Source of the DNA: SAR86 cluster bacterium
Lineage (GTDB): Bacteria; Pseudomonadota; Gammaproteobacteria; Magnimaribacterales; Magnimaribacteraceae
Reading direction: 5' to 3'
Assembly (NCBI GenBank): GCA_029268615.1
Contig: JAQWNM010000010.1
Coordinates: 124,001 to 188,000, forward strand
Length of the DNA stretch: 64,000 nucleotides
The notes under the pieces are model-generated. The model saw only the letters and a list, made by a program, of their open reading frames with translations. It was not told the origin of the DNA and ran no database searches. The position numbers and the translations under genes were made by a program. Shown piece by piece: positions 1-64,000 of the stretch; position 1 is the stretch's first letter, and each line of letters begins with the position of its first letter.

Positions 1-713
1 TCTAAATTTTCTATACTGCAAACTATAATACAATTATCCTTCCTATCCCTAACTACCTCCATCTCAAATTCTTTCCACCCCCCTAGGAATTCATCTATGT
101 AAACCTCTCCAGTTGGAGATAATTCAAACCCTCCAGCACAAATTGCTTGAAATTCATTAAGATTATAGGCGATGCCCCCTCCAGCGCCTCCCATTGTAAA
201 ATTAGGTCTGATAACGCAAGGGAATCCTATATCTTCTATTATTCTATTTGCCTCTTCTTCATTATGGGCTAAATCTGCCTTTGGAGTTTTTAAACCTATC
301 TTCGTCATAGCTGCAGCAAATAAGTCTCTATCTTCAGCTTTATCAATTGCTTCTTTAGACGCTCCTATCATTTTAATTTCATATCTATCCAGAACACCAT
401 TTTTATGAAGATCTAAAGCTGCATTCAAAGCAGTTTGACCTCCCATAGTTGGCAAAATTGCATCAGGTTTCTCTTTTTGGATTATCTTTTCTATGGTTTG
501 CCATCTAACAGGTTCTATGTAGATTGAATCCGCCATTGAAGGATCAGTCATGATGGTAGCTGGATTTGAATTTATCAAAATAACTCTTATACCTTCTTCT
601 TTCAAAGCTTTGCATGCCTGAGCTCCGGAATAATCAAACTCACATGCTTGACCTATAACTATAGGACCAGCCCCTAAAATTAAAACTGAATTAATATCTT
701 TTCTTTTAGGCAT
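1..713 (-). CDS. carB: Carbamoyl-phosphate synthase large subunit, N-terminal part (cut by window edge)
   Basis: Large subunit of carbamoyl-phosphate synthase, which makes carbamoyl phosphate from bicarbonate, ATP and ammonia passed from CarA, for pyrimidine and arginine synthesis. Only the first 237 of about 1075 residues lie in the window. The start reads [20 protein letters not shown], and [27 protein letters not shown] and [10 protein letters not shown] follow, all hallmarks of the first ATP-grasp half. The ATG (713-711) overlaps the carA stop by 8 bases (ATGCCTAA), so the two are translationally coupled. The gene is simply cut by the window; no frameshift is seen. Confidence 0.97.
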
Positions 714-1824
714 TTCTTATTTCCATCTCTTGTATAAATTTCTCAAATAATCCATTTAAATCTTTAGGTCCAGGGCTTGCTTCGGGATGACCTTGAAAAC
801 TAAAAGCAGGGCTGTTTTGGTATTCTATACCCTGAATAGAGCCATCAAATAAAGATCTATGAGTAACTTTCACCTCTTTTGGTAAAGAACTATCATCTAG
901 TGTAAAACCATGATTCTGGCTCGTTATAGAAACAATTCCTGAACTAAGCTCTTGAACTGGATGATTAGAGCCGTGATGACCAAATTTCATTTTTTTTGTT
1001 TTAGCACCTAAAGCTAACCCTAAAAGTTGATGCCCTAAACAAATTCCAAAAATAGGAATTTTTGACTTTATTAAAGATTTAATTGATTCTATAGCGTAGG
1101 TGCAAGGTTCTGGATCTCCAGGGCCATTGGATAGAAATACTCCATCAGGACTCATACTTAAAACCTCTTCATGAGAAGTAGAAGCGGGAACTACAATAAC
1201 CTCACAACCTTTTGCACTCAATATTCGTAAAATATTTTTTTTCACACCAAAATCATAGGCTACAACCTTATATTTATAGTCATTTAATGTTATATCTAAG
1301 CTATCATTTTCAAAAGAATATACTGAACTAGTTGTTACTTCTTTAGCTAAATCCTTCCCTGACATACCCTTGAATTCTTTAGCAAATTGAATAGCTTCTT
1401 TGTCAGATATATCAATATCTGAAAATATTGAACATGATTGAGCACCTTTTTTTCTAAGTATTTTTGTTAACTGACGCGTATCTACATCTGAAATTGCTAC
1501 TATTTCATTTGTCTCAAGATAAGATTGCAAAGACATTTCATTTCTCCAGCTACTAGTTATAAGAGGAAGATCCCTTATAACTAGACCTGAAGCCCAAACT
1601 GATTCTGACTCTTTATCTTCTTTGTTGGTTCCAGTATTACCAATATGAGGATAAGTAAACATTATGACCTGATTAGTATAGGAAGGATCAGTTAGGACCT
1701 CTTGATATCCAGTCATAGAAGTATTAAAGATTAGTTCTCCATTTATAGCGCCTTTAACTCCTATTCCCTTCCCATAAAAAACAGATCCATCTTCTAGTGC
1801 CAGTAAGGCCTTATTCTGATTCAT
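706..1824 (-). CDS. carA: Carbamoyl-phosphate synthase small (glutaminase) subunit
   Basis: Releases ammonia from glutamine and channels it to CarB. The 372 residues are normal length. The N-terminal CPSase domain starts [17 protein letters not shown]; the class I amidotransferase domain has the nucleophile Cys262 in GICLGHQ and the His346/Glu348 pair in GHPEAS, so the triad is complete. The ATG at 1824 has no visible Shine-Dalgarno sequence. A short upstream ORF ends 14 bases inside carA and a strong hairpin-plus-T9 terminator lies 28 bases upstream, suggesting attenuation and translational coupling (inference). In Pseudomonas carA follows dapB; here its head-to-head neighbour is map. Confidence 0.97.
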
Positions 1825-1915
1825 CAGCTAGCAAGTATAATTTGACTGAAACAAAAAAAAACGGACTAGAAGGAAATTCTAGGTCCGTAATCTTGTATAT
1901 AATGCTAATAGGCAT
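1811..1915 (-). CDS. Putative carAB leader peptide (34 codons)
   Basis: Short ORF beginning ATG at 1915, starting [14 protein letters not shown] and running through the attenuator hairpin, with three consecutive TTT codons lying in the terminator T run. It stops at TAA 1813-1811, just inside carA. No Shine-Dalgarno precedes it; the predicted transcription start is only a few bases upstream, so it could be read leaderless. By analogy with E. coli pyrL (leader of pyrBI), a ribosome closely following RNA polymerase stalled in U-rich RNA would prevent terminator folding. That it is translated is inference; the ORF, its position and the overlap are seen directly. Confidence 0.4.
1853..1888 (-). 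terminator. Intrinsic terminator/attenuator in the carA leader
   Basis: On the minus strand an 11-pair stem (ACGGAC + one bulged C + TAGAA against TTCTA + GTCCGT) closes a 5-base loop and runs directly into nine T residues. It lies between a good sigma-70 promoter and the carA start, so it would stop carAB transcripts unless prevented. On the plus strand there is no T tract, so it does not serve map. Confidence 0.75.
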
Positions 1916-1924
1916 TAAAAAAGC

Positions 1925-1953
1925 ACTATAATAAATGTAAAGTTATCTGTCCA
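1925..1953 (-). promoter_or_regulatory. Sigma-70 promoter for the carA leader
   Basis: Minus strand -35 TGGACA (1953-1948), 17-base spacer, -10 TATAGT (1930-1925). The region where transcription would begin is GCTTTTTTAATG. A run of T in the first transcribed bases is the arrangement used by UTP-sensitive promoters (reiterative transcription) at E. coli carA and pyrBI; that regulation is inferred here. Confidence 0.55.
1927..1932 (+). promoter_or_regulatory. Possible -10 element for map
   Basis: Perfect TATAAT on the plus strand, overlapping the carA -10 on the other strand, 56 bases before the map ATG. No convincing -35 is seen 16-18 bases upstream, so this is tentative. If real, the two divergent promoters would compete for polymerase. 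Confidence 0.35.
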
Positions 1954-1988
1954 TCTAAATAAATTAAATTACTTCATTTTTTGAATCA

Positions 1989-2750
1989 ATGATTAAAGAA
2001 AAAGAACATATAAATAAAATGAGAATTTCTGGAAAACTTGCAGCAGAAGTTCTTGAAATGATAACTCCTTATGTCAAACCAGGAATTACTACAGGGGCAT
2101 TAGATAAATTATGTTATGACTTCATAATAGAAGAACAGGAGGCTATCCCAGCTAATGTAGGATACAGAGGATATAAACACACAATTTGTTCCAGTATTAA
2201 TCAAGTTATTTGTCATGGTATACCTTCAATGGATAGAGAGCTAAAAGATGAAGATATTATTAATATAGACGTTACAGTTCTTAAAGATGGATGGCATGGA
2301 GATACATCTAAAATGTTTCTCGTAGGAAAAACTCTTCCTCATAATGAAAGACTAGTAAAAATAACTCAAGAATGCTTATACAAAGGTATCGAAGCAGTAA
2401 GACCTGGTGCCTTTTTAGGAGACATAGGGCATGCAATTCAAGCTCATGCTGAGAAAAACTACTATTCTGTAGTAGAAGAATATTGCGGTCATGGAATAGG
2501 CCAAGTCTATCATGATGATCCACAAATTCTTCACTATGGGGATAAAGGAAGCGGCTTGGAAATTGAAGAAGGTATGTGTTTTACAATAGAGCCAATGATT
2601 AATTTAGGTTTAAAACATACAAAACTATTGAATGATGGATGGACTGTTGAAACAAAAGATGGAAGAAATTCTGCCCAGTGGGAACATACTCTTTTAGTAA
2701 ATAAAAATGGATGCGAAGTTTTAACAAAAAGAGAAGAAGAAATAATTTGA
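1989..2750 (+). CDS. map: Methionine aminopeptidase, type I
   Basis: Removes the initiator methionine from new proteins after deformylation. The 253 residues cover the pita-bread fold. All five metal ligands of the family are present at a constant offset of 3 from E. coli MAP: Asp94, Asp105, His168, Glu201 and Glu232; the substrate histidine is His76 in ICHG. No N-terminal SH3 zinc extension, so it is the simple bacterial form. No clear Shine-Dalgarno precedes the ATG. glnD follows after 7 bases, the same order as in Pseudomonas (rpsB | map-glnD-dapC). Confidence 0.96.
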   Translation: MIKEKEHINKMRISGKLAAEVLEMITPYVKPGITTGALDKLCYDFIIEEQEAIPANVGYRGYKHTICSSINQVICHGIPSMDRELKDEDIINIDVTVLKDGWHGDTSKMFLVGKTLPHNERLVKITQECLYKGIEAVRPGAFLGDIGHAIQAHAEKNYYSVVEEYCGHGIGQVYHDDPQILHYGDKGSGLEIEEGMCFTIEPMINLGLKHTKLLNDGWTVETKDGRNSAQWEHTLLVNKNGCEVLTKREEEII

Positions 2751-2757
2751 CGCATTT

Positions 2758-5388
2758 ATGGTTTCAAAATTACTAGAAATATCAAACCTTAATCTTCCAA
2801 ATGAGCTTAAAGAAATAGATGAAGGGTTTAAGTATTGGCTTAATAAATCTAAATATAGAAAAAATAATAAGATAAAATATTTTTTAAGGAAAAGATCTGA
2901 TTCACTAGATAGATTTTTATGCTATTTATGGAAAAAAAATAATCTACATGAAGCCCTTAACATTGGTTTATTTGCTGTGGGAGGTTATGGCAGAAGAGAA
3001 TTACATCCTTTCTCAGATATTGACCTATTGATTCTTTCAACTAAAGAGATTGAAAAAGAAATAGAAAAAAAAATTGAAAAGGTTATTCAAGCAATATGGG
3101 ACCAAGGCTTTACTGTAGGTCATAGCGTAAGAACATTGAATCAAGCAAAAAAACAATCCTTTGTAGATCTCAGTACTGCTACTAATATGCTTGAGTCTAG
3201 GATTCTATACGGACAATTAAATATACAAAAAACACTAGAAAAAATAATTACCTCTTCAAGTATGTGGAAAGGAAAAAAATTTCTAGAAGCAAAAATACAA
3301 GAGCAAAATGAAAGACACAATAAATTTGATAATACTGAATACAATCTAGAACCAAATATTAAAAGTTCTCCCGGAGGCTTAAGAGACATTCAGGTTATTT
3401 CTTGGCTGATGCTTAAATACTCGACCAGGACTGATCTGAAATTAGTAAAACCAAAAGAAGTTCTGACAAAATCAGAAAGATTAGAATTAATAAATTCAAG
3501 GAATTTTATATGGGTTATAAGATATCTACTTCATATGGTATCGGGTAGAGAAGAAGATAGATTATTGTTTGGAAATCAGATAATTTTGGGTAGTCAATTA
3601 TTTCCACAAATTTCTTCTGAGCATGAAGCTGCTGAAAAGTTAATGAAAAAGTACTATCAGTCGGCTTTTAACATCTCTGAAATTAATAATACAGTTGTCA
3701 AATCTTTTAAAGAAAAGATTATGTATAAAAGCAGAGCTAACTTTCGTAATATTCATGCAAGATATATAGAAAAATATAATCTAATAGAACTGAAAGATAA
3801 TGTCTCCATCAAGAAAAGTTCCTATGTCTTATTAGAGATATTTCTTAAGCTTTGCAAAAATTCCCATTTAGACGGAATAGGACCTAATACACTTAGAAGG
3901 CTAAAAGAAAATAGGCATTTAATAAATAAAAATTTTAGAGAAAATAAAAGAAACTCAAATTTATTTATGCAAATACTGAGATCACCTAGACTTATGGTCA
4001 CAGCATTAGAGGAAATGAATAGATTAGGTATTCTTGGAAGGTACCTACCTGAATTTGGAAGAGTAATGGGACAAATGCAATATGATCTTTTTCATATATA
4101 TACTGTCGATGCTCATACTATAGAAGTTTTAAGAAATATGAGGAGATTATTTCTTGGAAATTCTAAAGATTTATACCCTTTGGCCTCCTCTATTATTCAT
4201 GAACTTCCAAAGTTAGAAATCTTATATATAGCCGGCCTTTTTCATGATCTAGGAAAAGGAACTGGAAAAAATCATTCCCTAGAGGGAGCTAAGAAAGTTG
4301 AAGAATTTTGCAAAAAGCATGGGCTTAATTCCGATGAAACAGCTTTAGCTTCTTGGCTAGTAAGTAACCATCTACTAATGTCCACCACTTCTCAAAAAGA
4401 AGATCTTTCTGACCCTAATATAATAAATCAATTTGCAATAGTTACAGGTAATGTTACTAAATTACACTACCTATATTGTCTGACAGTTGCTGATATAACG
4501 GCAACAAACCCTTCCCTATGGAACAATTGGAAAGCCACTTTATTGAGAGAGTTATTTTATAAAACCAGAGATTTCTTAGAAGGTAAACACAAAAACATAG
4601 ATGAAAAAAATTATAGTGAATTAATAAAACTTGAGGCTGCTAATGAACTGATAAAAAAAGATGTTTTGTCTAAAAATAAAATAGAACATATATGGAAAAA
4701 TTTTTATACTTCTTACTTTAAGGATATGGATACTAGTACATTAGTTTGGCACACAACTGAATTACATAATAAATTAGGAACAACAAGTTTAGTAAAAGTA
4801 AAAATATATCCTAATCTTAGTAAATTAGAAACTTCGCAAATAATGATCTATACAAAAGATAGGCCTAATGTATTTGGAACTATAGTAAGTATTCTAGACA
4901 AAAATAATTTACAGATATTTGATGCAAAATTACATGAAACAAAAGATGGAAATTGCTTAGATTCAATAACTGTCTCCGACCAAAACGGGAACCATATCAA
5001 CAATGATTCAAAACTTATAAATGAACTCAAAAAGCAACTTACCGAATCATTGGATGCTGAAAAACTTAAAAAACAAAAAACCTCTAAACGCTTTACAAAT
5101 AAACTTCATAATTTTAAAAAAAATACAGTTATAGAAATTAAGCATGATATGAAAAACAGATGGACTCAAATAGATATTGATACTCTAGATGGACCTGGAA
5201 AGTTAATGACTATAACGAATATACTAAATGAACATAAGGCATCAATAGTAAGAGCTAGAATTAGTACCTTGGGTGAAAGAGTGGAAGACAGATTCTGTAT
5301 TATGTCTGCAGAAGGAACTCCTTTTGTAAAACAAAAAGAACTTAATAAATTGATTGAGAACCTTAAAAATAGCCTAGATGCAAAATGA
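2758..5388 (+). CDS. glnD: Bifunctional PII uridylyltransferase/uridylyl-removing enzyme
   Basis: Senses glutamine and uridylylates or deuridylylates PII proteins. The 876 residues show the full architecture: nucleotidyltransferase domain with GGYGRREL and catalytic Asp87/Asp89 in FSDIDLL; an HD phosphohydrolase domain with His496-Asp497 in LFHDLGKG; and two C-terminal ACT domains starting near residues 694 and 801 (the second with LDGPGKLM), which bind glutamine. All parts look intact. Retaining GlnD in an otherwise compact genome implies functioning PII nitrogen control. The stop overlaps the dapC start by 4 bases (ATGA). Confidence 0.96.
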   Translation: MVSKLLEISNLNLPNELKEIDEGFKYWLNKSKYRKNNKIKYFLRKRSDSLDRFLCYLWKKNNLHEALNIGLFAVGGYGRRELHPFSDIDLLILSTKEIEKEIEKKIEKVIQAIWDQGFTVGHSVRTLNQAKKQSFVDLSTATNMLESRILYGQLNIQKTLEKIITSSSMWKGKKFLEAKIQEQNERHNKFDNTEYNLEPNIKSSPGGLRDIQVISWLMLKYSTRTDLKLVKPKEVLTKSERLELINSRNFIWVIRYLLHMVSGREEDRLLFGNQIILGSQLFPQISSEHEAAEKLMKKYYQSAFNISEINNTVVKSFKEKIMYKSRANFRNIHARYIEKYNLIELKDNVSIKKSSYVLLEIFLKLCKNSHLDGIGPNTLRRLKENRHLINKNFRENKRNSNLFMQILRSPRLMVTALEEMNRLGILGRYLPEFGRVMGQMQYDLFHIYTVDAHTIEVLRNMRRLFLGNSKDLYPLASSIIHELPKLEILYIAGLFHDLGKGTGKNHSLEGAKKVEEFCKKHGLNSDETALASWLVSNHLLMSTTSQKEDLSDPNIINQFAIVTGNVTKLHYLYCLTVADITATNPSLWNNWKATLLRELFYKTRDFLEGKHKNIDEKNYSELIKLEAANELIKKDVLSKNKIEHIWKNFYTSYFKDMDTSTLVWHTTELHNKLGTTSLVKVKIYPNLSKLETSQIMIYTKDRPNVFGTIVSILDKNNLQIFDAKLHETKDGNCLDSITVSDQNGNHINNDSKLINELKKQLTESLDAEKLKKQKTSKRFTNKLHNFKKNTVIEIKHDMKNRWTQIDIDTLDGPGKLMTITNILNEHKASIVRARISTLGERVEDRFCIMSAEGTPFVKQKELNKLIENLKNSLDAK

Positions 5389-6569
5389 ACCATAAATTAG
5401 ATAATCTATCTGAATATCCTTTCTTTTTTCTAAATGAATTATTGGCTAATGAAAAACCTAGTTCTAAAGAGCTCTTTAACCTATCAATCGGAGAACCAAA
5501 AAATGCTCCTCCTTCAGAAGCCTTACAAATATTAAAAGATAAAGGTTCGACCCTTTCACAATATCCTACTATGAAAGGAATAGACATATTAAGAGAATCT
5601 TTCTGCTCTTACCTCCAAAAACGTTTTGACCTTAAAAAGAGTCCTGATCCTAATAAAAATGTATTACCCCTTAGTGGAACGAGAGAAGGACTTTTTTCAT
5701 TTATACAATATGTGGTCAACACAAAATTAGAAAACCCAACTGTGGTTATGCCTAATCCGGTTTACAAGATATATGAGGGCGCTTCTATATTAGCTGGTGC
5801 AAAGCCATATTTCTTAAATTCAAATAAAGAAAATAATTTTAAACCTGATCTAAAATCTGTTCCAAAAGAAATCTGGAAAGACTGCCAATTATTAATCTTA
5901 TGCTCGCCGTCAAATCCAACGGGCTATTGTATGAATCTAGATGAATATAGATATGCTTTATCTTTGGCTAAAAAATATGATTTCATGATCTGTTCCGATG
6001 AGTGTTATACAGACTTATATCCTTCTAATCAGTCCGCTCCAAGTAGTGCAATAGAGCTATCAGAATTTAGTTCAGATTACTCTCGAATTGCCACCTTTCA
6101 TAGCCTCTCTAAAAGGTCTAATTTAGCTGGATTAAGATCAGGTTTTATAACTTCAGATGAGTTGACTATTAAAAAATTTCTTTTATATAGAACATATCAT
6201 GGAGTGGCCATGCCTCTACCCTCTCAATATGCAAGTGCTTGGGCTTGGGAAGATGAAAACCATGTCGCAACAAATAGAAGAAGTTATGACAAGAAATTTG
6301 ATATGTTTTTAAGCACTATAGATTCAAGAAGTTCAATAAGAAGACCACCTGGTGCCTTTTATATTTGGTTAGAAACTCCTTATTCTGATAAATTATTCAC
6401 AAAGAACCTCTATAAGAAACATGGAATTATAGTGCTTCCAGGAAGTTATCTTGGAGTAGAACAAGACAAGATAAATCCCGGAAAAAACTTTGTGAGATTA
6501 GCCATAGTTCACAATAATAAAACAATTCAAATTGCTGCCCAAGCAATAAACGAAATGTTGAATGGTTAA
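5385..6569 (+). CDS. dapC: Succinyldiaminopimelate aminotransferase
   Basis: PLP-dependent fold-type I aminotransferase, 394 residues. The lysine that would bind PLP is Lys243 in FHSLSKRSNLAGLRSGF, with the cofactor aspartate in CSDECYTD (Asp205) and Tyr208. Context decides the substrate: it lies directly before dapD and dapE, as in Pseudomonas and Bordetella, so it should convert N-succinyl-2-amino-6-ketopimelate to N-succinyl-LL-diaminopimelate. ArgD often does this in E. coli, so a broader specificity cannot be excluded. It overlaps glnD by 4 bases. Confidence 0.9.
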   Translation: MNHKLDNLSEYPFFFLNELLANEKPSSKELFNLSIGEPKNAPPSEALQILKDKGSTLSQYPTMKGIDILRESFCSYLQKRFDLKKSPDPNKNVLPLSGTREGLFSFIQYVVNTKLENPTVVMPNPVYKIYEGASILAGAKPYFLNSNKENNFKPDLKSVPKEIWKDCQLLILCSPSNPTGYCMNLDEYRYALSLAKKYDFMICSDECYTDLYPSNQSAPSSAIELSEFSSDYSRIATFHSLSKRSNLAGLRSGFITSDELTIKKFLLYRTYHGVAMPLPSQYASAWAWEDENHVATNRRSYDKKFDMFLSTIDSRSSIRRPPGAFYIWLETPYSDKLFTKNLYKKHGIIVLPGSYLGVEQDKINPGKNFVRLAIVHNNKTIQIAAQAINEMLNG

Positions 6570-6583
6570 AAAAAATTTAAAAG

Positions 6584-6614
6584 AGAGAGTCAAAAAATAC
6601 CCATATAACTCTCT
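6584..6614 (+). promoter_or_regulatory. Inverted repeat upstream of dapD
   Basis: AGAGAGT (6584-6590) and ACTCTCT (6608-6614) form a perfect 7-base inverted repeat separated by 17 bases, just before the dapD -10-like element. There is no T tract, so it is a poor intrinsic terminator for dapC. It could be an operator or an mRNA hairpin. Confidence 0.3.
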
Positions 6615-6620
6615 AGTACT

Positions 6621-6626
6621 TATAAT
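6621..6626 (+). promoter_or_regulatory. -10-like element immediately before dapD
   Basis: Perfect TATAAT ending 6 bases before the dapD ATG (6633). Transcription from it would start at or within a base or two of the start codon, giving a leaderless mRNA. No Shine-Dalgarno sequence is present, which agrees. No good -35 hexamer is seen. Confidence 0.4.
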
Positions 6627-6632
6627 ACTCAA

Positions 6633-7703
6633 ATGAATATTTTCCCTGTAATTGCTGTAGGAACTTGTACGACTAGTCTTGGTGGAGAAATCCTTGATGT
6701 TCGATATGAACTAATACAATTTAAAGATGAACCAAGAGAATTTCCACCAACTGACGTGGGCCATCTATCTCACTTCCATTTTGATGATACTCTTGAGCAA
6801 TACAAGGAGTGTAAAAGCTTTTCTGAAGAAGAGATGAAAGATTGGTATTGGAGAAATCTTGATGATGGTTCCATTATAGATCATGAAGGCTCAGAAAAGC
6901 CCGATAACTATATGGAAGGAAGAGTCTGCATAATTAATCTAATAGAAAAGGATGAGCCAATACGAACTATAGAGGATGCTTATCTGAAGCTTTATCTCTT
7001 GTCACAAAAGCATGCCAAACCAAATTCTATAAATCTAGATGGAATTTTTAATGCATTACCTAATGTTGCTTGGACCAATCATGGTCCAATGGATCCTGAG
7101 GAACTAGTTTATCCAGGTAATCAGAGCAAATTAAAAGAGAGATATGATTACCTATACATAAGATCATTAGATAAATTCCCTTGTCTAACAGATTACGTTA
7201 TACCTCCAGGTGTTAGAATTGCAGATGCATCCCGAGTTAGGCTAGGAGCATACTTAAGTGAAGGGACAACTGTTATGCATGAAGGTTTTGTGAACTTCAA
7301 TGCAGGAACCCTCGGTCCAGCTATGATAGAAGGCAGAATATCTGCCGGAGTGGTTGTTGGAAATAATTCAGACTTAGGAGGAGGATGCAGCACCATGGGA
7401 ACTCTTTCAGGTGGAAACGATATAAAAATATCAGTTGGTGAAGATTGCCTCTTGGGAGCTAACTCCGGACTTGGAATACCTTTAGGAGATAGATGTATTA
7501 TTGAAGCTGGATTATATTTAACTGCTGGTTCAATAGTTGAACTCTTAGATAAAGATAATAATCTGATCTCAACTTTGAAAGCTTCTGAATTATCCTTCCA
7601 ACCTGACCTTTTATTTATAAGGAACTCTTTAACTGGAACAATTCAGTGCAAACCTAATAAAAAGACTGTTGTTCTTAATGATCAACTCCATAATAACGAC
7701 TAG
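6633..7703 (+). CDS. dapD: Tetrahydrodipicolinate N-succinyltransferase, long (Pseudomonas-type) form
   Basis: Transfers succinyl from succinyl-CoA to tetrahydrodipicolinate in diaminopimelate/lysine synthesis. At 356 residues it is longer than the E. coli enzyme (274) and fits the Pseudomonas-type family with an extended N-terminal domain. The C-terminal half is a left-handed beta helix (MHEGFVNFNAGTLGP, GNNSDLGGGCSTMGTL, GANSGLGIPLGDRCIIEAGL). Trimeric in the family. dapE follows after 8 bases. Translation start: no Shine-Dalgarno, with a TATAAT 6 bases upstream. Confidence 0.94.
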   Translation: MNIFPVIAVGTCTTSLGGEILDVRYELIQFKDEPREFPPTDVGHLSHFHFDDTLEQYKECKSFSEEEMKDWYWRNLDDGSIIDHEGSEKPDNYMEGRVCIINLIEKDEPIRTIEDAYLKLYLLSQKHAKPNSINLDGIFNALPNVAWTNHGPMDPEELVYPGNQSKLKERYDYLYIRSLDKFPCLTDYVIPPGVRIADASRVRLGAYLSEGTTVMHEGFVNFNAGTLGPAMIEGRISAGVVVGNNSDLGGGCSTMGTLSGGNDIKISVGEDCLLGANSGLGIPLGDRCIIEAGLYLTAGSIVELLDKDNNLISTLKASELSFQPDLLFIRNSLTGTIQCKPNKKTVVLNDQLHNND

Positions 7704-7711
7704 TTATTGTT

Positions 7712-8839
7712 ATGGATACAACAATACAACTAGCTAAAGAACTAATTTCTAGGGCTTCAATTACGCCTTTAGATGAAGGCTGCCAAGACCTAATTGCTAA
7801 ACGGTTAAAGAATATAGGTTTTAAAATAGAACAAATGCCATTTGGTGAAGTCTCTAATTTATGGGCAACCTATGGAAGTGAAGGTCCTTTATTAGTTTTA
7901 TTAGGGCATACTGATGTTGTGCCTCCTGGTTCCCTAGAAGACTGGAAAAAAGATCCTTTTACTCCGGCAGAAGATGACGGATTATTATATGGAAGAGGAG
8001 CTGCAGATATGAAAGGAAGTATTGCGGCTTTCGTTACAGCTATAGAAACATTATTAAGCAAGGAGCCAAACTTAAAAGGGCGAATTGGTTTAATGCTTAC
8101 TAGCGATGAAGAGGGTCCTTCTGTAAACGGAGTCAAAAAGATAATTAATGAATTAAAAAATAGAAATGAAAAAATTCATTGGTGTCTCGTAGGTGAGCCT
8201 ACAGCAGACATTGAAGTAGGTGATGTTATTAAAATTGGGAGAAGAGGATCAATTGGTGCCAAAATTATAATCGAAGGAATTCAAGGGCATATTGCTTATC
8301 CACAAAAAGCAAAAAACCCGATACATGCTTTTGCTGATGCTCTAAGTGAAATTACAAAGCTTGAATGGAAAGACAATACCGGAAAATTTCAAGATAGTAT
8401 TCTTCAGGTATCAAATATTAATGCAGGAACTGGCTCTTCAAATGTTATTCCAGGAAACCTTGTTTTTGATATTAATGTTAGGTTCTCTCCTACCACTTCC
8501 TCAGAAGAAATTATTCAATCTGTAGAGAATATATTAAATAAATATTCTCTAGATTTTAAAACTGACTGGAAAGAAAGCGGTCTGCCGTTCTTAACAACGA
8601 ATCAAACTCTTATTAACGCAGTCAAAGATTCTATTGAAGAAATTACGGGTTTAAAACCAAAAGAAACTACAGATGGTGGGACTTCAGACGGAAGGTTTAT
8701 TGCTCCAACTGGATCCGAAGTAGTAGAACTTGGACCAGTAAATGCATCTATTCATAAAATAAATGAGTGTGTAAGCATTAAAGATCTTAAAATTCTTAGT
8801 GAAATATATGAAAAAATTATTTTGAAAATTCTTACTTAA
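7712..8839 (+). CDS. dapE: Succinyl-diaminopimelate desuccinylase
   Basis: Dizinc hydrolase that releases succinate from N-succinyl-LL-diaminopimelate. The 375 residues carry the M20 signatures: His66 and Asp68 in LGHTDVVPPG, Asp99 in GRGAADMKG, the catalytic Glu133-Glu134 in TSDEEG, Glu162 in VGEPT, and a C-terminal His in VNASIHKINE. It completes the dapC-dapD-dapE run. Its end overlaps the convergent gene at 8836 by 4 bases. Confidence 0.95.
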   Translation: MDTTIQLAKELISRASITPLDEGCQDLIAKRLKNIGFKIEQMPFGEVSNLWATYGSEGPLLVLLGHTDVVPPGSLEDWKKDPFTPAEDDGLLYGRGAADMKGSIAAFVTAIETLLSKEPNLKGRIGLMLTSDEEGPSVNGVKKIINELKNRNEKIHWCLVGEPTADIEVGDVIKIGRRGSIGAKIIIEGIQGHIAYPQKAKNPIHAFADALSEITKLEWKDNTGKFQDSILQVSNINAGTGSSNVIPGNLVFDINVRFSPTTSSEEIIQSVENILNKYSLDFKTDWKESGLPFLTTNQTLINAVKDSIEEITGLKPKETTDGGTSDGRFIAPTGSEVVELGPVNASIHKINECVSIKDLKILSEIYEKIILKILT

Positions 8840-9213
8840 GAATTGAGAGTTATTTTTATTAACTGTCTTTTATCAAACTTTCCAGATAATTTAGAAAAGA
8901 AATTTATTAATTTCCATTGATAACCATATTTATGACCAAATCCAGAATAACCTAATTCTTCTATATCTTTGCCTGAGACTAGTTGAGCTGAAGCACTAGC
9001 CCATTTACCTAAATTACTGCCTCTAACATCACAAGAAGCAATCCTTACATTAGAAAAATTTCTTATTCTTTTAACCTTTCCAGCTTGTCCTGCAGAAAAT
9101 ATAAAAAAACTATTTGTTTCCTCATTAAATGAGAACCAAACGGGGGTGTTCACATATGATCCATCTCTTTTTTTCGTTCTTAAACTAAGATACTTTTCTT
9201 TGTCTGAGATCAT
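8836..9213 (-). CDS. PPOX-family FMN/F420-type split-barrel protein
   Basis: A 125-residue single-domain protein with the pyridoxamine-phosphate-oxidase-like split-barrel pattern: LSLRTKKRDGSYVNTPVWF, then a strand with SFFIFSAGQAGKVKRIRNFSNVRIASCDVRG. The order GKVKRIRNNPNVR-like plus CDxRG is typical of the small PPOX class often labelled F420-dependent. Which cofactor (FMN, F420 or heme) is used cannot be told from sequence, and no F420 genes are in the window. ATG at 9213, preceded by an AGGAGT Shine-Dalgarno-like stretch; a peptide transporter gene lies just upstream on the same strand. Confidence 0.7.
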   Translation of the reverse strand: MISDKEKYLSLRTKKRDGSYVNTPVWFSFNEETNSFFIFSAGQAGKVKRIRNFSNVRIASCDVRGSNLGKWASASAQLVSGKDIEELGYSGFGHKYGYQWKLINFFSKLSGKFDKRQLIKITLNS

Positions 9214-9234
9214 AATATTTCACTCCTACTAATT

Positions 9235-10719
9235 TTAATCTTCTTTAGCTTTTATAAAATATGAGAGCACTATTAAGACTAATGCAATTACTAAGTAATA
9301 TTGGATCATAAAATTAAATACTGGCGAGATAGTTCTTAAACCGGCATCTATAGCCTCACCACCCAGAAGACCAGCTAAGACTCCTCCTATAGCACTTGCT
9401 AAAAACCATAAACCAAACATTTGCCCCATATATCTCTTTGGACCATACTTAGAAAAAGCTGAGAGTCCTATAGGAGATAAAGCTAGCTCTCCCCATGTTT
9501 GTAATAAGTAAGTTAAAATAAGCCATTGCATAGCTACTGGAGCAGATTTTAAAGCTATTTCAACCGCAAAAATCATCACTACAAAACTGAGTGCCATAAA
9601 GAGCAATCCAATGGCAAACTTTATAGGTAAATTTGGATTTAAATTGATACGGCCTAAATGAGCCCAAATTCCTGCAAAAATTGGAGCAAAAATAACAACA
9701 AACATAGGATTGGCAAATTGAAGCCACCCGACTGGGATAATAAAGTTGCTAATTGATAAATCTGTATAGTCTCTTGCAAAAATACTTAATGAACCTGCAG
9801 ATTGATCAAAACCAGCCCAAAATGCAGCAGCCCCTATGAATAAAATAAACAGTAAAATAAGATTCTTTCTTTCATTAGAATCTAACCCAGCAAGCAAAAA
9901 AAGATATATAAAATAGAGGCCTGCTATTATGGTGAGGAAGTAAGCAAAATACTCAGCAAAGAACCTTGGGTCAAATGCAATAAAACCAAATAGTCCTGCA
10001 CCTATAATTAAAAACATCCCTATTAAAGAAATATACATATAGTTTGCTAGCTTTAACCTTTTATCTTCTTTCATTTCATTTGGATTCATTCCAGCTTTTC
10101 CTAATAAATCACGGTGTTTAATAAACTGCCAAACACCAAAAGTCATGCCAACTCCAGCAGCTCCAAAACCCCAATGCCATCCAATTTTTTCACCAAGATA
10201 AGAACAAATTAAGAAACCTAAAGTTGAACCTATATTGATGGACATATAGAAAATCGTGTAACCCGCTTCTCTTTTTTCATCTAAGTTGTTATATAGTTCA
10301 CCAACAATAGTAGAAATATTTCCTTTTAATAATCCAGTTCCTAAGACAACTAAGATTAACCCTAAAAAGAAAGTACTATCCAAAGGTATTGCTAAAGTAA
10401 AATGACCTAAAGCTATGATAATTGCGCCTATTAGTACAGCTTTCTGATGACCTAAAATATTGTCAGCTATCCAGCCTCCTGGAACAACCATAAAATAAAC
10501 CATACCAACATATATTCCATATATAGCCTGAGAATCTATTTGAGACCATCCCAGTCCTGGATTAAAACCTGTCACTGACCCAGTCATATAAAGAACCAAT
10601 AAAGCCCTCATGCCATAGTAAGACATTCTTTCCCACATTTCAGTCAGAAATAAAGTTCTTAACCCAATTGGATGCCCAAAAAAATTTTTTTCTAAGCTAT
10701 CTGAAGTACTTTTACTCAT
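9235..10719 (-). CDS. Proton-dependent oligopeptide transporter (POT/PTR family)
   Basis: Imports di- and tripeptides with protons across the inner membrane. The 494-residue, strongly hydrophobic protein starts with the PTR2 signature ...FLTEMWERMSYYGMRALLVLYM (about residues 24-45), containing the ExxER-like motif for proton coupling. A second family region is GNISTIVGELYNNLDEKREAGYTIFYMSINIGS (second PTR2 motif). About 14 membrane segments are expected. Closest named relatives are DtpA/DtpB. Divergent from the RDD gene over a 58-base spacer holding a perfect palindrome. Confidence 0.9.
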   Translation of the reverse strand: MSKSTSDSLEKNFFGHPIGLRTLFLTEMWERMSYYGMRALLVLYMTGSVTGFNPGLGWSQIDSQAIYGIYVGMVYFMVVPGGWIADNILGHQKAVLIGAIIIALGHFTLAIPLDSTFFLGLILVVLGTGLLKGNISTIVGELYNNLDEKREAGYTIFYMSINIGSTLGFLICSYLGEKIGWHWGFGAAGVGMTFGVWQFIKHRDLLGKAGMNPNEMKEDKRLKLANYMYISLIGMFLIIGAGLFGFIAFDPRFFAEYFAYFLTIIAGLYFIYLFLLAGLDSNERKNLILLFILFIGAAAFWAGFDQSAGSLSIFARDYTDLSISNFIIPVGWLQFANPMFVVIFAPIFAGIWAHLGRINLNPNLPIKFAIGLLFMALSFVVMIFAVEIALKSAPVAMQWLILTYLLQTWGELALSPIGLSAFSKYGPKRYMGQMFGLWFLASAIGGVLAGLLGGEAIDAGLRTISPVFNFMIQYYLVIALVLIVLSYFIKAKED

Positions 10720-10731
10720 ATTTTCAATATA

Positions 10732-10747
10732 ATTCTATAAATAGAAT
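10732..10747. promoter_or_regulatory. Palindrome in the transporter/RDD divergent spacer
   Basis: ATTCTAT-AA-ATAGAAT, a perfect 7+2+7 inverted repeat containing a TATAAA on the plus strand. Its central place between two divergent genes makes an operator or overlapping promoters plausible; it has no T tract. AT-rich sequence raises the chance of coincidence. Confidence 0.35.
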
Positions 10748-10777
10748 AACTAATATATTCCTTAGAGCAAATTTTAT

Positions 10778-11197
10778 ATGAAAGAAGTTGGATTTTTTAG
10801 AAGAATTTTTTCATTATTTTATGACACGATGATAATTGCAGCGATCATTTTTTCACTAACACTGCTTCTCGTTGTTGTAAATGGAGAATCAATCAAACCT
10901 GGGTCGTTATTAAGTTTTGCACAATTATTAATCATCGTATTCACTGGACCAGTTTTTTATTCCTATTTTTGGATGAATAATTTTGGGCAAACTATAGGAA
11001 TGCAAGCTTGGAAAATAAGGTTAGTTAGTAACTCAGAAGAGAATCTAGAATTAAAACAATGCATTGTGAGATGCCTAGGATCTTTAATAAGTTTTGGTTT
11101 TCTAGGATTAGGATATTTTTATATTTTTTTTGATGCTAAGAAAAGATCTTGGTCTGACCTAATCTCAAAAACAAATATTATTAAAGAACTAAGCTAG
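10778..11197 (+). CDS. RDD family membrane protein
   Basis: 139 residues with an N-terminal GFFRRIFSLFYDTMIIAAIIF, the Arg...Asp pattern that names the RDD family, and the late motif FFDAKKRSWSDLISKT. Hydrophobic stretches at about residues 13-32, 45-68 and 98-118 suggest three membrane helices. Some RDD proteins have been linked to ion transport, but the family's role is mostly unknown and nothing here narrows it. It converges on lptG, overlapping it by 4 bases. Confidence 0.8.
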   Translation: MKEVGFFRRIFSLFYDTMIIAAIIFSLTLLLVVVNGESIKPGSLLSFAQLLIIVFTGPVFYSYFWMNNFGQTIGMQAWKIRLVSNSEENLELKQCIVRCLGSLISFGFLGLGYFYIFFDAKKRSWSDLISKTNIIKELS

Positions 11198-12252
11198 AGC
11201 CTCTTAAGACTAAAACTTGATATTATTAGTATAAATAATATTGGCGTAAAAATAGCCCAGAAAGCTGTTAAGTCTGTAACTAAACTCATGCTTCCAAAAA
11301 GTTTTTGTAATAAATCTAATCCCAAGGCAATACTTATACCCATAATTAACCTCAAGCCACTTTTGTTCTCCCGCATTGGCCCAAAAAGTAAACTGGCAGC
11401 TAGAAGTAAAAGGCTAAAAGTTGAAATTGGTTGTAATAACTTCTTCCAAAATTCTAAAGAAGCTTGATTTCTCTTCGACTTTATTTTCTCTACTTCTAAT
11501 CTTTCTCGCAACTCACTTATGGATAAATACCTATGCGATAAGATGGGTTTAAGCTCAAATTCCTGAGGTCCTACTTTCCACTCCCCTTTTCTATTAACCA
11601 AATCATAATTTGGAGATTCGTGATTATCAAAATTTATATTTTTGAGTTGCCATATATTATTAATATAACTAGCTGAATCTGCCTTAATAATTTCTTTAAG
11701 TTGATAATTATCATTTAAATCATAAATTGTTATACCCTCTAGAAATTGCTCATTAGGAATTGAAGAAATATGAATAAACTGTCTTTCCTTATTTATCCAA
11801 TATCCTGTATCTAGATTGGTGCCATCTCGAGCTATAGCTCTTTCCTCTTCTGCTTTTTGTGATAACTGAGGAATCCATAATTCAGACGATATTAATCCAA
11901 CTAAAACAATTATCAAGACTGGTCTAAAAGAAGCTAAAATTATTTGAAAGAAACTTTTCCCCAAGACTCTTGAAGCCATTATTTCTCCTTGATCTATTAA
12001 TGCTCCTAAACCAATTAATGTTCCTACAAGGCAAAAATAAGCAGACATATCATAGATTCTATAAGGCATTATCTGAATGCAATATTTCAAAGCATCTATA
12101 AATAAATATGAAGAATTAATTTCACCTAATTCACCTAATAAAAGAAAAAGTAAATCTAAAGAAGAGATAGCTAGAGCTACCAAAAAATAAGCTTGAAGGA
12201 TTTTCATACTTATATTCAATTCAATAATATCTCCTATTAAATTTTTAATCAT
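11194..12252 (-). CDS. lptG: LPS export ABC transporter permease LptG
   Basis: Inner-membrane permease that with LptF and the LptB ATPase extracts LPS from the inner membrane. YjgP/YjgQ family: two N-terminal helix pairs including AYFCLVGTLIGLGALIDQGEIMASRVLG, a periplasmic beta-jellyroll from about residue 130 to 245, and a C-terminal helix bundle. I place the start at ATG 12252 (352 residues), which shares one base with the lptF stop (TGATG); a GTG one codon earlier is possible. Confidence 0.93.
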   Translation of the reverse strand: MIKNLIGDIIELNISMKILQAYFLVALAISSLDLLFLLLGELGEINSSYLFIDALKYCIQIMPYRIYDMSAYFCLVGTLIGLGALIDQGEIMASRVLGKSFFQIILASFRPVLIIVLVGLISSELWIPQLSQKAEEERAIARDGTNLDTGYWINKERQFIHISSIPNEQFLEGITIYDLNDNYQLKEIIKADSASYINNIWQLKNINFDNHESPNYDLVNRKGEWKVGPQEFELKPILSHRYLSISELRERLEVEKIKSKRNQASLEFWKKLLQPISTFSLLLLAASLLFGPMRENKSGLRLIMGISIALGLDLLQKLFGSMSLVTDLTAFWAIFTPILFILIISSFSLKRL

Positions 12253-13277
12253 CACGAGCCCTGAATCTCTCTTTTTAATAAATAAAACCCAAAAAATAAA
12301 AAAAGTAGATGTGTTGCTACCAAACTAATAAAACCATTTAAGTTCCCTTGTTCAAGCCAACTTTTTCCTAATATCAAGAAACTCAAATATATTATAAATA
12401 TTAGTAAAGCTGGAAATACTTTTCTATACCTACTCTGTCTAGGCTCAATTTTACTAAGAGGGATTGCTATAAAAGAAATTATTAAAGTAAAAAGAGGTAA
12501 TGAAATTTTCCATTGCCAATCACTAAGTAAATCAAAATTGACATTATTTTTAGTATTTAACTTTCCATTTGATAAATTATCGTCCTCTGTCTGAAAATTA
12601 ATCGTTAATTGATCAAAACTTAAATTTATTTTTTGTGTAGCTGATTTACTAAGGGAAGTGCCCTCCTCTAGAATAAAATTATTCTTAATTTCATTGAAAT
12701 AAGCACTTTTAGAAAAAATAACAATACTCTCTTTAATATCATCATTTCCTGAGGATCTTATAAAGACTTCATTAAAAGACATTTCATCTTTCTCTTTAGC
12801 AAAAAATACTCCTTTATTATTAAATTCATGAAAAATATCTGGCTCTAAGTTAGATATTTTTTCAGCGAACGTTTTGTCAGTTTTAATTTCATTTGCATAA
12901 GTATTTGATATTGGAGTAAGCCAAAAACTTAAATACCCTATAAACAAACTAATTAAGATAGATAAAATAATCACAAGACGGAACAGGTAAAGTTTACTAA
13001 TTCCGCATTGGTGCAAAATTACCATTTCATTATTTGAATGAAGTTGTCCAAAGAATAAAATAATGGCTAAAAAGAATCCAAACGGAAGTATAAGCTGAAT
13101 AAACTCTGGCAAACGAAAGGAAATTAACCAAAATACCAATGCTGGATCAATCTCACCGTGAACTGATTGCTCCAGATATTGAATTGAACGAGAGGTGATG
13201 ACAATAAAAAGAAAAACTAAGCTAACTGCCGCAGTATATGAGAAAATGCTTTTTATTAAATAGTTTCTTAAAATCAT
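12252..13277 (-). CDS. lptF: LPS export ABC transporter permease LptF
   Basis: Partner of LptG in the LptB2FG LPS extractor. 341 residues: N-terminal helices (YLIKSIFSYTAAVSLVFLFIVITSRSIQYLEQ), the conserved FFGQLHSNNEMVILHQCGIS coupling-helix region that contacts LptB, a periplasmic domain, and C-terminal helices with AIPLSKIEPRQSRYRKVFPALLIF. Operon lptF-lptG, divergent from pepA just as in E. coli and Pseudomonas. Confidence 0.94.
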   Translation of the reverse strand: MILRNYLIKSIFSYTAAVSLVFLFIVITSRSIQYLEQSVHGEIDPALVFWLISFRLPEFIQLILPFGFFLAIILFFGQLHSNNEMVILHQCGISKLYLFRLVIILSILISLFIGYLSFWLTPISNTYANEIKTDKTFAEKISNLEPDIFHEFNNKGVFFAKEKDEMSFNEVFIRSSGNDDIKESIVIFSKSAYFNEIKNNFILEEGTSLSKSATQKINLSFDQLTINFQTEDDNLSNGKLNTKNNVNFDLLSDWQWKISLPLFTLIISFIAIPLSKIEPRQSRYRKVFPALLIFIIYLSFLILGKSWLEQGNLNGFISLVATHLLFLFFGFYLLKREIQGS

Positions 13278-13312
13278 CTATTTATGTTTCGTCTTCAATA
13301 TTTTAGTTTGCA

Positions 13313-13341
13313 TTGATTATACGAAATAAAATAATTATAAG
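13313..13341 (+). promoter_or_regulatory. Sigma-70-like promoter for pepA-holC-valS
   Basis: TTGATT (13313-13318), 17-base spacer, TATAAG (13336-13341). On the opposite strand a perfect TATAAT (13321-13316) overlaps this -35 and could serve lptF, though its -35 is weak. The transcript would carry a leader of about 80 bases ending in AGGAG before pepA. Confidence 0.45.
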
Positions 13342-13425
13342 TTATAGTTATTAAATTATGCACTAGGGCAAGTAATTAACCCAATATATTAAATCAAAAT
13401 CTTTAAAATATCAGGAGTAAAAGAT

Positions 13426-14940
13426 ATGAAAAAACGTCTAATATTAGATTTTAAATCAATGAGTATTTCAGAAGTTTCCTCAATTAAGTCAGGATTACTC
13501 ATTGGAGGATGCTATGAAGGTAAAGATCCAGGAAGACTCATAAATGTTATAAATAAAGCTTCTAAGGGTCTTATTAACAAGCTTTTGAAAAGAGGTGATC
13601 ACAAAGGGATAACTGGCTCTTCATTTTCTATCCCAAGTTTAGATGGTATCAATTCAGAAAGACTAAGTTTAATTGGATGCGGGAAAAAAGATCACAAAAA
13701 AAATACTCAAGAAATGATCAAAATCATTTCTAATACTATTCACGCAGCAAAATATAGTGGCACGTCAAATGCCTATATTGTTTTACCTAAACTAAAATCA
13801 GAAGATCATGAAGATAAATGGATAGCTTATCAAATTGGAATGTTAGCAGAGAGTATTTGCTATATTTATGAACCCAAAATAGGCAAATCAAATACAAAAA
13901 AAATAAAACTAAAAAAAATTACAGTAGCTTTTGTAGAAACAAAAAATAAAATCTCTGATTTGAAAAAGAATCTTTTAAAAGGACAAATAACTGGCCAAGG
14001 CATGAATACCGCAAAGGACTTAGGTAACCTCCCGGGTAATGTTTGCACTCCTAGCTTTATGGCTAAAGAAGCTAAGGCAGCTGGAAGGAAATATAAAAAC
14101 TTGACTTGCAAAGTTCTTGGGGAAAAAGAAATGTCTACCCTAGGTATGCATTGCCTGTTGTCCGTTGGCCAAGGAAGCAAGGAAGAATCTAAACTTATCA
14201 CTTTAAATTACAAGGGGTCCACAAAGAAAGAAACTCCTTTTGTCTTAGTCGGGAAAGGAATCACTTTTGATACAGGAGGTATTAGCTTGAAACCTGGAAA
14301 TGCTATGGATGAAATGAAGTATGACATGTGTGGAGCTGCAAGCGTTATTGGTACACTTCAAGTAATTGCTGCTATGCAACTTCCCATCAATGTCGTAGGA
14401 GTTATTGCTGCTGCTGAAAATATGCCAGGTAGCCAGGCTACCAAACCTGGAGATGTAGTAAAGACCCTATCAGGAAAAACTGTAGAAGTCCTTAACACTG
14501 ATGCCGAAGGAAGATTGGTATTAGCAGATGCTCTTACTTACGTAAAAAGATTTAATCCAAAAACGGTCATAGATATAGCAACTTTAACAGGCGCTTGTGT
14601 AGTTGCCTTAGGTAACTATACTTCAGCAGTTCTTTCAAATGATGATAACTTGGCACAAGAGATTCTTAATTCAGGAAAAAAATCAGGAGATAGAGCTTGG
14701 CAACTTCCTTTATGGGATGAATATCAAAAGGACATAGAAAGTAATTTTGCTGATATAGCCAATATAGGAGGAAGAGCTGGAACTATAACTGCTGCCTGTT
14801 TCTTATCTCGTTTCAGTGAAAAGTATATTTGGGCTCATTTAGATATAGCGGGAACTGCATGGGTTCAAGGAAAGATGAAAGGAGCTACTGGAAGACCTGT
14901 ACCTTTATTAACTGAATACCTATTGAATCAACTAAGTTAA
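13426..14940 (+). CDS. pepA: Leucyl aminopeptidase (M17)
   Basis: Cytosolic dizinc aminopeptidase; in E. coli PepA also binds DNA in cer/Xer recombination and carAB control. 504 residues, normal size. Metal and catalytic residues match E. coli with an offset of 7: Lys277, Asp282, Lys289, Asp300, Asp359, Glu361, and Arg363 in NTDAEGRLVLADAL. A clear AGGAG stands 7 bases before the ATG. Since PepA represses carAB in E. coli, its presence in the same window as a regulated carA leader is notable, but there is no sequence evidence here that it binds that site. Confidence 0.96.
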   Translation: MKKRLILDFKSMSISEVSSIKSGLLIGGCYEGKDPGRLINVINKASKGLINKLLKRGDHKGITGSSFSIPSLDGINSERLSLIGCGKKDHKKNTQEMIKIISNTIHAAKYSGTSNAYIVLPKLKSEDHEDKWIAYQIGMLAESICYIYEPKIGKSNTKKIKLKKITVAFVETKNKISDLKKNLLKGQITGQGMNTAKDLGNLPGNVCTPSFMAKEAKAAGRKYKNLTCKVLGEKEMSTLGMHCLLSVGQGSKEESKLITLNYKGSTKKETPFVLVGKGITFDTGGISLKPGNAMDEMKYDMCGAASVIGTLQVIAAMQLPINVVGVIAAAENMPGSQATKPGDVVKTLSGKTVEVLNTDAEGRLVLADALTYVKRFNPKTVIDIATLTGACVVALGNYTSAVLSNDDNLAQEILNSGKKSGDRAWQLPLWDEYQKDIESNFADIANIGGRAGTITAACFLSRFSEKYIWAHLDIAGTAWVQGKMKGATGRPVPLLTEYLLNQLS

Positions 14941-14942
14941 AT

Positions 14943-15392
14943 ATGCAGAAAGTTGAATTCATGCCTGCTGGAAAGGATAAGCAGACGGCTATTGAATTTG
15001 TCTGCAAATTAACGGGCTCACTATACTTAGGAGAAGAACAGGATATTTCTGTAGGTTCAAAAATTAATATAAGGTGTGAATCTGCCACAGAGGCCGATAT
15101 CATGAATGAAAAGATGTGGGTATATCCTAAAGAGTTAGTGCTACCTCATAATATTGCTAATCAAAATAAAGAAGACTTCCCTATTCTTATTAGTTATCCA
15201 GGTTTAAAAGTTGATACTAATTTATATAATATTTTAATAAATTTAAATCCTGACCTACCACAAGATATTAAGGCCTATAAAAAATCTATTCAGATAATAA
15301 TTGAGGACAAAGCTGAATTAAGAAGGCGAGCTGCAGAGAGTTGGAAAGCATGTATCAAAGCTAATATGAATCCAGAATTAATAAAACTTTAA
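14943..15392 (+). CDS. holC: DNA polymerase III chi subunit
   Basis: Chi links the clamp loader to single-strand binding protein. 149 residues, matching family length; begins MQKVEFMPAGKDKQTAIEFVCKL and ends ...ELRRRAAESWKACIKANM, with FPILISYPG in between. It sits between pepA and valS, the standard gammaproteobacterial place. It starts 2 bases after pepA and shares one base with valS (TAATG). A candidate for its partner psi (HolD) lies at 23207-23611. Confidence 0.9.
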   Translation: MQKVEFMPAGKDKQTAIEFVCKLTGSLYLGEEQDISVGSKINIRCESATEADIMNEKMWVYPKELVLPHNIANQNKEDFPILISYPGLKVDTNLYNILINLNPDLPQDIKAYKKSIQIIIEDKAELRRRAAESWKACIKANMNPELIKL

Positions 15393-18154
15393 TGGAAAAA
15401 AACTTTAACCCTCATTTGGTTGAGTCTTCTTGGTATAAAAGGTGGGAAGAAGATGGACACTTTAAAGCTAATCCACAAAGTAAGAAAAAACCTTTCACTA
15501 TAATGATTCCCCCTCCTAACGTGACTGGCACCTTGCATATGGGGCATGGTTTCCAGAATAGTCTAATTGACACCTTAGTTAGATATAAACGAATGGATGG
15601 ATATGATGTTCTATGGCAAGTAGGAACAGATCATGCAGGTATAGCTACTCAATTGATAGTTGAAAGACAACTAGAACTAAAAGGTATCAAAAAGGAAGAT
15701 TTAGGTAGGGAAAAGTTTATAAAAGAAGTATGGAAATGGAAGAATACTTCTGGAAATATTATTACGCAACAACTTAGGAGATTAGGGGCCTCTGTAGATT
15801 GGTCTAGAGAAGTATTTACTATGGATAGGAGTATGTCTGAGAGCGTCCAAAAGGTTTTCATAGACTTGCATGAAAAAGACTTAATTTATAGAGGTGAAAG
15901 ACTTATAAATTGGGACACTTCTCTACAAACAGCTGTTTCTGATCTTGAAGTTGATTCCGTTGAGGAGGCAGGATATTTATGGACAATAAAATATCTACTT
16001 TCAAAAGGAGGAGACTTGCATGTTGCTACCACTAGGCCAGAGACCATGTTTGGAGATGTTGCAATTGCAGTTCATCCTAAAGATAAGAGATATAATAAAT
16101 ATATTGGTGAAAGAGTATTAATTCCAATACTAAATAAAGAGATACCTATAATTTCAGATGATTATGTAGATAAAGAATTTGGAACAGGATGTTTAAAAAT
16201 TACACCTGGACATGATTTTAATGATTATGAAGTAGGTAAAAGGCATAACTTATCCCCTATAAACATACTCAATAAAGATGGAACTCTAAATAACACCGTC
16301 CCAAAAGAATATCAAGATCTAAAAATATTAGAAGCTAGGAAGAAAATTATTTCTGACTTAAAAAAATCTAATCACATAGTTGAAATAAAAGACCATAAAC
16401 TCATAATTCCTAGAGGAGAGAGGAGTGGGTCTGTTCTAGAACCAATGTTAACTAAACAGTGGTTTCTTAATGCTAAAAAACTATCCATAAAAGCCAAATC
16501 TGTAGTTAGACAAAATAAAACAAAGTTCATACCTAAAAACTGGGAAAATACTTATTTTGCTTGGATGGATAATATTCAAGATTGGTGCATAAGTAGGCAA
16601 CTTTGGTGGGGTCATAGAATACCTGCTTGGTACGACTCGAAAGGTAATGTTTATGTTGGAAAGAATGAGAAAGAAGTTAGAAAAAAATATAAAATTGGAA
16701 ATAAACTTGCCTTGGAAAGAGATCAGGATGTTTTAGATACTTGGTTTTCATCCTCATTATGGACTTTCTCCACTCTAGGTTGGCCTAAAAGTAACCTTCT
16801 GCTCAAAAGATATCATCCTACAAATGTCTTAGTAACCGGCTTTGATATCATCTTCTTTTGGGTAGCAAGAATGATTATGATGACTACTTACTTCTTGAAA
16901 GAAGTTCCTTTTCAGGAAATCATAATCCATGGTCTAGTAAGAGACTCTGAAGGGCAAAAAATGTCAAAATCTAAGGGAAATATTATAGACCCCCTCGATG
17001 TCATTGATGGAATAGAATTAGATTCTCTTTTAGAAAAAAGCACTAAATCTTTATTGCAGCCAAAGATGAAAGATGGGGTAATAAAAAATTTAACTAAGAA
17101 ATTTCCCAATGGGATTAAAGTTAATGGGACGGACTCACTTCGTCTCACTTTTTGCTCTCTTGCTTCAGGAAGTAGAGATGTTAACTTTGACTTAGAGAGA
17201 GTTGAAGGATATAGAAACTTTTGTAATAAACTTTGGAATGGAGCTCGGTTTCTCAATCTAAAGTTAGAAGACTTCAATCGACTACCGAAGCCTAATTCAT
17301 CGGATAAAATTGATCTGTGGATGGAAACTAAGTTAAGAGAAACTACAAAAAGAGTTAGAAAAGCATTTGATACTTATCGTTTTGATCTAGCTACACAATA
17401 TATATATGAATTTATTTGGAATGATTTTTGTGATTGGTATTTAGAATTCATAAAAATTAAATTAAAAGATAAGTCTTATTCTGAACACAATAAAAAAATA
17501 ACGCTAAGCTTTGCTTTTAGTATCTTAGAAAAAACTCTTAGATTGGCTCATCCTTTGATGCCATTTATAACAGAAGAAATATGGAATCAAATAAGGCCTA
17601 TACACAAAAGTAAACTAAAGAGCATTATGATAAGCCCTTATCCAAAAGAAACAAAAAAAGAGAACTTAAAGATATCAAAGGACATAGAGTGGCTAAAAGA
17701 GGTTATCTCTGGGATTAGAAATATAAGAGGCGAACTTAGAATTAAACCATCTCTAAAGATAAATTGTTTACTCCAAAATGGTACAAAAAGAGATCAAAAT
17801 TTAATAAAAGAATTTGAGAAATTTATTATTTCTCTAACGGGACTGAAAAACTTAACCTGGATTTCTATTAAAGGAACTGCACCTGCTTCCTCAGTTAAAG
17901 TGATGGGAAAAATGAAGATACTAATCCCGCTTGAGGGAATAATTGATCCATCAGAGGAAATAGAACGACTTTCTAAATTAATAAACAAACTTAATACTGA
18001 AAGTGGGATGTTAAGTGCTAAACTGAAAAACAAGAAGTTTATTGAGAACGCTCCAAAAGAATTGGTCTTAAAAGAAAAAAATAGATTCAATCAATTAGAC
18101 AATGAATCAGCAGAACTAGAATTGAAACTCCTAGAGTTAAGAAATTCTATTTAA
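15392..18154 (+). CDS. valS: Valyl-tRNA synthetase
   Basis: Class I synthetase charging tRNA-Val. 920 residues. The HIGH-type motif is HMGH at 49-52 (PPPNVTGTLHMGHG) and KMSKS is at 523-527. The editing (CP1) domain carries ATTRPETMFGDVAIAVHP, and WWGHRIPAWY and DVLDTWFSSSLW follow. The C-terminal roughly 70 residues form the coiled-coil arm that contacts tRNA (EEIERLSKLINKLNTESGML...). No sign of frame damage. Last gene of pepA-holC-valS. Confidence 0.97.
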   Translation: MEKNFNPHLVESSWYKRWEEDGHFKANPQSKKKPFTIMIPPPNVTGTLHMGHGFQNSLIDTLVRYKRMDGYDVLWQVGTDHAGIATQLIVERQLELKGIKKEDLGREKFIKEVWKWKNTSGNIITQQLRRLGASVDWSREVFTMDRSMSESVQKVFIDLHEKDLIYRGERLINWDTSLQTAVSDLEVDSVEEAGYLWTIKYLLSKGGDLHVATTRPETMFGDVAIAVHPKDKRYNKYIGERVLIPILNKEIPIISDDYVDKEFGTGCLKITPGHDFNDYEVGKRHNLSPINILNKDGTLNNTVPKEYQDLKILEARKKIISDLKKSNHIVEIKDHKLIIPRGERSGSVLEPMLTKQWFLNAKKLSIKAKSVVRQNKTKFIPKNWENTYFAWMDNIQDWCISRQLWWGHRIPAWYDSKGNVYVGKNEKEVRKKYKIGNKLALERDQDVLDTWFSSSLWTFSTLGWPKSNLLLKRYHPTNVLVTGFDIIFFWVARMIMMTTYFLKEVPFQEIIIHGLVRDSEGQKMSKSKGNIIDPLDVIDGIELDSLLEKSTKSLLQPKMKDGVIKNLTKKFPNGIKVNGTDSLRLTFCSLASGSRDVNFDLERVEGYRNFCNKLWNGARFLNLKLEDFNRLPKPNSSDKIDLWMETKLRETTKRVRKAFDTYRFDLATQYIYEFIWNDFCDWYLEFIKIKLKDKSYSEHNKKITLSFAFSILEKTLRLAHPLMPFITEEIWNQIRPIHKSKLKSIMISPYPKETKKENLKISKDIEWLKEVISGIRNIRGELRIKPSLKINCLLQNGTKRDQNLIKEFEKFIISLTGLKNLTWISIKGTAPASSVKVMGKMKILIPLEGIIDPSEEIERLSKLINKLNTESGMLSAKLKNKKFIENAPKELVLKEKNRFNQLDNESAELELKLLELRNSI

Positions 18155-18204
18155 ATAAGAAATTTAACATAAATGTTCTATAATCTAATTCTTGGAGATT
18201 TTTT

Positions 18205-18603
18205 ATGTTATTTCGTTCCTTTATTACAAGTGGTTTGTTAGCTCTTATTTTTACTGGAGTTATCTTCTTTTCTTCAATTATGGGCATAAAAAAAGAAATT
18301 CTCCTTGTATGGCCAAATTTTTTCATTATATCTTGGTTGATAGCTCTTTTATCAATAGGTGGATTCTTTTATGGCAGGAAACTTAAGAGAACATGGAAGA
18401 AAGAAACCGGTACGATTAAATGGTTTGACCCTAGTAAAGGTTATGGATTTTTAATAAGAGATAAAGGTGGAGACTTATTTGTTCATTTCAAATCTGTAAA
18501 TGAAAAAGATAGAAGAAAATTAAAAGAAGATACTAGGGTAAAGTTCTCAGTGGAGACAAAGGAAAAAGGTCCTCAGGCAGAAAATATAGAGATTATTGAA
18601 TAA
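18205..18603 (+). CDS. Membrane-anchored cold-shock-domain protein
   Basis: 132 residues. Two hydrophobic helices (about 7-26 and 35-57) are followed by a basic linker (GRKLKRTWKKETG) and a cold-shock domain at 67-132: GTIKWFDPSKGYGFL with RNP1 KGYGFL (78-83) and RNP2 LFVHF (91-95). Cold-shock domains bind single-stranded RNA or DNA; here the domain should face the cytoplasm under the positive-inside rule. Bacterial fusions of a CSD with membrane segments are known, often with the CSD first; here the anchor comes first. GGAG precedes the ATG. Function unknown; tethering RNA at the membrane is a guess. Confidence 0.8.
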   Translation: MLFRSFITSGLLALIFTGVIFFSSIMGIKKEILLVWPNFFIISWLIALLSIGGFFYGRKLKRTWKKETGTIKWFDPSKGYGFLIRDKGGDLFVHFKSVNEKDRRKLKEDTRVKFSVETKEKGPQAENIEIIE

Positions 18604-18607
18604 AGCT

Positions 18608-19798
18608 CTAAAAGCTTCTTTCTAGAAACCAGAAAGTTCCTACACCAACTAATAAACACCCCATATAAGGTCTAAATGACGAAGGAAGATTCATTATTTT
18701 TTTATTAAATATGAAACTTATAAATAAAATAAATCCTATAATCAATAATTGCCCTAATTCTACTCCTAAATTAAACCCTAAAAGGGCATTTAAAAACCTA
18801 CTCTCTTGAAAACCCACTTGAGACAAATAACCACCAAAACCAAAACCATGAACTAGGCCAAATAATGTAGTTATAAATAAAGATAGTCTTACTTTCTCAA
18901 TTGTTACAAGATATAAATAAGTTAAAGAAAAGATACTTAAACCAATAAGCCCCATTAAAGATATATTTATATTTAATGAGAAAATTAATAAAAATAATAT
19001 CCCCCAAAAAATACTTAGACATTTCAGATAAAAATATGTTTGACCTGTTTCTTTCAAAATCAACTCCAGCGCAATAAGGGCTATAGAAAAGCCTATAACA
19101 GCCTCTACCCAATTAGTCATAGGTGTTACAAATCCTAAAACTCCTAGAACTAGAGTTAAACTATGACCTATAGTGAATCCTGTTACAGCAATAAATAAAC
19201 TTTTAAGTCTTCTATTTAATAAAATTAAACCTATTAAAAAAGCTAAATGATCAAAGCCTGAAGAAATGTGTTGTAAGCCCAATAATAAATAATCTAAGAA
19301 AGAAGTTCCTTGAAAACTCTTATCATTCTCCATCTTAAGAGAAGTATGCCGAGAAGAAGCTGTAAATAATATTTCTGGTAACTCCATTGAATCTAAAGTA
19401 AATCTTGCAATATGCGAATGGGATAAATCTTGATCAAAAAAAGTATTATTATCTATCTCAGTAATTGGCTCTTCACAAGAATAGTGCCAAGAAATATTAA
19501 AAGACCCATTTTGATTCGATATAAAAGATTCAATATCTTTACTTGAAATACAATTGCTTGGTAAAACAAACCCTTCTAACACCTCTTTAATTATTCTAGA
19601 CTCCCAATCCCCTAGAAGATCAGGATACATCTTTGCTAAAACTGTTAATTTTACTGTGAAAGTAGCAGTTATAACCTGAGACTTATCCAATTCAGACTGA
19701 GTTATAGACCACTTAGAAAAGGATTCACTTCTTTGATGAGATGACAAATTAAGTGAAAGAAAAACTATTGAAATAAATAAAAGAAATCTTAAACTCAC
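18608..19798 (-). CDS. HupE/UreJ-family membrane protein
   Basis: 396 residues. A signal-like N-terminus (LRFLLFISIVFLSLNLSS) leads a roughly 170-residue outside domain, then a helix-rich C-terminal half with LLLGLQHISSGFDHLAFLIGLIL, FTIGHSLTLVLGVLGF, NWVEAVIGFSIALIALEL and FGLVHGFGFGGYL, the His/Asp/Glu-containing helices of HupE/UreJ proteins (nickel or other metal uptake in the characterised members). No hydrogenase or urease genes are nearby, so the metal is unknown. The start is GTG, sharing one base with the stop of the PPIase gene (TAGTG), so the pair is coupled. Confidence 0.75.
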   Translation of the reverse strand: MSLRFLLFISIVFLSLNLSSHQRSESFSKWSITQSELDKSQVITATFTVKLTVLAKMYPDLLGDWESRIIKEVLEGFVLPSNCISSKDIESFISNQNGSFNISWHYSCEEPITEIDNNTFFDQDLSHSHIARFTLDSMELPEILFTASSRHTSLKMENDKSFQGTSFLDYLLLGLQHISSGFDHLAFLIGLILLNRRLKSLFIAVTGFTIGHSLTLVLGVLGFVTPMTNWVEAVIGFSIALIALELILKETGQTYFYLKCLSIFWGILFLLIFSLNINISLMGLIGLSIFSLTYLYLVTIEKVRLSLFITTLFGLVHGFGFGGYLSQVGFQESRFLNALLGFNLGVELGQLLIIGFILFISFIFNKKIMNLPSSFRPYMGCLLVGVGTFWFLERSF

Positions 19799-20649
19799 TA
19801 ACCTTCAACTCCTTTCCTTTTTATGTCATACCATTTTTTTAAATTATCTATATAAGATCTCAAAGAATTATCATCTCTACGTTTCATAAATTCCGCTTTT
19901 ATTTGATCTCTAGATACCTCAAAAGTTGGAAAAGGAGAATCCTGTTTATCTACTAAGTAGATAATTCTATAACCATTTGAAACTTTTTTTGGAGATGTAA
20001 ATTCTCCGGGCTTAAGAGATTTTGCTAACTTCATCAAAGAAGGCCCTATGTACTCTCTTACCTTGGCTAAAGTCATCAACACATCTGGAATCTGTAATGT
20101 TGCCTGATCAGCATTTAAAGAAACCTCCTCGAAAGATTTACCTCTTTGGAGTTCAAAAAATGCTTTATCCGCTTTAATCAATGACTCATTTGTATTTCCT
20201 CTGAAATATAATTGCCTTACTCTTAATTTATCAGAACTCCTAAAAAAATCTTTGTTTTCATCGAAGAACTCTTTGAGTTCATTTTCTTTAATCGGTATTA
20301 AGGCATTATCAGATATTATTGAATTAATAATCTGCTGGATTATGGTACCTCTAATGACAGTATTATTACTCAATAAACCTAAATCAACTGCTCTTCTTAT
20401 TAGCAGTTCCTCTTCTATCATCCTTTCCAAAACATATAACTTATCATCCTTAGTAAGGCTATTTGATTTGTCTTTACTTAGACCTTCCATTTGAAGTAAA
20501 TATTTAGCTTTACTAATAGGAATATCATTTACTTTTGCGACCCAATTATCATTAGTGAAATTAGTTTCTTTTATTAAGGAATAAGCTACAAAAAAAATGC
20601 TTAAAAACATAATAATCAACAAAAAAGAATTAACTGATTTTTTTTTCAT
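19798..20649 (-). CDS. Membrane-anchored parvulin-like peptidyl-prolyl isomerase
   Basis: About 283 residues from ATG 20649 (an upstream TTG at 20655 would overlap elaA). One N-terminal helix (SFLLIIMFLSIFFVAYSLI) anchors a periplasmic protein with a SurA/PpiC-like layout: VAKVNDIPISKAKYLLQ, a helical chaperone part with MIEEELLIRRAVDLGLL, then a divergent parvulin core (RVRQLYFRG...KSFEEVSLNADQATLQ...LKPGEFTSPKKVSNGYRIIYLVDK). Coupled to the HupE-like gene, implying it helps fold that protein or its outer domain (inference). Confidence 0.75.
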   Translation of the reverse strand: MKKKSVNSFLLIIMFLSIFFVAYSLIKETNFTNDNWVAKVNDIPISKAKYLLQMEGLSKDKSNSLTKDDKLYVLERMIEEELLIRRAVDLGLLSNNTVIRGTIIQQIINSIISDNALIPIKENELKEFFDENKDFFRSSDKLRVRQLYFRGNTNESLIKADKAFFELQRGKSFEEVSLNADQATLQIPDVLMTLAKVREYIGPSLMKLAKSLKPGEFTSPKKVSNGYRIIYLVDKQDSPFPTFEVSRDQIKAEFMKRRDDNSLRSYIDNLKKWYDIKRKGVEG

Positions 20650-20651
20650 TT

Positions 20652-21116
20652 TCAATCTAAAACCATATTGATGTGAGGTATTCCATCCTCTAAATAAGCA
20701 GATCCAGAGATTTTGAATCCAAAATATTCGTAAAAACCTACCAACCTTTTCTGGGCACCAATTCTATTTCCTTGATTTGGATAAAGTTCCATTGATTTCT
20801 TAATGCCTTTTTCTACTAATAACTTTCCAAGACCCATTCCTCTGAAATTAGCTTTTAAAGATGTGACTACTCTAGCTATTGAAGGTTCTTTAAATTTGAC
20901 GTCAGGAGAGATTAATCTAAGGTAAGCTACCAACTCATCAGAATTATCTAAACCCATCAAATGAAAACTTAAATTATCAATACCATCTAAATCTTGATAA
21001 ATACATTCTTGCTCTACGCTAAATACTTCTATTCTTAATTTTAAAATAGAATACAACTCATCTGCTGTTAATGCTTTGAATTCCTTCCATACCCAATTTA
21101 TTTCTTCTTTTTTCAA
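20652..21116 (-). CDS. elaA: ElaA-like GNAT acetyltransferase
   Basis: 154 residues with the ElaA pattern: LYSILKLRIEVFSVEQECIYQDLDGIDN, the GNAT acetyl-CoA site RVVTSLKANFRGMGLGKLLVEKGI, and AQKRLVGFYEYFGFKISG. The substrate of ElaA is not established. No ATG is available at the N-terminus; TTG at 21116, six bases after the tas stop, is the only reasonable start and gives the family's normal N-terminus (INWVWKEF... against IEW... in E. coli, from memory). Confidence 0.85.
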   Translation of the reverse strand: MKKEEINWVWKEFKALTADELYSILKLRIEVFSVEQECIYQDLDGIDNLSFHLMGLDNSDELVAYLRLISPDVKFKEPSIARVVTSLKANFRGMGLGKLLVEKGIKKSMELYPNQGNRIGAQKRLVGFYEYFGFKISGSAYLEDGIPHINMVLD

Positions 21117-21122
21117 AATACT

Positions 21123-22160
21123 TTAAGGGCAAGGGTTAGGACAACTTAAATGAATATCATTAATCTTTTTTATAATTTCTTTGGATAACGAAACTTCATG
21201 ACTATCTATGGCTATTTTTAACTGGTCTAAATTTGTTGCTCCTATAATATTTGATGTAACAAAAGATTGATGATTAACAAAAGCGAGGGACATTGTTACA
21301 GGATCTATATTTGAATCTGAGGCCAAGTCTAAGTAGTCTTGAATTATTCTTTCAGCATGGGTTGTTTCATACCTATCTCCTCTTTCAAATAGGGTAGTTC
21401 TTGCACCTGCGGGTCTAGCACCATTTTGATATTTGCCACTAAGATAACCTTGAGCAAGCGGAGAATAAGCAAGTAAGCCAACATTATCTCTATAAGAAAA
21501 CTCAGATAAACCATTTTCATATACTCGGCTTAATAAATTATAAACATTCTGAACAGAAACCACTCTAGGCAAAGAGAATTCATCTGCTGATTTCAAAAAT
21601 GATGCTAACCCCCAAGGAGTTTCATTTGATAAACCTATGTGCCTTATTTTACCTTGAGTTACTAGATCACCTAAGGCTCTTAATGTCTCTGTAGGATGGA
21701 TCGCATTATCGAAATCTATATGCTTGTAACTCAGCCCTCCAAAAAGGTTTATAGGCCTATCAGGCCAATGAAGTTGGTAGAGATCAATATAATCAGTGCC
21801 TAGCCTCTCAAGGCTGCTATTTACTGCCTCTTCAATGCAAATCTTATCTAATTGATTAGGGCCATTTCTAAACCAATTTAGATCAGTCCTTCCCACTACC
21901 TTTGTTGCAAGAATTATCTTATCTCGATTACCTCTCTTTTTTAACCAAGAGCCTATATATTTCTCAGTTAAACCCTGAGTTTCAGGTTTTGGAGGAATGG
22001 GATATAGTTCTGCTGAATCAAAAAAATTTATCCCATTATCTAAAGAATAATCCATCTGAAGATGTGCTTCTTTTTCAGTATTTTGCTCGCCCCAAGTCAT
22101 AGTTCCTAAACAAATTGAACTTACTTCAAGTCCTGTATCACTTAATTTTCTATATTCCAT
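21123..22160 (-). CDS. tas: Aldo/keto reductase, Tas-like
   Basis: NADPH-dependent aldo/keto reductase, 345 residues. It begins MEYRKLSDTGLEVSSICLGTMTWGEQN and has the tetrad Asp48, Tyr53 (FDSAELYP), Lys87 (ATKV) and a His in YQLHWPDR. The strings YPIPPKPETQGLTEKYIG and SNETPWG are characteristic of E. coli Tas, which can replace prephenate dehydrogenase in Bacillus-type tyrosine suppressor tests; its natural substrate is not known. GGAGA precedes the ATG. Confidence 0.88.
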   Translation of the reverse strand: MEYRKLSDTGLEVSSICLGTMTWGEQNTEKEAHLQMDYSLDNGINFFDSAELYPIPPKPETQGLTEKYIGSWLKKRGNRDKIILATKVVGRTDLNWFRNGPNQLDKICIEEAVNSSLERLGTDYIDLYQLHWPDRPINLFGGLSYKHIDFDNAIHPTETLRALGDLVTQGKIRHIGLSNETPWGLASFLKSADEFSLPRVVSVQNVYNLLSRVYENGLSEFSYRDNVGLLAYSPLAQGYLSGKYQNGARPAGARTTLFERGDRYETTHAERIIQDYLDLASDSNIDPVTMSLAFVNHQSFVTSNIIGATNLDQLKIAIDSHEVSLSKEIIKKINDIHLSCPNPCP

Positions 22161-22217
22161 GAAATTTTTTCTCCATTGGCTTATTATGGCTTTATATTAA
22201 TAAAAAAATAGATTCTA

Positions 22218-22709
22218 ATGACAGATCAAGAAAATATATACAACTTTTCGTGTTTAAATAACAAAGGTGAAGAAAAACTTTTGTCTGAGTTTAGTGGCGA
22301 AGTCCTTCTTATTGTTAATACAGCGAGCAAATGTGGCTTTACCCCTCAGTATGCTGGCTTAGAAAAACTATTCCAAAAATACAAAGAAAAGGGATTCCAA
22401 ATCCTAGCTTTCCCTTGTAATCAATTTGGTGGCCAGGAACCGGGAAATGATCAAGAAATAGAAGATTTCTGTTCTTTAAATTTTAATACAAGTTTTCCAC
22501 TTTTTTCTAAAATAGAAGTTAATGGGGATAATGCACACCCCCTGTTCAAATATCTAACTTCAAGCATGCCAGGAATTCTTGGGACAGAGTCTGTTAAATG
22601 GAACTTTACTAAGTTCCTTATAAACAAAGATGGAATTCCTGTAGAAAGGTTTGCTCCAAATACTTCTCCTGAAAAAATAGATATGGAAATTAAATCTTTA
22701 TTGAATTAA
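22218..22709 (+). CDS. Glutathione peroxidase family thiol peroxidase
   Basis: Reduces hydroperoxides. 163 residues with peroxidatic Cys39 (TASKCGFTPQY, cysteine not selenocysteine), Gln73 in NQFGGQEPG, and Trp in VKWNFTKFLI, forming the usual triad. A second cysteine, Cys67 in FPCNQF, and Cys86 could act as resolving residue, so the electron donor may be thioredoxin as in E. coli BtuE and other Cys-GPx enzymes. Divergent from tas. Confidence 0.93.
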   Translation: MTDQENIYNFSCLNNKGEEKLLSEFSGEVLLIVNTASKCGFTPQYAGLEKLFQKYKEKGFQILAFPCNQFGGQEPGNDQEIEDFCSLNFNTSFPLFSKIEVNGDNAHPLFKYLTSSMPGILGTESVKWNFTKFLINKDGIPVERFAPNTSPEKIDMEIKSLLN

Positions 22710-22715
22710 TATTTT

Positions 22716-23207
22716 CTAGTCTATTAAATAGTTTTTCCAAGTTTTTTTTAGCTTTTTGGTCATTATGATTGCGTCTTCTCTTTTTGGACCTAATTTGTAA
22801 TAATCTTTTCTTAGAGAAAGGTTTTTAAACCCCTGTGATTCATATAATGATATTGCCCCTATATTTGATTTTCTGACCTCTAATATGATTCTCAAGCAAC
22901 CCATCGCTTTCGAGGCAAATAAGATTTGATCTAAAAGATCTCCACCTAGACCTATTCTTCTATACTCTTCACTTATCCCTATATTCAAAAGATGAGCTTC
23001 ATCTAGAGCAATAGACTGAATAGCAAAACCTGTAGGTTTGTCATTATAGAGTTGCAATAAACAATAATGATTCCTTTCTAGACAATCTTCAAAATTTCCT
23101 TTGGTCCATGGATGTGGGTTTGAACTCTCTTCTACCTCTATTAAGAAAGGAAGATCTTCAGAAGTTACATATCTATAGGATATTTCTTTTTTATCCTTAT
23201 TTATCAT
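22716..23207 (-). CDS. rimI: Ribosomal protein S18-alanine N-acetyltransferase
   Basis: GNAT enzyme acetylating the N-terminal alanine of S18. 163 residues with HLLNIGISEEYRRIGLGGDLLDQIL (acetyl-CoA site), LEVRKSNIGAISLYESQGFK, and the N-terminal NPHPWTKGNFEDCL characteristic of RimI. Starts on the last base of the upstream holD-like gene (TAATG), the order holD-rimI known in enterobacteria. Confidence 0.92.
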   Translation of the reverse strand: MINKDKKEISYRYVTSEDLPFLIEVEESSNPHPWTKGNFEDCLERNHYCLLQLYNDKPTGFAIQSIALDEAHLLNIGISEEYRRIGLGGDLLDQILFASKAMGCLRIILEVRKSNIGAISLYESQGFKNLSLRKDYYKLGPKREDAIIMTKKLKKTWKNYLID

Positions 23208-23611
23208 TATTCATTACCTGGATTCATTAAAGATAAAAACTTTAATTTACTATCTTTAGAGGACCATACTTCTTCAATAGAATTAAATGTATCGCATTTC
23301 TCAAAAGCATCTTTATAAGAATCTAAAATTTCAGAAGAAGATTTAGAAAAAATAAATAAATTTAGGGGAAACTCGGGCATATGATTTAACTCTACTTCAG
23401 AAATAGGATCTTTAGAAATATCTAGATATGCATTTAAAGAAGCTATAAACCTTTTATACTGAGATAGATTAATAAAATCTTTGTATTCCAAGATAATTAA
23501 AATTGATGAATTACCAAAGTAAATCAAACTGTCTTCAGAAATAGAAGTTTTTTTAAGTTTCCAAAAAATAAAGCCTAAATCAGTAAAATCTTTTTTAAGT
23601 TTAGCGTTCAT
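23207..23611 (-). CDS. holD: Candidate DNA polymerase III psi subunit (divergent)
   Basis: 134 residues, close to E. coli psi (137). Two things point to HolD: it lies immediately before rimI with a one-base overlap, as in E. coli; and its N-terminus DFTDLGFIFWKLKK has Leu12, Gly13 and Trp17 where E. coli psi has LGITQWSLRR with the same numbering (from memory), the segment that binds the clamp-loader collar. The rest shows little recognisable similarity, as is normal for this fast-changing protein. Without the context it would be called hypothetical. Confidence 0.6.
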   Translation of the reverse strand: MNAKLKKDFTDLGFIFWKLKKTSISEDSLIYFGNSSILIILEYKDFINLSQYKRFIASLNAYLDISKDPISEVELNHMPEFPLNLFIFSKSSSEILDSYKDAFEKCDTFNSIEEVWSSKDSKLKFLSLMNPGNE

Positions 23612-23670
23612 TATTAATGTAAGACTTGGTCAATAAAATTAAATTATGCATTAAAATCTGCTCATAGCAT

Positions 23671-23676
23671 TATAAT
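23671..23676 (+). promoter_or_regulatory. -10-like element close to leuA start
   Basis: Perfect TATAAT ending 10 bases before the leuA ATG, so transcription would leave a leader of only about 3 bases. No Shine-Dalgarno precedes leuA. A clear -35 is not seen. Confidence 0.4.
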
Positions 23677-23686
23677 CTATTTAGAA

Positions 23687-25360
23687 ATGACAAAATTTAT
23701 TAATAAATCCTCAAATAAATATAAGCCTTTTAAGCCAATTGATCTTAAAAAAAGAATGTGGCCAAATAATTCTATTGGTAAAAGCCCTACGTGGTGCAGT
23801 GTCGATTTAAGGGATGGGAACCAATCTCTAATAGAGCCAATGGGTCTCGAAAAGAAACTTAGAATGTTTAATTTGCTATTAAACATTGGATTTAAAGAAA
23901 TTGAAGTAGGCTTTCCTTCGGCATCTCAAACAGATTTTGACTTTGTAAGAAAAATTATTGATGAGAAATTGATACCTAAAGATGTAACCATACAAGTTTT
24001 AACACAAGCAAGAAAAGAGCTTATCAAAAGAACTTTTGAGTCTCTGGAAGGCTCAGATAATGCAATTATCCATTTTTATAATTCTACATCTGCCCTTCAA
24101 AGAAGGGTCGTCTTTAATTCAGATAAAAAAGGGATTATAAAAATAGCCACCGAAGGTGCTGAGTTAGTAAAAAAGATCGCTTCTCTAAATAATTCTACAA
24201 ATTGGTCATTTGAATATAGTCCTGAAAGTTTTACTGGCACTGAGCTCCCATTTGCTTTAGAAGTATGTAATAAAGTAAATGAGATCTTAGAACCAACTGA
24301 AGATAAGAAATCAATTATTAATCTTCCAGCAACTGTTGAATTATCTTCTCCTAATATTTATGCAGATCAAATAGAGTGGATGTGCCAAAATATCAAAAAT
24401 AGAGAAAAGGTAATAATTAGCTTACATCCTCATAATGATAGAGGTTGCGCAGTAGCAGCTACAGAATTAGGGGTCATGGCAGGTGCAGACAGAATAGAAG
24501 GAACTTTATTCGGAAATGGAGAAAGAACTGGTAATGTCGACCTAGTGACTTTAGCGCTGAATATGTTAACCCAAGGAGTTGATCCTCATCTGAACCTTTC
24601 AAATATCAATAGCATCATGAGAGAAGTTGAATATTGCAATCAACTACCAGTTCATCCTAGACATCCATATGCAGGAGACTTAGTCTTCACTGCCTTTTCA
24701 GGATCACACCAAGATGCAATAAAAAAAGGATTAAGTGCAATAAGAAACTCTAATGAACCAGTATGGGAGGTTCCTTATTTACCAATAGATCCAGAAGATG
24801 TTGGTAGAACTTATGAAGCCGTAATTAGAATCAACAGTCAATCCGGGAAAGGAGGAGTGGCATATCTTTTAGAAAAAGATCATGGTCTTAGTATGCCTAG
24901 GAGGCTTCAAATTGAATTTAGTCAGCATATTCAAAAAATAGCTGATAAATCAGGAAAAGAAGTATTACCTGAAATTATATGGGATTCTTTCCAAGAAAAT
25001 TACTTATCAAATAAGAATTTATATTCTTTTATAGAGCATCAAATTAGTTCTTCGTCTTTAGATGGCAAACAACTTGATGAACTAGTTGTAAAACTTGAAA
25101 AGAATAAGGAGACTTTAGAAATTCAAGGCTCAGGGAATGGTCCTATTGATGCTTTTATTCAAGGCTTAAATAAGAAAATGGAAGTAGAACTCAAAGTTTC
25201 AGATTACCATCAACATGCCATAAGCTCTGGAGCTGATGCAAAAGCTGTAGCATATGTAGAATTATTTAAAGATGGGTATAGTGCCTGGGGAGTTGGTATA
25301 AATTCTAATACTGTTATCGCCAGCTTAGAAGCTGTCATTAGCGGATTAAATAGACTCTGA
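23687..25360 (+). CDS. leuA: 2-isopropylmalate synthase (long LeuA form)
   Basis: First committed step of leucine synthesis, condensing acetyl-CoA with 2-oxoisovalerate. 557 residues; the N-terminal KPIDLKKRMWPNN and SPTWCSVDLRDGNQSL mark the actinobacterial/Pseudomonas-type enzyme rather than the E. coli type. HPHNDRG supplies the metal histidines, GNGERTGNVDLVTLALNM follows, and a C-terminal regulatory domain of about 120 residues (SGNGPIDAFIQGL, HAISSGADAKAVAYVEL) binds leucine in the family. Monocistronic by appearance. Confidence 0.95.
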   Translation: MTKFINKSSNKYKPFKPIDLKKRMWPNNSIGKSPTWCSVDLRDGNQSLIEPMGLEKKLRMFNLLLNIGFKEIEVGFPSASQTDFDFVRKIIDEKLIPKDVTIQVLTQARKELIKRTFESLEGSDNAIIHFYNSTSALQRRVVFNSDKKGIIKIATEGAELVKKIASLNNSTNWSFEYSPESFTGTELPFALEVCNKVNEILEPTEDKKSIINLPATVELSSPNIYADQIEWMCQNIKNREKVIISLHPHNDRGCAVAATELGVMAGADRIEGTLFGNGERTGNVDLVTLALNMLTQGVDPHLNLSNINSIMREVEYCNQLPVHPRHPYAGDLVFTAFSGSHQDAIKKGLSAIRNSNEPVWEVPYLPIDPEDVGRTYEAVIRINSQSGKGGVAYLLEKDHGLSMPRRLQIEFSQHIQKIADKSGKEVLPEIIWDSFQENYLSNKNLYSFIEHQISSSSLDGKQLDELVVKLEKNKETLEIQGSGNGPIDAFIQGLNKKMEVELKVSDYHQHAISSGADAKAVAYVELFKDGYSAWGVGINSNTVIASLEAVISGLNRL

Positions 25361-25379
25361 TACTTAACTAGTCATAAAA

Positions 25380-26777
25380 ATGACTCCCAAAAGTAAAATA
25401 AAAGGGAATATCATAGCCGCTTATGGCGGATTAGCACTTCCACTAGCAATGATAGGCTACCCAATTGCGATATGGCTGATACCTTTTTACTCAGAAGTAA
25501 CTAAATTCCCCCTAGCTTTACTTGCTGATATTTTATTATTTGCAAGATTCACTGACGTAATTACAGATCCTGTTATTGGACACTTATCTGATTCTACTAA
25601 TACTCCCTTTGGCAGAAGAAAACCATGGATTTTATTAGGCTTACCCTTAATGATGATTTCGGTATATTTTTTATTTTCTCCTCTAGAAAATTTAAGTATC
25701 TATTATTTTCTAATTTTCATTGTTTTAATGTATTTAGGATCTACTCTCATTGGGATATCTTACAACGCATGGGGAGCTGAAATTTCTCCTGTATATCATG
25801 AGAGATCAAGAATAACTGCAGGGCGAGAAGTATTCACTCTTATTGGACTTTTGCTTTCTGCCCTAATTCCATTAGCAGTAGAGGTATCTGGAGCAGGTGT
25901 AACTATCTATGAAGGAATGACAAGAATGATAAGTGCTGTTTTCTTTTTTAAGGATTTTAATATTGGATATGATCTAAGGAATATTCTTCATTTCATGGGC
26001 TTGGGTATAGTTATATCCTTACCAATATTTGCATTCATCGCTTTAATTAGAGTTAAAGATCCAATGCCTAATATAGAAAATAGAACTTCATTGAAAGAAG
26101 GGCTAAAGATAGCTTTAAAAAATACTTTAGTTGTAAAGATTATCCTCATTACGTTCTTAGTAATAGCTGGTGAAAGCTTTAGAAACACATTATCTCTATG
26201 GTTTATGCGGGATGTGATAGGTGTTGAAACTATAGGGGCAGCCTATGCACGTTATTTCATCTCTGGATTAATTGCTATACCTTTCTGGCTTTGGTTAGGT
26301 AAGAAAATTGGAAAGCATAAAGCCTTTTCAATAACATTAATAACAACAGCATTGATAAGCTTCCTTAATTTCTTTTTAGATAATGGGGACTTTGTCTTTT
26401 TTCACTTCTTATTTCTTTTAAAGGGAGCATGTTTCGGAGGACTGCAATTCCTGCCTATTTCTATGTTAGCAGATGTAATAGATACTGATTCATTGAAATC
26501 AGGAGAAAAAAGAGCTGGAAATATCTTTGCTTTAAATGGAATGATTTTAAAAATTGCTGCCATGCTAGCTATTTGGGCTGCAGTAAGACTAGTAGATTTT
26601 TTTGGGTTTAACCCTGGAGTCATAAATACCCAAGAAGAACTGTTAGGACTTAGAATACTTTACACTATGGGGCCCAGCATCTTCTTTTTACCAGCTTTAT
26701 ATCTGAGTTGGTCGTTCCCATTAACAAAAGGAAAACATGAAGAGATAAGAAAAGAACTTTCTAATCAGAAAACTTAG
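25380..26777 (+). CDS. GPH-family (MelB-like) sodium/proton sugar symporter
   Basis: 465 residues, about 12 helices. The signature ARFTDVITDPVIGHLSDSTNTPFGRRKPWILLG marks the glycoside-pentoside-hexuronide:cation symporter family, with the paired aspartates that bind the coupling cation in MelB. The substrate cannot be read from sequence, and neighbours (leuA, a crotonase) do not suggest a sugar. Its end overlaps the convergent crotonase gene by 17 bases. Confidence 0.85.
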   Translation: MTPKSKIKGNIIAAYGGLALPLAMIGYPIAIWLIPFYSEVTKFPLALLADILLFARFTDVITDPVIGHLSDSTNTPFGRRKPWILLGLPLMMISVYFLFSPLENLSIYYFLIFIVLMYLGSTLIGISYNAWGAEISPVYHERSRITAGREVFTLIGLLLSALIPLAVEVSGAGVTIYEGMTRMISAVFFFKDFNIGYDLRNILHFMGLGIVISLPIFAFIALIRVKDPMPNIENRTSLKEGLKIALKNTLVVKIILITFLVIAGESFRNTLSLWFMRDVIGVETIGAAYARYFISGLIAIPFWLWLGKKIGKHKAFSITLITTALISFLNFFLDNGDFVFFHFLFLLKGACFGGLQFLPISMLADVIDTDSLKSGEKRAGNIFALNGMILKIAAMLAIWAAVRLVDFFGFNPGVINTQEELLGLRILYTMGPSIFFLPALYLSWSFPLTKGKHEEIRKELSNQKT

Positions 26778-27537
26778 GCTTCCTTTTTTCTATAAAAGCT
26801 TTAATGCCCTCTACATTATCAGGAGTACCAAATAACCTATTTTGTTCTTTAGCTTCAGCTAAATATGTTTCCAGATATGAACTGTCTATCGAAGCTCTCA
26901 TAATATCTTTGGTTGAGCTTAATGCTTGAGGAGACTTTAAAGAAAGTATTTCAGCCCAAGAAATTGCTTCTTCCAATAAAGACTCTGATGGAACTACCTT
27001 ATTAGCTAATCCTAACTCTAAGCACTTAGAAGCTGATAATCTTTCTCCTTCTATAGCAATTTGATAAGCTAATTTATAACCAATAGTGTTTGATAATAAC
27101 CAACTTGCGCCCCCATCAGGTATAAGACCTATATTACTAAAAGCCTGAAGAATATATGAGTCTTCTGCCATAATAGTCAAATCACAAGCCATTGCATATG
27201 CGCTTCCTACTCCTGCCGCACCTCCATTTACAGCTGATATGACTGGTTTTGACATTTGCATTATATTTTTTAAACTTGGAAGATATCCTTTCACTAAAGC
27301 TTCTTCAGTATCTTTCCAATTAGCATCTTTTTCACTTAGATCTGCTCCTGCACAAAAACCTAAACCAGTCCCAGTAAGGACTAAACAACGTATTGATTTT
27401 TCCTCTTTCACAACCGATGTGGCTACTTCAATATCTTCTACCATCTGCCTATTAAAGGCATTTCTCTTTTCAGGTCTATTAAAACTTATGACGGCGATAT
27501 TATTCTTAATTTCAAATAACAATGTTTTAAAATCCAT
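26761..27537 (-). CDS. Crotonase family, PaaG-like enoyl-CoA isomerase
   Basis: 258 residues. The oxyanion-hole region is LGFCAGADLSEKD and VNGGAAGVGSAYAMACDLTI. The two glutamates of true enoyl-CoA hydratases are missing; instead Asp stands in NIGLIPDGGASWLL, matching the catalytic aspartate region of E. coli PaaG (GLIPD). That points to a double-bond or ring-opening isomerase rather than a hydratase. No phenylacetate genes are near, so the physiological substrate is open. AAGGAG precedes the ATG; tilS ends 10 bases downstream of nothing else on this strand, being the next gene upstream. Confidence 0.8.
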   Translation of the reverse strand: MDFKTLLFEIKNNIAVISFNRPEKRNAFNRQMVEDIEVATSVVKEEKSIRCLVLTGTGLGFCAGADLSEKDANWKDTEEALVKGYLPSLKNIMQMSKPVISAVNGGAAGVGSAYAMACDLTIMAEDSYILQAFSNIGLIPDGGASWLLSNTIGYKLAYQIAIEGERLSASKCLELGLANKVVPSESLLEEAISWAEILSLKSPQALSSTKDIMRASIDSSYLETYLAEAKEQNRLFGTPDNVEGIKAFIEKRKPKFSD

Positions 27538-27546
27538 ATTTACTCC

Positions 27547-28878
27547 TTAAATTATTCTATTATCTTTCCAATTTAGCAAAATACTCTGCCCGCCCTTCTC
27601 TACATAAAACTTTTCATCTATCCATAGATTTGCAATAGCAGCCAATTGTCCATCCAAATATATTAAAGGAAGCCTATTTCTTTCCCAGGGAGGTGTTCTT
27701 TTTTCTTGGAATAGACTCTTTAAAGATTTTGAGCAATTCCTTCCAAAAGGTCTAATTATTTCTCCACCTTTTCTAATTTTAACCTCTACCTTTAATTTCT
27801 TATCATATTTTATACCATCTCCCTTTTGCCTAATCCCTGTAAGCTCTCCCGTGGGAAATTTAAGAGGAGAAAGTAAATCCCATAAATAAGTGTCATGCTT
27901 AGAAACCTGAATATTTTGATATCTAATAGCATGCAAATATCCATCATACTTTCTCACTTCGATGGAATTTCTTTGGTTAATCTTTCCTATAGATACTTCA
28001 GATGAAATATTATCACCTGATAAAATAATATTTTCGCAAATTTTATTAATAATTTTAGATTCAACATACTTCTGAGTTATTAGCCACACCCAGCGATGCA
28101 GAAGATTTCTCATTCTAGATTTATTTAATTTTTTTAATTTAGAAATAGACAATTTTGCAAGCTTATCTTCTTGAGTCATTTGTATATCTTGATCTGCTAT
28201 ATCATTTAAAATCTCTTGAGTATCTCTTGCTCTTTCTGAGAATCTTTTAAAAGAGTCTTGATAGCTTGGCCAGCGTTCTTCTACAATGGGTAATATCTTC
28301 TTTCTTATAAAGTTTCTATCAAATCTTAAATCTAGATTAGTATCATCTTCTACCCAATTCAGTTTATTTTGAATTGCATATTTCTTAATATTCTCCTTAG
28401 TGACTCCAAGTAATGGCCTTAGGATGGACTTATTTTTATATATTGTTTTTTTTGGGATACCTTTCATCCCATTTATACCTGACCCCCGTATCAATCTAAA
28501 TAATATTGTTTCAGATTGATCATCCTGATGATGAGCTGTACAAATAACATCTCTAGACTCAGCCCAGTCACAAAGAAAAGCATACCTTTTATCTCTCAAA
28601 GATTCCTCATTTAAATGTTCATTTAATTTACTAGGTATCTGCCAAGAAATGAAATGAACTCCCAAATCATCTGCAATTTCAGCACAATGTTTTTCCCATA
28701 AATCAGAGGAGTTTGAGACTTTATGGTTAACATGTAATGCATAAATAGATGATTTATTTACAGATTTAGTAATTAAGTCTAAAAGAACATGAGAGTCTAA
28801 CCCTCCAGAAAAAGCTACTCCTATTCTTGTAAAGGTCTTTAACTCTTTTAGAGTTAGAGGTTCAATTAGAGAAGCCAT
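27547..28878 (-). CDS. tilS: tRNA(Ile)-lysidine synthetase
   Basis: Modifies C34 of tRNA-Ile(CAU) to lysidine so that it reads AUA. 443 residues; PP-loop SGGLDS at 24-29 in VAFSGGLDSHVLL, the AHHQDDQSETILFRLIRGSGINGMKGI stretch, and C-terminal substrate-binding domains ending ...EKRTPPWERNRLPLIYLDGQLAAIANLWID. Last gene of the long cluster starting at rpsB; it begins 9 bases after accA. Confidence 0.94.
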   Translation of the reverse strand: MASLIEPLTLKELKTFTRIGVAFSGGLDSHVLLDLITKSVNKSSIYALHVNHKVSNSSDLWEKHCAEIADDLGVHFISWQIPSKLNEHLNEESLRDKRYAFLCDWAESRDVICTAHHQDDQSETILFRLIRGSGINGMKGIPKKTIYKNKSILRPLLGVTKENIKKYAIQNKLNWVEDDTNLDLRFDRNFIRKKILPIVEERWPSYQDSFKRFSERARDTQEILNDIADQDIQMTQEDKLAKLSISKLKKLNKSRMRNLLHRWVWLITQKYVESKIINKICENIILSGDNISSEVSIGKINQRNSIEVRKYDGYLHAIRYQNIQVSKHDTYLWDLLSPLKFPTGELTGIRQKGDGIKYDKKLKVEVKIRKGGEIIRPFGRNCSKSLKSLFQEKRTPPWERNRLPLIYLDGQLAAIANLWIDEKFYVEKGGQSILLNWKDNRII

Positions 28879-28887
28879 GGATTAAAA

Positions 28888-29838
28888 CTATAAAGAACCA
28901 TAAGACATGAGTCGTTGATACCTTTTACTTGTTAGTTCGCTTATATCTATATTTCTTAATTCTAAAATATTTTTTTCAATAGAGCCTTTAAGATTATTTG
29001 CCATGTAATCAGGATTTCTATGAGCTCCTCCTAATGGTTCTTTAATAATCTCGTCTATAAGACCGAGGTCCAGAATACTTTGTGCACTCAGCTGCATAGC
29101 TTCAGCAGCATCTCCAGCTTTATCAGAATCTCTCCATACTATTGAAGCACATGCTTCAGGAGTTGCTACAGAATAAGTTGAATATTCAGACATGCTAATT
29201 TTATCTCCTACTGCTATTGCAAGAGCTCCTCCAGATCCACCTTCTCCCATGATATTAACTATAATTGGAGTCTTTAATCTAGACATAACGCTCAAATTAT
29301 AGGCTATTGCTTCACTCTGCCCCCGCTCTTCACTTTCTATTCCTGGATAAGCTCCAGGCGTGTCTATTAAAGTTACCACAGGTAAACTAAATCTTTCTGC
29401 TAATTCCATTAATCTACAAGCTTTTCTATATCCTTCTGGTTGAGCCATTCCAAAATTATGAAGTATCTTTTCTTCTGTAGATCTTCCTTTTTCATGACCA
29501 ATTAAAACAACTTGATGATCACCTATAGTCGCTAAGCCCCCTATAATTGCTCTATCATCTCCAAACCGTCTATCTCCATGTAATTCGTCAAAATGACTAC
29601 ATATCTTTGTTACATAATCAAGAAAGTGGGGTCGCTTAGCATGTCTAGCTATTTGAACGCTCTGCCACGAAGATAAATTAGAAAATATTTTTTCTGTTAA
29701 TAAAACTATTGAATCATTTAATTTATTAACTTCTTTACTTATCTTTTCAGGATCAGTCTCAGGTGAGTTTCTTAACTCCTCTAGTTTAGACTCTAAAGCT
29801 TCTATAGGTTTTTCGAAATCTAAATAATCTCCATTCAT
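28888..29838 (-). CDS. accA: Acetyl-CoA carboxylase carboxyltransferase alpha subunit
   Basis: Transfers the carboxyl from biotin to acetyl-CoA, with AccD, in the first step of fatty-acid synthesis. 316 residues, normal size. Conserved regions: RPHFLDYVTKICSHFDELHGDR, GMAQPEGYRKACRLM, TLIDTPGAYPGIESEERGQSEAIAYNL and MGEGGSGGALAIAVGD (acyl-CoA binding glycines). Lies between dnaE and tilS as in E. coli. Confidence 0.96.
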   Translation of the reverse strand: MNGDYLDFEKPIEALESKLEELRNSPETDPEKISKEVNKLNDSIVLLTEKIFSNLSSWQSVQIARHAKRPHFLDYVTKICSHFDELHGDRRFGDDRAIIGGLATIGDHQVVLIGHEKGRSTEEKILHNFGMAQPEGYRKACRLMELAERFSLPVVTLIDTPGAYPGIESEERGQSEAIAYNLSVMSRLKTPIIVNIMGEGGSGGALAIAVGDKISMSEYSTYSVATPEACASIVWRDSDKAGDAAEAMQLSAQSILDLGLIDEIIKEPLGGAHRNPDYMANNLKGSIEKNILELRNIDISELTSKRYQRLMSYGSL

Positions 29839-29856
29839 ATCAAAACATAAAATTTT

Positions 29857-32800
29857 TTAATGCAAATATAAATGATTATCATACACCAATTGAATATTTT
29901 CTTTCCCAAAGGTCTTTTCAAGTGACAACAATCTATCCTCGTTTAAATTTAAATTGTATTCTTCGGGTAGTGATAAATCAGCCTCTGATTCTTCACCAGA
30001 ATAAGTAATTAATAAGGGAGTTTTTTTACCCTCCTCTTCTATATTTATTTTTTTTATTTTTTCTAGATTTACCTTCAAATTTTTTGAATTCATCTTTAAA
30101 TTAACATACTTACAATACTCTCTTCTTGCATCATCAAGGGTAAGAATATTCTGAGCTATTAATTTAAAAGTTTCTTTAAATTCATTACTAGAGAATTCAT
30201 CCTTTTCAATATCTCCTTCAATGATAACTGTTTGTCCTTTTTTTAAAGCACTTCTAAACTTATCATAAATATCTGCCCAAATAGATACTTCTATTTTTCC
30301 AGAAAGATCTACTAAAGTAATAAAAGCAAATCTCCCTCTTTTTCCTTGACGCATATTCAACTGTGAAATGAAACCTCCTAGTCTAGCAAAAGAAGTATCT
30401 TGGGTTAGATCTCCTATAAGACCACTACACATCCTAGTTATTTCGTTTTGACGCCCTTTAATAGGGTTAGATTCTAAATAGAACCCTAAAGATTTATATT
30501 CAGCAATAGGCAAATTAAATTTATTTTCTGGGGTTAATGTAATCCTTTCAGGATCTGGATCTATCTGCTCATCCTCAAACAAATCACTAATCCCACTCTG
30601 TCTTCTGTCCATTAAATGCTCTACCTTCTTTAAGGTAGCATTTATAGATCTAAAGAGATCTTCTCTTACTCCTAACCCATCCATTGACCCAGATCCAATC
30701 AAAGCTTCTAATACCCTCTTATTAATACGAAATTTGTTCATTCTCAGACAAAAATCTTCTAAATTAGTAAAATGAGATATTTCACGTTCAGTTTGAATTC
30801 CTCCTATTAAAGATTCTCCAACCCCTTTAATAGCTCCAAGTCCATAAAGTATTTCATCATCTGAAATATCTAAAAAGAGATATTCACTCTTATTTATATC
30901 TGGCTTGGTTACTTTTAATTTCATTTCTCTGCATTCATCTACAAACATTTGAACTCTATCTGTTGAATCAATCTCACAAGACAAAACGGAGGCCATGAAA
31001 GAGGCAGGAAAATGAGCTTTAAGCCAAGCGGTTTGATAAGCAATAAGAGCATAACCAACGGAATGAGAACGATTAAATCCATAGCCAGCGAATTGTTCAA
31101 TTTGATCAAATAAATTTCCAGCATACTTTTTATCTACTTTATTTAATGCACTTCCTTCGATAAAGGCTGATCTCTGCTGCTCCATTTCCTCTTTCTTCTT
31201 TTTTCCCATAGCCCTTCTAAGAATATCAGCCTGTCCTAAACTAAAACCAGCTAGATCTTGTGCTATTTGCATCACTTGTTCTTGATAAACAATGACTCCA
31301 TAGGTAGGACTTAGTATATTTTTTACAGCCTCATGTCCGTAAGTGACATCCTCTCTTCCATGTTTCCTTTCAATATAAGACTGAACCATATTCATACCTA
31401 AGGCTCCAGGCCTGTAGAGAGCATTCATACTTACAATATCTTCAAAACGATTGGGAACTAATTGTTTTAAATACTCTCTCATACCTCTTGATTCAAGCTG
31501 AAAAACCCCTGTAGTGTCTGCCTTTTGAAGAAGGCTAAAAGTTTTTTTATCATTGAGAGGTAAATCATCTATCCTTAATTCTTTATTTATATTTTTTAGA
31601 TTTACTCTTTTTAAAGTCCTATCAATAATTGTGAGTGTTTTTAGCCCTAAGAAATCAAATTTAACTAGTCCTACTGCCTCAACATCTCCCATATCAAATT
31701 GAGATGCAACAGTACCCTTTTCTTCATCTAAAATAAGAGGAGTAAAATCTGTTAAAGCTGTAGGTGCAATTACAACTCCAGCTGCATGTGTACCTACACT
31801 TCTAGCAATGCCTTCAAGTTTGAGTGCCATCTCGTAAACTTCCAAACCGCCATCACTTGAATTAACAAGTTCCTTAAATTCTTTATCCTTATAAGCTTGC
31901 TTAAGAGAAATACCGAGAACATCTGGCATAGCATTGACTAAAGATTCTCCAAACCAATATGGTTTATCTAATACCCTTACTACATCTTTAATTACAGCTC
32001 TAGCTGCCATAGTTCCTCTTGTTCCTATTTGAGCTACAGAGTCTTTGCCATATTTTTGTGTCACATAGTCAAGAACCCTATCTCTGCCATCTCTACAAAA
32101 ATCAATATCAAAGTCCGGATTACTTACCCTTTCTGGATTTAAAAACCTTTCAAAAAGAAGATCATATTTTATAGGGTCTATAGAAGTAATGCCTAAGGCA
32201 TAAGCAGTGATAGAACCAGCACCTGAACCTCTGCCGGGACCAACAGGTATTTCATTCTCTTGAGCCCAATTTACAAAGTCTGCGACTATTAGAAAATAGC
32301 CCGCAAAATCTAGTTTACATATCATATCGAGCTCATATTCAAGCCTTTCTGCATATTTTTCTTTATGAATATCATACTTATTTACTGACGATTCTATAAA
32401 TTCAATTCTATTCTTTAATCCTTGCTCAGCGCTCTCCCTAAGCATGTCTTCATTACTTTTTCCTTCTGGGACATCGAAGTCAGGAAGGAAGAACTTACCA
32501 AGATCAATTTCTAGATTACATAGTTTAGAAATTTTAACTGTATTTTGAAGAGCTTCCGGTATATCAGAAAAAAGATTTATCATTTCTTCCGTTGAAGTTA
32601 AATATTGCTTTGGAGAATAGATCTTTTTTCTTCTAGGATCGCTTAATGTTTCACCTTTTTGAATACAAACCCTAGCTTCGTGCGCCTCGAAATCTGATAA
32701 ATTTCCTTCTGAATCTATAGGCTCTAGAAACCTCACATCATTAGTTGCAACCAAAGGAACCTCATGCTGGATTGATAAATTTATAACACTAAGATTATGT

Positions 32801-33354
32801 TCCTCTTCTCCTTCCCTATTTACTCTTTGTATCTCTAAAAAAAAATTATTATTAAAAATTTTTTTTAAAGCTATCACTCTATCTGAAGCGAGGCTTTCAT
32901 CTCCCGAAAGTAAAGATTTGCCTACATAACCAAATTGACCTCCTGATAAAGCTATGATGCCTTGATAATTACTTTCAAGCCAATCTAGGTTTACATGGGG
33001 AACACCTTTTTTTTGGCCATCTACATAAGACCTGGAAACTATTTTTGTAAGATTCTTGTAACCTAGATTATCTTTTGCTAATAAAACTAAAGTTCCTGAA
33101 GACTGATCAATATCCTCAACTAAGTTTATTTCCACACCTATTATTGGTTTAATTCCATTTTTTCTTGCAGCTTTATAAAATTTTATTAAACCAAAAAGAT
33201 TAGAAATATCAGTTAAAGCTATAGCAGAAAAATTTTTTTTATAAGCTTCCTCTGCTAAATCATCTATTCTTATTATTCCATCTGATAACGAAAATTCAGA
33301 ATGTACATGTAGATGTATAAATTCTTGATTAGTATTTAAGCCCATTAACTTCAT
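29857..33354 (-). CDS. dnaE: DNA polymerase III alpha subunit
   Basis: Replicative polymerase, 1165 residues. Order: PHP domain (IHLHVHSEFSLSDG), palm with the catalytic aspartates in PDFDIDF (413-419), tandem HhH, OB fold and tail. A longer upstream ATG (33354) overlaps rnhB by 26 bases; ATG 33345 is an equally plausible start. The PHP domain keeps the first HxH pair that E. coli has lost (HLRVH there), but has NDVRF where a complete metal site has NDVH, so proofreading activity of the PHP domain is doubtful. Confidence 0.97.
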   Translation of the reverse strand: MKLMGLNTNQEFIHLHVHSEFSLSDGIIRIDDLAEEAYKKNFSAIALTDISNLFGLIKFYKAARKNGIKPIIGVEINLVEDIDQSSGTLVLLAKDNLGYKNLTKIVSRSYVDGQKKGVPHVNLDWLESNYQGIIALSGGQFGYVGKSLLSGDESLASDRVIALKKIFNNNFFLEIQRVNREGEEEHNLSVINLSIQHEVPLVATNDVRFLEPIDSEGNLSDFEAHEARVCIQKGETLSDPRRKKIYSPKQYLTSTEEMINLFSDIPEALQNTVKISKLCNLEIDLGKFFLPDFDVPEGKSNEDMLRESAEQGLKNRIEFIESSVNKYDIHKEKYAERLEYELDMICKLDFAGYFLIVADFVNWAQENEIPVGPGRGSGAGSITAYALGITSIDPIKYDLLFERFLNPERVSNPDFDIDFCRDGRDRVLDYVTQKYGKDSVAQIGTRGTMAARAVIKDVVRVLDKPYWFGESLVNAMPDVLGISLKQAYKDKEFKELVNSSDGGLEVYEMALKLEGIARSVGTHAAGVVIAPTALTDFTPLILDEEKGTVASQFDMGDVEAVGLVKFDFLGLKTLTIIDRTLKRVNLKNINKELRIDDLPLNDKKTFSLLQKADTTGVFQLESRGMREYLKQLVPNRFEDIVSMNALYRPGALGMNMVQSYIERKHGREDVTYGHEAVKNILSPTYGVIVYQEQVMQIAQDLAGFSLGQADILRRAMGKKKKEEMEQQRSAFIEGSALNKVDKKYAGNLFDQIEQFAGYGFNRSHSVGYALIAYQTAWLKAHFPASFMASVLSCEIDSTDRVQMFVDECREMKLKVTKPDINKSEYLFLDISDDEILYGLGAIKGVGESLIGGIQTEREISHFTNLEDFCLRMNKFRINKRVLEALIGSGSMDGLGVREDLFRSINATLKKVEHLMDRRQSGISDLFEDEQIDPDPERITLTPENKFNLPIAEYKSLGFYLESNPIKGRQNEITRMCSGLIGDLTQDTSFARLGGFISQLNMRQGKRGRFAFITLVDLSGKIEVSIWADIYDKFRSALKKGQTVIIEGDIEKDEFSSNEFKETFKLIAQNILTLDDARREYCKYVNLKMNSKNLKVNLEKIKKINIEEEGKKTPLLITYSGEESEADLSLPEEYNLNLNEDRLLSLEKTFGKENIQLVYDNHLYLH

Positions 33355-33907
33355 TATCCAATTTTTTTAAAGGTTTGAAAGTCATTCTGTGGTGTTTACA
33401 TGGACCAAATTCTTTCAACGCTTTCAAATGAAATCTTGTAGGATATCCTTTATTATTTTTGAAATCATAAATAGGGAATTTTTTATCTAATTTTTTCATT
33501 AACTCATCTCTGGCAACCTTAGCAACTACAGATGCAGCCATAATACTGTGTATTTTAGTATCGCCTTTAATAATCATTTCTAATGGCAAATCTGTACTAG
33601 GTGCAATATTCCCATCAATAAGAAGCTTTGAAGGCCTACATGAAAGGGATTTAATAGCTCTTTTCATTGCTAACAAGCTTGCACGTAATATATTTAAAGT
33701 TTCTATCTCAGTAACACTAGACTTTCCTATACTAAAAGCTATTGCATTAGCTCTTATTTCCTTATCAAGTCTAATTAGTTCTTTAGGACTTAAACTTTTT
33801 GAATCATTTAAACCGATAATTCTTTTTTTGCCTAAAATAACAGCTGCTGCATACACAGGACCTGCTAGAGGACCTCTACCTACCTCATCAACTCCAGCAA
33901 TTAACAT
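33329..33907 (-). CDS. rnhB: Ribonuclease HII
   Basis: Cleaves RNA in RNA/DNA hybrids, including single ribonucleotides left by replication. 192 residues, with the DEXGR motif at IAGVDEVGRGPLAGPV (catalytic Asp-Glu), LLIDGN for the third acidic residue, and SIMAASVVAKVARD for the fourth. Its ATG overlaps the lpxB stop by 7 bases. Confidence 0.96.
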   Translation of the reverse strand: MLIAGVDEVGRGPLAGPVYAAAVILGKKRIIGLNDSKSLSPKELIRLDKEIRANAIAFSIGKSSVTEIETLNILRASLLAMKRAIKSLSCRPSKLLIDGNIAPSTDLPLEMIIKGDTKIHSIMAASVVAKVARDELMKKLDKKFPIYDFKNNKGYPTRFHLKALKEFGPCKHHRMTFKPLKKLDNEVNGLKY

Positions 33908-35043
33908 TTAGAATAGAATTCGATAATTGCATCTTTAGCTGAACTAGGACCTTTACCTATTAAAGAAATATGAATTTTCCGAAATTTTTCAAGAATTATT
34001 GAACGTTTTATACTTCTTAATTCTTTAAATGACTTTAAGATATTATGTTTTGTTACCTTGCCTTGCAATAACTCCGGAACTATTTCTTCATTACTCAATA
34101 AATTGGGTAAGGAAAAGTAAGAAATATTTAAAAAAGGTTTAATAAAAAAATAACTAAACCAATTTGTTTTATAAATAACCAAAGACGGAACGCCTAGAAG
34201 CAAGGCTTCCAGGCTAGCGGTTCCTGAAGTTATGATTCCATAATCAGATTTTTTTAAAATTTCATGAGAATTACCAAAAGTAAATTCTATAAATAATAAT
34301 TTATCCTCGTCTCTATTAAGTAATTGCAAATGATCCTTGCTAACTAAGGGCATTACAAAATCCATATTAGTATATTGTGATTTAAGTTCCTTGGCTGCTT
34401 CAATCATCAGAGGTGCTAATAATCTTATCTCAGATTCTCTACTTCCAGGCATTAAAGCCACTCTGATATTTTTATTATTTTGATCATTCAAGAGATCACT
34501 AGGTAAATCTAATTTTTGTGCTAGAGGATGTCCAACATATTTTACATTTACTTCAGAGTCTTTATAAGAACTTTCTTCAAAAGGAAATAAAGTCAACATT
34601 AAATCTACTGATTTTTCAATCTTCTTAATCCTTCCCTTACGCCAAGCCCAAACTGAAGGACTAACATACTGAATGGTTTTAATAGAGGCTTCTTGTTTTA
34701 ATGACTTTGCTAATGGAAGATTAAAATCTGGAGCATCTATTCCAATAAATAGATCGGGTTTATTTTTTTTAAGAAAATCTTTTAGTTTTTTTCTAAGCTT
34801 TATCAATTCCGGTAACCTTTTTAAAGGTTCCCAAATTCCCATTACCGAAATCTTATCTAAGTCAAAAAAAGATTTTAAGCCTGCTTCCTTCATTTCTTGA
34901 CCGCCAACCCCTATAAATTCGCAGTCAGGAAAATCCTTTTTAATGGATTCTATTAATGAAGCACCTAATTGATCTCCTGACTTCTCACCAGCTACTATTC
35001 CTATCTTTAATAATGGCTTACTTTTTATATTTTCATGCGGCAT
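33901..35043 (-). CDS. lpxB: Lipid-A-disaccharide synthase
   Basis: GT19 glycosyltransferase joining UDP-2,3-diacylglucosamine and lipid X. 380 residues, full length. Motifs include IVAGEKSGDQLGASL, GVGGQEMKEAGL, IGIDAPDFNLPLAKSLK, YVSPSVWAWRKGRIKKI, ALMPGSRESEIRLLAP and TSGTASLEALLLGVPSLVIYKTN. Starts on the lpxA stop (TAATG). Confidence 0.96.
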   Translation of the reverse strand: MPHENIKSKPLLKIGIVAGEKSGDQLGASLIESIKKDFPDCEFIGVGGQEMKEAGLKSFFDLDKISVMGIWEPLKRLPELIKLRKKLKDFLKKNKPDLFIGIDAPDFNLPLAKSLKQEASIKTIQYVSPSVWAWRKGRIKKIEKSVDLMLTLFPFEESSYKDSEVNVKYVGHPLAQKLDLPSDLLNDQNNKNIRVALMPGSRESEIRLLAPLMIEAAKELKSQYTNMDFVMPLVSKDHLQLLNRDEDKLLFIEFTFGNSHEILKKSDYGIITSGTASLEALLLGVPSLVIYKTNWFSYFFIKPFLNISYFSLPNLLSNEEIVPELLQGKVTKHNILKSFKELRSIKRSIILEKFRKIHISLIGKGPSSAKDAIIEFYSKC

Positions 35044-35813
35044 TATCGAACAATACCGCGAGTAGAATTTATAAGAGATTTAGCAAACAAATCAACTTCA
35101 GGATGTTTTTTGATCAAGGGTGACATTTGATCTAGAGCTTCATCTACTGTTAATTTATTTCTATATGTTAATCTATATGCAGATCTTAGAGCTTCTATTT
35201 TTTCAGCGCTAAAACCAATTCTTTTTATACCTGTTGTATTTATTCCAAAAGGCGAAGCAGGATTACCTCTCACTTTAACAAAAGCAGGAATATCTTTATT
35301 TACAGCGCTACCCATAGCACAAAAACTGTAAGCACCTAAAGAACAATATTGATGAACAATTGCATATCCTCCAAGTATAGCTCCTTTACCAACTTTAACT
35401 GCACCAGCAATAGCTGCTTGGTTAGTTAAAATAGCATCATCTTCGATAATACAATCATGAGCCACATGAGAATATGCCAAAAGCAAAATATTATTACCTA
35501 TTCTTGTGACCCCTTCCTCTTGAACCGTACCTCTATGAATAGTCACACCTTCTCTGATTACATTGTTATTACCTACGATAAGTTTTGTAGGTTCTCCTTT
35601 ATATTTTTTATCTGGACTTCCGTCACCTACTGAAGCAAATTGAAAAATATGATTATCTTTTCCTATTTCAGTTGGGCCATTAATAATTACATGCGACTCA
35701 ATTTTAGTACCAGATAAAATTTTTACATCTGGGCCTATAACTGAGTATGGCCCTATCTGAACTCCTTCTTCTAAATAAGCTTTTTTGTCAATAATTGCTG
35801 TTGAATGATGCAT
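35043..35813 (-). CDS. lpxA: UDP-N-acetylglucosamine acyltransferase
   Basis: First lipid A step: moves a 3-hydroxyacyl chain from ACP to UDP-GlcNAc. 256 residues; left-handed beta helix of hexapeptide repeats with the catalytic His in AYSHVAHDC and the family string AVNKDIPAFVKVRGNPASPFGIN. The C-terminal helical domain ends SLINSTRGIVR. Shares one base with fabZ and lpxB on each side (TAATG). Confidence 0.97.
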   Translation of the reverse strand: MHHSTAIIDKKAYLEEGVQIGPYSVIGPDVKILSGTKIESHVIINGPTEIGKDNHIFQFASVGDGSPDKKYKGEPTKLIVGNNNVIREGVTIHRGTVQEEGVTRIGNNILLLAYSHVAHDCIIEDDAILTNQAAIAGAVKVGKGAILGGYAIVHQYCSLGAYSFCAMGSAVNKDIPAFVKVRGNPASPFGINTTGIKRIGFSAEKIEALRSAYRLTYRNKLTVDEALDQMSPLIKKHPEVDLFAKSLINSTRGIVR

Positions 35814-36259
35814 TATTTAGGCCTGTCTGCGCATAGAATAATTGCTTTACCAATAACCTTATCATTCACTGAAGCAGAGCAATTAAACTTCCAAATTCCA
35901 CTCTTCTCTGCAAGAACTTTGGACTCTAGAATTATCTGATCTCCCGGAACAGCTGGATTCTTAAATCTTAAATTATCTGCTCCTACAAAATAATAAATAG
36001 AGCCCTGTTCAGGTTTTTTATTCATAGTTTTAAATCCTAAGATTCCTGAAGCTTGGGCCATAGCTTCTAAAATTAAAACACCAGGCATGACTTGTTTTCC
36101 AGGAAAATGGCCATTAAAGAAAGGTTCATTTGTGGTAACATTTTTTATAGCTTTTATATATTTCCCTAATTCAATCTCAACAACTCTATCTACCAACAAG
36201 AATGGATAACGGTGAGGTAAATATTCTTGAATTTCTTCAATATTGATCTCTATTTCCAT
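35813..36259 (-). CDS. fabZ: 3-hydroxyacyl-ACP dehydratase FabZ
   Basis: Dehydrates 3-hydroxyacyl-ACP in fatty-acid elongation. 148 residues, hot-dog fold. [14 protein letters not shown] is the N-terminal signature; [26 protein letters not shown] carries the catalytic His and Glu. FabA is also encoded in this window (61558), so unsaturated fatty acids can be made by the FabA/FabB route while FabZ does general elongation. Confidence 0.97.
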
Positions 36260-36277
36260 ATCTATACCTTTATTAAA

Positions 36278-37285
36278 TTATAATTTTTTATAAATATTAT
36301 TAAGCTTCTTAAAGAGAACTGCATTTTTTCTCCATTCTTTATTTTCCATAATAGGAGTTCCAGAAGAGTATATTCCAGGCTTCTTAATAGATTTTGTTAC
36401 TAAAGTCATTGCAGTAATATGAACTTCATCACATATAGAAATATTATCAATAACTCCGCAACATCCTGCAATAGTACAAGATTTTCCTATAATGGAACTA
36501 CCTGCAATAGCGCTATTAGCTGCTATTGCTGAAAACTCACCCACCTCCACATTGTGAGCTATGTGCACTAGATTATCTATTTTCACATCTGAACTAATAA
36601 TAGTATTACCAACCGATCCTTTATCTAAGGAAGAATTAGAACCTATTTCTACTCTATCGTGAATGATAACCCTGCCTAAATGTTCAATCTTAAACCAGTT
36701 ACCATCTTCTTTAGCAAAACCCAAACCATCTGATCCTACTACAGTTCCGCTATGAATTATTACATCTTCACCTATTTCACTATCACTATAGATTGTCACA
36801 TTTGGGTAAATAATAGAATCTTTTCCTATTTTTACATTTCTTCCTATGTAACAACCATTTCCAACTTTAACACCATCATCGATAAAAGAGTCTCTGCCAA
36901 TAGTTGTAAAAGGTCCTATTGATGATGACTTACTTAACTCCGCTGCATCATGAATATCCGCTTTATCCGAAATGCCCTCTTTTAGCTCTTCGCTAAAAGG
37001 AATTTTAAAAAGTTTTGTTGCTTTTGCATATGACAAATAAGGGTCTTTTGAAATCAACACACTTGAAGAAGTTAAATCAGCATGCTCTTTCGAAATAATG
37101 ATTGCACAAGCTCTACTTTGGTTGAGATCAGAAAGAAATTTCTTTTCTGAAAAAAAGGAAATTTCTTTCTCAGTCGCTTTATTTAAGGGTCCAATGCCAT
37201 AGACAAGTTGTTCCTTATTACCTTTAAGGGTTGCTCCTATCTGATTAGCTAAATCTTCAAGAGTAAGATTTTTGGAAGCAGACAC
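36278..37285 (-). CDS. lpxD: UDP-3-O-acyl-glucosamine N-acyltransferase
   Basis: Third lipid A step, adding the second 3-hydroxyacyl chain. 335 residues: an N-terminal uridine-binding domain (TLEDLANQIGATLKG), then beta-helix hexapeptides with VIHSGTVVGSDGLGFAKEDGNW and the catalytic His region IDNLVHIAHNVEVGEFSAIAANSAIAG. Start codon is GTG, six bases after skp. Confidence 0.96.
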   Translation of the reverse strand: MSASKNLTLEDLANQIGATLKGNKEQLVYGIGPLNKATEKEISFFSEKKFLSDLNQSRACAIIISKEHADLTSSSVLISKDPYLSYAKATKLFKIPFSEELKEGISDKADIHDAAELSKSSSIGPFTTIGRDSFIDDGVKVGNGCYIGRNVKIGKDSIIYPNVTIYSDSEIGEDVIIHSGTVVGSDGLGFAKEDGNWFKIEHLGRVIIHDRVEIGSNSSLDKGSVGNTIISSDVKIDNLVHIAHNVEVGEFSAIAANSAIAGSSIIGKSCTIAGCCGVIDNISICDEVHITAMTLVTKSIKKPGIYSSGTPIMENKEWRKNAVLFKKLNNIYKKL

Positions 37286-37291
37286 AAAAAA

Positions 37292-37825
37292 CTATTCTTC
37301 CTTTTGATTAAGGAGCTCAACTACTTCAGGAGTAATGTTTAATGAAGGATCTCCCTGATCCCATCCTAAAACAGCATTTCTTTGAAGAAGTATTTTTATT
37401 CCCTTAGCCCTCATGAGTTCTGTAAGAACTTTCTGCACCTTTGGCGCTTGTTCTTGCTGAATACCCTGAACTAATTCATTTCTCATTTGCTGTAATTTCT
37501 GATTCAAAAAATTAGCATCTTGTTCAAGAGACCTTAATCTCTTTTGAGCTTCCAACTTTTCTTCATCTGACATTGTTGTTCCATCTTTTTGAACATTGGC
37601 AGCTATTTCTTGAGCTTCATTAACTTTTAGTTGAAACTCTTCTGACACTTCCTTCCATTCTTTGCTATTAGAAAGCTCTTCAAAAGCTTGCTTAGCTAGT
37701 TCTGTACTAAGAATAGCTGCTTCAACATCTATTACTGCTATACCTTCTAATTCAGCTGAAAATAAATTAGCTGATAATAGTATTGGAATAAAAAAGAACA
37801 ATATTTTACGATGTATCTTAATCAT
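37292..37825 (-). CDS. skp: Periplasmic chaperone Skp/OmpH
   Basis: Holds unfolded outer-membrane proteins in the periplasm. 177 residues: signal peptide KILFFFIPILLSANLFSAE, then ELEGIAVIDVEAAI and long charged helices (about 50-150) that form the tentacles of the trimer. Preceded by AAGGAG. Position between bamA and lpxD is conserved in gammaproteobacteria. Confidence 0.9.
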   Translation of the reverse strand: MIKIHRKILFFFIPILLSANLFSAELEGIAVIDVEAAILSTELAKQAFEELSNSKEWKEVSEEFQLKVNEAQEIAANVQKDGTTMSDEEKLEAQKRLRSLEQDANFLNQKLQQMRNELVQGIQQEQAPKVQKVLTELMRAKGIKILLQRNAVLGWDQGDPSLNITPEVVELLNQKEE

Positions 37826-37891
37826 GTTAACTCCTTGATTTTTTTGTTTGCGAATTTTAACTTTTTATTACTACTAAATACTACCTTAATC

Positions 37892-40312
37892 TTAAAATTG
37901 GCTACCAATTTCAAATTGAAAACCTTCAGTTTCATCTAACTCGCCCTGATTAAAGGGCTTAGATATGGCAAAGGACATAGGGCCCAATTGAGTAATCCAA
38001 GACACCCCAAAGCCAAACGAATACCTTAATTCACCAATATCTAATTCACTGCAATTTACATTATATTGAGTTTCTTTACATTCTTTAGCGAAAACATTTC
38101 CTGCATCTATAAAAATAGAACTTCTTAGAGATCTCTGATCTTCTAAAAATGGTAACTTAAAAATAAAATCTAACCCACCCTCAAGCAAATAAGCTCCGCC
38201 AATTGATCTATCATCTTGATAGGAATATGGATTATAAATAAAATTTCCATCCTCACCCTGTAATGGGTTACCTTCATTATCTAAATAATATGGCGAAGGA
38301 GTAGCTCTAGGTCCAAGAGTATTTTGTTTAAAACCCCTTACTGAACCAACTCCTCCAGAATAAAAATGTTCGAAAAATGGAGGCACTTCAGTATCTCCAT
38401 AAGCCTCTAATGCGCCTAATTCTCCCCTTAAACCTATTATTAATCTTCCTCCAAAGAGAGGTTTAAAATACTTATGCCTATAAGTCGCCCTTAAATAAGT
38501 TAGAGAACTTCCAGGAACAGTTACCTGCAATGCCAAAGATTGTGACTGACCGGCCGTAGGAAAAATACCTCTATTTAAAGTAACCTTTGACCATACTAGT
38601 TGAGTTTTTAAGACTTCAAAATCCGTCCCTTCTGAAGAAATGAAATCGATAATTTGCGAAGCTGGCAAGGAGCCTGCATCTATCTGCGTATGATCATAAT
38701 TTAGATTGAGACCAATTCTTTCAATATCAGAAATTGGAAATCCGAATTGGATTCCAGCTCCATAAGAGTCAGATGTATAACTTGCTATATTAAATTCTCC
38801 ATAATCAGATTCACGAAAGTACAAACTATAACCTCTACTCACACCTTCAGAAGTATAATAAGGATCCCCATAATTAAAAGAATAATTTGTTTGCCAATCA
38901 CTTTTATTGATTCCTATTCCTACTTGCTTGCCTGTGCCAAATGCATTATTTTCTGAATAATTTAAACCCAGAGTCATGCCATAAGCGCCATAGCCAAGGC
39001 TACCTCCTACACTTCCTGAATACTCCTCTTCAACAGTAAATTCAACATCTATCTGATCAGATACGCCAGGTACTGGCTTAGTTTCTGATTCAACTTCTTT
39101 AAAGAAACCTAAACGTTCAAGTCTAAGCTTTGAATTTTCAATTAACTGATTGGATGCCCAAGCGCCCTCCATTTGTCTTAATTCCCTTCTCAAGACTACA
39201 TCGTGTGTTCTTTCATTTCCTTTGAAAGAAATTCGCCTAACATAAGTTCTTTGTTTAGCATCGACATAGAATGTTAGGTCAACTTCACCTGTTTCATCAT
39301 TTACTTCTGGTACTCCCTTTATCTCAGCAAAGGTATATCCTTCGTTTCCTAAAATATTAGTAAATAATTCTTCAGTTTCAGTAATTAATATTTGAGAAAA
39401 TATCTCTCCTTTCTGTATTAGTACTAACTGATTTAAAATTGCTTCATCTATAGGAAGATCTCCTGCTATATCTATATCATTAACTATAAAAGTATTACCT
39501 TCTGTTATATTTAAAGTTATAAAAACAGACTTTTTATCATGAGAAATAGAAACTTGCGATGAATCAAGTTCAAATTCTACATAACCTCTATCTTTATAAA
39601 ATGAAGTTAAGGTTTCCATATCACCTTTTAACTTTTCTCTAGAATATCTATCATCATTTTTAAAAAAAGAAAGCCATCCTCCGACGCTTAATTCAAAACC
39701 TTTTAAAAGCTCTTCATCTAAGAAAGAATTGTTTCCTATAATATTAATATTTGAAATCTTTGAAACTTCCCCTTCCTCTATCTCAATCTTTACTCCAACC
39801 CTATTTCTTGGCTCACTTTCAGCTTTAACATCTACTTTTGCACCATACCTACCCTGACTTATATATTGTCTGTTCAATTCTAAACTCAGTCCGTCCAAAA
39901 TAGATCGTTTAAACACCTGCCCTTCAGATAAACCAGCCCCTTTAAGGCCTTTCATGAGATCCTCAGTTTTTAAAGCCTTATTTCCTTCTATCTCTATAGA
40001 GGCTATAGAAGGCCTTTCCTGTATATTAATAATCAAGGTGTCTCCATCTCTACCAATCTCTATATCATCAAATTGACCAGTTGAAAATAGAGACTTACTC
40101 ACATCAATTAAAGCATAACTATCTGCTGAGTCTCCTACAGATAAAGGCATAGCGGAGAAAACACTTCCTGCTGAAACTCTTTGTAAACCACTTATCCTGA
40201 TATCACTTATTACCCATTCTTCAGCACTCAAGGTTACTGGCGACAATAAGCTTAATGACATAATTAATCCTAAAAATAGAGTATGTATATAAGTCTTGTT
40301 AAAAAAAAGCAC
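37892..40312 (-). CDS. bamA: Outer-membrane protein assembly factor BamA
   Basis: Omp85 protein that inserts beta-barrel proteins in the outer membrane. 806 residues: signal peptide to about 30, five POTRA domains (first begins EEWVISDIRISGLQRVS), then a 16-strand barrel with the loop 6 motif VRGF in GGVGSVRGFKQNTLGPR and a C-terminal strand ending FQFEIGSQF (terminal Phe). The start is GTG overlapping the rseP stop by one base (TAGTG). Confidence 0.96.
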   Translation of the reverse strand: MLFFNKTYIHTLFLGLIMSLSLLSPVTLSAEEWVISDIRISGLQRVSAGSVFSAMPLSVGDSADSYALIDVSKSLFSTGQFDDIEIGRDGDTLIINIQERPSIASIEIEGNKALKTEDLMKGLKGAGLSEGQVFKRSILDGLSLELNRQYISQGRYGAKVDVKAESEPRNRVGVKIEIEEGEVSKISNINIIGNNSFLDEELLKGFELSVGGWLSFFKNDDRYSREKLKGDMETLTSFYKDRGYVEFELDSSQVSISHDKKSVFITLNITEGNTFIVNDIDIAGDLPIDEAILNQLVLIQKGEIFSQILITETEELFTNILGNEGYTFAEIKGVPEVNDETGEVDLTFYVDAKQRTYVRRISFKGNERTHDVVLRRELRQMEGAWASNQLIENSKLRLERLGFFKEVESETKPVPGVSDQIDVEFTVEEEYSGSVGGSLGYGAYGMTLGLNYSENNAFGTGKQVGIGINKSDWQTNYSFNYGDPYYTSEGVSRGYSLYFRESDYGEFNIASYTSDSYGAGIQFGFPISDIERIGLNLNYDHTQIDAGSLPASQIIDFISSEGTDFEVLKTQLVWSKVTLNRGIFPTAGQSQSLALQVTVPGSSLTYLRATYRHKYFKPLFGGRLIIGLRGELGALEAYGDTEVPPFFEHFYSGGVGSVRGFKQNTLGPRATPSPYYLDNEGNPLQGEDGNFIYNPYSYQDDRSIGGAYLLEGGLDFIFKLPFLEDQRSLRSSIFIDAGNVFAKECKETQYNVNCSELDIGELRYSFGFGVSWITQLGPMSFAISKPFNQGELDETEGFQFEIGSQF

Positions 40313-41691
40313 TAAATTATCCTCATAACATCATTAAAGATAGCAAAAATCATCAAGCTACCTATAAATAAAATACTTAATCGAAAAGCGTATTCTAGAA
40401 AGTTTTCAGAAATAGGCGAACCTTTTATTTTTTCGATTATTATTAGAAAGATCTGACCTCCATCTAAAATGGGAATTGGCAATAAATTTATTAAACCTAA
40501 ATTGATACTTATAAAAGCCATTAAAGAAAAAAATGATATTAAACCAGTCTTAGCAGCTGATCCTGCCATCATAGAAATCTGTATAGGTCCACCAATATTA
40601 TCAGCGTTTACGCTTCCAAATATCATTTTTTTAATAGATTCAAGAATTAGTAAAGAAAAGTTTAGAGTTTGGTCAACAGCCTTAATGAAAGAAGAGATTA
40701 AATCTAGTTTGGTATAAATAATTAGCTCTTCAGGAAAATCTTCTATAGAAGAAATTCTAGTTACACCTAATCTACCTCTAGATATTCCGGAATCAAAAAT
40801 TTTCTCTTCTACCACAGTCGAAATTATGAGTTCTTCTTTATTCCTAATAACCTTAATATCAACTAATCTTCCTTTATTAAAGTTAATTTCCTCTACCAAG
40901 TGACTCCATGTTTCTATTTTTTTATTATCTATTTCTATAATTAGATCTTGGGACTGAAGTCCTGATACTTCGGCAGGACTGCCATCTAAAATAGATGAAA
41001 TCTTTGCTGGAATATAAGGACTTATTCCAAATGATCTAGTAAGATTTTCTTCACTTGATATTTTATAAGGTTTAATAATTTCAACAAAAGTTATTTTTTC
41101 TTCTTTTGAGATGTTATCAATATAGTGTATTTCAAAATTTCCAGATGACCCTGCATTTGATAATAATACTCTATTGAGATCTGTAAAAGTTTGTAATGGA
41201 GTGTCATTTATAGAAAGAATTAAATCTCCTGTGGAAAGATCAGATTCATATGCCATTGTATCTGGATAGACATCTCCTACAACGGGCGCTAATTCTTTCA
41301 CCCCAACCATAAATGATATTAAATAAATACAAATAGCTAATAAAAAATTTGCTGCCGGACCTGAAGCAGCAATAAATGCTCTTTTTCCTGCCGAAGCATT
41401 TAGTATTGAATTGCCTTTGTCTTTCTCTGGAAGTTCTTCATTTACTAAAAAAACATCCTCTCCCTGCATTTGAACGTAACCCCCTAGAGGAAAAAGTCCA
41501 AATGCAAATTCTGTTCCATATTTATCAACCCTACTAAAAAGAGTTTTGCCAAACCCAACTTTAAATCTTATTACTCGTACTTGATAATATCGTGCTGCAA
41601 GAAAATGACCCAACTCATGCACGGCAACTATAAAACTTATTAAGAAAGTTGCTGATAGGATTATTATTACTAAATTAATTAGGGGTTCCAT
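40312..41691 (-). CDS. rseP: Site-2 protease RseP
   Basis: Membrane zinc protease; in E. coli it cuts RseA to release sigma-E and clears signal peptides. 459 residues: HELGH in IVAVHELGHFLAARYY gives the zinc ligands, GGYVQMQGE is the family beta-hairpin, two PDZ domains sit in the middle, and NLLPIPILDGGQIFLIIIE supplies the LDG motif. Overlaps dxr by 17 bases. No rseA or rpoE in the window. Confidence 0.95.
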   Translation of the reverse strand: MEPLINLVIIILSATFLISFIVAVHELGHFLAARYYQVRVIRFKVGFGKTLFSRVDKYGTEFAFGLFPLGGYVQMQGEDVFLVNEELPEKDKGNSILNASAGKRAFIAASGPAANFLLAICIYLISFMVGVKELAPVVGDVYPDTMAYESDLSTGDLILSINDTPLQTFTDLNRVLLSNAGSSGNFEIHYIDNISKEEKITFVEIIKPYKISSEENLTRSFGISPYIPAKISSILDGSPAEVSGLQSQDLIIEIDNKKIETWSHLVEEINFNKGRLVDIKVIRNKEELIISTVVEEKIFDSGISRGRLGVTRISSIEDFPEELIIYTKLDLISSFIKAVDQTLNFSLLILESIKKMIFGSVNADNIGGPIQISMMAGSAAKTGLISFFSLMAFISINLGLINLLPIPILDGGQIFLIIIEKIKGSPISENFLEYAFRLSILFIGSLMIFAIFNDVMRII

Positions 41692-42850
41692 TTAATGAAT
41701 TTATTCTTTTATTTGTTTCAACTCTAGCAATTAGGTCAGTTTCAAAAATGTCTTCAATAGATTGGACACTTTTAACTTCTAATTTATCCATTATATATTC
41801 AACTAATTCCATTATTTGAAGGAATGAAATTTTCTTATCTAAAAAACTTTGCACCGCCACTTCATTTGAAGCGTTAAGCACCACCGGAGAAGTTCCGCCT
41901 TCTTTTAAAGCTCTCCTAGCTAAATTTATACTAGGAAAGTTTTCTAAATCAGGATCTGAGAAAGATAAAGAACTTAACTTTGTAAAACTAATTAATTTAG
42001 ATCCAGATTCTATCCTTGAAGGATAACCCAAACCATAAGCAATGGGAACCTTCATATCGGCAACAGAAATATGAGATAAAACTGAACCATCAATGTATTC
42101 AACCATTGAATGAATTAACCCTTCTGGATGAATAAGAACTTCAATGTCTCTTTCTTCAACACCGAATAACCATCTAGCCTCAATTATCTCAAGGCCTTTG
42201 TTCATTAAAGTAGATGAATCTACAGAAATTTTTGGCCCCATATCCCAAATAGGATGAGCAATAGCTTCATCTCGGGTAATTGAACTAAAAGTAGAAGGTT
42301 TTCTTTTTAAGAAAGGGCCGCCTGAACCAGTTATATATAATTTCTTAATATCTTTTCCATTATTATTAGAAAGACATTGATGAATTGCACTGTGTTCACT
42401 ATCCAAAGGAAAAATAACTGCCTTAGTTTTGTTTGCTAAATTATTTAATAACTCTCCAGCAACAATGTAGGACTCTTTATTTGCTAACAAAACTTTTTTG
42501 CCTGCTTCTATTGAAGAATATACTAATTGTAAACCAGAAATCCCTACCATCCCTGCTATGACAGTGTCTATAGATCCATCTTGAATATAAGAAATTAACT
42601 CCTTCTCTGATTTTATGAGGATAGTATTCAGAGAAGAGTTTGAAAGTTCTATCTGAAACAGATTAGATGCTTGCCTATCTTTTATGAATGCAAAGGTCGG
42701 TTTAAGCTCCTCACATTGTTGCATTAATAATTTATAGTTATTCAAACAAGTAATTATAGAAATTTTAAACTTTTCTGGATGTAGTTTAATTACTTCTATA
42801 GAAGAAGTTCCAATTGACCCAGTAGAACCTAATAAAGCAATTTTTTCCAT
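41675..42850 (-). CDS. dxr: 1-deoxy-D-xylulose 5-phosphate reductoisomerase
   Basis: Second step of the MEP isoprenoid pathway, NADPH-dependent. 391 residues. Nucleotide-binding GSTGSIGTSSIEVI (8-21), LLANKESYIVAGELL, the metal site PLDSEHSAIHQCL, and substrate loop GSGGPF, with HPIWDMGPKISVDSSTLMNKGLEIIEARWLF. Feeds isoprenoid units to UppS (adjacent) and IspB (60538). Confidence 0.97.
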   Translation of the reverse strand: MEKIALLGSTGSIGTSSIEVIKLHPEKFKISIITCLNNYKLLMQQCEELKPTFAFIKDRQASNLFQIELSNSSLNTILIKSEKELISYIQDGSIDTVIAGMVGISGLQLVYSSIEAGKKVLLANKESYIVAGELLNNLANKTKAVIFPLDSEHSAIHQCLSNNNGKDIKKLYITGSGGPFLKRKPSTFSSITRDEAIAHPIWDMGPKISVDSSTLMNKGLEIIEARWLFGVEERDIEVLIHPEGLIHSMVEYIDGSVLSHISVADMKVPIAYGLGYPSRIESGSKLISFTKLSSLSFSDPDLENFPSINLARRALKEGGTSPVVLNASNEVAVQSFLDKKISFLQIMELVEYIMDKLEVKSVQSIEDIFETDLIARVETNKRINSLNGTPN

Positions 42851-42860
42851 TCTTGTATGT

Positions 42861-43715
42861 TTAAGACAACATAAGAATTATTAAAACTATTATAGGAAAA
42901 ACTGCAAGGTGGCTATCAATTCTATCAAAAATACCGCCATGACCCGGAATGAGTTTTGAAGAATCTTTTACCCCAGATATTCTTTTAAGCATACTTTCTG
43001 TAATATCGCCTAATGCAGAAAATAGACAAATAATAATCATTATAAAAATACATGTTAAAAAAGAGATTAGTCCAAAATATGCATTCAATAAAGATATTAT
43101 CCCGGTAGTGACAAAAATCGCACCAAAAAGACCTTCTAAAGTCTTATTCGGGCTAATGCTAGGAGCAAGTTTGTTTACACCTAGTAATTTACCAAAAAAA
43201 TATGCGCAGGAATCCATTACTACACTTATAAAGACTATTAACAACAATATTAATCGTGAATTTTCGATATTTTTCATAAATAAACTAGTAGTGCCAAAAT
43301 CAAATGAAAGAATAACTAGAAGCGATGCCCAAAATGAACTATGGATTAAAAGCCCAAGAGAAAACCAACTCAAATTTAGATCAAGAAATCTAATTCCCAA
43401 GGGGTAAATAGAAATTAACACAATGGCAGCTAACCACCATAGAATTCCAAGACCAATAAAGAAATATAGAATTAAATTACTCAGATAAGGAAGGGTTAAA
43501 TAATCCAGACCCCAAATGAATAATAAAGTTATTAATATTAAAGAAATTTGTAAAATTTTTAGTGCCTTAGAAATATGTCGAAGACTGAAAAATTCTTTAG
43601 CTGACAAAAAAATTAAAACGAAACCTAAGACCTTTAGTAAATAAAATGGCAAAAATATTATAGAAAATAAAAATATAAATCCTAAAAAAATTCCTGTTAT
43701 AACTTTGGTCTTCAT
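42861..43715 (-). CDS. cdsA: Phosphatidate cytidylyltransferase
   Basis: Makes CDP-diacylglycerol for phospholipids. About 8 membrane helices; the signature is split as SISPNKTLEGLFGAIF and SSKLIPGHGGIFDRIDS. I choose ATG 43715 (284 residues, MKTKVITGIFLGF), four bases after the uppS stop; the longer form begins with TTG at 43751 inside uppS and adds 12 residues with no family support. Confidence 0.93.
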   Translation of the reverse strand: MKTKVITGIFLGFIFLFSIIFLPFYLLKVLGFVLIFLSAKEFFSLRHISKALKILQISLILITLLFIWGLDYLTLPYLSNLILYFFIGLGILWWLAAIVLISIYPLGIRFLDLNLSWFSLGLLIHSSFWASLLVILSFDFGTTSLFMKNIENSRLILLLIVFISVVMDSCAYFFGKLLGVNKLAPSISPNKTLEGLFGAIFVTTGIISLLNAYFGLISFLTCIFIMIIICLFSALGDITESMLKRISGVKDSSKLIPGHGGIFDRIDSHLAVFPIIVLIILMLS

Positions 43716-43719
43716 AAAC

Positions 43720-44448
43720 TTAGGGATTATTAAAATTTGATTTATTACCAAAATTTCTTTTTCTTCTCGTAAATTCTTTTATGGCATTTTCAAACTCTTC
43801 TTTTGTAAAGTCAGGCCATAAACAATCAGTAAAATAAAATTCCGTGTAGGCAAGCTGCCATAATAAAAAATTACTTATTCGTAATTCTCCTCCGGTTCTA
43901 ATACAAAGATCAGGATCTTTGAAATCTGATAACGAAAGATTTTTTGAAAAATCTTCTTCAGTAAAGGATTTAAGTTCGGCAGAAGATGAATAAAGTTTTT
44001 TGGTGGCTTGGAGAATATCCCATCTTCCGCCATAGCTCACAGCGATAACTAAATCTAACTTTTTACTATCAGTAGCTGTTCTAGCTTCAGAAGATTGCAT
44101 TTTTTTTCTTAAAGCTTCATCAAATTTACTTAAGTCGCCTACAAACCTTATGGCTACCTCGTTTTTTATTAAATTAGGTACTTCTTTTTCTATTGCTTGA
44201 GCAAAAAGATCCATTAGTAAAGAAACTTCTTCTTGGGATCTTTCCCAGTTTTCACTACTAAAGGCAAAGAGGGTTAAAACTTCAATCCCTATTTGAGCTG
44301 AGAATTCTACTAATTCTCTTACTTTATTGACTCCTTCTTGATGCCCAGATACGCCGGGTAATTTTTTGTCTACAGCCCATCTATTATTACCATCCATGAT
44401 GATAGCGACATGGTTTGGAAAGCTGTCTTCGCTTTGAAAAGTATTCAT
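43720..44448 (-). CDS. uppS: Undecaprenyl diphosphate synthase
   Basis: cis-Prenyltransferase making the C55 carrier for peptidoglycan and O-antigen. 242 residues. VAIIMDGNNRWA holds catalytic Asp19; LTLFAFSSENWERS and, near the end, [27 protein letters not shown] are family blocks. Seven bases follow frr. Confidence 0.96.
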   Translation of the reverse strand: MNTFQSEDSFPNHVAIIMDGNNRWAVDKKLPGVSGHQEGVNKVRELVEFSAQIGIEVLTLFAFSSENWERSQEEVSLLMDLFAQAIEKEVPNLIKNEVAIRFVGDLSKFDEALRKKMQSSEARTATDSKKLDLVIAVSYGGRWDILQATKKLYSSSAELKSFTEEDFSKNLSLSDFKDPDLCIRTGGELRISNFLLWQLAYTEFYFTDCLWPDFTKEEFENAIKEFTRRKRNFGNKSNFNNP

Positions 44449-44455
44449 GGATATT

Positions 44456-45013
44456 CTAGAAATCTAGCAGGTCTTTTTCCTTATTATCCAAAGAAGTGTC
44501 AATATTCTTTATAAATTCGTCAGTGAGATTTTGAATTAACTCTTGTCCTTTTCTGTCATCATCTTCACTAATTTCTTTTTCTTTTAGAAATTCTTTTAAT
44601 TGAGAGTTCCCATCACGCCTAATATTCCTAATAGATATTTTAGAATTCTCCGCTTCTGATTTAGCCTTCTTAATAAGATCTCTACGAGTTTCTTCAGTTA
44701 ACTTTGGAACTATAACTCTTATTTTATCCCCAGAAGTAGCTGGATTTATACCGATATCTGACTCATAGATTGCTTTCTCTATGTCAGGAAGTAAGGTAGA
44801 TTCGAAGGGTACAATAGATAATGTTGTTGCATCTTCTATGCCTATATTGGCTAATTGAGATAGCGGTGTAAGAGATCCATAATAATCTATTTTTATTGAA
44901 TCCAATAAAGAAGGATTTGCTCTTCCTGTTCTAATGGATTTAAAAGCTGTCTCCAAAGCATCTAGAGCTTTACCCATCCTATTTGTAGAATCTTCTATAA
45001 TATCTTCTAGCAT
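44456..45013 (-). CDS. frr: Ribosome recycling factor
   Basis: Splits ribosomes after termination, with EF-G. 185 residues, normal length, tRNA-like two-domain protein: RMGKALDALETAFKSIRTGRANPSLLD at the start and helix with SIRNIRRDGNSQLKEFLKEKEISEDD near the end. It starts 5 bases after tsf, where pyrH normally intervenes; no trace of pyrH remains. Confidence 0.97.
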   Translation of the reverse strand: MLEDIIEDSTNRMGKALDALETAFKSIRTGRANPSLLDSIKIDYYGSLTPLSQLANIGIEDATTLSIVPFESTLLPDIEKAIYESDIGINPATSGDKIRVIVPKLTEETRRDLIKKAKSEAENSKISIRNIRRDGNSQLKEFLKEKEISEDDDRKGQELIQNLTDEFIKNIDTSLDNKEKDLLDF

Positions 45014-45018
45014 AACTT

Positions 45019-45885
45019 CTACTCAGAATCACTAATCTGAGACATAACCTCAGTTGCAAAATCTACTTCCTCTTTTTCAATTCCTTGACCTACTTCTAAT
45101 CTAATAAATTCAGATACATTTCCATTGTTTTCTTTTAGATAGGCCTCCACAGATTTCCCTGGATCCTTTACAAAACCTTGCTTCAGAAGACTTACTTCTG
45201 AAAGATATTTATTTAACCTACCAGTGACCATCTTTTCTTGGATTTCAGCAGGTTTATTTTCTTTCGAAACTTGGGATCTTATAATATCTAGTTCTTTATC
45301 TATTAAATCTTGGCTTAAATCTTTAGGCGAAACTACCAAAGGGTTAGCAGCAGCGATATGCATAGCTATATCTTTCCCTAATTCTAAAGAGCCTTGATTT
45401 AAGGAGACAGCTGAAGCTATCTTATTATTGCTATGGATATAAAAATTTACAACCTCACCTTCAATACTTTCAACTTTTCTTATCAGAATATTCTCACCTA
45501 TCTTCTGAATCAATGATTCTCTATCATTTTCAAGTTGTTGATTAACATGATCTAAAAGACCGTCATTCAAATCATAACTTTTTGCAACAATGGAAGCTTT
45601 TTCACAGAAATCTATAAAGTTTTTATCTTTGGAAACAAAATCAGTTTCACAATTAACTTCTATCAATATCACTTTATTCTCTTTGGAGGTCTCTGCCAAT
45701 ATAATTCCTTCAGCTGCTGACCTAGTTGATTTCTTTTCAGCCTTTAATGCACTACTTTTCCTTAAATTAACTATGGCTAACTCTATATCACCTGAGGAAT
45801 CTTGAAGAGCTTTCTTGCAATCCATAAGTCCCAGACCAGTCTTTTCTCTTAAATCTTTAACTTGTGAAGCTGATATTTCTGTCAT
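45019..45885 (-). CDS. tsf: Elongation factor Ts
   Basis: Nucleotide exchange factor for EF-Tu. 288 residues. N-terminal UBA-like module with LREKTGLGLMDCKKALQDSSGDIELAI, then EVNCETDFVSKDKNF, and two subdomains. Cotranscribed with rpsB (34-base spacer), and therefore likely subject to the same S2 feedback as in E. coli. Confidence 0.97.
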   Translation of the reverse strand: MTEISASQVKDLREKTGLGLMDCKKALQDSSGDIELAIVNLRKSSALKAEKKSTRSAAEGIILAETSKENKVILIEVNCETDFVSKDKNFIDFCEKASIVAKSYDLNDGLLDHVNQQLENDRESLIQKIGENILIRKVESIEGEVVNFYIHSNNKIASAVSLNQGSLELGKDIAMHIAAANPLVVSPKDLSQDLIDKELDIIRSQVSKENKPAEIQEKMVTGRLNKYLSEVSLLKQGFVKDPGKSVEAYLKENNGNVSEFIRLEVGQGIEKEEVDFATEVMSQISDSE

Positions 45886-45919
45886 TATTTTAGCCTTATA
45901 TCTATATTAAAAATTGAAA

Positions 45920-46747
45920 TTAATAGTCTACTGGTTTCTTTCCAGAGTTAGCTACTTCTCCTTCTCCCAACTTTTCTTGCGGATTATCTTGAACTTCTTC
46001 AACTGATTCATCTTCTTTTTTTCTTGTTATAGAAGGACCAGACCCAACACTTCCTATACCTGTTGCTAATTCTAAACCCTCTAAGCAAGCATCTGAAATA
46101 GCTCTGGTAAATAATCCAATAGATCGCATTGAGTCATCATTAGCCGGTATTACATAATCTATACCTTCCGGGTCACTATTCGTGTCAACTATGCCTATGA
46201 TTGGTATTCCCATTTTTCTAGCTTCTGTTACTGCAATAGATTCTAATTTCACATCTACTACAAATAATGCATCGGGCAATCCTCCCATCTCCCTGACTCC
46301 ACCTATAGACCTCTCAAGACGATTAATTTCTCTTTCAATTTTTAAACCCTCTTTTTTTGTTAACTTAGAAAATGTTCCATCTTCTTTTTGAACAATGAGG
46401 TCTTCGAGACGTTTTATAGAAGACCTAATAGTCTTATAATTTGTAAGCATACCCCCTAACCATCTTTGGCTTACATAAGGCATTCCACATCGAGAAGCTT
46501 CAGTTTCTATAATTTTAGAAGCTGTTCTCTTTGTAGCTACAAAAAGTAATTTATTATTTTTTGAAGCTAAAGATTTAACAAATTCTATAGCTGGTGGTAA
46601 GGATTCTAGAGTTAAATTTAAATCATGAATATGAATTTTATTCCTTACTCCAAAAATATACTCTTCCATTCTTGGATTCCAATATTTGGTTTGATGACCA
46701 AAATGTGCTCCAACTTCCAGTAGGTCTTCGAGTGTTATTTCACTCAT
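45920..46747 (-). CDS. rpsB: 30S ribosomal protein S2
   Basis: 275 residues, slightly longer than the usual 240 or so because of a charged, repetitive-looking C-terminal tail after about residue 240 ([20 protein letters not shown]). Conserved blocks: [38 protein letters not shown] and [25 protein letters not shown] (46758-46753) sits 5 bases before ATG. A 190-base untranslated leader precedes it. In Pseudomonas rpsB is head-to-head with map; here dapB lies upstream on the same strand. Confidence 0.97.
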
Positions 46748-46938
46748 ATGTGCTCCTTAAAATGTGAGCGATTATCGCTCGGGTTAAACTTCCGCATATA
46801 TCTCATTTGACTGACTAACAGAGCTTGTTGCCAGCACCCAAAAAAAGACTTAATAATACGTGCGTCTTTAATAAACAAACCTCTCAGAGAACCTTGGAGC
46901 CTCTAAAAGGAAGGCATTTATATCACAATAATAAGAAT
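46748..46938 (-). promoter_or_regulatory. rpsB 5' leader with hairpins (candidate S2 autoregulatory region)
   Basis: Gene-free 191-base stretch between dapB and rpsB. Reading the minus strand it holds a weak stem AAAGAC/GTCTTT (46869-46844, 14-base loop) ending in seven T residues, which could terminate dapB transcripts, and a perfect hairpin GAGCGA-TAA-TCGCTC (46780-46766) just before the Shine-Dalgarno. A structured leader bound by S2 controls rpsB-tsf in E. coli and relatives (established); that this leader does so is inference. A TATTAT (near 46856) might be a -10. Confidence 0.4.
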
Positions 46939-47691
46939 TTAAGAAGAAAAACTATGTATATCAGACATTTGATAGATTCCTTTGGATTGACTGCTTAGCC
47001 AAATCCCAGCTTCTAGTGCTCCTTTAGCAAAAACTCCCCTATCAGTTACTGAATGTTTTATTTCTAGAAGTTCATGTTCATTCTTAATAAAAATTTTATG
47101 TTCGCCCTTTATGTCTCCTTTTCTAATGGAAATAATATCCTTATCTCTAATTTTCTTATTTAACTTTTTATTTATTACCTTAGATAAGTATTTTGAAGTT
47201 CCTGAAGGCATATCCTTCTTATGTTTATTATGAGTTTCTTCAATTTTTATATCGTCAAAAGGTATTAAAAGATCACCTGACATCTCAATCATTTGTTCTA
47301 TAAAATTAATACCCCTACTTGTATTTGGAGTTATTAACAGAGGGATGTGTTGAGCATGCAATTCTAATTCATTACATTCTTTTTCGTTAAAACCTGTCGT
47401 ACCTATAACTAAGGGTATCTTATTTTCTGCTGCATAATTAGCAACCATTAAAGAATAATCTTTGAAAGAGAAGTCTATTATAACATCTGCATTATTACAG
47501 TTAATGAAATTAGATGATAAAAATATACCTAGCTCTTCGCGACCTAATAACTCACCTAAATCTTGACCTATTAAGTCATTATTTTTGGAACCAGAAGCTC
47601 CGACTAAGTTACATCTAGGGTGTTCTTCAGTTGCGGAAATAATCTCTTTTCCCATTTTTCCAGTTGCACCTGTTATAAAAACATTAACCAT
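46939..47691 (-). CDS. dapB: 4-hydroxy-tetrahydrodipicolinate reductase
   Basis: NAD(P)H-dependent step of diaminopimelate synthesis, making the substrate of DapD. 250 residues: Rossmann GATGKMGKEI (8-17), SGS-type ASGSKNNDLIGQDLG, VIGTTGFNE, SRGINFIEQM, and the catalytic ETHNKHKKDMPSGTS loop with His and Lys. It follows dnaJ by 18 bases in the Pseudomonas-like order grpE-dnaK-dnaJ-dapB; carA would be expected next but is 45 kb away. Confidence 0.96.
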   Translation of the reverse strand: MVNVFITGATGKMGKEIISATEEHPRCNLVGASGSKNNDLIGQDLGELLGREELGIFLSSNFINCNNADVIIDFSFKDYSLMVANYAAENKIPLVIGTTGFNEKECNELELHAQHIPLLITPNTSRGINFIEQMIEMSGDLLIPFDDIKIEETHNKHKKDMPSGTSKYLSKVINKKLNKKIRDKDIISIRKGDIKGEHKIFIKNEHELLEIKHSVTDRGVFAKGALEAGIWLSSQSKGIYQMSDIHSFSS

Positions 47692-47709
47692 CTGATCAGA
47701 TTACACTAG

Positions 47710-48834
47710 TTACTTAGAATCAAAAAAAGATTTTACTTTTTTAAACCATTCATTAGACAACGGGGTCTGTTTATTACCATTTTTTAAAGAAGCTTCTAAT
47801 TCAATTAAAATTTCTTTTTGTTTTTTTGTTAATTGCTGTGGAGTTTCAATAACTACTCTACAAAGCAGGTCTCCAATTGAGCCACCTCTTACAGGTTTTA
47901 CTCCTTTTGACTTCAAGCGAAATAATTTACCTGTCTGTGTACCTTCAGGTATTTTAATCTTTACTTTACTTTCTAAAGTAGGTATCTCAATTTCTCCTCC
48001 TAATGTTGCCTGGATAAAACTAATAGGTGTTTCACAATAAAGATGTTTGCCATCGCGCTCAAATACTTCATGATCTAAAACATTAAATTCTACAAAAAGA
48101 TCTCCAGCTTGCCCTCCTTTTACTCCACCTTCACCCTCTCCCGATAATCTAATACGGTCACCTGAATCTACTCCAGCAGGAATTTTAACTGATAATGTTT
48201 TAGATTTCTGATTTCTACCTTGACCTTTGCACTCGTTGCATGGATCAGAAATAATTTGCCCTGAACCACTACAACTTCTGCATGTTTGTGCAACTGAAAA
48301 AAATCCTTGTTGCATCCTTACTTGACCTGCTCCATTACAGTCTCTACAGGTTATTGGTCTTGATCCAGGTTTACTACCAGAGCCTGCGCAGATATTACAA
48401 GTTTGTAAAGTAGGAATTTTTATTTTCTCGGTAGTTCCTTTCGCAGCATTTTCAAGAGTTATTGACATGGAATACTGCAAATCTGAGCCCCTATTAGATC
48501 TTTGACTTCTTGAAAAAGGATCATTAGATCCACCAAAAATATCACCAAAAATATCACCAAAAATATCTGAAAAATCAGATGCAGATCTTCCACCTCCAAA
48601 ACCTCCTGATTCAACTCCCTGGTGACCAAATTGGTCATAAGCCTGTTTTTTAGCTGGATCTGAAAGCACATCATACGCTTCGGTTGCTTCCTTAAATTTT
48701 TCAGAAGCTTTTGGGTCATCTGGATTCCTATCAGGATGATATTTCATTGCCTGTTTACGATAGGCTTTTTTTAGATCATCTTCACTTGCGCCTTTTTGCT
48801 GTCCAAGGACTTCATAGTAATCTCTTTTAGACAC
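47710..48834 (-). CDS. dnaJ: Chaperone DnaJ
   Basis: DnaK co-chaperone. 374 residues: J domain with HPD in [11 protein letters not shown], Gly/Phe linker with [13 protein letters not shown], four zinc motifs ([32 protein letters not shown]), and C-terminal substrate domains. The start codon is GTG (48834), 35 bases after dnaK. The linker's DIFG repeats correspond to tandem 12-base units at about 48531-48567. Confidence 0.97.
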
Positions 48835-48869
48835 GCGATGAATACAAGATAATTTGAGTTTAAACTACT

Positions 48870-50819
48870 TTAAGGTTTAGCTTCTTCCTTAACCTCTTCC
48901 TTGGCTTCATCTTGAACTTCTTCAAAATCAGCATCGACTGCGTCTGAATTTTGATTACTGGAAGTGTCAGGATCATCAGAAGAGTTTTCTGCTTCTTTTG
49001 CTTGCTCTTCATAAAGTCTTTGAGCTAAAGGGGTTGAAACTTCACTTAAAGCTTTTATCTTTTCATCAATAGCTTCTTTATCCTGATCATCTGCTTTTAG
49101 AACTTCCTCTAAATCTACTATACATTTCTCTATAGATTCTTTTTCTTGATCTTCTACTTTATCCTTTGCTTCTTCTAAAGTTTTTTTACAGCTATGAACT
49201 AAATTTTCTCCCATATTCCTAGTCTGAACTAATTCTTCAAATTTTTTATCTGCTTCTGCATTTGCTTCAGCATCTTTAACCATTTTCTCTATCTCTTCAT
49301 CTGAGAGGCCGCTAGAAGATTTGATAACAATAGACTGCTCTTTACCTGTCGCTGTATCCTTAGCAGAAACATTTAATATTCCATTCGCATCTAAATCAAA
49401 ACTAACTTCTATTTGAGGCATACCTCTTGGAGCAGAAGGTATATCTGCTAAATTAAATTGCCCAAGAGTTTTATTTTCTGCCGCCTGCTTTCTTTCACCT
49501 TGAAGAACATGAACTGTAACTGCAGTTTGATTATCTTCTGCTGTAGAAAAGATCTGCGATTTATTAGTTGGAATAGTAGTATTCTTATCAATTAATGGAG
49601 TCATAACTCCACCCATAGTTTCAATACCTAAAGTTAAAGGTGTAACATCTAATAGTAAAACATCTGTAACATCTCCAGCTAGAACAGCTCCTTGAATTGC
49701 TGCTCCAACAGCTACTGCTTCATCTGGATTCACATCTTTTCGTGGTTCTTTTCCAAAGAAAGCTTTAACTTTTTCTTGCACCAGCGGCATTCTAGTTTGG
49801 CCGCCTACAACAACTATCTCATCTATCTCTGTAGGCTTCAATTTAGCATCATCAAGCGCTACTTTTACTGGCTCCAAAGTTCTTTCTACAAGACCCCCAA
49901 CTAAAGCCTCTAATTTAGCTCTCGTTAATTTGAGAACTAAGTGCTTAGGACCTGAAGAATCAGCTGTTATATAAGGTAAATTAACTTCTGTTTGCTGGTT
50001 AGTAGATAATTCAATTTTAGCTTTCTCTGCACCTTCTTTTAGTCTCTGCAAGGCTAAAGGATCGTTTTGAAGATCCATGCCAGATTCATTTTTAAATTCA
50101 GCTGCCAAGTAATCTATTAATGCTAAATCAAAATCTTCTCCACCTAAAAAAGTATCTCCATTTGTAGATAAAACCTCAAATTGATGTTCTCCATCAACTT
50201 CTGCAATTTCTATTATTGATATGTCAAAAGTTCCTCCACCTAGATCATACACAGCAATCTTTTGGTCACCTTTTCCTTTATCAAGACCATAAGCCAAAGC
50301 TGCAGCTGTAGGTTCATTAATTATTCTTTTAACTTCCAAGCCTGCTATTTTTCCTGCGTCCTTGGTTGCTTGGCGTTGAGAGTCATTGAAGTAGGCTGGA
50401 ACAGTTATTACAGCTTCTTGAACGGAATGCCCCAAATAATCTTCAGCAGTTTTCTTCATCTTCTTAAGGATTTCTGCTGAAACTTGCTGAGGAGCTAACT
50501 TTTCATTATTAGCTTCGACCCAAGCATCACCATTATCTGCTGGAACTATCTTATAAGGGACTATATCCATATCTTTTTTTACCGCTGGATCATCATGCTT
50601 TCTTCCGATAAGACGTTTAATTGCATACAAAGTATTGTTGGGATTAGTTACTGCCTGTCTCTTAGCTGCTGCACCAACAGACATTTCTTCTCCATAAGCA
50701 ACAACTGAAGGTGTAGTTCTTGAACCTTCAGAATTTTCAATAACTTTAGCTTTCTCTCCATCCATAACAGATACACAGGAATTAGTTGTTCCTAGATCTA
50801 TTCCTATTATTTTAGCCAT
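48870..50819 (-). CDS. dnaK: Chaperone DnaK (Hsp70)
   Basis: 649 residues. ATPase domain with [17 protein letters not shown] and [16 protein letters not shown], interdomain linker [10 protein letters not shown], substrate-binding domain, and a helical lid ending in an acidic tail ([16 protein letters not shown]). GGAG precedes the ATG. The 63-base space to grpE contains a hairpin (50849-50872). Confidence 0.98.
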
Positions 50820-50848
50820 GTAATTCTCCGAATAAAAATTGTTTATAT

Positions 50849-50872
50849 AAAGCAGATGGGGCCATCTCCTTT
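50849..50872 (-). other. Hairpin in the grpE-dnaK spacer
   Basis: Minus strand AAAG-G-AGATG-GCCC-CATCT-G-CTTT: nine pairs with one G-G mismatch around a GCCC loop, about 30 bases before the dnaK start. It is not a CIRCE element (no TTAGCACTC). Without a T tract it is unlikely to be a full terminator; it could set mRNA processing or stability between grpE and dnaK. Confidence 0.5.
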
Positions 50873-50882
50873 ATTTTCAAGT

Positions 50883-51476
50883 TTATATATTATTTTTTTT
50901 GTCTTTAGGTTTTTTTGAAACCACTACCATAGCAGGTCTTAAAACTCTATCGTAAAGTAAATATCCTTTTTGAATGACTTGCTTTATTGAGTTTTCTTCC
51001 AATTTATCATCTTCAACCATAGACATTGCCTGATGCTGTTCTGCATTAAATTTTTCGTTGATTGGGTTTATGTAAGTTATCCCTGAAGACTCTAAACTTT
51101 TTTCGTAATCTTTTAATGTTAACTCTATACCTTCAAGGGCCGCCTTGATATCTTGATTTGTATTTAAAGAATCTAGTGCTCGTTCCAAATTATCGCCAAC
51201 ACTTAGTATTGCTTTAGCAAAAGTTTCAATTCCATATAATCTAGCTTTTGTTACCTGTTGATCTGAAATTCTTCTAATATTCTGAACTTCTGCTTCAGCT
51301 CTTAAATATTTATCTTTTAAGTCAGTGATCTCTTGTTGTAAATTAAGTTCTTTTGGTTCTTCATGAGTTGATTCAGGCTGTTGATCATCTTCATGCCCTA
51401 TTTTTTCTTTGCCTTCAGAAATAGACTCTTGTTCTTTGTTGGCAAGATCTTCTTTAAGTTTTGTTTTTTTTGTCAT
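50883..51476 (-). CDS. grpE: Nucleotide exchange factor GrpE
   Basis: Releases ADP from DnaK. 197 residues: charged variable N-terminus, long coiled coil (LQQEITDLKDKYLRAEAEVQNIRR), and beta-wing domain ending VIQKGYLLYDRVLRPAMVVVSKK. First gene of grpE-dnaK-dnaJ-dapB, preceded by a sigma-32-like promoter and GGAG. recN, found between grpE and fur in Pseudomonas, is absent. Confidence 0.96.
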   Translation of the reverse strand: MTKKTKLKEDLANKEQESISEGKEKIGHEDDQQPESTHEEPKELNLQQEITDLKDKYLRAEAEVQNIRRISDQQVTKARLYGIETFAKAILSVGDNLERALDSLNTNQDIKAALEGIELTLKDYEKSLESSGITYINPINEKFNAEQHQAMSMVEDDKLEENSIKQVIQKGYLLYDRVLRPAMVVVSKKPKDKKNNI

Positions 51477-51495
51477 TATTAATCTCCATACCTAA

Positions 51496-51523
51496 ATATG
51501 GGGATAAAATTCTAAGGAACAAG
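51496..51523 (-). promoter_or_regulatory. Sigma-32 (heat-shock) promoter for grpE-dnaK-dnaJ
   Basis: Minus strand CTTGTTC (51523-51517), 13-base spacer, CCCCATAT (51503-51496). The -10 fits the sigma-32 consensus CCCCATnT exactly; the -35 keeps CTTG of CTTGAAA. Transcription would start about 10-15 bases before the Shine-Dalgarno of grpE. Confidence 0.65.
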
Positions 51524-51535
51524 AGTCTTGAGTAA

Positions 51536-51943
51536 TTATTTTTTTATTTCTTGAACATACAAAACCATGCTGTGATCTTTGATCTCATAACCTAATTCTG
51601 CTGCTACTTCTGATTGTCTTCTTTCTATTATTTCGTCATTAAACTCTATAATCTTACCAGTATCTATACACACCATGTGATCATGATGGTGATCATGATG
51701 AAGTTCATAGACTGCTCTTCCTTCTTCAAAATTATTCTTTTCTACAATGCCGGCTTGTTCAAATTGAGTTAAAACTCTATAGACTGTAGCCAATCCTACA
51801 TCCTCTTTTGCTTCAAGAAGTTTTTTATAAATATCTTCTGCACTTAAGTGCCCTCCTTTTTCTTCTTCAAGTAACTCCAAAATTCTTAATCTTGGCAAAG
51901 TTACTTTTAGACCAGCTTTTTTTAAATCTGATTCTTCGTTCAA
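51536..51943 (-). CDS. fur: Ferric uptake regulator Fur
   Basis: Iron-sensing repressor. From TTG 51943 it is 135 residues; this start is chosen because AAGGAGG stands 5 bases upstream, inside the longer reading frame that begins TTG 51958, and gives LNEESDLKKAGLKVTLPR, like other Fur N-termini. DNA-binding winged helix with GLATVYRVLTQF; metal site HHDHHHDHMV. The second cysteine of the structural zinc pair is Thr (CIDTGK) and the tail has no CxxC, as in Pseudomonas Fur. Divergent from bamE. Confidence 0.94.
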   Translation of the reverse strand: MNEESDLKKAGLKVTLPRLRILELLEEEKGGHLSAEDIYKKLLEAKEDVGLATVYRVLTQFEQAGIVEKNNFEEGRAVYELHHDHHHDHMVCIDTGKIIEFNDEIIERRQSEVAAELGYEIKDHSMVLYVQEIKK

Positions 51944-52003
51944 ACTAACCTCCTTCAAAATATACTTACTAGTATAAACTGTAATAGAGTATCATAATTA
52001 TTT

Positions 52004-52342
52004 ATGCAATATTCACTAAAACTAATCTCAATAATCCTTATGCTTTCTGTTATAAGTTGTAGCATCCCTAAAACTTATAAAGTTGTTATAAGACAAGGTA
52101 ATATTGTAGAAGCAGAAATGGTAGAAAAGCTTGAAGTGGGGATGACTGAATCCCAAGTAAGATTTGTGATGGGGTCTCCTTTGATTAAAGATACTTTTGA
52201 ACCAGATATATGGATCTACCAAAGTAGAGTTTCACAAGGCGAAAAAATAATAGTAGAGAGCAAAATAACACTTTACTTTGAAGATGGAGAACTCAAAGAA
52301 TGGATAGACGAACTTCCTACTTCTATAAAAAATATCCAATAA
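52004..52342 (+). CDS. bamE: Outer-membrane lipoprotein BamE
   Basis: Small BAM-complex lipoprotein. 112 residues: signal peptide with lipobox ISC at Cys19, then YKVVIRQGNIVEAEMVEKLEVGMTESQVRFVMGSPLIKDTF and WIYQSR, the SmpA/OmlA fold. The fur/bamE divergent arrangement is conserved in gammaproteobacteria. No Shine-Dalgarno is visible; TATCAT ends 8 bases before the ATG. Its last 20 bases overlap the convergent transporter. Confidence 0.93.
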   Translation: MQYSLKLISIILMLSVISCSIPKTYKVVIRQGNIVEAEMVEKLEVGMTESQVRFVMGSPLIKDTFEPDIWIYQSRVSQGEKIIVESKITLYFEDGELKEWIDELPTSIKNIQ

Positions 52343-53666
52343 ATACTACTGCCACCAAAAAAGGTGCTACGTATCTTAAAATAAATATCCATATTTTATA
52401 GAGGATATTTTCTTTTATGGATAACTCTTCCAAAATAGAATCTTTTTTCATAACCCACCCAACAAAAATAGCTATGAATATTCCTCCTAAAGGTAGCATT
52501 ATTTGATTGGTAAAGAAGTCAGTCAAATCAAAAAAATTTCTCCCAAACAATTTAAATTCTGATAATAAATTAAATGATAAAGCACTCAACAAGCCTAAAC
52601 TCCAGGCAATAGTTCCGAGTATTAAAGCTGCTGTTTTTCTTTTAAATTTTAAAGATTCAACTAGCCAAGCTACACTGGGCTCTAGAAGAGAAATAGAAGA
52701 ACTTAGTGCAGCAATACTTAATAAGACAAAAAATACTATCCCAAATAATGCCCCTAAAGGCATACTACTAAATGCCAAAGGTAGAGTTATGAATACTAAT
52801 CCAGGCCCTCCAGAAGGTGATAAACCATTTGCAAATACTATGGGAAAAATTGCTATTCCTGCTAATAAAGCTACTAAAGTATCTAAGGAAGCAACTGAAA
52901 AAGCGGTATATATTATTGATTGTTTAGAAGGCATATAAGCTCCATAAGCCATAATTGCTCCCATTCCTAAACTTAAAGTAAAGAACGCTTGTCCAAGAGC
53001 AGCAAGAATTACTGATCCAGTTATCTTAGTAAAATCCGGTTTAAAAAGATAAGACAACCCCTCTAAGAAAGCACCTGACTGCATAGAATAAAGACAGAGA
53101 AAAACTAAAAGAATAAATAATAATGGCATCAATTTACTTATCCAAACTTCTAAGCCTTCAATCACTCCTCTAGCTACAATAGCAATAGTTAAAACTATAA
53201 AAACACTGTGCCAAAAAATTAGTTTTCCAGGTGAAGCAAGAAAACTATCAAAAGTAGAAGTCACAATTGAGGAATCTGAATAATTAAATGCACTGAATAT
53301 ATAAGCTATTGCCCAACCTGCAGCTACACTATAGAAGGATAAAATTAAAAGTCCTGCTACCGCCCCTGCTAAGCCTAGAAGAGTCCAATGAGTGGTTGTC
53401 TGTGCTTCTAAAGACAATTTCTTCATTGTATTTACTGGACTATTTCTGCCTCTTCTACCTATCGTAATTTCTGCAATCATAATAGGAATGCCGATGAAAC
53501 AAATACAAGCTAAATAAATAAGAACAAAGGCACCACCACCATTATCTCCAGCCATATAGGGAAATTTCCAAATATTTCCTAGACCAACAGCTGAACCAGT
53601 TGCAGCTAGGATAAAAGTCCAACGTCCTTTCCAAGTTCCATGAATAGATTGATCTGAATTTTTCAT
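52323..53666 (-). CDS. SNF-family sodium-dependent transporter
   Basis: 447 residues, about 11-12 helices, LeuT fold. The N-terminal WTFILAATGSAVGLGNIWKF plus PYMAGDNGGGAFVLIY is the sodium/substrate-binding unwound helix 1 region. Bacterial members carry amino acids (leucine, tyrosine, tryptophan, methionine/alanine); the substrate here cannot be read. The small membrane protein upstream (53675-54139) on the same strand starts 8 bases before it ends and may be its partner (inference). Confidence 0.9.
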   Translation of the reverse strand: MKNSDQSIHGTWKGRWTFILAATGSAVGLGNIWKFPYMAGDNGGGAFVLIYLACICFIGIPIMIAEITIGRRGRNSPVNTMKKLSLEAQTTTHWTLLGLAGAVAGLLILSFYSVAAGWAIAYIFSAFNYSDSSIVTSTFDSFLASPGKLIFWHSVFIVLTIAIVARGVIEGLEVWISKLMPLLFILLVFLCLYSMQSGAFLEGLSYLFKPDFTKITGSVILAALGQAFFTLSLGMGAIMAYGAYMPSKQSIIYTAFSVASLDTLVALLAGIAIFPIVFANGLSPSGGPGLVFITLPLAFSSMPLGALFGIVFFVLLSIAALSSSISLLEPSVAWLVESLKFKRKTAALILGTIAWSLGLLSALSFNLLSEFKLFGRNFFDLTDFFTNQIMLPLGGIFIAIFVGWVMKKDSILEELSIKENILYKIWIFILRYVAPFLVAVVFIGYFL

Positions 53667-53674
53667 TATTATAT

Positions 53675-54139
53675 TTAATAATTTAAAAAGGGTTTAGTAT
53701 AAGGATTTATTAAAAAAACTATCATTAAAATTAAACAAATACAAAAAATTAAATTTAATTCACTTAAAACTCTAATTGAGCTAATTTGTGATTCAATCTT
53801 CAAAAAGTCTTGCCTCAAATGTTGAGTAAAAGTGATAACAAAAAAGAAACTCAAACTAATAACTAAATAACCTTGAATGCCTAATAAAAAACCAGTGCAT
53901 AGGATAAGAATATAAGAAAAAAAAAGAATTCTTTCGTATAGATTCCTTATGAGTCTATTTGAAAATTTCCAATACAAAGAGATTGAAATAAATAAAATGA
54001 AAGTTGAATATTTTAAAAAAGCTCTTGTGAGCATCAGTGCCATTTCATCATCTGAAAACCAAACAGCGGAGGATAAAATTAATATTGGGATAAAAATAAT
54101 ATATGAAATATTTTTAATATTTTTTCTTACGATTTGCAA
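53675..54139 (-). CDS. Unknown four-to-five-helix membrane protein
   Basis: I do not recognise this 154-residue protein. Hydrophobic segments lie at about residues 10-27, 42-58, 68-86, 88-106 and 128-147, with basic residues between (RLIRNLYER, RQDFLK). The only usable start is TTG at 54139 (an in-frame stop lies just upstream). It ends 8 bases before the SNF transporter gene, so the two are probably cotranscribed. Codon use matches its neighbours, supporting a real gene. Confidence 0.6.
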   Translation of the reverse strand: MQIVRKNIKNISYIIFIPILILSSAVWFSDDEMALMLTRAFLKYSTFILFISISLYWKFSNRLIRNLYERILFFSYILILCTGFLLGIQGYLVISLSFFFVITFTQHLRQDFLKIESQISSIRVLSELNLIFCICLILMIVFLINPYTKPFLNY

Positions 54140-54177
54140 TTTAATTATCTGTTAATAGGAATTTTATATCTTGTGCT

Positions 54178-54183
54178 TATACT
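54178..54183 (+). promoter_or_regulatory. -10-like element close to smpB start
   Basis: TATACT ending 8 bases before the smpB ATG; no Shine-Dalgarno is seen. Transcription from it would give an almost leaderless mRNA. The -35 is not convincing. Confidence 0.3.
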
Positions 54184-54191
54184 AGTCATAA

Positions 54192-54665
54192 ATGAATAAA
54201 AGAAAAAGAAAATCTCCTAACATTATTGCAGAAAATAGAAGAGCAAGATTTGATTTTGAGCTCCTGGAAAAGTTTGAAGCAGGACTCTCATTGGAAGGAT
54301 GGGAGGTAAGAAGTATAAGAGATGGAAAGGCACAAATTGCAGAATCATATGCAGTACTTAAGAAAGGGGAGGCTTGGCTTATAGGCTCTTATGTTAACCC
54401 TTTAGCTAATAGCAATTTAGAAAATGACCCAACAAGAACAAGAAAACTGCTTTTAAACAAAAAGGAGCTTGCTTCAATCTTTAAAGCTATCCAACAAAAA
54501 GGTCAAACTTGTATTCCCACAAAACTGTTTTGGAAGGATAGCCTGATTAAATGTGAAATTGCTTTAGCAGTTGGCAAGAAAGGACATGACAAAAGAGATT
54601 CAATCAAATCAAGAGATTGGCAAAGACAAAAAGAGAGAAAATTAAGAGAAGGAATCAAGAAATAA
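54192..54665 (+). CDS. smpB: SsrA-binding protein SmpB
   Basis: Partner of tmRNA in ribosome rescue. 157 residues: NRRARFDFELLEKFEAGLSLEGWEVRSIRDGKAQIAESY (OB-fold core), VGKKGHDKRDSIKSRDWQRQKERKLREGIKK basic tail that enters the mRNA channel. It lies 64 bases before ssrA itself, a compact pairing of protein and RNA. Confidence 0.96.
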   Translation: MNKRKRKSPNIIAENRRARFDFELLEKFEAGLSLEGWEVRSIRDGKAQIAESYAVLKKGEAWLIGSYVNPLANSNLENDPTRTRKLLLNKKELASIFKAIQQKGQTCIPTKLFWKDSLIKCEIALAVGKKGHDKRDSIKSRDWQRQKERKLREGIKK

Positions 54666-54711
54666 AATAAACTTTTTGACAATTGATTTTTAAATTAATC
54701 GTAGTTGAATG

Positions 54712-54717
54712 TATAAT
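54712..54717 (+). promoter_or_regulatory. -10 element of the ssrA promoter
   Basis: Perfect TATAAT ending 12 bases before the mature tmRNA 5' end, so transcription would start about 6 bases upstream of it and RNase P would trim. A TTGACA at 54676-54681 is too far away (30 bases) to be its -35. Confidence 0.45.
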
Positions 54718-54729
54718 TTAAATACTTTT

Positions 54730-55083
54730 GGGGGCGAACTGGCTTCGACAGCAGATATGAACCTTCAAGTGCATGTCGAGAAGGTAGTAATTCTCGTTAA
54801 TAAAAAACTACAAACTTGTTAGTTGGCGAAAACGCAGACTACGCTTTAGCCGCTTAATTGGCTAACTGTTTTTACTTGGTGTCCGTGCCATTGTAACAAC
54901 AGTCGACTTCACGGACTGCTGAGTTTCCTCTTCTCATTAGTAAACTCTTAAGAATAAATTGAGATCGTCTTCTAAACCCTGTTCATCGGGTCTTCTAAGA
55001 TAAAACTAATAGATGAAACTAAACATGTAGAGCTTGTAGCAGAGTACTGGTGGACGCGGGTTCAATTCCCGCCGCCTCCACCA
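54730..55083 (+). ncRNA. ssrA: Transfer-messenger RNA (tmRNA)
   Basis: Rescues stalled ribosomes and tags their proteins. The 5' end GGGGGCGAACTGGCTTCGAC and 3' end GTTCAATTCCCGCCGCCTCC plus ACCA form the tRNA-like domain: a 7-pair acceptor stem (GGGGGCG/CGCCTCC, one G-T) and a T arm GCGGGTTCAATTCCCGC. CCA is encoded. The tag reading frame starts at GGC 54825 after TAGTT and reads GENADYALAA, then TAA (54855-54857); the ALAA end is what ClpXP recognises. One-piece (not permuted) tmRNA, 354 bases. Confidence 0.96.
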
Positions 55084-55148
55084 TATTTTCTTCACTTAAT
55101 CTCCTTAAAGATCTCTTGAAGTACAAATATCATTTTATTCTTTAGATT

Positions 55149-55688
55149 TCATTCTTCTATATCTAAAAAATTGAACATCTCATCTTCATAGACTAATTTG
55201 GTTATGTCTTTTACTTTATCAACGTAAAGACAGCCAAAAAGATGATCTAATTCATGTTGAAATACAGTAGCTAAAAAATCTTCTACTTCGATTGTGTAAT
55301 TTGAAGCTGAATTATCTAAATAATCTATCTGTATTTTCTTAGGTCTCTCTACATAACCTCTAAGACCAGGAACACTTAAACAACCTTCCCAAAAACCTTG
55401 CATGGTTTTATCTATATAAGATAGTTTTGGATTTATAATGATATATTCTTTAGAGGCTACAGATTCCGGATAGCGTTCAGAATTTTCAGGAATTTTTATA
55501 ATAGCCAACTGCTTAGATACGCCTATTTGAGGAGCGGCTATCCCTATACCGTCTAAAGAATCTAGGGTTTCTCTCATATCTAAAATTAACTCCTTAGTTA
55601 TTTCAGACAAAATATCTTCCTTTAGAATTGGTTTTGCAATTTCTCTTAAAACAGGATTACCCATTTTAATTATCTTTCGAATGCTCAT
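55149..55688 (-). CDS. def: Peptide deformylase
   Basis: Removes the formyl group from new proteins before Map acts. 179 residues with all three motifs: GIGIAAPQIGV (47-57), EGCLSVPG with metal Cys103, and HELDH with His145, Glu146 and His149. In E. coli def is with fmt; here it is not, lying instead downstream of a SnoaL-like gene and a possible short ORF. Confidence 0.95.
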   Translation of the reverse strand: MSIRKIIKMGNPVLREIAKPILKEDILSEITKELILDMRETLDSLDGIGIAAPQIGVSKQLAIIKIPENSERYPESVASKEYIIINPKLSYIDKTMQGFWEGCLSVPGLRGYVERPKKIQIDYLDNSASNYTIEVEDFLATVFQHELDHLFGCLYVDKVKDITKLVYEDEMFNFLDIEE

Positions 55689-55707
55689 AAAAGAAAGATC
55701 ATCCCAC

Positions 55708-55800
55708 TTAAACTCCTACTAAAGAAGAAAGAAAAACTAAAAAAAGAAAAAAAAGAGTAGTTAATATTAAGCCTAATAGTAAAAGAAAAATCTTTCTCAT
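55708..55800 (-). CDS. Possible 30-residue membrane peptide
   Basis: ATG at 55800, five bases after the stop of the SnoaL-like gene; stop TAA at 55710-55708, 19 bases before def. The peptide starts MRKIFLLLLGLILTTLFFLF and is one long hydrophobic helix after two basic residues, like known small membrane proteins. No Shine-Dalgarno is obvious, though translation could carry over from the gene before. Poly-T coding (Leu/Phe) can arise by chance in this AT-rich DNA, so confidence is limited. Confidence 0.35.
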   Translation of the reverse strand: MRKIFLLLLGLILTTLFFLFLVFLSSLVGV

Positions 55801-55805
55801 CTATT

Positions 55806-56237
55806 CTATGTTTCTAATTTAGATCCTATGGATGTTAATCTATGATTTATGATTTTCCATTTTCCATCATTTTTTTCCATCTGAGTATCATAAACAGCCC
55901 AGAGGCAAAACATTTCTCCCTCAGGATCCTTTAAATAATGCCTAGCTTGAACATCGGTTCTAACATGAGCTGTATTTTCTTTTAACTCTATAAGAGGGTT
56001 CCCTAATAGATGCTGAGTAGCACTATACTTGCTTATAGCTTCTTTTACATAAACTATCCAAGCATCAATTCCTTTTATAACTTTTGGTTGACCGTCATCA
56101 TCACTTCCCCCAAAACCATATAATTCTACATTTTCAGAAAAACAACTTGAGTAAAGATCAAAATTAAGTGAGTCAATACCAGCTGCGTACTTTGTCATTA
56201 CATCACTTATTTCTAACTTATCTTTTAAACTTTCCAT
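55806..56237 (-). CDS. SnoaL/NTF2-like fold protein
   Basis: 143 residues, cone-shaped NTF2-like fold: EISDVMTKYAAGIDSLNFDLYSSCFSENVELYGFGG at the N-terminus and GKWKIINHRLTSIGS at the C-terminus, as in SnoaL_4-type proteins (polyketide cyclases, dehydratases, ring-hydroxylating beta-subunit relatives). A Tyr/Asp pair in the first helix resembles catalytic members but the reaction is unknown. Confidence 0.7.
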   Translation of the reverse strand: MESLKDKLEISDVMTKYAAGIDSLNFDLYSSCFSENVELYGFGGSDDDGQPKVIKGIDAWIVYVKEAISKYSATQHLLGNPLIELKENTAHVRTDVQARHYLKDPEGEMFCLWAVYDTQMEKNDGKWKIINHRLTSIGSKLET

Positions 56238-56293
56238 ACTTCAACCTTTCTAATTTATTTTATTATAATAAGTTAAGATCTTAAAAGAAGCAT

Positions 56294-57352
56294 CTAACCT
56301 TTTACTTTATCTAAGATTTTATCAGCAGACTCAATAACTCTTTCCTCAGATATATAACACAAGCATTTACCAGATTTTCCTGAATTCATGCCGTGCAAAT
56401 TACAATACTCCTCATTATTATCTCTTGAAATGATTGTTGATGTATCAGACCAAGGTCTCCAATTTTGATGATTAGTTGGTCCAAATAATACAACGGATGG
56501 AGTATTAACAGCCGCAGAAATATGACCAGCTACAGAGTCTAGACCTATCAATATTTCTGCACCTTTTATAAGAGAAGCCAGTTCCAATAGAGAAGTCTTT
56601 CCGCCTAAATTAATAAGTTCTGGAGATAGTCTCTCAATTTCTCTTAAATAATTTACTTCCCTCTCATCAGGTCCGCAAGTAAGGATTACAATAATATTCT
56701 TTGAAGTTAAATGATCTATTACTTTAGAAAATTTTTTTTCAGACCAAAGTTTGTAATCTTTTCCAGAGCAAGGATGAACAACACAATATCTACCATTAAT
56801 TTCTTTGTTATTAAATATTTTTTGAACTGATTGATTAACTTTATCAGGTATCACCAAAGATAACTTTTTATCTTCTTCAAGCACTCGAAAACCAAGCAGA
56901 TTTAAAGTATCTAGATTTCTTTCGATCATATGTCTTGGACCTGCTTCTGGAAATATAAATGAGAAACTTTTTTTCCATAAATAATTTTGCCTTTTTTTAT
57001 CGTCAACTGCCGCAGATATTTCACTAAAAATCAACAAGCTTATGAGAGCCTGTCTCCATTGAGTAGTCAGAAAGATTGAAAAACTATACTTCTTAGATCT
57101 AAGCTCTTTATATAATCTATATTCATTTTTAATTTTATTCAAAATAGACTTCCCTTCTGAAGGTTCGGATTCAATTATCTTGTTTATTCTGTGATCCGCT
57201 AAAAGAAGAGAGGCGGTTCCTTTATAAACTAAAAGGTCTATTTCACTATCAGGAAATTCTCTTTTAATCACATGCAACATAGGTTCAATTAAAAGAACAT
57301 CTCCATGAAAACGAAGAATAGATATTAAAAAATTTTTTTTAGAAGGATTCAT
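56294..57352 (-). CDS. GT9 family glycosyltransferase (heptosyltransferase III-like)
   Basis: 352 residues. ILRFHGDVLLIEPMLHVIKREFPDSEIDLLVYKGTASLL is the GT9 N-terminus; the C-terminal sugar-nucleotide part has GGKTSLLELASLIKGAEILIGLDSVAGHISAAVNTPSVVLFGPTNHQNWRPW, with Asp-Ser-Val-Ala in place of the usual DTGPMHLA but in the WaaQ style. Probably adds heptose or another sugar to the LPS inner core in the cytoplasm. No other core genes are near. Confidence 0.85.
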   Translation of the reverse strand: MNPSKKNFLISILRFHGDVLLIEPMLHVIKREFPDSEIDLLVYKGTASLLLADHRINKIIESEPSEGKSILNKIKNEYRLYKELRSKKYSFSIFLTTQWRQALISLLIFSEISAAVDDKKRQNYLWKKSFSFIFPEAGPRHMIERNLDTLNLLGFRVLEEDKKLSLVIPDKVNQSVQKIFNNKEINGRYCVVHPCSGKDYKLWSEKKFSKVIDHLTSKNIIVILTCGPDEREVNYLREIERLSPELINLGGKTSLLELASLIKGAEILIGLDSVAGHISAAVNTPSVVLFGPTNHQNWRPWSDTSTIISRDNNEEYCNLHGMNSGKSGKCLCYISEERVIESADKILDKVKG

Positions 57353-57366
57353 AAATACAAAGAACC

Positions 57367-57395
57367 TTGACAGGAGTGCTTCAAACCATCATTAT
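57367..57395 (+). promoter_or_regulatory. rpsT promoter with G+C-rich discriminator
   Basis: Perfect -35 TTGACA (57367-57372), 17-base spacer, -10 CATTAT (57390-57395), then GCGCGAC before the likely start at about 57402. A G+C-rich discriminator after the -10 is the hallmark of stringently controlled ribosomal promoters, and it stands out in this AT-rich DNA. Confidence 0.65.
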
Positions 57396-57422
57396 GCGCG
57401 ACTCTATAACTTAAACAAGTTT

Positions 57423-57679
57423 ATGGCAAATTTAAAATCTTCTAAAAAAAGAGCTAGGCAAAACAATAAACGTAATGAGCTTAAAAGTTCTCAAAGAGCT
57501 ATTGCAAGAACAGCTATAAAAAAAGTAGAAACCGCAATCAATGATAAAAAGAAAGATATTGCTGTTAGTACTTTTAAAATTGCTGAAAAAACCATTGATA
57601 AAATGGCTAATAAAGGAGTTTTACATAAGAATAAAGCTTCTAGGGTTAAGTCTAGGTTAATTAAAAAAATTCAAACTCT

Positions 57680-57683
<4 letters not shown>
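57423..57683 (+). CDS. rpsT: 30S ribosomal protein S20
   Basis: 86 residues, very basic, three-helix bundle: MANLKSSKKRARQNNKRNEL and KGVLHKNKASRVKSRLIKKI. Binds 16S rRNA early in assembly. No Shine-Dalgarno is obvious before the ATG, as in E. coli where S20 translation is itself feedback regulated. Its end overlaps proB by 4 bases (convergent). Confidence 0.96.
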
Positions 57684-59804
<2,121 letters not shown>

Positions 59805-59826
59805 CTAGACAAAAAAATTAAGGTTC

Positions 59827-60084
59827 TCAGGAAGGCGTTATGTCAACAAACTGTCTAAGTTTTGGCCCCTTCTTGATATAAGAAACAAGTCCATCAACTT
59901 TTGCAAATAAAGTGTGATCCTTACCACAGCCTACGTTCACTCCAGGATTAAATTTTGTCCCTCTTTGACGAACTAAAATTGAACCTGCAGATACAGTTTC
60001 TCCTCCAAAAGCCTTGACACCCAATCTCTTAGAATTTGAATCTCTACCATTTCTGCTGCTACCGCCTGCTTTCTTATGTGCCAT
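59827..60084 (-). CDS. rpmA: 50S ribosomal protein L27
   Basis: 85 residues: [20 protein letters not shown] followed by [28 protein letters not shown]. The N-terminus reaches the peptidyl transferase centre. It starts directly with AHKK, as in E. coli, with no extension of the Firmicute type. Confidence 0.97.
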
Positions 60085-60113
60085 AACTTCTCTCTTTTAA
60101 TTATTTTATAATC

Positions 60114-60431
60114 TTAAACAGGTGACTTTATAGTCTTAATCAAAACTTTTGTAAAATTTTGCCTATGTCCCATAGACCTCCTGTACCCTTTCCTTCTCTT
60201 CATTTTAAAAATTTTTATTTTTTTTCCTTTGTCATGAGACACTATTTCCCCTTTTACAGTTGCATTCTCTAGGTAAGGAGAGCCAATTTTTGAATTATTT
60301 CCGTCAAAAATTAGCAAAACTTTGTCAAATTCAATAGAATCTCCCTCTTTAAGAGGCAATAGCTCAACATCAATGCTCTCGCCTTCAGAAACTTTATGTT
60401 GTTTTCCGCCAGTTTGGATTACAGCATGCAT
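60114..60431 (-). CDS. rplU: 50S ribosomal protein L21
   Basis: 105 residues from ATG 60431 (MHAVIQTGGKQHKV), the normal N-terminus of L21; GGAG stands 7 bases before. A longer frame begins 63 bases upstream but runs back through the promoter, so it is not the true start. Motif FKMKRRKGYRRSMGHRQ near the C-terminus is the rRNA-binding part. Confidence 0.96.
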   Translation of the reverse strand: MHAVIQTGGKQHKVSEGESIDVELLPLKEGDSIEFDKVLLIFDGNNSKIGSPYLENATVKGEIVSHDKGKKIKIFKMKRRKGYRRSMGHRQNFTKVLIKTIKSPV

Positions 60432-60465
60432 AAAAAACTCCATTAATGGAAAATTAAGGATATGC

Positions 60466-60494
60466 ACTATACGAAAAACCTTCCTTCTCCGCAA
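60466..60494 (-). promoter_or_regulatory. Sigma-70 promoter for rplU-rpmA-obgE-proB
   Basis: Minus strand TTGCGG (60494-60489), 17-base spacer, TATAGT (60471-60466), followed by a short leader with GGAG. Its location just behind the divergent ispB gene agrees with the standard ispB/rplU arrangement. Confidence 0.55.
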
Positions 60495-60537
60495 TACATA
60501 AGTGAAATTACTGTTGTTTTAAACAAAAATATTTTTT

Positions 60538-61506
60538 ATGGACAAGATCAAAAAAGCTAAAATTAAAATTGAGAAGGACTTACAAGATCTAGAAAAGAGC
60601 CTCAATAAATCTTTAAAGTCTAAAATTAACTTAGCTACTGAAATTTCAAGTTATACAGTAAGCTCTGGAGGCAAAAGAATAAGACCCCTCCTTTCCATAT
60701 TTATAGCTAGATGCCTTAATTATTCAGGAAAAGAGTTAATTAAGTTGTGCACTGCAATTGAGCTTCTTCATACAGCTACCTTAATTCATGACGATGTTGT
60801 AGATGAGAGTGATACAAGAAGAGGTAAACCGAGTGTAAATAAAAAATGGGACATAATGCATAGCGTTTTAGTGGGAGATTTTGTCTACTCAAAAGCTTTT
60901 CAAAATATGTCATCTTTAAAAAATCCTGAAATAATAAAAGTATTAGCTAATTCTACAAATATGATTTCAGAAGGAGAAGTTATGCAACTTTCTTTAAAAG
61001 CCTCTTTTTTGAGCGAAAAAGATTACTTTCAAATTATTAGCAATAAAACAGCTGAATTATTCAAAGCTTCTGCAGTAAGTGCTGCATTACTTTCTGATGC
61101 TTCGACTGAAGAACTCAAATTTGTAAAGCATCTAGCTTTTTCATTAGGAATTATTTTTCAAATAAATGATGACATTTTAGACTACTTCGGTGATTCTCAA
61201 AGAACTGGTAAGCAAATAGGTCAGGACCTTTCGGAAGGTAAAATAACATTGCCTTTAATTAAAACTTATAATCTTAGCTCTACAAAAGAAAAAAAAATTA
61301 TCAAAAATTCTTTAGGTAACTCAACCAAAAAGAATATAACTCTTATTAAAAACCTAATTCAATCTTCGGGTGCCTTAAAAGAAGTTTTAGATATTCGAGA
61401 TAAATACTACAAAACTTGTATAAGGAATACTAAAAAACTTCCTTCCTCAAATTTTAGAAAGCTATTAGAAAACACTATAAATGAATTAGTTCAAATTGAT
61501 TTCTAA
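60538..61506 (+). CDS. ispB: Polyprenyl (octaprenyl) diphosphate synthase
   Basis: trans-Prenyltransferase making the quinone side chain. 322 residues. First Asp-rich motif in LLHTATLIHDDVVDESDTRRG, second in FQINDDILDYFGDSQRTGKQIG. Divergent from rplU, as in E. coli, which supports IspB rather than IspA; chain length itself cannot be read. No Shine-Dalgarno is clear. Confidence 0.94.
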   Translation: MDKIKKAKIKIEKDLQDLEKSLNKSLKSKINLATEISSYTVSSGGKRIRPLLSIFIARCLNYSGKELIKLCTAIELLHTATLIHDDVVDESDTRRGKPSVNKKWDIMHSVLVGDFVYSKAFQNMSSLKNPEIIKVLANSTNMISEGEVMQLSLKASFLSEKDYFQIISNKTAELFKASAVSAALLSDASTEELKFVKHLAFSLGIIFQINDDILDYFGDSQRTGKQIGQDLSEGKITLPLIKTYNLSSTKEKKIIKNSLGNSTKKNITLIKNLIQSSGALKEVLDIRDKYYKTCIRNTKKLPSSNFRKLLENTINELVQIDF

Positions 61507-61533
61507 AGAAAATGAATCCTATTGGATATATAC

Positions 61534-61543
61534 TTAGTACTAA
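61534..61543. promoter_or_regulatory. Short palindrome upstream of fabA
   Basis: TTAGTACTAA, a perfect 10-base palindrome 14 bases before the fabA GTG, next to TATACT. It could be part of an operator, but FadR or FabR sites as known are not recognisable. Confidence 0.2.
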
Positions 61544-61557
61544 TAATAATTAATTTA

Positions 61558-62079
61558 GTGGATTTTATAAAAGATAATAAATACGAACGTTCACAATTAC
61601 TTGAATGTGGAAGGGGAATGCTTTTTGGACAAGAGAATGGAAGGCTTCCTAAACCAAATATGTTGATGTTTGATAGGATTTCTTCGATTGAAGAGACCGG
61701 AGGTAACTTTAATAAAGGAAAAATTATAGCTGAACTTGATATATCTGATTCACTTTGGTTTTTTGATTGTCATTTTGAATCAGACCCAGTCATGCCTGGC
61801 TGCCTAGGTTTAGACGCAATGTGGCAACTCATAGGTTTTTACTTATGCTGGCTTGGTCATCCAGGAAAAGGAAGAGCATTAGGAGCTCAGAATATCAAAT
61901 TTTTTGGCCAGGTATTACCGACAGCAAAGAAAGTAATATATGAGATTGATATTAAAAGAGTCCTAAATCAGAAACTAACTTTAGGTCTAGCAAATGGTTC
62001 ATTAATTGTAGATGATAAGAAAATTTATTCAGCTGAAAATCTGAAAGTGGGACTCTTTAAAGATACATCCGCATTTTAA
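61558..62079 (+). CDS. fabA: 3-hydroxydecanoyl-ACP dehydratase/isomerase FabA
   Basis: Makes the cis double bond for unsaturated fatty acids. GTG at 61558 gives 173 residues, the E. coli length (172) and an aligned N-terminus ([20 protein letters not shown]); the earlier TTG at 61522 adds unrelated residues. Catalytic His72 in [12 protein letters not shown] and Asp86 in [10 protein letters not shown] match E. coli His70/Asp84. Ends GLFKDTSAF. Upstream of fabB. Confidence 0.95.
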
Positions 62080-62103
62080 TCTATGCAGCCTAATAATATT
62101 TAA

Positions 62104-63324
62104 ATGAGAAAAGTAGTTGTAACAGGTGTAGGCATAATTTCTAGCTTAGGAAACTCTAAAGAAGAAGTCTTAAATTCCCTCAAAAATTCTATTTCAGGGA
62201 TAAGAGTTAACGATATCTATAAAGAACTAGGCTTAAGAAGTAATGTAAGTGGAAGCATTCAAATAAATACAGAAGACTTTATAGACAGAAAAAAACTACG
62301 GTTTATGGGAGATGCCGCAGCTTATGGATACATAAGCGCCCTTGAAGCAATAAAAGATGCAAAATTACCAGATAATATTTTATCAAATAATAGAACTGGA
62401 CTAATAATGGGATCAGGCGGGGCATCTAGTCAAGACCAGATAGAATCAGCTGATATTTTAAGAGAAAAAGGCGTGAAAAGAATTGGTCCATATCGAGTAA
62501 CAAAAGCTATGGGTAGTACTGTTTCGGCTTGTCTTTCAACTTTCTTAGGGATAAAAGGTGTAAATTATTCTATTTCTTCTGCATGCACGACTAGTCTTCA
62601 CTGCATAGGGAATGCTATGGAACAAATACAATTAGGGAAACAAGATGTAATGTTAGCAGGTGGAGCTGAAGCTGAACATTGGGGAATGACATCTCTTTTT
62701 GATGCTATGGGAGCCCTTTCTTCTAATTTTAATGAGACACCAAAGAAGTCCTCACGAGCTTTTGATTCAAAAAGAGACGGATTCGTTATAGCTGGAGGAG
62801 CAGGAACATTAATCCTAGAAGAGTCAGAACATGCAAAACAAAGGGGTGCTAAAATATATGCTGAAATCAGCGGTTATGGAGCTTCATCAGATGGAGAAGA
62901 CATGGTTAGCCCTTCTGGAAATGGTGCATACAGATCAATGAGCACTGCATGGGAAATGACACAAAAAAGTAAAATAGACTATATAAATGCTCACGGAACT
63001 AGTACTCCTGCTGGAGATTTAGTAGAGCTCAAGGCTATAAAAAAATTGTTCGAAGAAAATATGCCAGCTATAAGCTCAACTAAATCTTTATCAGGCCATT
63101 CACTAGGCGCAGCAGGAGTACATGAATCTATTTTCTCTTTATTAATGCTTGAAAATAATTTCTTAGTTGGTTCAGCTAATGTTGAATCCTTAGATGAAGA
63201 AGCTAAAGATATGCCAATTTTGTTATCAAATAAAGAATCGCCTAAAATTAAAAGGATTTTAAGTAATAGCTTTGGTTTTGGCGGAACAAATGGCTCTTTG
63301 ATATTCGAAACTTTTAAGGATTAA
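62104..63324 (+). CDS. fabB: 3-oxoacyl-ACP synthase I FabB
   Basis: Elongates the unsaturated intermediates from FabA. 406 residues, beta-ketoacyl synthase: Cys161 in [14 protein letters not shown], His297 in [13 protein letters not shown], Lys327 and His332 in [15 protein letters not shown]. The fabA-fabB pair is the classic gammaproteobacterial unsaturated fatty-acid operon. Its end lies 3 bases from the convergent ssb. Confidence 0.96.
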
Positions 63325-63327
63325 TTT

Positions 63328-63762
63328 CTAAAATGGAATATCATCATCATTAATTTCTCCAGGCATATTAGATTCTTCAGATTTAGGATTAATGTCAGAG
63401 ACATTATCTTCCTGATTTACACTACCTTTACTGTCTAAGAATTGCATGTCTCTAGCTACCACTTCTGTTGTATACCGCTTTTGGCCTTCTTGTTCCCAAC
63501 TCCTAGTTTGAAGCTGACCTTCTATGTAAATTTTAGATCCTTTTTTTAGATATTCTCCTGCTATTTCAGCTAATCGTCTCCACAGAACAACTCTATGCCA
63601 TTCTGTTTTTTCTTGATCATTGCCAGTTTCTTTGTCTTTCCAAGACTCTGAAGTTGCAATACTTAAAGTTGTAACTGCAGCTCCACCAGCCGTAAACTTG
63701 ACCTCAGGATCTTGACCTAAATTTCCTACTAAAATTACTTTGTTAATACCACTTCTAGCCAT
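63328..63762 (-). CDS. ssb: Single-stranded DNA-binding protein
   Basis: 144 residues: OB fold [59 protein letters not shown], a short disordered linker, and the acidic tip DDDIPF that binds partners including chi (HolC at 14943). Divergent from uvrA, as in E. coli. Confidence 0.97.
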
Positions 63763-63807
63763 ATGAAACCTTTTTATTTAATTAAGTTATTTAATACTAA
63801 ATAGGAT

Positions 63808-63813
63808 TATAAT
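63808..63813 (+). promoter_or_regulatory. Possible -10 for uvrA
   Basis: Perfect TATAAT 47 bases before the uvrA start in the ssb/uvrA divergent space. No LexA box (CTGT-N8-ACAG) is visible nearby, unlike E. coli. No good -35 either. Confidence 0.35.
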
Positions 63814-63860
63814 CAGTTTTTCTTAAATTGGTCTAAAAGATTTATAACCAAAAAAATAAA

Positions 63861-64000
63861 TTGAAATATATAAAAGTCAGAGGCGCAAAACAACATAACT
63901 TAAAAGATATAGATTTAGATATACCAAGAGATAAATTAGTAGTTATCACGGGTTTATCAGGTTCAGGAAAATCTTCACTAGCTTTTGATACTCTTTATGC
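63861..64000 (+). CDS. uvrA: UvrA excinuclease subunit A, first 46 codons (cut by window edge)
   Basis: The frame starting TTG at 63861 reads [20 protein letters not shown] and continues [26 protein letters not shown], the UvrA N-terminus with Walker [10 protein letters not shown] (31-39). UvrA finds bulky DNA damage for UvrB. No ATG is available at this place, so TTG is the start. The remaining roughly 900 residues are outside the window. Confidence 0.93.

Follow-up and report, generated by a model that had tools for sequence, protein, structure and literature searches.

Results

A promoter, a short leader ORF, and two hairpins precede carA

The window analyzed here is a 64,000-nt stretch of a bacterial genome (G000, 1.77 Mb) that places in the SAR86 order, an abundant, streamlined, and hard-to-culture marine lineage. 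Close to one end of the window, carA is preceded by a promoter, a leader ORF, an inverted repeat covering the start codon of that ORF, and an intrinsic terminator lying inside it (Table 1). The gene on the other side of this region, map, is on the plus strand and divergent, and the terminator is therefore not needed by any upstream minus-strand gene. The window also contains a tmRNA gene (54730–55083, plus strand; Rfam RF00023).

An initial annotation of the window had described a TGGACA-N17-TATAGT promoter, a 34-codon ORF that passes through an 11-pair hairpin followed by nine Ts, has TTT TTT TTT in the T run and ends 14 nt inside carA, and a carA gene without a Shine-Dalgarno sequence. All of these features are present as described: the promoter spans 1953–1925 on the minus strand, the terminator has an 11-bp stem with one bulged C (fold about −12 kcal/mol), and no Shine-Dalgarno match is found in front of carA. 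A simple terminator scan of the window missed the 1888–1853 hairpin, presumably because of the bulged C. Two further features had been overlooked, namely an inverted repeat that could fold across the start codon of the leader and the lack of room for a ribosome-binding site upstream of that codon.

Table 1. Features of the carA leader region (window coordinates)
Feature	Position	Strand	Description
−35 hexamer TGGACA	1948..1953	minus	T[AG]GAC-type −35; 17-bp spacing across families f1–f3
−10 hexamer TATAGT	1925..1930	minus	Fixed distance from leader ATG
Predicted start positions	1916..1919	minus	T1919, T1918, T1917, A1916; 6–9 bp after −10; predicted from geometry and start-site rule (PMC5730371)
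5′ hairpin TAATGC-CTATTA-GCATTA	1900..1917	minus	Includes leader ATG; arms TAATGC 1917–1912 and GCATTA 1905–1900
Leader ORF	1811..1915	minus	34 codons; ATG 1915; stop TAA 1813–1811; 14-nt overlap with carA
Intrinsic terminator	1853..1888	minus	Hairpin 1888–1861 (ACGGACCTAGAA-TTTCC-TTCTAGTCCGT) and T run 1861–1853
carA	706..1824	minus	Start ATG 1824; first structural gene of the controlled operon; without Shine-Dalgarno sequence

The arrangement is conserved in three of four SAR86 families

We compared the upstream regions of carA loci drawn from 101 genomes. The 90 loci comprise 70 usable ones from families f1, f2, and f3 (17 genera), 18 from family f4, and 2 that are unusable (L057 from G084, left out because the wrong end had been extracted, and L026 from G033, which runs off its contig). 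At 70/70 usable f1–f3 loci, a promoter is followed by a leader ORF that begins at promoter +2 to +5 and has a hairpin over its start codon; the initial annotation had named a lack of conservation in close relatives as grounds for abandoning its proposal, and the same architecture is instead found throughout. Promoter, leader ORF, and AUG hairpin are seen at 0 of the 18 loci of f4, the genome-reduced family with the smallest genomes.

Families f1 and f3 have an intrinsic terminator within the ORF; f2 has no recognizable one but keeps the promoter, the AUG hairpin, and a leader ORF coupled to carA. The terminator is therefore not the whole device, and attenuation in this form cannot apply to f2. 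A single-gene carA tree leaves the order of the four families unresolved, so that gain of the terminator cannot be told from loss. In f2 (members of L032–L074), carA often has a Shine-Dalgarno sequence, and control there is possibly purely translational.

Among the pyr genes checked, the leader occurs only before carA or before a pyrF-carA operon, in which the leader is followed by pyrF and then by carA (genus g7 and part of g4; L012, L013–L031). Two sister species of g4 differ in this respect, L012 having pyrF and L030 lacking it, and the leader is kept in both. In G000 and several other genomes pyrF is located in another operon without such a leader; neither this native pyrF locus nor the pyrB locus was found to carry it when checked.

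The promoter geometry predicts almost no 5′ UTR

The −10 hexamer is TATAGT in f1 and most of f3, TAAAGT in f2, and TAGAGT in f3 genus g12. In all 70 f1–f3 loci the leader ATG follows it after exactly 10 nt and is preceded by T[T/C]TA. The usual start of bacterial RNA polymerase lies 7 bp downstream of the −10 element, and starts more than 2 bp beyond this position or more than 1 bp short of it are rare (PMC5730371). The start is thereby limited to T, T/C, T, or A, giving a predicted 5′ UTR of about 1–4 nt at all f1–f3 loci, with no room for the leader ribosome-binding site that a pyrBI-type attenuator would have. In the window, a six-T run (1922–1917) surrounds the likely start site; such a run is not universal, the sequence being TTCT in most of f3.

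A hairpin is predicted over the leader AUG

When RNA starting 5 nt before the ATG is folded, two or three bases of the AUG are paired in every one of the 17 genera (MFE −4.7 to −9.6). With the tail after the ATG shuffled, the share of trials giving an equal fold ranged from 0 to 2.8% among the genera (P ≤ 0.028 each), and among other long-ORF starts in the window only 1 of 38 has such a fold. RNAalifold, run on a MAFFT alignment, returned almost nothing for f1 and f3 because the loops differ in length and put the arms out of register, and the arms were therefore compared directly. The 3′ arm GCATTA(A/G) is kept in both families, with loops of 6 and 5 nt that shift its codon phase; since the arm is kept in different phases, it is the nucleotides rather than the encoded residues that are conserved. 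The partner in f2 is CATTAAA, at a greater distance and enclosing a second short GC pairing. The position 3 nt before the ATG, which pairs as T-A, C-G, or T-G, is the sole compensating position. Hence, the case for a 5′ hairpin is made by the folding controls and by the preservation of the GCATTA arm across codon phases.

A covarying terminator lies at a fixed distance from the ATG

In all f1 and f3 leaders the T run begins 54–57 nt after the A of the ATG, and the hairpin itself starts about 24–28 nt after the ATG, although the hairpin sequences differ. Over six arm pairs, 163 of 168 are standard pairs, compared with a mean of 126 and a maximum of 137 in shuffles, and single stem positions change pair type (G-C, A-T, and T-A at one, A-T, C-G, and G-C elsewhere). 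A chance hairpin, or the 3′ end of another gene, is ruled out by the divergent neighbor, the conservation, and the covariation. The stretch between the ATG and the terminator is A-rich, with a T content of 17–38% and mostly 17–25%, and thus offers no U-rich pause region of the pyrBI type between the leader start and the terminator; the only U-rich parts of the leader are the terminator loop, in many genera, and the U-tract.

The reading frame and its end point are constrained, the peptide is not

The leader ORF is usually 28–37 codons long. Among 38 distinct f1 and f3 leaders, its frame (frame 0) stays open from the ATG across the U-tract in 34, and frames 1 and 2 in 4 each; in f2, frame 0 is open over 84 nt in 22/22 leaders, and the other two frames in 0 and 0. 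The first stop falls within 20 nt of the start of the next gene in 63 of 67 cases in frame 0, and in 3 and 4 cases in the other frames, whether the next gene is carA or pyrF. At most f2 loci the stop and the carA start overlap (TAATG, TAGTG, TGATG, or ATGA), and at the pyrF-carA loci the stop lies between −3 and +16 relative to the pyrF start. An ORF that crosses the intrinsic terminator, as in pyrBI, is thus found with the exception of g13, in which four leaders (L053, L055, L056, and L062) have ORFs of only 8–15 codons that stop inside or just before the terminator hairpin. The carA start in g13 is 7 nt after the U-tract. In f1 and f3 a Shine-Dalgarno sequence is usually weak or missing in front of both carA and pyrF (g12 is an exception), presumably because a leader ribosome that wins against the terminator would also end on the next start codon.

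The initial annotation had predicted a bias toward synonymous change in the leader ORF. There is none: in 17 leaders from g4, g5, and g7, the variable sites show no preference for any codon position, and frame 0 has no excess of synonymous changes over the other frames. The close relatives L005 and L010 differ by one base in the T run, and this alters the entire peptide tail. Openness and end point are thus constrained and the peptide is not, and on this comparison the peptide sequence is not the signal; a mechanism that depends on translation as such would leave the peptide free to vary.

Discussion

A probable translation-coupled attenuator

Sequence comparison establishes the promoter–ATG geometry, the AUG hairpin, the frame that stays open to the next start, the covarying terminator, and the association with carA or pyrF-carA. 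From these we consider it probable that the leader is a cis-acting, protein-free attenuation switch for the pyrimidine/carbamoyl-phosphate genes of SAR86, coupled to translation and ending in a ribosome hand-over. Transcription would start 1–4 nt before the leader AUG, as the promoter geometry predicts, and the nascent RNA could fold a small hairpin over the AUG; about 55 nt after the ATG would come the intrinsic terminator ending in a U8–9 tract. The leader would then be the scene of a race, in which RNA polymerase needs about 65 nt to arrive at the release point and a ribosome must load on the 5′-terminal AUG, move a few codons, and mask the terminator arm 24–28 nt downstream. Quick loading, before the polymerase leaves the U-tract, would mask the stem and give read-through, and the same ribosome would finish at or close to the carA (or pyrF) start codon; slow loading, or a closed AUG hairpin, would let the terminator form. 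The initial annotation had suggested both an attenuator whose leader ORF crosses the terminator and a coupling of carA translation to the leader, and the comparison supports both. Speaking against this reading are the short g13 leaders, the lack of a terminator in f2, the lack of a conserved U-rich pause region, and the lack of a leader at pyrB.

We infer that the switch responds to pyrimidines (UTP) because of the genes that it controls, the absence of ArgR and PyrR, and the precedents of E. coli pyrBI, Pseudomonas carAB, and E. coli carAB P1. ArgR (PF01316) has a match in 0 of 41 SAR86 genomes, and PyrR has no match above cut-off in 41 SAR86 genomes and none at all in G000. UTP-dependent pausing before the terminator fits poorly with the low T content of the ATG-to-terminator stretch. 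In view of that U-poor stretch, the missing ribosome-binding site, an AUG in a hairpin, and a T run that is not universal, we offer a further idea, attractive but speculative and rather unlikely as it stands: the start site itself may be the UTP sensor, the choice between a U and an A start gating the attenuator through the leaderless ORF. With ample UTP, a U start would give a longer 5′ arm that locks the AUG in the hairpin, leaving the leader untranslated and leading to termination; with scarce UTP, an A start would leave a short hairpin, so that a ribosome could load on the near-leaderless AUG, suppress the terminator, and be handed on to carA. For assumed starts, the hairpin energy is about −1 to −4 kcal/mol for an A start and about −5 to −10 for a start 5 nt upstream. 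It is weakest in the window, where a shorter 3′ arm keeps the difference small (−3.3 versus −4.7). E. coli pyrC is controlled by start-site switching, in which transcripts can begin at different nucleotides and a 5′ hairpin conceals the region of initiation; there, however, the switch acts on the structural gene directly, whereas in the putative SAR86 version it would act on a leader ORF and a terminator.

Other explanations

In a strict pyrBI mechanism, low UTP would cause the polymerase to pause in a U-rich leader, letting the trailing ribosome reach the terminator in time, and the AUG hairpin would be incidental. A leader ORF crossing an intrinsic terminator, a U-tract with UUU codons, a pyrimidine operon, and terminator loops that are U-rich in many genera all agree with this possibility, yet the A-rich composition ahead of the terminator, a hairpin that begins so soon after the ATG that little room is left for pauses, and the conservation of the AUG hairpin in 17 genera make it doubtful. 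It seems improbable that the near-leaderless AUG senses how many ribosomes are available, or the state of growth, rather than pyrimidines: such a general sensor of translation would suit a 5′ UTR that by geometry is at most about 4 nt, the absence of U-rich pauses, and the unconserved peptide, but not the restriction of the leader to carA or pyrF-carA among the pyr genes checked, nor the fact that it stays with the operon where pyrF has been inserted.

The inverted repeat over the start site might also be the DNA operator of a repressor, with the hairpin only its shadow. We think this very improbable, since the spacer varies between families (5 or 6 nt in f1 and f3; 19 nt in f2, between TTTTAATG and CATTAAAA) and TAATGC/GCATTA is a single-copy repeat in G000, at carA, not seen at pyrB or pyrF, even though the repeat is a near-perfect palindrome and shows compensatory change at one position only. 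A regulon-wide operator is ruled out by the single occurrence. An attenuator consisting of the terminator only, as suspected in pseudomonads, would make the ORF an accident. In a comparison set of 79 other carA loci, mostly gammaproteobacterial and many of them closely related, a terminator-like hairpin is found upstream of carA at 69 and an ATG ORF through the hairpin at only 6; against this, the openness of the SAR86 frame and the position of its stop are far from chance, and the accident is highly improbable. Finally, carAB also supplies arginine synthesis (PMC6245113), which could favor amino-acid attenuation by, for example, arginine, but the leader peptides contain no run of Arg or of any other regulatory codon, that of the window has no Arg at all, the peptide is unconserved, and no alternative antiterminator fold was noted, all of which renders this extremely unlikely.

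Relation to known systems

The initial annotation had equated the SAR86 leader with the exact design of E. coli pyrBI, and part of this stands: a leader ORF spans an intrinsic terminator, UUU codons are present, the operon is a pyrimidine operon, and the peptide is not the signal. The pyrBI leader gene is 135 bp long with the terminator inside (PMC4824070). The SAR86 leader differs in its length of 28–37 codons, its U-poor sequence before the terminator, the near absence of a 5′ UTR, an AUG covered by a hairpin, and a stop that overlaps the next start.

Pyrimidine attenuation of carAB is already known in Pseudomonas, and the SAR86 leader is a variation on it. According to PMC4997734, carAB of P. 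aeruginosa and P. syringae has a single promoter and a stem-loop terminator that is required for the pyrimidine response, and a leader peptide has been reported for P. aeruginosa (PMC4997734, citing Kwon et al., 1994). SAR86 shares with this account the genes, the single promoter, and the terminator stem-loop between promoter and carA. In contrast to SAR86, Pseudomonas carAB is under ArgR control, the P. syringae locus lacks an evident leader ORF, and the available part of PMC4997734 describes no AUG hairpin. What sets the SAR86 form apart is the combination of an ORF through the terminator, an AUG hairpin, and a stop-start hand-over.

The P1 promoter of E. coli carAB is under pyrimidine control through a T run at the start site and UTP-dependent reiterative transcription (PMC6245113). 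Pyrimidine control of carAB and a T run at the start site recall the SAR86 window; unlike SAR86, E. coli carAB has no attenuator and uses two promoters with ArgR, PurR, PepA, and others. The carA motif RNA of Polynucleobacter (PMC8632094) is likewise a structured RNA of aquatic proteobacteria that directly precedes carA, but it is one extended imperfect hairpin proposed to be a riboswitch, and the available part of that source mentions neither a leader ORF nor a terminator. An Rfam search with the SAR86 leader gave no family at gathering score; such matches as it returned were weak, at chance level, and far under the family cut-offs.

In the open-access literature searched, we found no description of an attenuator in SAR86 or of this leader. 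The leader is probably a self-contained switch in which translation decides whether the pyrimidine genes get copied at all. With neither ArgR nor PyrR in the genomes examined, carbamoyl-phosphate and pyrimidine synthesis would be set by a compact switch made of RNA only. If this is true, the SAR86 attenuator has hardly any 5′ UTR, and a single short ORF, by being translated, both overrides a terminator and brings ribosomes to a gene without a Shine-Dalgarno sequence; the natural variants of the leader (with the terminator, without it, or lost altogether) would allow one to dissect which part does what. Given the frequency of terminator-like hairpins in the comparison set, carA attenuation is probably widespread and in that sense not new. 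Several of the other gammaproteobacterial carA loci (L095–L173) have start-site T runs, such as those of Marinomonas (AGATTTTTTG) and Pseudoalteromonas (CGAATTTGCC), that recall E. coli pyrBI, codBA, and upp.
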